DNA of 64,000 bases, from positions 3,906,015 through 3,970,014 of the forward strand of contig OX422204.1 of assembly GCA_949130485.1 (NCBI GenBank), in the 5' to 3' direction. Positions 1 to 64,000 of the stretch are shown piece by piece; the stretch's first letter is position 1, and every line of letters starts with the position of its first letter. Below the pieces are notes generated by a model, which was not told the DNA's origin, did not search any database, and worked only from the letters and a program-made list of their open reading frames with translations. The position numbers were made by a program, and so were the translations under genes. This DNA is from Agelas oroides. Lineage: Eukaryota; Porifera; Demospongiae; Agelasida; Agelasidae.

Positions 1-6
1 ATCCAG

Positions 7-3000
7 TTTTCCTGTACACCTTCCTCTCCTGAGCTGTCCGATCACCAGAGGTTTCGCTACTACTTCCAGATGTTAGCCACAGAAGCTGACCTTGCAATAG
101 GCTTTTTCGGTATTATCAAGCAGTTTGGGTGGAAGAAGGTGGCCTTTATTGAACAAGATGAAAACTTGTTTACTGTGGTGAGCTGTATACTTTATTCAAC
201 TGACAGTACAACAAATCATGCAGTGTTGACAGGGCTGCTTTCTGATAAGGTACTAATGCATTCAAGAGATCTGTTGGCAGGCAATGCATTTCCTAATAAA
301 ATTGTCCTCTTTTTAAAAACACTGGAATCAGTGTGAGATAAATCTAGTAATGGCCTGGGGCATTGGCCAGTAGCATGACAGAGATGAAGAGCCTGCATAG
401 GTGAAAATACGTTGTGTATGCTTTGTGTGGCGTAGGAACTGTAACGGCCGTAGTGGCTTTGGCCGCTACACTTTTCAGCCAGCAAATTAATATTCATAAC
501 CCAAGTGACAGAAAGCTAGGTAGTCTCCTAGGAATGATCACGAAGGTAGTTTTTTGGGGGTAAATTGGACAGTTAAGAGTTATGCACCCTTAAGAATGGT
601 TTTATTTTGCAGTCTAAAGGTGCACACTTTTGAAAAATTCACCGCCAGTAGCGCGGCAAAATCATGTTAAAATTTTTCCACCAGGGTTCGCGTGGCACAG
701 CATGGCCTCTACACTTCCGATTTGAGTCCTACGCCTATGGTACAAATAATGGAAACAGTTAACTGCTTGGTATTGGTACCAGACTGTGGAGACAAAGTAT
801 AGTATAAAAGCTGGACAATGCATGCCTCTTATCTGGTACACATACACAAACTTGTATACACACAAAACATGCATACACTTGCATACACACACCCCTGCTC
901 ATACACACACCCCTGCTCATACATGCACCCCTACTCATATCCATCTACAGACCATGGATCGACTGAAAATTTTGCTGACAGAAGAAGGAATCAATTTTAC
1001 TGACAGTACATTCAACACTGAAGATGGCATCAGAGGATTGGGTGAACAACCCTTTGTGAGTACTTGTCAATTTTGCTCTCATCATCATCATCTCTTTCCC
1101 AGGGTTGTTTCATAGACAGAATGCATTATGGAATACTCCAGAATGAACATAGAAGAAGTGTTGATATGCAGCCAAGCAATATTGCATGTATATCAGAGAG
1201 TCGGTAGACAAGTTACATAACATCAATGTGTAAAACGACCGTCCACCAGGGAGGAACATAGCTATCACTAATACGATCGTTCTTCACAACCTGATATCTT
1301 TACAGCTTCCGTATATCTTCACCACATAATATATTATAACTGTGATGTTGGCAAGAGATGCATATGGTGATGTGAGTTTCAAACTAGTGGACTTACATAA
1401 CGAGCTAACAGTCATTCGGTCTGACTCAATAACTAGCTACTTCGTTTAGATGCTTCTTCCATTCACAATTCCACACAAAACCACCCCACCACCCCCCCCC
1501 CCCCCCCCCCCACACACACACATACAGGCTTTTGATCCTCAAGCAAGAGTATTTATTATTGCCTCATATGTTGGCTATGCGCAACAGCTCATGTGCAAGG
1601 TAATACAGCCAGACAGCTGTGTTGACAGCATTATTTGTATCATATGGGTCATTCCATACAAAATCAACACAAAAAAAAACTGACCCTCGACAAAACTTGG
1701 TTCTTACAGTGTCTGTTGAAGCATTCACCCGGTGTCAGTTTCAGCATTATATGTTGTATGGCTTCAGAGTTAAACCCAGTCAAAAACGTTGAAATTTCAG
1801 CTTACCCCTTCGTTTTTGGCTGGCTCTAACTCTGAAGCCATACAACATTTATAAAATAACTATGGGTGAATGTATCCATAGACACTATGTAACAGCCAAG
1901 TTTTGTCCAAATCTAGGGGTGAATGTATCCATAGACACTATGTAACAGCCAAGTTTTGTCCAAATCTAGGGCTTTTTTGTGTTGTTTGACATGGATTGAC
2001 CCAAATGTCAAACCCGGGCAATCTCAGTGAATTGCACAGGCATCCTGAAATGTAGCATTAATATGTGACCAACAGAAGAGGAAGAATGTAGCTAGTGCAT
2101 GATAATGAGGCAGTATGGCATGAAACTGAGTTATAGTTGTGCAATAATTATAGTTGTGCAAGAATTATAGGGGTGCAAGAAACACTAGTTGCCAGGTGCA
2201 TTAAGGTAGGACAACCTTGAATCGTGAATGGGACTGATTCTGCTCATGAATAATTAATGAGTGGGTAACCATAATGGCATGATTGAAATTCATTAAGCGG
2301 CTTGTTTACACTTTCCCGTGTCGGCAACTGGAATCAACAAGGGGGACGCATCCCTTTGATGTGGCCTGTGACCCTTTGTAGTGGTCTGGCGGCACTTTCA
2401 TGTGGCTGGGCGGATCTTTGAAGAAATCCTCCAACACATAAAAATAAAAAAATGTTTGAATGTGATGGTTGGCTATTTGTGTGTGCAAAACTTGCCTGAG
2501 TGGGCTTGAATGTTTGTGAGTGTGCTGGAAAGCTAGGCAGAGAGCCATCCTGGAAGACAATTCAGTTGTATAAGCTCAAAGAAGCAACAAATCTCACCAG
2601 AAATGCTGATTTATAGGCTTTCTAAAAATACTAATTTAACAGAAAAGTAAGCTTCTCAACTACACTCTGGTTTGAATTGTAAGCACTCCTTGAAGTTTAC
2701 TCCTTGAAGTTTACGTGTCATGCACACAAACGGAATGCAACTGAGGTGACCAAAATATGATTGAAGTAACCTAAACCTGTGAGGAGTGGAAACATCTACA
2801 AAACGTATGCAGAAAACTAATAGAGTCTCCTAGTGACAATTTAAGTATATTTGTAACCTTTCTTACAACGTATTTATTCAAATAAAACGCATGATCCAGT
2901 CTATAGCGCAAGAAATTCAATTCTGGGAATTTATGGGTGGATCCAACTTGTTTGTGGCAACAAAGGGCGGTCAAGGACAATTTCCAGGAAAAAGAGCTAT

Positions 3001-6000
3001 TCCATAAATGTGTGAACCAAAAATTTTCATGTGTTTCAATCCAATGCAATACATGATCTAATCTAACACAAGAAATTCAATTCCTGGAATTTATGGGTGG
3101 ATCTAACTTAACGCATGCCCACTCAAATTATTTAATTTGCGTGAGTTTTATTCGAATAAATACGGTACTACATACATGCAAGTATGGCAACTAACACAAA
3201 GACGATTTTGCTCACTCTATGAGCCTTCAATTAAACCCAGCTACATGCAATTCTGCTATAGTGAGTGATATTGATACAGTATTAAAATTTACACATTAGT
3301 CTAACACCTTTAGGGGTGTCCATATGCCTGTTTATACATAACACTCCAGGGGTCATACTTTCCCGTACAAGTTACATGTAGTAATAGTATGATTTCTTGT
3401 TCTGCCCTCATCCAATACATTAATAGCAGTCCCCATCTTCCACCCACCCCAGTGCAGCTTATGTATCCTGTGCAGTGGATGACTGTATGCCTGCCTGCCT
3501 TCTTTGTACAGGGTGTTGTGTTGTGGGATTTTTCAGTACTGCATGTGTTTACACTTTCTAAACATTATTGTGACATGAGCACTTACAATGACAGAATCAG
3601 GCAGAACTTAAATCAGTCTCAATAGGGCCTGTGTTTTTTCTTCAGAGAGATGTGGTTCATTGATTGTTCATGCACAGCAGGTGTCCACAAACCACAATTA
3701 TATGTGGTTGTATCACAAAAGAACTGCAGTATTAAGTACACCACACGGGGAGAAATGGTCCATTGATTGTTCATCCATTTTCGAACTTAAAATTTATGCT
3801 TTGCTGTGCACTTCCAACCCCCTCCCACTTCTGCCCTCCCCAAATGCACAGGCCTACAAATCTAAAATGACCTACCCTCGGTACATGTTTCTCACTTATG
3901 GCTGGTATGAAGACAGATGGTTTGCAGAGGAGGTGCAGGGGGATGAGTGCACTCCAGCACAGCGTGAGAGTGTTCTACAATACACACTATCTGTACTCCA
4001 GGATGAATTCCTTACAAACTTCAGCGCTATCACTGACACAGGCATTGTGAGTTAGGTGTAGTCTTCATGAGCATAGTTTCTCATGTTACATTGTGTTAGA
4101 TTCCATCACCAGGGCAATCAAAAAGAACGTAGGCCAGCAGCTGAATATGAAATAGGTAGTATAGTTCCATGGTAATCACCAAAACTTCCTGCTTTTGCCT
4201 TTGAGTTCATTGAAACCTCACCCAGTGACACACACTATTAGCCTCGTTCCCAGGCCCTCGCCCAGCTTCCTGTCGCTTGCAGTACGGTAAAGCGGGAGAG
4301 GGCCTGGTACATTTCCTCACGTGAGTGACGTCATGGACAGGGCCAATTATGCGAACGTGGGCGTCATGTAAACCACAAAAAACTTCGCTCGCATGCACGC
4401 ACTGGAGCACAACTATTCCGAGTCGAAAGTTGGTAGCACATGAAGGCGCTTTTATGTCGCTCTTCATGAGACAGTCGGGAGGACAGAGAGTTTTACCAAG
4501 CCAAGACAGTGAAGACACACAGCAACAATTTAGTCATCCTCGCCCACGTTCAATTAAAGTCTTTCTACCATCTTTCTACTCGTGACGTCACTCATGTGAG
4601 GAAATGTACCAGGCCCTCTCCCGCTTTACCGTACTGCAAGCGACGGGAAGCTAGGCGAGGGCCTGGGAACGAGGCTAACACACTATGTCTTTTACAGCCT
4701 AAGGTTTCAAAGAAACTAAGCTTGAAACTCTTTATATGCTACTTGTGTATGTATGTGTATGCAACACATACTGTAACTCACTCTACTATATTGCATGTAC
4801 AACCACACACTTTGTATCACAGAGAAAGGACTTGGTTTAGTGGAGATAGGTAGTGTGAATAGGAACTACCAGTTTACCTACCTACCTGGGGAGGAGGAGA
4901 ACTCATGGGCAGGTGGGTTATGATAAATGGAGAAATGCTTCCACTGTTTCATGTTTAGCTGTTACGATTGTCCACCATGCACATGGAAAGTTGGTAACAG
5001 CCACTATTTCTTCTCCTTATTGACTCCCAGGAGGTGTAATTCCATATGATGGTGTTCCCTTGGAGCAAGTGGTGTCAGTACATCTTTCCCTCACTGTCAT
5101 CTTCTCCATCCTGAATACTGCAGGCATCGCCTTTGCTGTGGCATGCCTCATATTCAACTGCATGTTCAGGAACAGGAAGTAGGTTGCTATAAAAGGTTTT
5201 TGATCCAATGTTATCACGACTATATGAAGGAGGCTACATAATAGGCAACTAGAATCACTTCAGTGCTAACTTGTGAGTTTCTTGTACTGTTGGTGCATAG
5301 GCATCACTGCCTGTATGGTCTTCACTCTGTTCTCCCTCAGGCTGATTCGTCTCAGCAGCTCCAACCTGAACTACTTGATAGGGTGTGGAGCAGTCATCGT
5401 GTACATGAGTATCTATTTCTTCATCATCCCTACCACTGACCCACGAGCTGTGGCTGCACTGTGCACTGTAAGTACATTATTGATATAGCCAATCTGAGTC
5501 CTTAGTTATCTTTTAATATCTCATTTGAAGTCATCAAACTTCATTTTGTTGATGTTACTTGGTGCAATGCATTTGGAGATAGGTTCTGCACTAGTTGAAA
5601 AGGTGGAACAAGAGGAGGTGAGTGGATGTCAAGTGAACAGCACATGACAGCTGTTGTAGTAGGCTGTAGAAAAAGCCTTATTCAGTGCTGGGTGTCCCAT
5701 TTCTCTCTGCTTTTCTACAAATGAGTTTAGAAATACTCCCCTTTTTTCCACTTGGGTTGTAGTTGCTTCACTGTGCCTTATAATATCAAACACAGCCTTA
5801 TTATGATTGCCTTTTCATATAATAAGAATTGAGCAGAATTTGCATCAATTAAGCCCTTCATACACTGCACTTTTTGCCATTTAGGCTTTCACAAATTTTT
5901 TCCATGTCATCTTAGTGGTGGCATGTTTCAAGTGAAGTGTTTAGAGTTGAGGCTGTGGTATGTTGATGTTTAGAGCATCTGGGATGGATCCATAGACTTG

Positions 6001-6164
6001 CCACCAAAAACTACAAAATGAGGTGTAGTATTATGGTAAAATGGCATGCACACACACACACACGCATGCACACATGCATGCACGCACGCACGCACACAAT
6101 ACACACACACACACACACACGCACACACACACACGCACACACACACGCACACGCACACACACAC

Positions 6165-6202
<38 letters not shown>

Positions 6203-8007
6203 CACAGGTCACTCCATGGCTGAATGCACTAGGATACTCCCTGTGCTATGGCACCATCCTTGCCAAGATGACCAGAGTGTACTTCATCTTCAACAACCCC
6301 AAGCTTAAAAAGTTTGACTATGTAAGTTGACTTCCATTGTAATAACCAACCATGTATTTAGTTTAGTATACTAATGTTACACTTGGCAATTGCTTATCAC
6401 CATAACATTAATTTTGTTCTATGTACATGTACTGGTAGCTATGTACTGAATTGTGCATTTTGTTATGCTTTTCTTGTCTGTGGATACCATCTCTACACCC
6501 ATACACAATGCATACATATACAGCCCTTACAGGACAGGTGCCTAGCTATAGGAGTACTGGTGTTGGTGTTGGTAGATGTGATAATTCTCCTGGTGTATAC
6601 CATTGTGGAGGGGGTCCAGGGAAATCTAACAGCCATCCGAGTTGGCAACAGAGAATACCTGATGAATGTGGAAGGGGTAGGCTGATACATACATGACCTC
6701 CAACTATTCATCAGTTTTACTTCAGTACACTTCCAGTGGCATAGCCCGGATTCTGAAAATACCTGGGCATAACATGGGCACAACAAATTTTGTGAGAGTT
6801 TCTGCGTGAAGTACAGGAGTAATCTAGATGTACTGGTATCTAGAAGGGTCTGGGGGCATGCTCCCTCCTTGAATTCTAGGGCCCTGGAATAGCTACACCA
6901 CTGCTGCTCACTGAATCCTTCTTATCATTCGTGACCTCCATCTATCTGTTCTGTACACTCTTCAGTCTCTTCTCTCTGAATTCTACTTATGCACTTCACA
7001 ATATGTGCGCCTATTTCTCCTCCCAGGAGCGGGAAATTGTCACTCTCTATTTCACATATATCTGCATCTCCACAACCAGGAGCATTATCTTGGGTGTCTT
7101 GTATGGCTACAAGGGGGTACTGCAGGTCATTGCTCTTGTTTTTGCCTTAAAAACTCGCAAGGTGATGGTCAAGGGCCTTGATGATTCCAAGTATATTGCA
7201 GCAGCCACCTATGTGGCCAGCATTGTACTCATGGTCATTATCATCACTAGCTACTCACTGAGGGGTTTTGTCAATGTGTTTGCTACTCTCTTCTGTACTG
7301 GGTTCTTCATTGGTAACACCATCGTCCTGGGACTTGTCTTTGTTCCCAAGGTAGGGACTTTATCATGTGGTGATTCTGAAGTGATAAAACTTGGTTGTAT
7401 ATCACAGTACAGATGCACATGTACTCACACATTTGATTAGCATTGGGCATCCACAATACCAAGGCACTCAGATAGCCCTCTTTGAAGAAAGCTAAGGCAA
7501 AGCCGGGAATGAGGGTAACCCATCCATGCAGGCTCATACAAAATATAGACCAAATGCATGCATGTTACAACTCCCAATGATTCCAACAACTTCATCAAAA
7601 ACTCCACAGCAACAGACTTAGCTGTTGATGGTGGTGGTGAAATGTACGCGTAAGGCATACTGCACTTAGCTTCAATGGAACTAGAAACTTTGTCAACAAC
7701 TCAACATACTATGATGCAATTTTTCATCATGTACGTACTTACTAGCCAGGAGCGTAACTGAAACTTTCCAGCATGTTAGTTTTATCAACTGTGACCATTC
7801 CCTTCACAGATGGTGGCACTCTACAGTGACCCCCAGGGCAACACGGTCTTTGACAAGGCAGATGCAGCTACTATCAGTACCACTCACAACAATGTAGTGA
7901 ATATGAGTGATGACTCAGTGGATAAAGATAAAACAATAGAGAATCTTAGAAGGAGGATTACAGAACTGGAGTCTGCTTTATCACAGAACCAAGCACCTGA
8001 GAATTGA
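7..8007 (+). CDS. Receptor gene A: GABA-B-like class C GPCR, 5' partial, three exons missing
   Basis: Seen: eleven exons at 7-177, 951-1055, 1528-1599, 3852-4046, 4823-4912, 5031-5178, 5341-5467, 6208-6321, 6524-6676, 7027-7350 and 7810-8007, each with AG/GT borders matching those of genes B and C. The signal-peptide exon and the next one lie left of the window. Exons 7-4046 encode part of the ligand-binding-type ectodomain (GWYEDRWF motif), 5031-7350 the seven helices (NLNYL, YGYK, DSKYI, FVPK), and the last exon a tail with a heptad-like helix ([11 protein letters not shown]). Family role: G-protein-coupled receptor at the plasma membrane. Odd: the three exons present at 14747-15411 in gene B are absent between 4046 and 4823. 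Normal splicing across the gap meets a stop at 4838-4840; an AG two bases further in would keep the frame. It may be a recent pseudogene or encode a shortened ectodomain. Very close to gene B elsewhere. Confidence 0.85.
850..950 (+). repeat. CA-rich tract before a gene A splice acceptor
   Basis: CA-rich sequence with imperfect repeats of ACACACCCCTGCTCAT runs up to the acceptor of the exon at 951. It takes the place of a normal pyrimidine tract. Frames through it are low complexity, not coding. Confidence 0.6.
1487..1522. repeat. C homopolymer and CA repeat at a splice acceptor
   Basis: A run of about 20 C followed by CACACACACA ends a few bases before the acceptor of exon 1528-1599. The same intron position holds a long TG/CA repeat in gene B and a minisatellite in gene C. 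Confidence 0.7.
1645..2003. mobile_element. Palindromic short transposon with a duplicated right arm
   Basis: The outer ends GGGTCATTCCATACAAAATC (left) and a near inverse at 1974-2003 pair. Inside, 1751-1771 pairs with 1829-1849. A 52-bp segment (GTGAATGTATCC... from about 1867) is repeated in tandem from about 1919, doubling part of the right arm. It lies in the 2.2-kb intron of gene A between exons 1528-1599 and 3852-4046. No clear target duplication was found. Confidence 0.55.
2868..3166. mobile_element. Inverted-repeat element, TTTATTCGAATAAAACGC family, copy 1
   Basis: It starts CGTATTTATTCAAATAAAACG and ends with the inverse TTTTATTCGAATAAATACGG. Internal phrases (AAGAAATTCAATTC, TTTATGGGTGGATC, GGACAATTTCCAGGAAAAAG) recur in the copies near 16.4-17.5 kb and 32.4-33.7 kb. 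Non-coding and intronic in gene A. Confidence 0.6.
4239..4677. mobile_element. MITE with about 95-bp terminal inverted repeats and 9-bp target duplication
   Basis: It begins TAGCCTCGTTCCCAGG and ends with the inverse. The arms pair over about 95 bases with a few mismatches. ACACACTAT flanks both sides (4230-4238 and 4678-4686), a clean 9-bp target duplication, which is typical of Mutator-like elements. It sits where gene A has lost three exons. Related ends occur near 29272, 30872, 37389 and 43043. Confidence 0.75.
6047..6200. repeat. CA microsatellite before a gene A acceptor
   Basis: About 150 bases of (CA)n with CG and TG interruptions end within 8 bp of the acceptor of exon 6208-6321. 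Gene C has a GT tract at the same acceptor. His-Thr and Cys-Val frames here are artefacts. Confidence 0.9.
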
Positions 8008-8300
8008 TTTATGAACTCTTTTATACAGAGTGTTTATCAGGATGGTATTTTAGTATTTCTGTTTCAGTATTGTAAAATTCTCTGTGCCACACTACATAAA
8101 CGTGGCACGATACATAAATGTGGCGCTAACTACAGGACAACACCATTGGTCAGTACAGAAGTCAATTAGTGATTAGTTCTATATAGTTTCATTGAGATTG
8201 TAGCACTAAAATGAGAGGTTATGCTAGCATGCAAACTGTCCTGTACATAAACTGGAAATGCACAAATTATACCACACAAATATAGCAAAAAAAGAACATT

Positions 8301-8377
8301 GAGATCCAGCCAGGATTTGAACCTGGGTCCTCTGAAGTCCGGCCAGATGCTCTTACCAACTGAGACACTGGAGCTCT
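8301..8377 (-). mobile_element. tRNA-derived SINE head
   Basis: On the minus strand it has a tRNA shape: acceptor GCTCCAG with CTGGATC, a box A-like GTCTCAGTTGGTAAGAGC, and a T arm CCAGG-TTCAAAT-CCTGG. The anticodon loop lacks the usual T before the anticodon. The tail GGATCTCAATGTTCTTTTTTT matches another copy near 12.54 kb. This is read as a SINE rather than a working tRNA gene. Confidence 0.6.
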
Positions 8378-8387
8378 AGTATTTGAG

Positions 8388-8467
8388 CAGATGTCTTTTT
8401 CGCCATCAGATGTCTTTTTTCACCATCAGATGTCTTTTTTCACCATCAGATGTCTTTTTTCACCATC
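8388..8467. repeat. 20-bp tandem repeat, four units
   Basis: Four near-identical units of CAGATGTCTTTTTTCACCAT. They directly follow the SINE head in + coordinates. Confidence 0.85.
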
Positions 8468-10289
8468 ATTCAACTCTGCAAATAAAATACATCTTTCAAT
8501 ACCACATAAATATATTTGACAGTGACTATCAGCTATTTTGGTCTAGTGGGAATAGTTCAAAAGTGAGTTAAGAATTTACAGCCATACCAAGACTGTGCAT
8601 GGTATATACCTCAACTCCTATTCTCAGTGATCCAGATTCATGTATACAAAATCTCCTCCACTTTTCTTACTGTGGAAATTGTTGGTGCATGTATTCTGCT
8701 GAGCCCTTCTAGCTAAAGCCAGTGACCAGTGAACTATCCCATGTTATGTTAGGATAGTGAAAGGTATTTGAGATGCTGCTGAGTTGGCCAAGCTAGAGAT
8801 GAGTGTGGAAGGTTAGCTATCTCTTCAAGTCATGTGCCCTTTAACAAATCAGGTACATATCAGAATTTGGCACATTGCAGATTGAAAGAACGAGATACCC
8901 ACTAGGTATAGTCATTTTAGTATGTAATGTGGCCCCTAGTATTATTTCTACAACATCAGACGTTTCTGGATATGAATTTTCTAGGACTGTTACCAATGCT
9001 ACATCACCAGACTAGGTATTGTGCTAGAAGTTTCCAGGACACAAAACATTGCTAGGTTGGTTACCAACATATCTACCTTTTCAGGGATCACACTTGCACT
9101 TCTGTATTGGGAAATGAAATGAGCCCTTATAATTGTTACATGGGTTAAAACAATTTGGTTCCGAGTCTTTTGTATAATGTTAATCATCATCATGGTGCAT
9201 GCACAAAATGGAGTGTAGGATTAAGTAGCTAGCTACAACATGAACTCAATCATGTATCAAGAAGTGTGTACGATTACTTGTATAGTTGCAAGGCAATCAC
9301 CAAGACAATGCAATGTCGCACAACGCTCATTGCTGAGTGTTGTGCGACTCAGTCATATTTAAGCAAGTGTTGTTACTTCCCTTCTTCCTTCAGCTGAGTT
9401 TATAGAACTTGTTGCCAATGGCATGTCACCAGATATTTCTAAGTACTGTAGCTATTGGGTCCTGTTAGTGAACAATGTAGGGGTAGGGGCAGGTTCTATG
9501 CTGTCATTACTAAACACCAGACCAACAATGATAACACCAACACGCTCCTGACACTTCATACCTGATTGCTAACTCAGAGATGAATGCCACAGTTACCACA
9601 ATGGCATTCTATCTTAGCAACTATCTCGTGTTTCATTGTCTGTACATAGCATAGGATATTGATCTAACTGGAGGTGCTCACTTACCAACTAGCTACTTTC
9701 TAGATTAGAAGGGCAAAGGAGGTTTGGCATACATATCATGTGATTAAACATAGCTGAACCTCTGAAAATAAAAGTATTTGGCCTTAGTATGACTGAGCTA
9801 CATATACTATATTGGAAAGTTATTATAGAGACTGCTAAATTTTCATCTCACTCTTCAGTTATATACATGGCCTGCTTCCATTAACAAATAGTAACTATTG
9901 ATAAATATGTATGTGGTATAATTATGGTGTGTACTTTCAGTTTGGATATAAGAATATGTATGCTGGGTCACCCAGTTCAATCAACATCTACTCTGTCTAA
10001 ACATTAAATTTGACACAACTAAATTACAGTTTGCTTGTGCCATAATCCCTCACTTTTGATGCTACAACTTTTTGTAGAACTAGTCACCCAGGATATATAC
10101 AGGCAACTGGCTTCCATATTGAACAGAGTGCCACTGTTGATGTTACAATCTCTGTGAAGCATTAGTGTAGTCACCCAGGATATAGGACTTCTGCATTGAC
10201 CTTTGCTGTTGTCCAATGATATGCATGCAGTTAGTGCCTCGTATATGAAGAGTAAAACAAAAAGAATATTGCAATATACTGAAACAGAA

Positions 10290-10410
10290 ATAATAATAAG
10301 AACAGCCAGGCTAATAAACAATCTGTATAAAACTGGAAAAGCCAGGCTAATAAACAATCTGTATAAAACTGGAACAGCCAGGCTAATAAACACTCTGCAT
10401 AAAACTGGAC
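10290..10410. repeat. 36-bp minisatellite in the gene B 3' UTR
   Basis: About three units containing GGCTAATAAACA(A/C)TCTG and ATAAAACTGGAA lie just beyond the stop codon of gene B. Gene A has one related unit after its stop, so the array arose by expansion of 3' UTR sequence in B. Confidence 0.75.
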
Positions 10411-10419
10411 TTAAACCCA

Positions 10420-13400
10420 TCAATTCTCAGGTGCTTGATTCTGTGATAAAGCAGACTCCAGTTCTGTAATCCTCCTTCTAAGATTCTCTATTGTTTTATC
10501 TTTATCCACTGAGTCATCACTCATATTCAGTATCTTGTTGTTAATGTGAACAGTACTCATAGTAGCTGCATCTGCCCTGTCAAAGATGCTGTCACCCTGG
10601 GGGTCACTGTAGATGGCCACCATCTGGGACAGAAGTGATCATACTTAATGATACTAACAAGGAAAGTCTCAGTCATGCTGGATTTTACCAAGCTACTACG
10701 GTATTGCATGATGTGAAAAATTGCAGCATCGTAGTACGCTGAGTTGTTAAGTATTTTCTGATGTGCAGATTTTATCACCACCACGCTACACAAGTCTGTT
10801 GCTGCTGAGTTGTTAATGAAGTTGTTGGTTCCGAGATTTGTATCATGCCTTTACATGTGGTTAGTCATCCACTACCTCTATCAACAAAGCTAGGCCAGAA
10901 TGAGACTACACCTGTCCAGCCTCACACTTTGTATGGTAAAGTGTCTTGGTAATTGCTGATGATCAATGGCGCAAGTATGTGTACAACAGTAGTATTCTTG
11001 CTCAAGATGAAGTAACTACTTTGCAGAAAGTAAACGCAGCCCTCTGGCTAATATATAATCATTCTCTCAAGCTATGCATGATAGCAGCCACTTCATGATA
11101 ATGATTGTACCTACCTTGGGAACAAAGACAAGTCCCAGGATGACAGTAGTACCAATGAAGAACCCAGTGCAGAAGAGAGCAGGAAACACATTGACAAAGT
11201 CCTTCAGGGAGTAGGTAGCGACAATAATGACTGCGAGCACAATGCTGGTCACATAGGTGGCTGCTGCAATGTACTTGGAATCATTAAGTCCCTTGACCTT
11301 CACCTTGCGAGTTGCAAAGGCAAAAACAAGAGCAATGACCTGCAGCACCATTTTGTAGCCATACAGGACACCCAGGAAAATATCCCTGGCTGTGGAGCTG
11401 CAGATATATGTGAAGTAGAGAGTGACAATTTCACGTTCCTGGGAGGAGAAATAGATAAAAAGTGCAGATGAAAATTACTGAGAGAAGAAAATGTATAGAT
11501 ATAAGAGTGAATGGTAGATTGCTTATATATCAGCCTACCCCTTCCACATTCATCAGGTATTCTCTGTTGGGAACTAGGATAGCTGTTAGATTTCCCTGGA
11601 CCCCCTCCACAATGGTATAGACCAGGAGAATTATCACATCTACCAACACCAACACCAGTACTCCTAGACCTAGGTACCTGTCCTGTAAGGGCTGTATGTG
11701 TATGTGTGTATAGATGATATCCACAAGCATTGTTCAAATCAACAAATTGTGGTAAGCAATTCAACATCAGCTTACCTTACTTATGTGTATGTGTGTATAC
11801 AGAAGGTATCCATTGGGCCACTCTGAATTAATTGTTTGTTTGAACTAACCCGACAGACCTGAAGTTTTAAAAGTGCCTCATAGTTGGGTAATAATTGTTA
11901 TATGCACCGCCTCAAACATTTTAGCACAAGTAGGATAAAATTGTTTTTTTAGGCTACCGTTTCAGAGCTAAGCTGCCACGTTTAATACATCCGGTGGGCC
12001 TAAATAAAATATTACCCGCCCGACCGACCGACCCAACATTCTTGTGGTCATGTTAGTTCAAACAAACAATTAATTCAGAATGGCCTTAGAGCAAAATATC
12101 AGCTTATACATCAACAACTCAGGATATACATGTTCGTAAAAAATGGATTGATGATATGCAGTTGCCAAGTTACTTGTGCATTATAAGACAATGGTTGTCA
12201 AACGATGTATTTAATGCTCAGTTATTTGTTGATAAAAAAGGACCAGCCAGGATTCAAACTGAGCCACTGCAGCTCTGGCACTGGAGCAGAGAATAGATGG
12301 CATAGAGCTTTTGTTCCAAGGAGGAATGTTTTTAAGTCAGCCCCTAATGGCGTTTTGACAGCACATCCAAAGTGGCTGCTAATCGATACCTAGTTTGCTG
12401 GAGCTGCAGCAAACAGACCTTCAGTACTCAATACAGTGAGTGCTTTGGCATTTACCATGCAGAGTAAAGCCTACAACAAGGAGATCTTGCCTGCAAATCG
12501 AACTGTGTCTATAGATATATCCTCAGCTGCAATGCTAGAGCTCGAGTAGCTCAGTTAAGAGCATCTGACTGATGTTCAGAAGACAAATCCTGACTGGATC
12601 TCAGTGTCTTTTTCTGCCAAGACTATGGTTGTACAATGGAACTCAACTTACATAGTCAAACATTTTAAGCTCGGTGTTGTTGAAGATGAAGTACACTCTG
12701 GTCATTTTAGCAAGGATGGTGCCATAGCACAGGGAGTATCCCAGTGCAGTCAACCATGGAGTGACCTGTGAGAAGTGTGTGCATGTATGCCAAATACGCC
12801 AAAATTAGCTTGGTATTTTACTTAGTTTTGGGATATACTCTCTCTTACAATAAAGTTCCTTGCAAAGAATAATTATTTATTATGTTTTTATACATGCACC
12901 ATTAGCATACCATTGCCTCAACACCAAATTTTATATTATAATACACAGTGTAAATGAAGAGCTTTGTAAAGGATCAACATACGTGCTTTTTTGAACTGTG
13001 GAATCCACTGTGTGAAACAATCATCATGGTAAAGGGTATTCATAATAGTAGTTGTAGGTTTGATGATGGAGGTGAAAATAAACGCAGGGAGCCTGGCTTG
13101 TGCTGCCATGCAATGCTCTGACATGCACTGAGTAGGTAACAGCCAGCCGCCACATTCCGTAGCTCAGTTGTCAGAGCAGTGACAGCTCATGCCAAGGGGC
13201 CTGAGTTTAATCCCCAGTGATTGCTGGGTTTTCCAAGTGAGTACTGGTTTTTACTCCTCTTATAACATCAAATCTACCTTTGTTTTTAGCTGAGCCAGAA
13301 ATAATATTGAACTGATGAAGTTCTGAAATTGCTCAGAACATTTCCACATAGCGAAATCCACAATTATGAATGATAGACTCAGAGTAGCATACATTGCACA

Positions 13401-16400
13401 GTGCAGCCACAGCCTGGGGGTTAGTGGTAGGGATGATGAAGAAATAGATGTCCATGTACAAAATGACTGCTCCACATCCTATTAAGTAGTTTAGGTTGTA
13501 GCTGCTGAGACGAATCAGCCTGAGGAGAATAAAGATCATGCATGTGGACAGTTATGTACCAACAAAATTAACATTAATATGATTCTTAATATTCCCATTT
13601 GGCAGTCACAATAGATGGATCAAAAACCTTTTATAGCAACATACTTCCTGTTTCTGAACATGCAGTTGAATATGAGGCATGCCACAGCAAAGGCGATGCC
13701 TGCAGTATTCAGGATGGAGAAGATGACAGTGAGGGAAAGATGTACTGACACCACGTCTTCCGAGGGAACACCATCATATGGAATTTCACCTCCTGGAAGT
13801 CAACAAAGAAGAGTGAGTGAGAGTTACCAACTTCCCGTACATACACAAGGTAGACAACCATAACACCTAAACATGAAACAGTGGAAGTGTTTCTCCCATC
13901 CCTCATAACCCACCTGGCCATGAGTTCTCCTCCTCCCCAGGTAGGTAGGTAAACTGGTAGTTCCTATTCACACTACCTATTACCACTAATCCAAGTCCTT
14001 TCTCTGTGATACAAAGTGTGTATGGTAGTAGAGTAAGATATAGTATATGTTGCATAAAACCAGGTCACCAAGTGCGTTATACCAGCACTAGCTGCTCTAT
14101 ATTTGGTGCAAACTATACATAATCAGGGCTGGAACAGCTCATCTCATGATTACTTGCAGGCTGATATATCACAGTAGCTGGTCATGTACCACAAATTTGG
14201 CCATTTGCAGCATACATTTTCTGCAAAATATCACCAGCTGATTCCCATTCATACTGACAATAATTACTCACTGCTCACTTACACAAGTTTAAATCTACGA
14301 GCAGAATTGGCTGCCAAACTCCAAACGAAGCCATTGTGTAGCCATTGTTTCTAAGCAAGATTTGGTGCTCTTGCAACATTAAGGAAGCCCCTGGATTCCA
14401 ACTTTTTATTTTACATTGATCAACTATACCTGTCACTCATATAAATATCTGCTTTTTAGCTCCTTCACTTCACCTTTAATCAGGTAATGTAGTACATTGT
14501 AGGTTAATGATTCTTGGAAGCTCAACCGTTCTTGAAAATTTCAATGAACACTCAATGCTGAAATGTGAGGCTGTATTCCTAAGATTTTGGTACAAACATG
14601 TTACTAATCAGGGCTTGGACACTGGAGCTCAGCTTTTATGGCCATGGCTTACACTTAGCAACAATTGCATTCTGTAGCTTTTTCGTAATTTCAAATTAGA
14701 TCTTATTGGTTAGAAGTCATGTGATTATAAATGGAATTATGCCTACCCTGATATCTGTATTGGTAAACCTGCAATTTTTTTGCTTCTCGTATTCCATCAA
14801 TGGAGTTAAACGACACCAAACCCTGCAAAGGTTAAGGAGATTGTGTGATAATTATGACTTGATCTTTGAAGCACATTGGAAAGTTATTCAGCAGTTACAC
14901 CACAGAGAGAGACAAACAAGCATCCAAACTTCCTCTCCCTCCCCTCTTCACTCTCTCTACCCTACTCCCTCTTTTTTCCATCCTTCCCCTCTCTTCCTCC
15001 TCTTCTCCTCTCTTTCCCTCCCACCCCCTTCACTCACAGTGATTCCATTAAAGTTCATTGCCTGCACATGTCTGAATGTCACCTCCAATAGTGCACTGTT
15101 ATTGTAGGAGAAACGATCCAGGGGAAATGTGCCATTGCCCTGGAGTCCAGCAGCTTCCCACACCTTGGCATTCAGAGTTGAGTTCTCTTCAAGTTCTAAA
15201 GAACAACAATGTACTATGATCATGTCTTTTTCTGACTGACTGACGAAAACAGACACACAACCTTACCAGTGATGGTCCTATTGAGTGCAAAGGCTAGGGT
15301 CCACGTGGCATCATAGCAGTGCTGTGCATACTGATCTATTTCATTCTTGTCCAAATTGAGTGAGGAAGAGTTTCTGTGAGCTGTGTAAGCAGCTTGGTAC
15401 TCAAAGCCATTCTGGAAGGAGGAAAAGCAGGGCTAGAGAAAAAGTCCAATAAGATTTCTAATGGTTGACTGAAGGAGGAAAAAGAGAGCTACAGAGATTT
15501 CTATATAGTAACAGGTCTATTGCTTGACTGGAGCACAAGTATCCTACAAACACAAGACTATATCTTAGGAGTTATGAAGCCCTAGGCTATTCAAGACATG
15601 ACTATAGCCAATTAATTAACTCTCACTGGGTGAGGAGGTTTCTTTGAACTCCAAGGCAAAGCCAAGGAGTTAATAAAACCTCACTGAGCTGGCATTTAGA
15701 CTTGATTAGCATGGACCCTTATCTATTTCATATTCAGCTGCTGGCCTGGTTGCCATGGTTATGGAAAGTCTAACACACTGGCAGATGAGAAATTACACTC
15801 ATAACAAAACTGACTCACAATGTCTGTGTCGGTGATAACACTTAGATTTGTAAGGAATTCATCCTGGAGTACAGCTAGTGTGTATGGTATAACACTCTCG
15901 CGCTGTGCTGGAGTACACTCATCCCCCTGCACCTCCTCTGCAAACCACCTGTCTTCATACCAGCCATAAGTAAGGAACATGTAGCGAGGGTAGGTCATGT
16001 TGTATTTGTAGGCCTGGGCATTTGGGGAGGAGGTGGAAGGAGTGCAGTGTAGCAGAAATTAAGTGTGGAAATGTGAACAATGAAGGGCCAATCAATGAAC
16101 AGCTTCCTGCAAAAAGGCAGGCCTACATAGATATAGATATTGTGGGGAGTCATGGGACACATTTCCTGTGAACATCAGGAAAATTGGAGGGGAGAAGAAA
16201 AATCATACTCAAACTAATATCACTAAGTAACAGTCTGGTTGATAGCATGCACATAGACCTCTTATTGTATTTATCTTGCATTACACTTTCATGGAGGACA
16301 ACAGAGTCATCAAATGAACCAAGTGTTTCCCAGTCCAAACAGGCTGTTAGCTGCTGCACACATTGATATCGCTCATGATGTGGCAAATTTTGTTAATCCA

Positions 16401-17901
16401 TTTATGACTCTGGGTCAGAAGCACACATGCAACTGGATGACACGTTGTACCGTAGTTATTCAAATAAAACACATTATCTACTCTAGTGCAAGAAATTCAA
16501 TTCTCGGATTTATGGGTGGATCCAACTTAGCGCAAGCTGCCACTAATTAATTTTGGGTTGATCCAGTTTAGCCAATACCAGGAATGACCAGCGAAAGAAT
16601 CTTCGGTACAGGAGCGCCTACCATCGAAGAAAGAGCCTCCCAGACGCTCCACCAAGACGACACAATAGCGAGCTGGAATCCCGTACGTTAACCGTTTGCC
16701 CATCCCCCTATTTAATATTATGATAACTCCACCCATTGAGCCCCACCCCCAATTTGTTTAGTAAATTGAATATTCATAGCACTGTGAATGCCCATAGCAC
16801 TATGTGGCAACCAAAAGGGTACTCCCCTAAAGACCAGTGTTTTTTATGAGCATACCAAAAACAGTAACTGCCCCATCCATTTGAGCCATAAATGCCCCAT
16901 CCATGTAAGTCATAAATGCCCCACCCATTTAAGTCATAAATGCCCCACCCATGTAAGTCATAAATGCCCCATCCATGTAAGTCATAAATGCCCCACCCAT
17001 TTAAGCCATAAATGCCCCACCCATTTAAGCCATAAAATGCCCCACCCATTTAAGCCATAAAATGCCCCATCCATTTAAGCCATAACTGCCCCATCCCCAT
17101 CTCCATTTTATGGTTTTAACTTCACACTTTATGTATGCGTGAAATTTTTAACATCGACGTGCCAGTGGTGTTGGTGCTCCCCCACTCGACACACAACCTC
17201 TCAGTTGTCTCAGTCAGTTTACTTTGTGACAACAAAGGGCGGTCAAGAACAATTTCCAGGAGAAAGAGTTATCCCATAACTGTTCCACTTTGGTGTTTGT
17301 AAGACTGTTGCTGCAGCTGCTGCTGTCTACCAAGAACCTCACTTCTTGAGAACTGAAGGCCAAGGAACTCTTTGCATTTCTGTTTTACCCAAAAATTCTT
17401 CGCTTTGACCTCATTGCAACGCATGATCTAATCTAACGCAAGAATTAAATTCTATTCATCTAACTTAATGCATGCCCACTCAAATTATTTAATTTGCATG
17501 CGTTTTATTCGAATAAATACAGTATGCATTATGCAACATGCTATTATACATGTCTTACATAATATAAGCTATTGCTGCTTGGCACTGATATTCCTCATGC
17601 CCTGCTATCATCTCATAAGGGAGATATGGCTGATGTATGCATGTTCTATGATAAGCAAGTGTAGAGTTTGAGTTTGCATACTGAATGACCATTCTGGTTT
17701 GTTTTATGTCGTATTGATGATTAATAATGCCACATTTCAGTATGCTTATGCAAGTGTCCTGCATTACTGTTGGAACCGCAATGATACAAATAATGCTGTC
17801 AACACAGCTGTCGGCTGTATTACCTTGCACATGAGCTGTTGCGCATATTCAACATATGAGGCAATAATAAATACTCTTGCTTGAGGATCAAAAGCCTGTA
17901 T

Positions 17902-17986
<85 letters not shown>

Positions 17987-20900
17987 GGTGGGTGGGTAGG
18001 TGGGTGTGTGCTAGCAATTGCCGACATTACAATGCATTGCTTTCCCAGTATTAGTGAAGTAAGTATGTGGAAGATCTTGGCTAAATACAATTTTACTCAC
18101 AAAGGGTTGTTCACCCAATCCTCTGATGCCATCTTCAGTATCGAATGTAGCATCAGCAAAATTGATTCCTTCTTCTGTCAGCAAAATTTTCAGTCGACTC
18201 ATGGTCTGTGGATGTTTATGTGAAGGTGTGTAAATGATTATACCTGGTACATGTATGTTTTGTGTGTGTACCAGGTGAGAGGCAGGGCCCAACTTCTTTT
18301 AAAGCAATACACTATTTGTAAATCTATAGAGTTGTATTGATCAATATCAAATAGTTGTTGCCAGCACTTGCAACACACTGGAAAGTCTTATACAGTGCAT
18401 TTCAACCTCCAAAATTTAATTGTTCTGCGTCTTATTTGCTTTGGACAGTTGTCTAATCAGAAAAAAACCTGTGTGTTGCACTTTCAGTTACAAAAGATAA
18501 ACTATACAAGAAATGTGCATCTTAGCAACAGAAGCTAAAGCTATATATATTGGAGCACAAACTCCTTATTAAGATACAGCTGCACATGAGCTTACCACAG
18601 TAAACAAGTTTTCATCTTGTTCAATGAAGGCCACCTTCTTCCACCTAAAGTGCTTGATAACACCAAAAAAACCTATTGCAAGTTCGGCCTCTGTTGCTAA
18701 CATCTGGAAGTAGTACCGGAACCTCTGGTGATTGGCTAGCTCAGTGGAGGAGGACGCACAGGAAAACTGAACAGGGAGAATGTGCTTGAAGTGGACAGAT
18801 GATTTCCAGCCCTCCAGTAATACACAATTTCACTGTTGAATTACCTGTGTGATATTGTAGTAGTGAGATATCTCAGCAGTGGGTTCTGTGGCAACTGAAC
18901 ATCCTGAGCCAATCCAGCTGATCTTCACGGGGTCCTGGACAATCTGCTTGAAGAATGCATCCAGTGCCACTGTCCTGTTGCACTGCAGATGGAGGATCAT
19001 TCATGTAACTTACTTTCCATATTGTATGTAAACACCAAAGCTAAAACTGGAATGTCATTGCCAACTAAACATGTGTTCTAGTTTTCAAAACACTGCTAGT
19101 GCAATGATATTACAGCAGAACTGTGGTTATGCAATGTTGTAGTAAGCTTTACACTGAAGCACTAGCTGGCTTACAACATGAAGGATTTCATAAGAACAAA
19201 ATTACTGTCAAATGTTCACCAACACAAGGATTCAGATATGCACATGGACATGTGGGGGAAAAATCAATGATGCATTTTCAAGTGCATTATTCCTAGAAAA
19301 CAGGGGAGTTTAAATTACTACAGAGTTCAATTTATTGGAATGTATTCCCCCACACTACCAACTTTGCACTCAACTAACAATAGCTACTACCACAAGTAAA
19401 GACTGCCTTTGAGTCAACCAGAATAATAGTATATGCAGTTTACATGATGGTGTTGTCTGTTGAGAAAAACTCTTCCTGTAGCTGCATTACTCACAAACAA
19501 GCAGAGGATGACAGAAATTATGCTGACTGTTGCTCTCCAACAAAGGTGCACAATGTGGCAACACAATTGTCACTCAGACACACCCCACGAATCATGATAA
19601 AGCATCTCACTAGCTGCCATGCACCATATAAATGATAAAGGAGTAGAAACCATTACATGGATGCATTACCCTCTCCTTAGATGTTCTACTGTAAAGAACT
19701 CGTAATGTTCTTGTGAAAGCCCATGATAGTTATGATAACATTGCTAATACACTGGGATCATCATTGGAGTTGAATTTGGATTAAAAGTAAATTGATGCTG
19801 TTGCCTTCATGGAATAGAATAAACAAATGTTTCATAAGTTGAAGCCCTTCACATACATCTTCTTTAATGTAGTGTACACTATACAGTTGTCCAAAACATC
19901 AGATCAAAGGCTGAATTTGATCACTAAAATCAATGATATATACTTGATTATAGTGTATAGTGATGATGAAAGCTGCATAATTGTAAAAACATTGATTTAA
20001 TCATATGAAAGATAGTAAACTATCAATTCACATGTGAAAAACTATGTTGCTAGCTAGAGACCGTATAAACAACACCTGGGTGATACTTTAATAATCGGAT
20101 TTAGGACAAGGATTACTACCAATGGTTTTTCTTGAAAGTCTGTCAAGTAGCTTTGATCTTCTTTGGTTAACTCAGTCTTTTCCTTCCAAAGACCTACTTG
20201 GCTACATTGGGGCATCTCTACCATGACCATGCACCCAAGGTTCCTCCAGAGCCAGATACGTAAGATGAAAGGAACACCAAACCTCTACAAGAATGTCATA
20301 TTAAGGAGATGCTGAATCCAACTATTTGGAAGCAGCTGTTGAACTTCATGATATGGCATACAACACTTGCATGCAGTACTGAAATGTTTTACTCATTTAT
20401 TAATACACAGTGGTTGGTAACACTCAAGGTTACTAGTAACAAGACTTGACAGGCAGTGAATAGCTCAGTTAGTGAAAACAATCAGACTCAAATAACTAGT
20501 GAAATGAATAGCTCAGTTAGTGAAAACAATCAGACTCAAATAACTAGTGAAATGATTAGCAATATTAAGCAATAGCAACACCCTATACTTGGACCACCAA
20601 CCTATACAAAAAAACTAGGTTCTGTGAGTATTATGGGGTGGAGCTAGTACTTTCATAGAATGCAACTCAAGTGTTACATTACACCCCAAATGGAAAGAAA
20701 GAAAAAAGCTGATGGAAGAAAGTAAAGGCCACACAAGTTCAGTGTGCACAGTTGCAGGACTTGTGTAAACTCTGTATTTAGTATGTGATCACAGTGTTTG
20801 CCAACTGCACTGAGTGGCTTCACCATCCAGACTTCTAGAGTCTAGCTTCTGTACATGCTTGGATGAGCAACTACATGTTTGAAAATTGTACAATGTATTC

Positions 20901-23235
20901 TTTCCACTTGGGGTGCAATTAGCCTCGACAGAGAAAAAAAGAAAAGAAAAAATTTGAAAAAAAAAAAAAAAAAAATCGCCAACAGGACCAGTGTCATAAA
21001 CTTTTTGGGCCCCCTTTAGAATGGGGCCCCATGGGGCCCCATTTTATTAACATTATGGGGCTCCCATCGGGATTTTGGGGCCCCCTTTGAACTTGCGCTT
21101 TTGGCGAGGTGGGAAGTAGCGTATGTCTATCCCATGCAATCATGTCAGAATCTGCCAAGCATAGTATAGAAGGAAGAAGGGTAGAGCAGTGTTTCTATTC
21201 AGGAACTCACTATGGAAAGTGTTACCACGGACAAGCCAGATGCGTCACTCACTTCCGACAACGAGCATCTAGGATCATCATCGACTGCAAACGGTTTCAG
21301 CGTTATCCACAGCTACCTTAGCAAGCGGAGCTATCCGAGGTGTCTGTGTGTGACAGCCTTTCAGTTTCAGATAGCCTATCATAGCAGCTGGTGAACCCCC
21401 GCAACATACATTGACTACAACCAAAGCGCAGTGTGAAGGCTGTAGCACTTGGTTCCATTTTAGTGCGTAGGTTTATGTAGTAGCTCTGACACTGATATAA
21501 ACTGGAAGCGTTCCACTTGTTCTATGTACTGATGTCATAAGATTCTGTTTCTTGTTAGATGTAGCCATTTAATAGGTCAACACACTCTACATAATTTCTA
21601 CTTACAATTAACCAGAGTCACCGACTATAACATGATGTATGGGGGCCCCAAAATGGGGGGGGGGGGGCATGACACCAGGAATGAAGTGACTGTAGAAGGT
21701 GACTGCCCTGACCTGTATCTGCCTCTTGCACTGAGTCTGCAACTCTAGCTACAGGATCTCAAACTCCCTGCCAAAACCTTCACCTCTGGTTTTCTGTCGC
21801 CTCTACTAGCCTACCACCACTGCTGTACAAAAGGTTATGGTGCGAAGAAACCCAGGAGGAAGCAAAAATGTGGAAAAGCCAAGCAACAGGCAATCCTAGC
21901 ACCATCAGTGCCCACACTAAGTCAGTGTTGGCTCCCACTAATGCTCACTGCAGCCCTTAAAGTGTTATGCCTCCTCCAAACTCTACACCTAAGGCAAGTG
22001 TGACCCACATATAGATCTAACAGCTTGCGTTGATGACCAATACAAAGTCAAAGATGGTGTTCATGCTGCTCCAATGATGAAAGCAGCTGGACACCAGTTG
22101 TGAGCAGAAGAAAGGAAGGGGACCTGTTCCTCATTAATTTATTCAACACAGATTTCCACCTGTCAGTGATCACCCAGTTCATCATTTCATCTCTGAAAGT
22201 GACTCTGGATCTGATGACCTAGACTTGGATACTGTGATCATTACTGCATGGAGCTAATTTAGAGGTCAGTTAATTGAAAAGGCTCCTGGTTTAGCAATGA
22301 AGACCCCCCAAAATACAATAGCCACCCAGAACAAGAACCAGACTGAAGAAGTGACCCAAGTTATATTATGCGTACTAGATATTTGCAGGTGCACGAAGGG
22401 TGGTTTTGTAAAGTGTGTCTCCTGCAAGACTAGTGCTGTATTGGCGTAAAAACATTGCAAAAGTATGATGAAGTTTTGTGCACTTGAAGATTGCCCAGAT
22501 TATTCACCCACAGATACCTACGCATAATATACATGCACATAATCTACCTGTACAATCTTTGGCCCGAGAGACTGGTGGTTCAAGGTCTAGACTACTAGTG
22601 ACCTAAGTTAGCTGACTAGGACTAGGGTACATGCTCAAATTTAGCTACATTGCTAATTCATTTTGCTCAATAAGTGAGTTTTCTTCATGCATTGAAGTAC
22701 TAATTAGCAACTGCAACTTGCTCACCGTAAGTGGACCACGACACTAACAAATATATGTTCAGATTGATTCCTCTGGTCCGTGATTACATATCGTAGTCTG
22801 TATATTATGAATGGATATAGCTATAGCATTAGCTTTCACTGAGTAACCCTGCACACACGTGTCGCAACACACGATGTAGCTAGCACAAACCTGGGAGTCT
22901 GTCAGAGTGTAGTGCAACTGGTAACCCGGTAGGATGGTTGGATCACTGTTGATTTGGTCGAGAGCTGCCTGAACTCCAGGTATAGTTCCACTGCTTCTAT
23001 AATCTCCGCCAAAGGACATCATCAGAGCGAAATACAACGACTTGATCCCTACCGAAGTCTCTCCAGAGGGATCAATACCTGGGTACACTTGGAGGTAGTA
23101 TGGCGAAGCGACGACGAGGCTTTCGTTATCAGTCTGAGCATGAGGCACAACGTTAGCCAGGGCTGCAAACACAAGTACAAGGAAAGTGAACGAACAGCCG
23201 GACGGGACGTGTCGTTGATTATTCGATGCATCCAT
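10420..23235 (-). CDS. Receptor gene B: complete GABA-B-like class C GPCR, 854 residues
   Basis: Seen: 16 exons on the minus strand, in transcription order 23235-22891, 18982-18845, 18766-18596, 18205-18101, 17895-17824, 16013-15819, 15411-15267, 15195-15038, 14822-14747, 14003-13914, 13792-13645, 13519-13393, 12765-12652, 11691-11539, 11438-11115 and 10623-10420. Lengths sum to 2565 bases, an open frame with stop. The start was chosen because a hydrophobic signal peptide (residues about 14-34) follows directly. Residues about 45-490 form the two-lobed ectodomain ([33 protein letters not shown]). Helix 1 lies near 500-545, helices 2-4 at 548-679, helices 5-7 at 679-787 (LYGYK, LNDSKYI, FVPK). 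The tail 788-854 has a coiled coil like that pairing vertebrate GABA-B subunits. Inference: may dimerise with a paralog. GABA itself is doubtful because some ligand residues differ. The first donor is an unusual GTTTGT, shared with gene C. Confidence 0.93.
12536..12615 (+). mobile_element. tRNA-derived SINE, diverged copy
   Basis: GAGTAGCTCAGTT.AAGAGCATCTG is followed by AAATCCTGACTGGATCTCAG and a T-rich tail TGTCTTTTTCTGCC. Same family as the minus-strand copy at 8301. It lies in a gene B intron. Confidence 0.6.
13157..13232 (+). mobile_element. tRNA-like SINE head, second subtype
   Basis: CCGTAGCTCAGTTGTCAGAGC (box A-like) and GAGTTTAATCCCC (box B-like) are spaced as in a tRNA, followed by GATTGCTGGGTTTTCC. 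It is too degraded for a functional tRNA and lies in a gene B intron. Confidence 0.5.
16448..17524. mobile_element. Inverted-repeat element, TTTATTCGAATAAAACGC family, copy 2 (about 1.08 kb)
   Basis: Left end TACCGTAGTTATTCAAATAA, right end ..GCGTTTTATTCGAATAAATACAGTA. It shares internal blocks with the copy at 32390-33655 (GGTTGATCCA, CCTCTCAGTTGTC, GGGCGGTCAAGAACAATTTC). A minisatellite occupies 16865-17093. Gene B intron. No transposase frame was recognised. Confidence 0.6.
16865..17093. repeat. 24-bp minisatellite, about ten units
   Basis: The unit is roughly CCCCACCCATTTAAGCCATAAATG. The unit length is a multiple of three, so long repetitive frames appear on both strands (Gly-Trp-Gly-Ile-Tyr type); they are not genes. 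Confidence 0.9.
17898..18008. repeat. TG microsatellite followed by GGGT repeat
   Basis: About 80 bases of (TG)n, then (GGGT)n. On the minus strand this is a CA tract ending next to the acceptor of exon 17895-17824 of gene B. Confidence 0.95.
18983..22890. other. First intron of gene B
   Basis: A 3.9-kb intron between the signal-peptide exon and the next coding exon. It holds a 48-bp tandem duplication near 20461-20556, a G/C-rich inverted-repeat element (20975-21676), and a stretch at about 21700-22250 with patches that look like decayed coding sequence but no usable frame. No internal gene is supported. Confidence 0.6.
20975..21676. mobile_element. GTGTCAT-ended element rich in GGGGCCCC
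   Basis: The left part reads CAGTGTCATAAACTTTTTGGG, then several GGGGCCCC blocks. The right part reads GGGGCCCCAAAATG, a G run and CATGACACC, the rough inverse. Similar GGTGTCATAAA sequence occurs near 61005. The interior has short frames without a recognisable domain. Confidence 0.4.
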
Positions 23236-23336
23236 AATCTGAGGCGTTGTAGCTCTACGACAGAGATCCGTTTATTGACATCCCTTACGCTGCTTCCCCG
23301 CCCCTACGGATCTCAGTATAACGCAAGAGCGCATGA

Positions 23337-23344
23337 TGACGTCA
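23337..23344. promoter_or_regulatory. CRE-like palindrome upstream of gene B
   Basis: The perfect 8-bp palindrome TGACGTCA lies about 100 bp before the start codon of gene B, within GATGACGTCAT. Gene C has GATGACGTAAT at nearly the same distance. bZIP (CREB/ATF) proteins bind this motif in animals; a regulatory role here is inferred from position and conservation between paralogs. Confidence 0.45.
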
Positions 23345-23728
23345 TTGTTGGTGTAGTCTCGTGGCCAGACCCCACCCTCGCCTCTGTACTGTTAATTTAG
23401 TCTCGTCCCCAGACCCCACCCTCTCACGAGGAGAAACGGTCTGGTGAACCAAGTCGAATTTCTTGGGCTAGCACACGCTTTTGCGACAATGTAACCTAGC
23501 AACGATCAAAATATTTTGCAGCCAACCCGCTCAAAACCCTTGCTCGAGGAACCCTTACACTAATCTGGAACCGTACTAACTTTTCTTCCTAGTTCTCCCC
23601 CTTTGTCTTCCTAGGTAGATCAACATTGACGTCATGCATGTGATAAAATCTCACAGACATTTTGGTGTGCTGTAGACAACCAAAACCTGAACAGTAGGAA
23701 GGCCTGGGAACAAGGCGAGCACACATAC

Positions 23729-23851
23729 ATTGATTAGATGTTTAAACCACTGAGAGTGACTACCAGCAACTGGTAGAGACCAGTAATCTCCAGCCAGGTA
23801 GACCCTTGATCTTGCATCCAGTTGGAGTGGCTCTGTTAGAAACTCTGGAAG
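23729..23851 (-). CDS. Orphan candidate exon, 41 codons, unknown gene
   Basis: On the minus strand a strong pyrimidine-rich acceptor (CCTCCCCCTCCCTTTTCAG) is followed by 123 open bases and a GTATGT donor. The peptide contains RSRVYLAGDYWSLP. The stretch YLAGDY resembles the C-terminal FAD-binding motif of flavin amine oxidases and desaturases, but this is a weak resemblance. It lies about 500 bp upstream of gene B on the same strand. No partner exon was found nearby, so it may be a relic of a displaced gene or an untranslated gene B exon. Confidence 0.35.
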
Positions 23852-25320
23852 CTGAAAAGGGAGGGGGAGGGACAAGATGGTAGTGCACCAAAAAAAAAAG
23901 AGAAGAGGTGTCAAACCAGGTCCCAAGTCTGAAGATATATGAATTGATTCACTAACTATAACCACAGTGGTTACTGACAAGTTGAAGAATAGGGGCTATG
24001 AGAGGTTCATCTTCGTATTAGATACCAATATGCAACAGAGAGGCAGCTACATAATTAGGTTAGTAATCACGGAGTGCTTGTCACCTGCCCATATCAAGAG
24101 CATACAACCCCCCAATGCCCCCATCTTATTACTGATGTTCTGAAGATTGTTGTGATTTGTCAGTGGTTCTTACACAAGTAGATAGTACAGTGTACATCTT
24201 GTGAGTAATGTAGCAGCTGATTTGGTAGGAAACTGGATGTATGTAATAGACGTACTGTAGTCATAATTTAGTCCCGTACCCAGCCATCAAGGCAGAAGGG
24301 TGCTGGGCACAAGACTAGTCATAGTTATCATTCCTAATAACACACAGCAACTGGTGTGAATGATTTCTGGGTACACAGCTGGGTATATGGTTTTACATGC
24401 ATTCAGCTAACTAATAAACAACTTGCTGTTGCAAAGATAAAGTTGAAGATTGACAATTCATAGAATGTACTGTAGTCTCATGCCCATGCAGCTACCACAG
24501 ACAAGCATCTGTGCTAGCTCTTTGCAAGCTAATGGAAGTGTGAGGGGGATGATGGATGGTGATATGTTTGTGAATTCTCTTCATAGTACTTGCCAGTTCA
24601 GTGAAACCTGAAACTGGAGTAACCCACTCAGAGGTTATTTTAACTGAGTAGTTTTTACAGTGAGCTAGCCTATGCACACCTCCTGGCAAGGGTGGGGTCT
24701 GGGCATAAGACTAAGGTGTAGTGGTACTTAGCTTTATCATCATAACAACCACAAAGGAGAAGCCATAGTAAGTCACTGCTGACTGAGTTCATGACCCCTT
24801 TTAATGATGGTTTGATTAGGTGCACTATGGCACCACCAATATGCACTCAGATGGGATGTCCATTGCTTTTTCTAGATGTGACATTACATGTCCCTTTATC
24901 TTGCATCTTGGGGTGTAACTACCGGTATATACGTAGGTTATTGCATCCATGCAGAGTGTAATCATCTTTTCTACTGTGTACATTTGAAACAACAATGAAC
25001 ACAAGAATATAGTACATGCAGTGAATGTCAGTACACTACTAGTACAGTAGAGAGTTCAATGCAATTAACCATAACTGATGAATAAGTAGTTGGAAATAGT
25101 GTAAACCACGAACCAGAAAGGTAGGCAGTCTTGCACTTTCTGTACAGTTCCATACATGCATCACAATAAAGTTGTGGATAGCCATTAGGAAGATCACAAA
25201 TTCTACTCCCTGCTATATGAGCTATGCATGGGTATACAAAGAATAGAAAATTTTTTTGCAGATCACAATTATGTTGTAAGTTAGTAACTTAACATCAATA
25301 ATCAAGTATTTTCAACAATG

Positions 25321-27152
25321 CTATGTAAGTGAACCATAAGTGTATACAGGAATCATCTTTCTTGGATATTCATTGAATGGTTTCTCATCCTCTGTACATG
25401 AGGGATTAGCAGCTATGTGTTCTTCTCTGATGGGTAACACTGGTTCGTACTCCCCTTGATTTATCAGCCGATCTGGCAGGAAGTCTGCAGTATCAGACTC
25501 AGCATCCACATCTGTGTCAGCTTGACTTGTGAGTACAGTTGCCAGTGCACATCTTTTCAAAGTTCTGTATTTCCTTTTCAAACTTTGAGAGATGCGTGTT
25601 TTCTTTGTTAACTTACAACAGAGATAGAATATTAGTACCATGTGTGGAACACCTAATAGCAGTGTTGATGCAAGGATAAGGTATGCTAAGGAGTCTGGTA
25701 CAGGGCTTATTGCTGCAAACGTTAATATCTCAAGCAAAAACAGAATGGCAATATCTACATTGTTCATAGAGTTTAACTTGTATGGTCTTGTGATAGCATG
25801 GAAACAAACAGCACATAAAAAAATCACACCTTGTAGTTCTGATGTGTGGGAGGATAAACGATGGTGATTTAGGAATAAGAGCATTGTCAGTATCCTGAGG
25901 ATGAGGAATGATGCAGAAACCATTCTAAAGCCACGAGTACCATTGGTTCCATCCTTGTACTATCCCTGAAATGATTCCACATAATATGTGCAGAGCATGC
26001 CACTATGAATAATATAATTAACCACACTGCATCTCGCCTTAAGGTTAACATCAATAAATGTTGCCAATACACAAATAGCTATAACCATAAATGTGGTGAA
26101 CTCCTGTGTATGGCATTCCACTGTTGGGTCATAATACAAAACACACTTTTGTGTAAAATAATTATTAGGATAAATGTGAAAGTAGTGCAACAGGGTGAAA
26201 GATACAAATAAGATTTTGGAGAAAGAAAGAAGCAGAAATGTTGTGAAAACATTGATTATTGATACCTTGCAGTCCCATCTTCTTCTGAAGTGAACAAAAT
26301 GTCTGAATTAAATGGCTTCCATAGCCAAATAACTGGCTTGAAGTTGTTGTCATGAAGCTTATACATACATAAGTGGTCAAAATGAGAAAGATGGGATAAA
26401 ATGCCACTAGATACTCAAGTGCAAATGCATGAACAGTCTTGATGTTGCTGCTTACACAAAATGGTATAACAGAACGAAAGAATTCTAAGCTTCATATTCC
26501 ACACACTACTAGTAGCACTTGCAGTGCCACAGAAAATCCTGTTACTTCAATGTACATGTGCAAGGGTACATTCAGTCATATTGTGTACACTACAATCTGA
26601 CTCATGAACACAAGGGCACTCAGTGGGGAGGAGGTGGCTCTGACGTGGAAGGTCACTACCAGAAAGTACATCACAGTCATTGGGAACAGTTCCAGGAAAT
26701 AGTACAAGACCCATCCATAACCATGTCCCCAGCACTTACTGTATTCTAGAGTGTATGAGTATAGTGCAATGCCATAGCCATCTTGACACTTCTCACACAG
26801 TGAGCCTTCTCGATTTAGTGGCCCACACATGAACTCATTAACTAGTGACACATTGGTTGGCAACTGAATATAGGAGACATAGTCAACATGGGTAGTGTTA
26901 CTGTAGTGTGCAATGTATGGACAAGCTTCGATCATATTCAGTAGCCCCAGTTGTACTGTTGTAGGTCATACAGTAGCCAAAGTGAAGTAATGGAACATCT
27001 GAACCACAGTAGACTTTTGAACCATACTTGTAGCAAGAACACTTGGTGATAGATGTGTTGTCAGGGATGAACCAGGTAGGACAGGTATCTTGCTGGGTGG
27101 CAGTCTGCTCTGTGGAACTAAACAGAAGGATGAGCAACAGCATTAGTGCCAT
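25321..27152 (-). pseudogene. Cysteine-rich multi-pass membrane protein, copy 1, disrupted
   Basis: Full-length copy of the family. It has a signal peptide (MALMLLLILLFSS), a Cys-rich ectodomain (CPTWFIPD, CSCYKYGSK, CGPLNREGSLCEKCQDGYG), about eight hydrophobic helices, a YKDGTNGTRGFRM motif, and a cytoplasmic tail ending VYTYGSLT. Lesions against copy 4: 4 extra bases near 26930, two nonsense changes (about 26568 and 26490), a one-base loss near 26355, a patch of foreign sequence at 26007-26058, and a TAG at about 25962 just before YKDGT. The last 200 codons (25321-25923) stay open. Function unknown; membrane location inferred. Confidence 0.75.
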
Positions 27153-27179
27153 GACTAAAATGTATGACTACCAACAGTC

Positions 27180-27500
27180 CAACACACTATAGCTACGTAG
27201 CAACGTTGCTTTGCAATATCTAACACTATGAATAACATAATTAACCACACTGCATCTCTCCCTTTAAGGTTAACATCATTCATGGCTTGTTACTGTATTA
27301 AAGTGAGCATTCGTTGCATTTGTGGCATTCATTTCAATGATGCTGTTATTAGACTGACCATATATGGATCGTGGTGTTTTGTATTGTTACGTCAAACACA
27401 CACTGTTGGAATGTTGGAATTGATTAGCTGTAGTACTACTGTAATCTCTGGCTTGAACTGCACTTACCAGTTCCAGCCAAAATGCTACGTTTAAACTCTG
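27180..27500. repeat. Shared 5' flank of the membrane-protein family (unit 1)
   Basis: This upstream sequence (CACTATGAATAA, AACATCATTCATGG, ACACACTGTTGGAA) recurs at 37200-37380, 39110-39440 and 40725-40920, and inverted at 41181-41280. It shows that genes and flanks were duplicated together. It may hold the promoters. Confidence 0.65.
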
Positions 27501-27730
27501 ATGAATTAATAAGTAAGATGTATGGGTAAATGCAGTCATAGTACTGATGATGAAGAACCATTTTGGCCTAGCTAGCAGTATAGTCCAGGATTGTTGCTAT
27601 CCAGGTGTTTTCATAGCTATGGCAACAATCAATCTCAGTCATGTTGTAATTTATCATTGATGTTCAACAACCTACTGACTTGTAAGATATGCATGCAGAA
27701 GTACACAACGATATTAACAAGATTTCTTTC

Positions 27731-27805
27731 TGGGTTCGACTTCCGGCGGCTGCCGGCCTTTTTCACTTTCCTCTATTTTCACCTCATAACATCTAAATTC
27801 CTTTA
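27731..27805 (+). mobile_element. 5'-truncated SINE tail
   Basis: GGGTTCGACTTCCGGCGGCTG followed by CCTTTTTCACTTTCCTC and CATAACATCTAAATTCCTTTA matches the 3' part of the SINE at 31476-31613 almost base for base. Confidence 0.7.
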
Positions 27806-27873
27806 TATAAGATTTCTTTCACTATGTTGTGGTTGACAAACTCTTAGCTTGTGTAAAAAAATAACTTCAACAG

Positions 27874-29260
27874 TTAGTTAATAGAACCATAAGTGTACAC
27901 AGGAGTCAGTTTTCTTTTCATTGGCTTGCTCTTTGTTTTCAGCAGCTGTGTGTTCTTCTGTGGTGGGTAGCGGTGGTTCATACTTCCCTGGGTTCATCAG
28001 TCGGTCTGGAAGAAAGCCAATACCAGACTCAGCCTCCTCGTCTGCTTCAGCTTGACTTGTGTGTCTGTATCTCCTTTTCAGCTCACACTGAGTGATGCCT
28101 ACATTAACTTATGGTAGATATAGAATATCAATACTATGTGTGGAATGAGTAACCACAGTGTTGATCCAAGAATAAGGTTAGGGTTGCTTGTTGCAAGCGT
28201 TATATATATACTCTAAGAAGAGATTATGTTGTTTTGATCCAAAATTTATTATTTTAGTTGCATCAATGAACACTTTTGTGAGTTGGGAGAATTTTTGTAT
28301 TCCCATAGAGCATTGTAGCTTTTGGGAGACAAATACATAAGTGGTATCCTCTGTAAATGAATATTTGTAGTCCATGCTCTGGGGATTTTGCATTCACTAA
28401 ACATCTGCGCCTTGGGAGTTTGGAAGATGTTACTAAGTGACGTTTGTCAGTAACTCACAGTAGCTAGCATCTTATTCACTTGCACAACTGAAATAGCATC
28501 CTTTGGGTCATTTACTGTGAACAGCCCTGGACTCATTGTGAATTAGTTTTAATTTGACAATGTGCACACTCCATAAAGAAAATAAGAAAGCTGATTCAGA
28601 CTCTCCACCAACCAATTTAAAATTATACAAAACAAAAGATGTTTTTTATATATACCGGTATATATAGTATTTCAAGTAAAAACAGAATGGCAATATCAAC
28701 GTTATTCATAAACTTGGTCTTGTGATAGCATAGAGACAGGAAGCACATACACAGAAATAAGGGCAGCATCAATATCCTAAGGAGAAGGAATGATGCCGAA
28801 ACCATCCTGAAGTCACGAGTACCATTGGTTCCATCCTTGTATGTCCTTGACAAACGTGCAGACTTGACAAACGTGCAGAGCATGCCACCTGTGAAATCCA
28901 CAGGATGGGACACTTTCTGAACAGTCTTATGGGGGTACACAATGAGAATTGTTTGCAAAAACTACAAATACTGCCAACACACTACCAGCTATAGCAGCGA
29001 ATTTGATAAACTCCTGGGTGTAGCATTTCACAGTAATACAAAACACATTTCGTGGATGGTGAAAATTTGGTACAACACTGAAAATGATACCAAAATAAAC
29101 AGAAACATTGTAAAAGCATTGATTATTGAAATCTCATCTTCCAAAGTGAACAATAATGTCTGTGAATTGGCTCCCATAGCCAAACAACTGGTCTGAAGTA
29201 GTTGTCGTGGAGTTTTATACATACATAAGTGATAGAAATACGAAAGCTTGCCACCATGCA
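27874..29260 (-). pseudogene. Cysteine-rich multi-pass membrane protein, copy 2, fragmented
   Basis: The C-terminal tail (27874-28170, ending VYTYGSIN) and the YKDGTNGTRDFRM/TM block (28640-28960) are separated by about 450 bp of unrelated sequence. More membrane-domain pieces follow (28960-29230, including YVCIKLHDN and RPVVWLW). The N-terminal ectodomain is missing and frames are broken. It preserves the uninterrupted target site of the transposon found in copy 5. Confidence 0.65.
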
Positions 29261-29269
29261 CATACCTAG

Positions 29270-29458
29270 CCTCGTTCCTAGGCTCTTGTGCATGGGCGGA
29301 GAAACTGGTACACACTGTTTCCGCATGCTCAGTTCCCCCAGGATTTCTGGGAATTGGAAATTTCTGTAAAATCTGCTCCGTTACACTCTGCGAGGCACGC
29401 CGACTTCTCCAGTATAAAAGATGCCTGCCACTGACCTCGTGGCCTTGGAACGAGGCTA
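29270..29458. mobile_element. Short TAGCCTCGTTCC inverted-repeat element
   Basis: It begins TAGCCTCGTTCCTAGGC and ends GGAACGAGGCTA. Same terminal motif as the 439-bp MITE in gene A but only about 190 bp long. No clear target duplication. Confidence 0.5.
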
Positions 29459-29693
29459 ATATGATGTATAGATATGTGTGCCTTGTAGGTAGCTACCAAG
29501 GTTATAGTAGTACATACTACTTGTAGTGGCAGTGGCACCCTTGTTATATGCCTCTGGTATAACCTAGACACTGAGCTCGAGTGGGTTGCAGACTGGTCAT
29601 AGTAATCAGTGTGTACAACTCAAACACTCATGCACAGCATTAATAACTACATGGATGCATGCAGATTCAGCTCTCAAGCATGCTGTCTAACTG

Positions 29694-29813
29694 CAGTGTG
29701 AAAAAGATGTAGGGATGGGGCTTTGGCAATATCTAGTACCTTTGCTTTCATGCATTATCCCTACCTTGTTTGCATACTCTTTGGCATGCCATCCCTACAT
29801 CTTTTTACATTTT
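29694..29813. mobile_element. AAAAAGATGTAGGGATGG inverted-repeat element
   Basis: The left end GTGAAAAAGATGTAGGGATG pairs with the right end CATCCCTACATCTTTTTACA. A second copy lies at 41056-41163. About 120 bp, non-coding. Confidence 0.6.
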
Positions 29814-29972
29814 TAAAGTCTTGGTTCTGTACTTTTTTGATGTTAACCTCAGTTACAGCTAGACCTAAGCCAGCATGTAATAACATTGCCAGCTAGAATC
29901 TGATGAAGGCCAACCACTCTCCGGAGCTCCATACCAACTTTTTGAAACCAATCTCCAGAATTTCGATCACAT

Positions 29973-30467
29973 GACGGCGGATCTAGAAGGGGTTCCATGG
30001 GTTCCATGGAACCCCCCTTTTGAAGGGCTGCCTTTGCGTATAGTTAGTAAGTCTGTGCAAACGTAACTATGTACACTACGGCCCACACTGGAGATACACA
30101 GAAGCCACACTGAAGCTTCACAGTAGCAATAACGCACGCGTATTCTTTTTTCCCCGCGCCTCACGCCTGCTTTGCAGCCTATGCGGAGCGAAGCGGAGCC
30201 ACGCCTTTAAATTCTGCGAGCGTTTAAAGATTTCAAACACAATGACTAGATTTGGCAGTAGGTCGTCCAACTCTTGCCATTTCACCACAAAACGGCACCA
30301 GAAACGATCTCAGAAGGTCTGAAATCAACAATTTTCCTTGGGGGGGGGAATGCCCCCACACCTCCCCTAGCAGGCGCGCGTCGCGCGCTTTAGTACGCTT
30401 CGCCAAGTATTGCGATGAAGTGCACACTGGAACCCCCCTTTTCAAAATCCTAGATCCTCCACTGGAC
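29973..30467. mobile_element. GGCGGATCTAG-ended element inside one of two tandem copies
   Basis: The left end GGCGGATCTAGAAGGGG pairs with the right end CAAAATCCTAGATCCTCCACTG. The host sequence around it (CTGATGAAGG..CATGACG / ACCAACTGCATGCAGCACA) is repeated without the insert at 30595-30770. Ends resemble those of the element at 62506-63189. Confidence 0.55.
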
Positions 30468-30594
30468 CAACTGCATGCAGCACAAAAACCTATATATTGA
30501 CAACTGACCATCATATATAGCATCACAGTTTACTAAAGCTGTGAGTAGCTACTTTATTTAGTGGCATGTAATAATTCTGTGTAATATAGCCAGC

Positions 30595-30770
30595 AAGAAC
30601 CTGATGAAGGGTCAACCACTCTCCGTACCAAACTTTGTGAAACCAATTTCATGATTCAGTTGTCATTCACATGACGACTGACCAGCTGCAGCACAGAAAA
30701 CTAACATACTGACAACTGACCATCCTAGCTTTACAGTTCACTAAAGCTGTGAGTAGGCTATTTTTAGTGT
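30595..30770. repeat. Second copy of the 29.9/30.5-kb unit, empty site
   Basis: CTGATGAAGGGTCAACCACT through TAAAGCTGTGAGTAGGC matches the two halves flanking the 29973-30467 insert, giving the pre-insertion arrangement. No gene is seen here. Confidence 0.55.
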
Positions 30771-31475
30771 AGCTACAAGTTGGCAGCTGAATGCAGCGCC
30801 TTACCTATGTGGTGTTCATAAACCTTGCCCACTACTACGGGAAGAGACCGTGCCAGCTGTGCGCGTGGTCTAGCCTCGTTCCCAGGCCATTCCCGCCTCC
30901 AGTTTTTGATCGCTTGCAGTATAAAAACGGAGGGGAAGGCCTGGGAGAAAGAGTCACGTGCGTGACGTCAGGTAGACGTGAGGGTAGACGTGAGGGGAGC
31001 GGTGCCTGACGAAGAATCTCGAGGTCCTTCTTGTAATATCTTGTCCAAGAACTTGAGACTGTAACAGGATTCCTCATGTTTTTGTGGGTTACTATGACAA
31101 AGTGTAGCCTCCTTCCCAGACTCTCAGTGTATCCTCACTTGATTTATTGCAAGCCTATTAGTGGAGCCTGGAAATGAGTTAGGCTGCAAGCCTAACTCAG
31201 GGCATGTAGTCAAGTACGCATCGTTGGCTGTTTGCTGTTTCCAGAGCAGAAACTGCAAGCAGCATATTAAAAGTTGGATAGAAACCAGGATAAGTGTCTT
31301 AGCATCAGGCTTGTGCTAGTTTGTGAAGAAATTTGACACACACTGTACCCCAAACGAGAACATAGTCATGGAAACTGGGGGCAGAGAGGCTTTTGTGATA
31401 GGGAGGAGCAAGGTAAACTAAAGAAGATGCTAAATGTTCTTCCAGTTTGTGAGGGCTGGTGGGTGTCCGGTTGCC

Positions 31476-31613
31476 GTAGCACAGTGGCAGTGCCATAGCT
31501 CAGTGGCAGAGCACTGGCGGCTCAAGCCAGGTGTCCTGGGTTCAACTCCCGGTGGCTGCGGGCCTTTTTCACTTTCCTCTATTTTCGCCTCATAACATCT
31601 AAACTCCTTTATT
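31476..31613 (+). mobile_element. tRNA-derived SINE (GVEPRTPGL family)
   Basis: CCATAGCTCAGTGGCAGAGC (box A) and GGGTTCAACTCCC (box B) form a tRNA-like head with a duplicated start, followed by the tail TTTTTCACTTTCCTC..CATAACATCTAAACTCC. Its minus-strand translation contains GVEPRTPGL and SRQCSATEL, the usual false-protein sign of such SINEs. Confidence 0.7.
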
Positions 31614-32389
31614 TCAGCATTCTTATTAAAATGTTGCACAACATCTTTGGACACAATACAGACTATGTGATTTTTTCTGGTGTTTTGTTTTGCTGCATGC
31701 CTTTCAGCAACTGTTTTTGCATGACTTGCTGAGGACAAGTTTCTATTTTCTTTTCTTTCAGTGGCTTCTCAGTTGGCTTCTGCATAAATGAAGAGACGTC
31801 GACAAGTTTCTAGTATCTTACATAATGCGGTCAAGTGAAACCGCACCCCAAGATGCTCACACAAAATTTGTTCTTGTACTCAGATTGTAGGTAAACATTT
31901 AGTTCATCACATGCAAACTAGAACTTACTATAAAAAATCTGCACATGGCTCACTAGACTGGCGAAGCTAGACCTGAGCGAGAAAGACTAGACTAGTAACT
32001 CATACAGCATGTAGATGAACATTTACTTCTATAACCCGGAGTTACAGCTAGCTAGCTGTTGCACTGTAGGTTTATATAATATTATTCAGCTCACAAGCTA
32101 GAAAAAAGGCATGCATGAAAAAAGTACTGAACCTCTTCAGGTCCAGAAGTTATGCTGCATTTAGTTCGCAGAGTTACTGTTGAACATATAGTGGTCGTAA
32201 CAAGAAGAAGAAAGAATACGAAAAATGGCACTTTCGCTACCGCACACCTTTGCGTTTAGCTGTCTTCCACGTGGCTTTTGGCCACTTATATGAGTCTTGC
32301 TGATCACAAAGGCACTCAAAGAGGAAGCCTGGGCGCTTAAATAAGCTTTTAGCGTGTTTGTGGTGAAGTTATACGGCTTTTGCTTAAAA

Positions 32390-33655
32390 GTACTGTATTT
32401 TTTCAAATAAAACGCATGATCGCAAGAAATTCAATTCTGGGAATTTATGGGTGGATCCAACTTAGTGAAAGCTGCCACTAATTAATTGGGGCGAGCCTGA
32501 GCGAGCCCCACACTAGCGAGACTGCATTGCGCATGCGTGTGTGTATCTATGCGCATATATATATATATATGCTTGCTTGGACCGACCACTTACCGGAAAT
32601 TTTAAATGAGCGCATTCAAATATTTCACGAAGATCGATATCGCGATATCGTAAAGCATGTGAAGGCCAGTGGAGGGCTACTGTCAGAGTGCAGCGTCATG
32701 GACCCGGAGCGAAGACGACTGAAGTTGAAGCACTCGTTGCACTGGTTTGTGCTTCTACCGACGACGGCAGGCCGCTCACAGGCGGTGCAAATTTAATATG
32801 GACGGTTGTTGACCACTCAGAAACCTGAGTAGTTTAGTCGGTGTAAAGCTTATTCCATGCATGTGTAGCCACGTTAGCAGCCCTGGCAGGTCGGTTTCAG
32901 GTCAGGGCCATGCATATTAAAACGGCACTCATAAACGCCATGAAATCCAGCTCATGATTTCAGTATAAAGCTTGGTCCATGCATGTGTAGCCCAGGATGG
33001 AGAAATTGCTGCAACTTGTTGGCATATGCGTCATCAGGTTTGGCTTATTACGCTCATGTAACAGCAGACAGTGATAAATCCTGCTGTGTGCCATGAAAAG
33101 TTAATACGACATTTAAAGCAAATCAAAAACCATTTTAAAGCCCCCTGTGAATGGTAAATGGATGTGCATGTAGGAGGATAATTGACTTGATGTATTACAT
33201 CACTCATCAGTGACATAATATCCTGTATCAGCTTGCTCAGGCTCGCCCCCACAATGTTCTACATTTTCTAGCTATGGGTTGATCCAATTTAGCGCAATAC
33301 CAAGAATGAAGCCTCTCAGTTGTCCCAGTCAGTTTATTTTGTAGCAACAACGGGCAGTCAAGAACAATTTCCAGGAAAAAGAGCTAGCCCATAAATGTTC
33401 TACTTTGGCGGCGTTTGTAAGACTTTTTGTTGCTGCAGCAGCTACTGTCTACCAACAACCTCATTTCTGGAGAACTGAAGGCCAGGAACTCTTGCATCTC
33501 TGTGTTCCCCAAAAACTTTCGCCCAGTGTTTGAATCCATTGCAACGCATGATCTAATCTAACGCAAGAAATTCAATTCCTGGAATTTATGGGTGGATCTA
33601 ACTTAACGCATGCCCACTCAAATGATTTAATTCGCATGCGTTTTATTCGGTATTG
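32390..33655. mobile_element. Inverted-repeat element, TTTATTCGAATAAAACGC family, copy 3, with nested insert
   Basis: The left end (TTTTTTCAAATAAAACGCATG) and right end (GCATGCGTTTTATTCGG) match the other family members. The middle shares long blocks with copy 2 (CCTCTCAGTTGTCCCAGTCA, TTTGTAAGACT, CTACTGTCTACCAACAACCT). A second element with its own ends (32487-33250) is inserted inside it. Confidence 0.6.
32487..33250. mobile_element. Nested element with GGGGCGAGCCTGAGC ends
   Basis: GGGGCGAGCCTGAGC at the left and GCTCAGGCTCGCCCC at the right bound 764 bp inside copy 3 of the preceding family. It carries an 89-codon plus-strand frame (32527-32796) whose later part (EDRYRDIVKHVKASGG, DPERRRLKLK) looks non-random but matches no domain I recognise. 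Confidence 0.5.
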
Positions 33656-33753
33656 CATATATTGCGCGTCGGCGCCATCCCTACATAGAGAGTCTACCGA
33701 CTCCCTGATAGTGGATGAACAACTATTTCAACCATACATTTATGTTAACGTTA

Positions 33754-34843
33754 CTAGAAGTAAGAAGATGAAACAGGGTAACTGCTATTCCCATCCATAA
33801 TAGTAAATAAGTGATGCTTAAAGCTTACCTTGTTCAACCTCCCTTTGGAGGGATCTCTCCACGTTTTGAGTCGGTGGTTGTTGACAACCTGCTTTCGAAT
33901 TAGACCATCAGAACCCCGTAGACGAAAGCGGCCTTTACCCAGATCTTCAATGATCTCATATGGCCCACCTTGAAATCGTACATCCAGCTTTCCCCCTTTC
34001 CTCCCATCGTTTCGTTTGTTCTCAACAAGAACTTTGTCTTCGACTTTTAGATGGGTGTTGGTGTTATGCTTGGCATCATATTGGCGTTTCTGATTATCCT
34101 GTGCCTTCTTGATATTGGCACGAGCTTTGTCATGCACCTGCTTCCTGATGTCAAGGAGCTGCTGGATCTTTTCTTCAAACGATTCCATGCTTTCGTCAGA
34201 GCTATCGGAACTGTTCACTTTAGTAGCTAGCTCTATAGGGAGACATGCTTCACGACCATACATGAGAAAAAATGGAGTGAACTTGCTGGATGCGTGTCGA
34301 CTTGTGCGATAAGCAAAAAGGATCTCATCAAGAAAAGCTGTCCCAATCATCCTGATGCTCATTGACCATCCTCTGGAGCTGAGCTTTGAGTGTTTGATTG
34401 AATCGCTCATCAAGGCCGTTTGCTTGCGGGTGGTATGCACTTGTAACATTGTGCCGAAAGCCAGTAAGTTCTTGAAGGCGGTTAACCACTTGGTTGCAGA
34501 ATTCTCGCCCCTGATCTGAGATGATGTCGGCTGGGCAACCATGTCGGAGAAAGGTGCGGTATAGAAACTCAGCAACGTTAATGGCTTCCTTGGTCGGGAA
34601 TGGTTCGGCTTCTGACCATTTTGAAAAGTAATCAGTGAGTGTGACACAATATCGATTCCCTTGGCTACTGAGGGGAAGTTCAATGATGTCAATGCCAACT
34701 TTCTTCCAGGTGTCCGACACAGGAATGGGATGTAGGGTCGGAGCAGGTCGATCGAACTTTCGCTTGGTGCGCTGGCAGGCGTCGCAGTGCTTTACCTGTG
34801 TGATGGAGAAGTATTCAGACCAAAATGTCCCCAATTGACCCAT
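33754..34843 (-). pseudogene. Ty3/gypsy-type retrotransposon integrase fragment, frameshifted
   Basis: Two overlapping minus-strand frames together cover the end of a zinc-binding region (CDACQRTK), the catalytic core with its D (GIDIIELP), D (ISDQGREF) and E (DERFNQTLK) positions, and a C-terminal region (GPYEIIEDLGKGRFRL) that binds DNA in this family. The frame breaks near 34330 in a T run by one base. No reverse transcriptase, gag or long terminal repeats were seen nearby, so this is a relic. A domesticated integrase gene is less likely because of the frameshift. Confidence 0.8.
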
Positions 34844-35169
34844 TTAGTCCGTAGCAACCAAATTGTTAACATGAAGTACAGACTATGCTTAGCTCTATCC
34901 AAATGTTTCACAAGGGATAGGAGCTAGGGGTTCGTAATATACATGTACATTATTACTACATCATAACCACACCCCAAGTAGAAAGTAATGAAATGAATTA
35001 GTGGGGTCCCATTAGGCTCGTAGAGAAAATAGTAGGTAGGTTCGAGCACTCTTACGGCTTTTTTATCCCAGATCTTTTTTTTCTTTCTACCCGGGGTGTA
35101 AATATACAAAATTATGTAGTTAGCTTACCCAGTCATCTACATCCTTCATCATCCCTTTCCAGTAGAATC

Positions 35170-35782
35170 ACAAGCCGTTAACGACAGAATGTTAGCATCC
35201 GTATGCTATATGCTTCAAGGATTTTAGCTTTCTTAGCTTTGTCAGTGATTACCTAACAATGAAGAAAGACTGTGAGGATGTTGTTTTTTTTTCTAGACTG
35301 AGTACCTTGCTTTAAACTAACATGTGCATGCAAAAGTTTCTCCGTACACTTACTTGTCTTAACACTCCATCTTTTCCTCCAGTGTAGTGAAGTAGCCGTC
35401 CACCATCCGAAACTTTTTTGATCGCTTCCGAATAGATCCTTTCTCTCCCTTCGTTGCTCCCTCGGGGTACTCGTTACGGGTTATGTAGGTCTCGATCTCG
35501 CTGTAATTCTCTCCTTCATAGCCCTCCATGATCGCCTTTGAAACGTACTACTAACTGCGCTGTTTACCGTTTTACAGGTACCACAAGGTTGGCACCTGTC
35601 TATCTGTTTTCCCGCCATGGAGCAGCTGCTGCATGAGGGGGGTACAAAAATTTCGATTTCCATTAATAGCAGAACGTTAGCATCCGTGATTTATACGGTT
35701 AGGGTGGGGTTAGGGTTGGGTTAGGGCTGGTATAAATACCGTATAGCATACGGATGCTAACATTCTGTCGTTAACGGCTTGT
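35170..35782. mobile_element. 613-bp element with about 40-bp terminal inverted repeats
   Basis: ACAAGCCGTTAACGACAGAA.. at the left is matched by its inverse ..TTCTGTCGTTAACGGCTTGT at the right; pairing continues through GTTAGCATCCGTATGCTATA. The interior has short frames only (35481-35663) plus a degenerate TTAGGG-like stretch (35699-35731). No target duplication was identified. Confidence 0.65.
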
Positions 35783-35818
35783 CAAAATTTCCTGGTGCGA
35801 GAATTTGGAGAGTAAAGT

Positions 35819-35871
35819 AGATACTAGGAAAAATTGAACGGGGGTGTTAATTTTTCCTAGTATATTTGACT
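35819..35871. repeat. Short perfect-arm hairpin
   Basis: TACTAGGAAAAATT and its inverse AATTTTTCCTAGTA are separated by a GC-richer loop. It lies about 130 bp upstream of the intronless gene at 36003. Confidence 0.5.
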
Positions 35872-36002
35872 CGGGGGTGACGTAAACTGGGGAAGCCAAA
35901 TTTCCTGTGACACCGGCACGGTTGCGGTATTACGGCCTACTAGTAGCTGGAGCAAAACAAACTCATCATCGTATTGTACTGTAGTATCGTCCCTCTGCTC
36001 CC

Positions 36003-36395
36003 ATGGAACACAGAACGACCTTGTGTGTGTCTGCAGGAATTGCTATAGCCCTCTTTGGATTTTGCTTTGCCGTGTGCAGGGCGAACTGTGACCATCAGCT
36101 ACAAGAACTGGAAAAGTGTAAATGGCAGTTACAAAGACTGAAGAGCGAAACGGATAGTTGTAGGGGTGAACGAGACGAAAGCAGGAAGGTTACCGAAAGG
36201 ATCACAGAGAGTGTGTTTGACTGGCTTATTCGGGATCGTGAAACGAGCGAAAAACCTTTAGCATTTTTGATACGAGTGCTAATTGTAATTTGTTTCACGG
36301 TTATACTATTATGTATGATATTGTGCTGCTGTTGTTGCTTTGCTGTCAACATACCTGCAGATCAACAAGGTCTGAAAAGAGCTATTCAAAATTGA
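36003..36395 (+). CDS. Small intronless gene: coiled-coil membrane protein, 130 residues
   Basis: The ATG sits in a good context (CTCCCATGG). Residues about 8-28 are hydrophobic (signal anchor or signal peptide). Residues 30-80 are charged and heptad-like (HQLQELEKCKWQLQRLKSE), predicted coiled coil. Residues about 85-115 form a strong membrane helix ending in five consecutive cysteines, followed by a short tail and stop. A 130-codon frame with this ordered composition in AT-rich DNA is probably real. The family was not recognised. The cysteine run next to the membrane could be palmitoylated (inference). It is the only plus-strand gene between receptors B and C. Confidence 0.55.
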   Translation: MEHRTTLCVSAGIAIALFGFCFAVCRANCDHQLQELEKCKWQLQRLKSETDSCRGERDESRKVTERITESVFDWLIRDRETSEKPLAFLIRVLIVICFTVILLCMILCCCCCFAVNIPADQQGLKRAIQN

Positions 36396-36555
36396 GCAGT
36401 GCATGGCATATTGCACATGAAGAATACCTGAACATTATGGGACACATTACTTTAAATTCTGATTTGGTTGTAGTATTAGTGTCTTATTAAACTTGTTTTA
36501 GTAATTCCAAGTCATATTAATACAGCCAGTCTGGCGTCACCAACTCTTTCATGTT

Positions 36556-37175
36556 TCAACCTAAAAACTTAGACTGAAAGCAATGCAGAGGTCTGTATGC
36601 ATGCATAGCTAGATATTCAAGAATACTGTGTACACTACAATCTGCCTCGTGAACACAAGGGCACTCAGTGGGAAGGAGGTGGCTCTTGTGTGGAAGATCA
36701 CTACCAGAAAGTACATTACAATGTTTGGAAACAGTCAGGAGATAGTACAAGACCCATCCATAACCATGTCCCCAGCGCTTACTGCATTCCAGAGTGTAAG
36801 AGTATAGTGCAATGCCATAGCTGTCTTTACACTTCGCACACAGTATAGACCCACATGAACTCATTAACTAGCGACACATTGTTTGGCAACTGAATAGAAA
36901 GATGTGGTCAACATAGGTAGTGTGCAATGTATGGACAAGCTCCATATTCAGTAGCCCCAGTTGTACTGTTATAGGTCATACAGAAACCAAAATGAAGTAA
37001 TGGAACATCTGAACCACAGTATAGACTTTTTGAACCATACTTGTGGCAAGAGCATCTGGGGAGTGATAGATGTGTTGTCAGGGATGAACCAGGTAGGACA
37101 GATATCTTGTTGGGTGGCAGTCTGCTCTGTGAAACTAAACAGAAGGCTGAGCAAGAAAGAGAACAGTCTTGTCAT
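36556..37175 (-). pseudogene. Cysteine-rich multi-pass membrane protein, copy 3, N-terminal fragment
   Basis: It carries the signal peptide, the ectodomain start (CPTWFIPDNTSIT) and the KCKDSYGIALYSYTLECSK region followed by the first membrane segment, but is broken by frameshifts. It has the same 4-base excess as copy 4 after the ectodomain start (near 37058-37066) without the compensating upstream base loss. Everything beyond the first helices is missing. Confidence 0.7.
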
Positions 37176-37382
37176 GACTATGTACGACTACCAAGCACAT
37201 TTATAGTCCAACACACTAGCTAGCAACGTTGCTTTGCAATATCTAACACCATGAATAATATACTTAACCACACTGCATCTCCCCCCTTTGCTGTTAACAT
37301 CATTCATGGATTTGTTATTGAAAGTGGCATTCGTTGCATTTGTGACATTCAATGATGCTGTTATTTTAGACCGACCATATAT

Positions 37383-37775
37383 AAGGGTAGCCTCGTTCCC
37401 AGGCTCTCCCCTCTCCCCGACGAAAAATAAAAACGGAGGGAGAGAGCCTGGGACCGATTCGCACGTGACATCGCGGCAGGACGACTTTGCACTATTAAAC
37501 CATTAACTCTTTACCGACCGTAGCGCTTTATTGCAATATTACGCGGATGACCGTAAAAATCGCGGACGAAGCGGTCAAGACGATGTGTTGTGTACTCCGT
37601 TTTATATCTCCAGCTGTAAGCGAGCTACAAACTTCTAGTAAAATAAAAACGGAGGGAGAGAGCCTGGGACCGATTCGCACGTGACATCGCGGCAGGACGA
37701 CTTTGCACTATTAAACCATTAAATAACCTGAAACGTCACTCATGTGAAGACCGCGAAGGAGCCGCGAAATACTCT
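37383..37775. repeat. TAGCCTCGTTCCCAGG-type insert with an identical 82-bp direct repeat
   Basis: The sequence at 37424-37505 (AAAATAAAAACGGAGGG... to CCATTAA) recurs unchanged at 37640-37721. Between the copies lies a stretch rich in CG (CCGACCGTAGCGC). The block adjoins the truncated 3' end of copy 4 of the membrane-protein family. Confidence 0.75.
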
Positions 37776-37804
37776 CAGCTCAGGAGTTTGTTACTACAAC
37801 TCGT

Positions 37805-39094
37805 TTATTGTTGTGTAGCTATGTTGGAGCTTTCAAATGTGGTTGTGAGTTTATTTTGTACGCCAGAGTGTAGCGCTAGCCAACTAAAGTCTTTCAGAGC
37901 ATGCCACCTCCGAGATCCACAGCTTGAAACGCACTTTCTGAACAGTCTTGTTGGGTACAAAATGAGGAGACTTGTTGGAAAAACAATAAATATTGCCAAT
38001 ACACAAATAGCTATAACCATAAATGTGGTGAACTCCTGTGTATGGCATTCCACTGTTGGGTCATAAAACAAAACACACTTTTTTCTAATGTAATTATTAG
38101 GGTAAATGTGAAAGTAGTGCAACAGGGTAAAGGATACAAACAAGATTTTGGAGAAAGAAAGAAGCAGAAATGTTGTGAAAGCATTGATTATTGATGCGTT
38201 GGAGTCCCACCTTCTTCTGATGTGAACAAAATGTCTGTGAAATGGCTTCCATAGCCAAACAACTGGCCTGAAGTTGTTGTCATGAAGTTTTATACATACA
38301 TAGGTGATTAAAATGAGAAAGATGGGATAAAATGCCACTAGATACTCAAGTGCAAGAGCATGAACAGTCTTGATGTTGCTGCTTACACAAAATGGCGGAA
38401 TAACAGAACGAAAGAAGTCTAAGCTCCATATTCCACACAGTACTAGCAGTGCCACATATGAAAATCCTGTTACTTCATTCTCAATGTACATGTGGAAGGG
38501 TACATTTAGTCGTATTGTGTACACTACAATCTGACTCATGAACACAAGAGCACTCAGTGGGGAGGAGGTTGCTCTGATGTGGAAGATCACTACCAGAAAG
38601 TACATTACAGTTGTTGGGAACAGTTCCAGGAAATAATACAAGACCCATCCATAACCATGTCCCCAGCACTTACTGCATTCCAGAGTGTATGAGTATAGTG
38701 CAATGCCATAGCCATCTTGACACTTCTCACACAGTGAGCCTTCTCGATTTAGTGGCCCACACATGAACTCATTAACTAGTGACACATTGCTTGGCAACTG
38801 GATATAGGAGACATAGTCAACATGGGTAGTGTTACTGTAGTGTGCAATGTATGGACAAGCTCCATATTCAGTAGCCCCAGTTGTACTGTTGTAGGTCATA
38901 CAGTAGCCAAAGCGAAGTAATGGAACATCTGAACCACAGTAGACTTTTGAACCATACTTGTAGCAAGAGCATCTGGGGAGTGATAGATGTGTTGTCAGGG
39001 ATGAACCAGGTAGGACAGGCATCTTGTTGGGTGGCGTCTGCTCTGTAAAACTAAACAGAAGGATGAGCAAGAAAGAGAACAACATTACTGCCAT
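37805..39094 (-). CDS. Cysteine-rich multi-pass membrane protein, copy 4, 429-codon open frame
   Basis: The frame runs from a signal peptide (LFSFLLILLFSF) through a Cys-rich ectodomain with N-glycosylation sites (NST, NTT, NVS), the CGPLNREGSLCEKCQDGYG motif, and about seven hydrophobic helices, to LFRKCVSSCGSRRWHALK. It then leaves the family sequence and ends after about 20 unrelated residues at a repeat block. The YKDGT motif, last helices and tail of copy 1 are absent, so it is 3' truncated. About 23 codons after the signal peptide are read in a different frame from copy 1, between a 1-base loss and a 4-base gain that cancel. It could make a shortened membrane protein; function unknown. 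Confidence 0.65.
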   Translation of the reverse strand: MAVMLFSFLLILLFSFTEQTPPNKMPVLPGSSLTTHLSLPRCSCYKYGSKVYCGSDVPLLRFGYCMTYNSTTGATEYGACPYIAHYSNTTHVDYVSYIQLPSNVSLVNEFMCGPLNREGSLCEKCQDGYGIALYSYTLECSKCWGHGYGWVLYYFLELFPTTVMYFLVVIFHIRATSSPLSALVFMSQIVVYTIRLNVPFHMYIENEVTGFSYVALLVLCGIWSLDFFRSVIPPFCVSSNIKTVHALALEYLVAFYPIFLILITYVCIKLHDNNFRPVVWLWKPFHRHFVHIRRRWDSNASIINAFTTFLLLSFSKILFVSFTLLHYFHIYPNNYIRKKCVLFYDPTVECHTQEFTTFMVIAICVLAIFIVFPTSLLILYPTRLFRKCVSSCGSRRWHALKDFSWLALHSGVQNKLTTTFESSNIATQQ

Positions 39095-39710
39095 GACTAA
39101 AATATATGACTACCAAGCACACTTAGTCTAACACACTATAGCTGCAAGACAGCAACGTTGCTTTGCAATATCTAACACTATGAATAATATAATTAACCGC
39201 ACTGCATCTCGCCTTAAGGTTAACATCATTCATGGCTTGTTATTGTGCATTCGTTGCATTCATTTCAATGATGTTGTTATTAGACTGACCATATATGGGT
39301 CATGGTGTTTTGTATTGTTACGTCAAACACACACTGTTGGAAAGTTGGAATTGAATAGCTGTAGTATTACGGTAATCTCCGGCTTGATCTGCACTTACCA
39401 GTTCCACCCAAAATGCTATGTTTAAACTCTGAACTTCTGATGAATTAATAAGTAAAATGTATGGGTAAATGCAGTCATAGTACTGATGATGAAGAATCAA
39501 TTCAGCCTAGCTAGCAGTAAGTCCAGGATTGTTGCATCCAGGTGTTTTCATAGCTATGGCAACCATCAACCTCAGTCATGTTGTAATTTATCATTAGACT
39601 TGAAGTATAAAGATATGCATGCAGAAGTACACAACGATATTAACACGAGTTCTTTCACTATGTTGCGGTTGACAAACTTTTAACTTGTGTAAATAATCAG
39701 AAAAAATAAC

Positions 39711-40655
39711 TTAGTTAATAGAACCATAAGTGTACACAGGAGTCAGTTTTCTTTTCATTGGCTTTGCTGTTTGTTTTCAGCAGCTGTGTGTTCTTCTGTG
39801 GTGGGTAGCGGTGGTTCATACTTCCCTGGGTTCATCAGTTGGTCTGGCAGAGAGTCAGTATCAGACTCAGCTAGGCCTTGATGGATTATCCTTTTTTTGT
39901 TTTACCCTATTATTCTATTCTTGTATTCTCAAAATTCGTACCTATTATTCTTCTCATAGCTACTACCTAATATTCTTTTCATCACGCCTATTATTCCCAG
40001 TCTAAATACAATACATCGTGCACCAAATAGAGTCTTGTTATGTAGATAGCCCAACTCAATAACAAAAACTGTACAAATACTCATTTTAAATAATGCCTAC
40101 TACATCACTACACGTGATTGGAGTGGAAACGTGCATGCGCACAAGCCTCATCCACAGGCTTCAATGTTTCATTTGGTGGCAGCTGCCAAATGATGCCTGT
40201 GGATGAGGCTTGATGTACACCTAGACTCAACACCAATTGCTGTTAGGTGTAGCCTACAAAACTAGGACCTATTATTCTGAATTTTTTACCTATTATTCTC
40301 CAATAATTCTCGATTCTTTTTGCTACCTATTATTCTCAAAATGATGCTAGCATAATCCATCAAGGCCTAGACTCAGCCTCCACGTCTGCTTCAGCCAGTA
40401 TCAGATCAGCCTCTACGTCTGCTTCAGCTTGACTTGTGTGTCTGTATTTCCTTTTCAGTTCGCACTGAGTGATGCCTATGGTAGATATAGAATATCAATA
40501 CTATGTGTGGAACGAGTAACCACAGTGTTGATCCAAGAATAAGGTTTGCCAAGTCTACTGGTGGAGGGTTGCTCTTGTGTGGAAGATCACTACCAGAAAG
40601 TACATTACAGTGTTTGGAAACAGTCAGGAAATAGTACAAGACCCATCAATAACCA
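39711..40655 (-). pseudogene. Cysteine-rich multi-pass membrane protein, copy 5, tail and fragments
   Basis: The C-terminal tail coding region (ending VYTYGSIN, stop at 39711) is split by a 498-bp transposon at 39872. Beyond it come the rest of the tail, part of the last helix region, and a piece from the middle of the ectodomain/first helix (40555-40655) joined by deletion. It cannot encode a complete protein. Confidence 0.65.
39872..40369. mobile_element. hAT-like MITE with 8-bp target duplication
   Basis: It starts TAGGCCTTGATGGATTAT and ends with its inverse (18 perfect bases). GACTCAGC flanks both sides (39864-39871 and 40370-40377). Copy 2 of the host gene near 28023 shows the uninterrupted site. 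The middle has a second inverted repeat (AAGCCTCATCCACAGGC with its inverse). No transposase frame; 8-bp duplications are typical of hAT elements. Confidence 0.8.
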
Positions 40656-41055
40656 AATGCAGAATCCATAATCCAGTCCATAGTCCAGTCCATAGTCCAG
40701 AGTCCAGGTTTTGTACCTACCCCTTGGTCCAACACACTAGCTAGCAACTTTGAACACTATGCATAATATAATTAACCACACTGTATCTTTCCTTTAAGGT
40801 TAACATCATTCATGGGTTGTTATTGAATGTGGGAATTCATTGTATTCATGATTCAATGTGCCGTTATTAGATTGGGGTTGATATATTTTGACTTGTTTCA
40901 TCAGACACACACTGTGCAATGCCATAACCCTCTTGAAGGGTGCAGCAGGTGAACATTTGCTCCAGCATCATCTTTTTACACTACATACATTTTAGTCATG
41001 GCACTAATGTTGAATGCCCATCCCTTCATCTTTTTACACTACAGTTGCACTCTAA

Positions 41056-41163
41056 TTAAAAAGATGCAGGGATGGGGTTTTGTATTATTATTTGCCTTAA
41101 CTTTTAGATCATTGATATCCCTAGCTACCTTGTTTGCATGCCATCCCTACATCTTTTACATTC
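41056..41163. mobile_element. AAAAAGATG..GGGATGG inverted-repeat element, copy 2
   Basis: AAAAAGATGCAGGGATGGGG at the left pairs with CATCCCTACATCTTTTACA at the right, as in the copy at 29694. A partial arm (CATCCCTTCATCTTTTTACA) precedes it. Confidence 0.55.
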
Positions 41164-41308
41164 TTAATGCCCACTTTCAATAACAAGCGATGAATGATGT
41201 TAACAGTAAAGGAGATGCAATGTAATTATTCATAGTGTTAGATATTGCAAAGCAATGTTGCTAGCTAGTGTGTTGGACTAACTGGGCATGATGAAGAAGG
41301 TTATCTGT

Positions 41309-41440
41309 TACCAACTTGAGTTTGGAAAATAACTTCACTAATGTTTTGACTGAACACTCTAGTCCTGATGACGACTGGAGCAGTCAGTCAAAACATTGAC
41401 AACGTTATTCACTGAACTCAAGTTGGTAACCGACATCTTT
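41309..41440. repeat. Long hairpin
   Basis: TTACCAACTTGAGTTTGGAA.. and TTTTGACTGA on the left pair with TCAGTCAAAA and GAACTCAAGTTGGTAAC on the right around a short loop. Probably a small transposon relic. Confidence 0.5.
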
Positions 41441-41820
41441 CACTCTCAAACTTCCTCCACCCTTCTTATTTAGGAGAGAGATTACCAGAGCTATGCACCC
41501 AACAATACTCACTCTGTGACTGTGACCAATTACCAAGCATGTAACATAAAGTGTATGATCCGAGGCTTCTTTGACACACTTGGTGCAATTAAGATGACAA
41601 CTTGCACTATGCATGTTCATCTCACACGCTCATGTGTATGAATAAGCAACTCCTTGAGAAAAAGGTATGCTCACACAGTCACCCACTGCACAGGATGCCA
41701 ATAGCAGGTTAAGCAGGCCTCAGCAGTTGCATATATATGCATATGTAAGATGATTGCTTGCCAGTCCCATAGTCCCATACAACCTGTAGCTAAAGACTAA
41801 ATATTATGGCCATGCCTTAT

Positions 41821-41957
41821 CAGTGGAGTAGGAACCAATTTTGGATTGGGGGGGCCCAAGGTGTATTGGGAGGGGTGGGGTTAGGGTTATATAATAATCA
41901 GCATGATATAGTATATTATATACTATAACATGGAGCCTGATTATTGGGGGGGGGCCA

Positions 41958-41991
<34 letters not shown>

Positions 41992-42014
41992 CCCCCCTGG
42001 TTCCTACTCCACTG
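41821..42014. mobile_element. CAGTGGAGTAGGAACC inverted-repeat element
   Basis: CAGTGGAGTAGGAACCAA at the left, TGGTTCCTACTCCACTG at the right. CTTAT flanks both ends, a possible 5-bp target duplication. The interior holds a C run of about 29 bases and GGGTTAGGGTTATATAAT. Confidence 0.65.
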
Positions 42015-42660
42015 CTTATATATTCTGTGTTTCATAAAGAAGAGCTGGGTGGTGACCAGGGGTAACAATGAGGGGTCAAGTGCCGGTTCCCATGACTACA
42101 GAGACATTTCTCCTGAGCTTCTGTACATTGTATTTAGATACTATAGGTGTGGTGCATTCAGCATTATTGCATTAGTTGTGTTTTGTAACTTTGTGTTATG
42201 TAATTTTGTCATTGTATACCTGTTGTACATGTGCAGGTGAACGCGTGTTGTGTGTATAAATAACCCTCCCCATTTGTACAGTTTTAGTGTGTAGTAATGA
42301 TGACGTGTGATGAAGTAAGACTTGACTATATATGTGGAGTGTAGGTTGCTTGGATATAGGGCCACACTGATCGAGCCCACAGGTATTGAATGCATAAACC
42401 TTTGAAAGGTCATAACACAAGATATACATCATGTTTGTTCCCAGCTAGGTATCAACCCCTGACCACTCCAAAGCAGAATCTGCTGTTTAAAGTTCTGTTC
42501 AGTCTAAATGACTCTGGAGAGAACAGTTATTTGCACTTTCTTTCATACGCTTTCTCAAGTGTGCAGTACCAGAAGAAATGTGTAAAAAAACAACAACCAA
42601 GATGTTAGCAATCAAACTTGTGAGCAACACTACATAATACATAACTACCTAGCTAATAGG

Positions 42661-60859
<18,199 letters not shown>

Positions 60860-60914
60860 AGTTGTTCGAGGCTGGTTGTCTTCTTGGCAAATTTAGAGGT
60901 TGGAAGCTGGGTAA

Positions 60915-60920
60915 TTTATA
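60915..60920 (-). promoter_or_regulatory. Possible TATA box of gene C
   Basis: TATAAA on the minus strand, about 55 bp before the start codon and about 35 bp downstream of the CRE-like site. The spacing suits a core promoter, but one TATA match is weak evidence. Confidence 0.25.
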
Positions 60921-60952
60921 GTGATACGCACAGGGCCAGGGTAGTAGCAACG

Positions 60953-60963
60953 TGATGACGTAA
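60953..60963. promoter_or_regulatory. CRE-like site upstream of gene C
   Basis: GATGACGTAAT lies about 95 bp upstream of the gene C start codon and differs by one base from the matching site before gene B. The surrounding upstream sequence is otherwise much less alike, so the match stands out. Confidence 0.4.
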
Positions 60964-61466
60964 TCATATGGGCTAGCGCGGCCTGTCACAAAAAATTTGG
61001 TCCGGTGTCATAAATTTTAGGGACCCTCGTAGAAATGGAGACCCCGGGGTGCGTGCACTTTTCGTCCAACATCCCGCGCGCACTTCCGCATACTTTGTTC
61101 ACCGCGCGCGCGCTTAATCCCGATGACGTCGTACCGACGTGTGACATCGACAATGCAGGCCAGGAGAGCACAAAAAATATTGTAAGCGCATGACGAACTG
61201 TCCGCTTTTTATACCCTGCTACTACGTAAGCGCGTTGCTATGCCCCATGGTACAAGTCGGTTATACAACTCGGTGTCGGTCCCTACGGTATACACAACCT
61301 CGGGCCTGCGGCCCTCGGTTGTGTATATCCCGTAGAGACCTCTACCTCGTTGTATAACCTATACTACTTCCGAGCGAAGCGAGGCTCTACCCGGTGTCAC
61401 AAGTGGGGAATTTGACCTCCCCGTTTTTTGGCATCCCCGAGTAATATTCCTAAATCTACAGGTCCT

Positions 61467-61655
61467 TACCAACGTAACGGTGCAAGTCTCGTCTTTATGT
61501 GTTGTGTAGTTCTCGAGATACAATTGTTCTTGATTCATGTACTTCAGAAATTTAGTTTCCTGTAACTAGGCCCGTATGAAGGTGAAAAAACAATTGTATC
61601 TCGAGAACCACATAACGCATAAAGACGAGACTTGCACCGTTACGTTGGTGATGAC
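61467..61655. mobile_element. Inverted-repeat element with about 60-bp arms
   Basis: ACCAACGTAACGGTGCAAGT, CTCGTCTTTATG and TCTCGAGATACAATTGTT on the left are matched by inverses on the right (AACAATTGTATCTCGAGAAC to ACTTGCACCGTTACGTTGGT). Confidence 0.65.
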
Positions 61656-62505
61656 CTGCAGATTCATATGATACTAGAATTGTTGGCCTATTGCGTAGTT
61701 TGGGGTGTCCACGGCGAAAAAAATCCACTGTCCGATCATTGATGAAGCAACCCACTCAATTTTCGGGAACACCCCCAGCGCCCAAGGCAGCTATGGTGAC
61801 AAAATTAATATCAGGCGTGCAGCAGCAGGGTCTTACAGCTTTCCAACAGTGCAGAAATCTTGCCGAGAGTTCCTTCAGAAAGGGAGCAGGAAGCAGCATT
61901 CGAAAATACATTATTTTAGCCGATTATCGAATGTTCCGAATTGTTACGCTAATCGCCCCTAGCGCAAGCGGGGATTGACGCTCGAGCTCCAATTTTCAGT
62001 CGCCGGATACGGTGGACTCCGCCTTCCTTTCCGTGGCATAACAGAGTATCTGCGTGGCTTAGTCTCCGTGTACGAACGTCCGATTATCGCTGGTGTCCGA
62101 GTATTGATAGTGTCCTCTAGACCTCTACTTGGGAAATACGAGGGCAAACGCGGACGTTCGCGGAGCGAGGTCATTTGCACCATAGACTAGTCTATGTTTG
62201 CACAATGTGTATCCCTAGTTTTGCAGTAGTCTACTACAAATCTCTTGGAGAGGTGACTCGGCAGAAACGCGGAACTCCTGGAAACTTCGCGAAGCAACTA
62301 CACACTCATGAACATGGTGAACGAGCTCGATGGTCTCAGAGCGCAGTTACCTGAGCCGCAGACTGTTGACTAACCCCTGGCTCTGTGTCAAGAAAACAAC
62401 AGCGAACAAGCTAGAGTAACCAATCAATTATCGGACACCCCACATTATCGGACGGCTGCATAGCACGAATGGGAGTAACAACAGCCCTTGTTTCTGGTCC
62501 AGTAG

Positions 62506-63189
62506 CAGTGGCGGATCTAGAAATTTAGAAAGGGGGGTTGAGTCACTGGCGCGCGAAGCGCGCTGGAAAATTTTTGGGTTGCTACGCCCACTTTCGGTCA
62601 CGTGAACGCATTTAAATAAAATATAGCTGGGAGGCCGAACCGAGGGGTCCGTCACAAAAGAAATCTCGTACACAGTGTTGTTTTAGTTAACTATAAGTTT
62701 AACTAAATACATTTTAGTACGGCCTTTTTAAAATTTAGTTAACCAAAACTACAACTAACTAGCTAAGCTGGGAACTATAACTAAAATATCCAAGAACATA
62801 CAAGAAGAAACCTGTCGGCAGAAATCCAAACTGAAATCCAGAAATCCAAACTGAAATCCAGAAATCCACTGTGAAATCCAGAAATCCACTCTGAAATTCG
62901 AAATCCACGTGAAATCCAGTGGATTTCGAAATCTCGTACGCCGAGGCGCGCCGTGGCGGACCCCTCGGGCCGAACTGAATATCTCGAAGCAACTCTAGGC
63001 CTAGTCAAACGTCTGGAGATCAGTAAGGAACTGATACGTGAGTGTGTAACTGTGCCTGGTTGTTGTTGCTGCATGCCACTGCTGCATAATCATTTGATGG
63101 ACTCGTACAGTTATGTACGCAAAACACATTACTAGCCGCCAAAGGGGGGTGCATTTGCACCCCCCTTACCCCCCCTAAATCCGCCACTG
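62506..63189. mobile_element. CAGTGGCGGATCTAG-ended element
   Basis: CAGTGGCGGATCTAGAAATT at the left with the inverse AAATCCGCCACTG at the right. AGTAG flanks both ends (possible 5-bp target duplication). It contains a 21-bp tandem repeat (GAAATCCAGAAATCCAAACT, 62814-62925). No transposase recognised. Confidence 0.65.
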
Positions 63190-64000
63190 AGTAGGTAGGT
63201 TGATGCAACTGCTACGTGCACTCCAAATTTGAGCTTTATAGATCAGTGAATGTGGACGCTATGCCCCAATAAAGGGCGGTGTCCGATGGTCGCGACCATC
63301 GGACGAAACTACCGATCCACGGACGACGAAATCCTATAAAGTGAGGGAGGCAGCACTGTCCACCAAACTTGGTTATCAGCTGCAGCTATCCTTACTCTAC
63401 CTAACCTCCAATTATCAGCGCTTCTGTTGTTGAACGGAGAGAAGTGTCGCTTGAAGAAGCGCGCAGGTTCAACCCATCAATCATCGGACGAGAATGAGCA
63501 TGCATGTATGCACATAAATAATGTGCTTCAAAATTAGCCCTCATCATGTACCGCCATGGGCGATTGTCGATGAGAAGGAAAATTGAGACAAGGAGGTATG
63601 GTCCCATAGAAAATGGCGTAATTGAGTCGCTGTCTGTTTTTGAGTCTAAGAGTGTCGTATACATAGATCTACTGCTTTAGCTCATGACTGAACAAGTGTA
63701 TGCCGTGTGTCTCGTAAACTCGTACTCTGCTTATGGTTGCTGTCTGTGTGCTGTTTGTATGGCCTCTTCAAATGGAGAAACTTCGCGCTCTTGGCATAAA
63801 CGAGAAATTAGCGGATGATGTGTGGACTCTCATCCAGTGTCTTAAGAAAAACACTACCATCCCTCGCTCATTAGTGAAAATGGGAAGCGTAATATATCAA
63901 CACTCGCAGCTTCAAGAACACTGGTCTTAAAAAGGCATCTCAAGACAACCAAAGCATCCAAATCATTGCACACCAAGACCAAGCTTTTCACACAAACCTA

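Follow-up and report, generated by a model that had tools for sequence, protein, structure and literature searches.

The window analysed here, a 64,000-nt stretch of the Agelas oroides genome (C22:3906015-3970014; the genome searched comprises 259 Mb in 141 contigs), carries a receptor gene, gene A, that lacks three consecutive exons found in its neighbour, gene B. An initial annotation read gene A as either a young pseudogene or a new receptor isoform, and the locus therefore raises the question of which of these it is. The explanation that we favour, with a probability of about three in four, is that gene A belongs to a tandem cluster of GABA-B-type class C receptors and was damaged recently.

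Gene models were obtained by homology mapping of the gene B exons onto 214 kb around the window, which revealed eight clustered genes of a 16-exon, metabotropic GABA-receptor-like type; G1 to G4 lie on the plus strand before gene A, followed by A itself (plus strand) and then by B, C and G8 on the minus strand. Exon 16 was extended to the first in-frame stop, and two kinds of border were placed by hand: where exon 4 ends in G1, C and G8, and where exon 10 begins in G1, G3, C and G8. Seven of the eight genes have an uninterrupted frame between ATG and stop, and all their introns have AG/GT borders; the exception is gene A, which pairs with G4 in three trees (support 95, 99 and 100). Exon 4 occurs in two forms: it is 105 nt long in five of the genes, whereas G1 (C22:3797417 region), C (3960463) and G8 (3983692) have a divergent 96-nt version (72-73% over the matched part). 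A second, partial copy of exon 15 with 84-88% identity to that of B is present just 3' of the full one in G1 and G8.

A domain scan, run on gene B only, identified an ANF_receptor ligand-binding domain (PF01094, E 8.5e-41, residues 88-465) and a 7tm_3 transmembrane domain (PF00003, E 8.1e-43). Gene A keeps the part of the former that is encoded by exons 1-6, without exons 7-9, and its 7tm_3 region (exons 11-16) is stop-free. The solved structures nearest to gene B are GABA-B subunits 2 and 1 (E 7e-64 to 6e-57; for example 6uo8_B at 7e-64 and 6w2x_A at 1.8e-59), which are closer than mGlu5, the first mGlu match (E 4.5e-17). Human GABA-B subunits 1 and 2 have the same two-lobe domain and 7TM region as gene B, although identity is low and gene A would be missing the final part of its two-lobe domain. 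Birth-and-death evolution is a known concept for chemosensory GPCR clusters, in which there are also tandem copies with one recently inactivated, as would have happened here by partial deletion; we found no difference of kind between such clusters and this one. For the sponge Ephydatia muelleri, the available part of a published account predicts more than 120 metabotropic GABA receptors, including a cluster of more than 50, and describes gene clusters with identical intron-exon structure (PMC7385117); the cluster itself is thus of a known kind. The Ephydatia expansion likewise consists of tandem GABA-B-type class C receptors, and a 16-exon plan is common to all eight genes here, but that part of the account (PMC7385117) describes no exon-deleted members such as gene A.

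The remainder of the window holds a second locally repeated gene family (26052-27730 and 36615-40915; 89% identity over 1.7 kb between the copies at 26052 and 37984) and, at 33754-34843 on the minus strand, open frames that by eye resemble the integrase part of a Ty3-type retroelement. ARAGORN calls a tRNA-Ser at 8301-8374 (minus strand) and a tRNA-Glu at 31488-31561 (plus strand); the former, just past gene A, may at a guess be a tRNA-derived SINE and not a gene.

Table 1. Features of gene A and of its paralogues. Coordinates are window positions unless preceded by C22 or marked as contig positions.
Feature	Coordinates	Strand	Basis
Gene A exons 1 and 2, upstream of window	C22:3898593-3898934; 3905803-3905940	+	homology to B
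Gene A exon 3	7..177	+	homology to B exon 3, AG/GT borders
Gene A exon 4	951..1055	+	homology to B
Gene A exon 5	1528..1599	+	homology to B
Gene A exon 6, ends in phase 0, last before gap	3852..4046	+	homology to B
Donor GTGAGT of exon 6	4047..4052	+	site scoring
Gene A fused intron 6/9, 776 bp, without exons 7-9	4047..4822	+	homology mapping
Left copy of 9-bp target duplication, ACACACTAT	4230..4238	.	sequence
MITE, 439 bp, terminal inverted repeats of ~95 bp	4239..4677	.	repeat comparison
Hypothetical MITE-derived exon, 67 nt (or 4266-4320, 55 nt), keeps frame	4254..4320	+	site scoring
Right copy of 9-bp target duplication, ACACACTAT	4678..4686	.	sequence
Deletion junction, AT (end of intron-6 homology and start of intron-9 homology)	4736..4737	.	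alignment to G4
Gene A exon 10, acceptor CAG then AG	4823..4912	+	homology to B
Gene A exon 11	5031..5178	+	homology to B
Gene A exon 12	5341..5467	+	homology to B
Gene A exon 13	6208..6321	+	homology to B
Gene A exon 14	6524..6676	+	homology to B
Gene A exon 15	7027..7350	+	homology to B
Gene A exon 16 with stop	7810..8007	+	homology to B
Gene B, intact paralogue, 16 exons, 854 aa	10420..23235	-	homology, open frame, domain scan
Gene B exons 7-9, without counterpart in A	14747..15411	-	homology search
Gene B E7, E8, E9 (145+158+76 = 379 nt)	15411-15267; 15195-15038; 14822-14747	-	
Gene C, intact paralogue, 16 exons	42655..60859, ends approximate (contig 3948669-3966873)	-	homology, open frame
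Partial extra exon 15 copies, G1 (L027) and G8 (L036)	C22:3808034-3808142; 3974329-3974385		identity to B

Mapping with the gene B exons gave no match to E7, E8 or E9 in gene A, in agreement with the initial annotation, and the length it gave for the missing exons, 379 bases and not a multiple of three, is that of gene B (1 mod 3). The coding length of exons 7-9 is 376 nt in the six other paralogues, again 1 mod 3, as B alone has 3 extra nt in E9. Within the 214 kb the loss is limited to gene A; the seven other genes keep E7, E8 and E9 and have all 16 exons open, so that the absence in A is derived. Relocation of the exons within the cluster was rejected, as all matches to E7, E8 or E9 there fall within the seven other genes, each of them complete, and no orphan copy was found; matches outside the cluster have at most 80% identity over parts, or are simple-sequence-like at 70-81%. 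Gene A thus carries a disabling lesion, with 376-379 nt of coding sequence absent and the frame shifted. A search of its remaining 13 exons (2,172 coding nt) for stops, frameshifts and altered AG/GT borders detected no second lesion.

The breakpoint was originally placed near 4229, next to a MITE, and our first alignments also hinted at that position, but an extended alignment to G4 overturned it: homology with G4 intron 6 runs past the MITE to 4737. Positions 4687-4737 of gene A align to G4 intron 6 with a score of 41, and 4736-4822 to G4 intron 9 with a score of 104, neither of which was reached in any of 1000 shuffles, whereas the control alignment of 4687-4740 to G4 intron 9 was at chance level (821/1000 shuffles). 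These alignments define a single deletion of ~1.33 kb, as measured on G4, with a 2-bp overlap; the 2-bp AT replaced a 5-bp ATGCT microhomology that had been considered for the junction. The clear G4 result was obtained with the segment lengthened to 4740 and a milder mismatch penalty; a stricter local alignment of the shorter segment 4687-4722 was mixed and did not single out G4. The score of this shorter segment against intron 6 was reached, out of 300 shuffles, by 1 for G1, 1 for G2, 4 for B, 7 for C and 0 for G8, with weak results for G3 (67) and G4 (40), and for C intron 9 scored above intron 6 (3/300). The loss of exons 7-9 is a real, derived and simple deletion in this assembly.

The element in the fused intron has terminal inverted repeats, an intact target duplication (ACACACTAT, 9/9) and multiple copies, 91-95% identical to it, as expected of a MITE, and from its 9-bp duplication we take it to be Mutator-like by convention. 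An exact 9-bp duplication flanks four of the seven other copies, and the other three, which share flanks, match at 8/9 bp. The common flanks of the copies at C2:22168600, 22220012 and 21004122 (L002-L004) suggest duplication of a larger segment. In gene A the MITE sits within the intron-6 side, 58 bp before the deletion junction, with its target duplication intact; the gene was therefore not cut at the edge of the element, whose position indicates that the insertion is separate from the deletion. The MITE differs from the majority of the seven other copies at 18 of 439 positions (4.1%), compared with less than ~1% for the deletion if gene A is unconstrained (see below), which suggests that it is older and the deletion came later.

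The consequences for the reading frame follow largely as first described. Joining 4046 to 4823 gives RKDLV and then TAG at 4838-4840, the sixth codon of exon 10, because exon 6 closes in phase 0 while the first two bases of exon 10 belong to a split codon; no complete receptor frame is therefore available with the ancestral splice sites. Use of the second AG, with exon 10 starting at 4825, does give one open frame of 724 aa, as had been proposed. The CAGAG acceptor is, however, present in six of the eight genes, including five intact paralogues, and so predates the deletion and is not a response to it. As in NAGNAG-type tandem acceptor splicing, two AGs lie close together at one acceptor, but in gene A their spacing is 2 nt, so that the frame changes, and the second site is GAG. 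The acceptors of the eight genes (n=117) comprise 103 CAG, 14 TAG and no GAG. With a matrix built from these genes' own sites, the ancestral acceptor of gene A scores 7.80 (20/117 real acceptors score no higher) and the shifted GAG -3.55, compared with -0.39 for the lowest real acceptor. In moss, GAG acceptors in close tandem are very rarely used, with 14 of 536 well-supported GAG-containing motifs alternative in the available part of that study (PMC3095350). Of the two original readings, the pseudogene is thus the better supported, given the stop in exon 10 and the absence of a second lesion; a new isoform through the 2-base acceptor shift is weakly supported.

Other routes could also keep the frame: the count came to 3 donors, 6 acceptors with 4825 among them, 31 cryptic exons and 24 skips. 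Exon skipping was rejected, as all 24 frame-keeping contiguous skips remove exons through at least E12 and so cost transmembrane parts. A 4-nt donor slip to 4051 scores 0.96, against a real-donor minimum of 1.86. Among the routes scored, only one group of cryptic exons, within the MITE, has both ends in the range of real sites, with an acceptor at 6.44 or 6.61 (13/117 real sites no higher) and a donor at 4.03 (5/117 no higher); given the number of routes, it is unsurprising that one should fit. By these scores the 2-base acceptor shift is the least likely of the rescues named, and the MITE exon the better-scoring frame keeper.

The deleted segment corresponds to residues ~343-469 of gene B, the last part of its ANF_receptor match, and aligns with the stretch of GABA-B1 around QEAPLAYDAIW; the glutamate of QEAPLAYDA is, we assume, E466 of human GB1. 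Ligand contacts reported for human GB1 in the available part of a structural account include a lobe-1 residue, E466, and a lobe-2 residue, W395 (PMC12499500). The suggestion that gene A lacks part of lobe 2 was therefore imprecise, as the lost end of the ligand-binding domain includes lobe-1 sequence; the alignment indicates that lobe 1 is affected and probably the last part of lobe 2 as well. In exon 7 of gene B (window 15331-15345) the region of the QEAPLA glutamate, by the GB1 YDAIW motif, reads QYAQHC, and the ligand of B may for this reason be other than GABA.

Selection on gene A was estimated with a two-ratio codon model written for this analysis, gene conversion among the paralogues being outside the model. 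Omega on the whole A branch was 0.415, compared with 0.480 for the background (P 0.54 for the difference), and omega = 1 was rejected (P 1.4e-4). Exons 1-6 gave 0.351, with 1 rejected (P 3.3e-4), and exons 10-16 gave 0.564, with 1 not rejected (P 0.13); the background values were 0.438 upstream and 0.512 downstream. Private nonsynonymous and synonymous changes in gene A number 27:12 (downstream 16:6), the highest ratio of the eight genes although not significantly different from the other seven pooled (128:92, Fisher P 0.22). Such an omega fits a branch mostly lived before the deletion, which would show it whether or not gene A is now a pseudogene, and it also fits a gene still in use. A comparison of the A and G4 introns gives a ratio of 84 gap events to 371 substitutions. 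If indels occur at 0.1-0.2 per substitution, the 2,172 coding nt should have gained 3.0-4.7 lesions by 1% neutral divergence (probability of none 0.052-0.009) and no fewer than 8.9 by 3% (probability of none 1.4e-4). If gene A is unconstrained, the absence of a second lesion makes the exon loss younger than ~1%; this absence and the branch omega together point to either a recent deletion or continued use of gene A.

The latter alternative, in which gene A is a working receptor without the end of its Venus flytrap and the frame is kept by the MITE exon, the GAG at 4825 or the donor at 4051, appears unlikely. It would account for 13 lesion-free exons and a branch omega of 0.42, every rescue product is open from start to stop (743-747 aa for the MITE exon, 724 aa for the GAG, 726 aa for the donor slip), and there are class C receptors that have no Venus flytrap, such as GPR158 in the available part of PMC8611064. 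Both the GAG acceptor and the +4 donor nevertheless score under every real site, and the MITE exon, whose two ends are within that range, has a donor that is the fifth lowest of 117 and is drawn from many frame-keeping combinations; exons 10-16 alone do not reject omega = 1, and losing 126 residues inside a two-lobe domain should unfold it. We regard as quite improbable the specific case in which MITE sequence, spliced as a new exon from 4254 or 4266 to 4320, replaces the three ligand-binding-domain exons with the frame kept, giving a receptor whose mode is altered or constitutive.

The stop may alternatively be retained and the functional product be a secreted 346-aa ligand-binding decoy (exons 1-6 plus RKDLV), with exons 10-16 dead. 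The contrast in omega between the two parts of gene A and its top-ranking private ratio are in keeping with this, but the background omega trends alike, the private ratio is no different from that of the other genes pooled, and the fragment would be without the last third of the ligand-binding domain. A stop far upstream of the last exon junction is, moreover, the setting for decay of the transcript, and we consider a decoy very improbable. Near-identical clusters are error-prone in assembly, and exons 7-9 could be present in the animal's DNA but missing through an artefact or a collapsed haplotype. Against this, the 214 kb contain zero N, the intron-6/intron-9 join is clean and lies within otherwise A-specific sequence, E7, E8 and E9 have no orphan copy in the cluster, and the flanks in A occur once (window 4000-5000 minus the MITE matched only itself among the 40 of 1,793 candidates that were scored); an assembly error is accordingly improbable in our estimation.

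Gene A is probably, on the evidence of its sequence, a recent null copy in an expanding family. In the sequence of events that we favour, a double-strand break followed by end joining would have produced the ~1.33 kb deletion that joined intron 6 to intron 9 and took exons 7-9, with the MITE an independent and apparently older insertion in what became the fused intron. The spliceosome would then link exon 6 directly to exon 10 through the ancestral CAG, shifting the frame so that TAG is reached after five codons, and the mRNA would be degraded by nonsense-mediated decay or yield at most the secreted 346-aa fragment. The deletion allele would be of recent origin, and an intact allele may still be segregating alongside it. 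Two points weigh against a null copy: independent signs of decay are absent, with an omega that also suits a gene in use, and frame-keeping routes exist, one group of them with sites in the real range.

As a recent null copy, gene A would be a sharply defined example of an early stage of gene loss among tandem receptor genes, with a breakpoint at base level, without secondary decay and beside seven intact neighbours; it would also illustrate how readily one can see an apparent rescue of the frame in a recent deletion. Should the MITE-derived exon really keep the frame, the locus would instead be an example of a transposon repairing the deletion of receptor exons.
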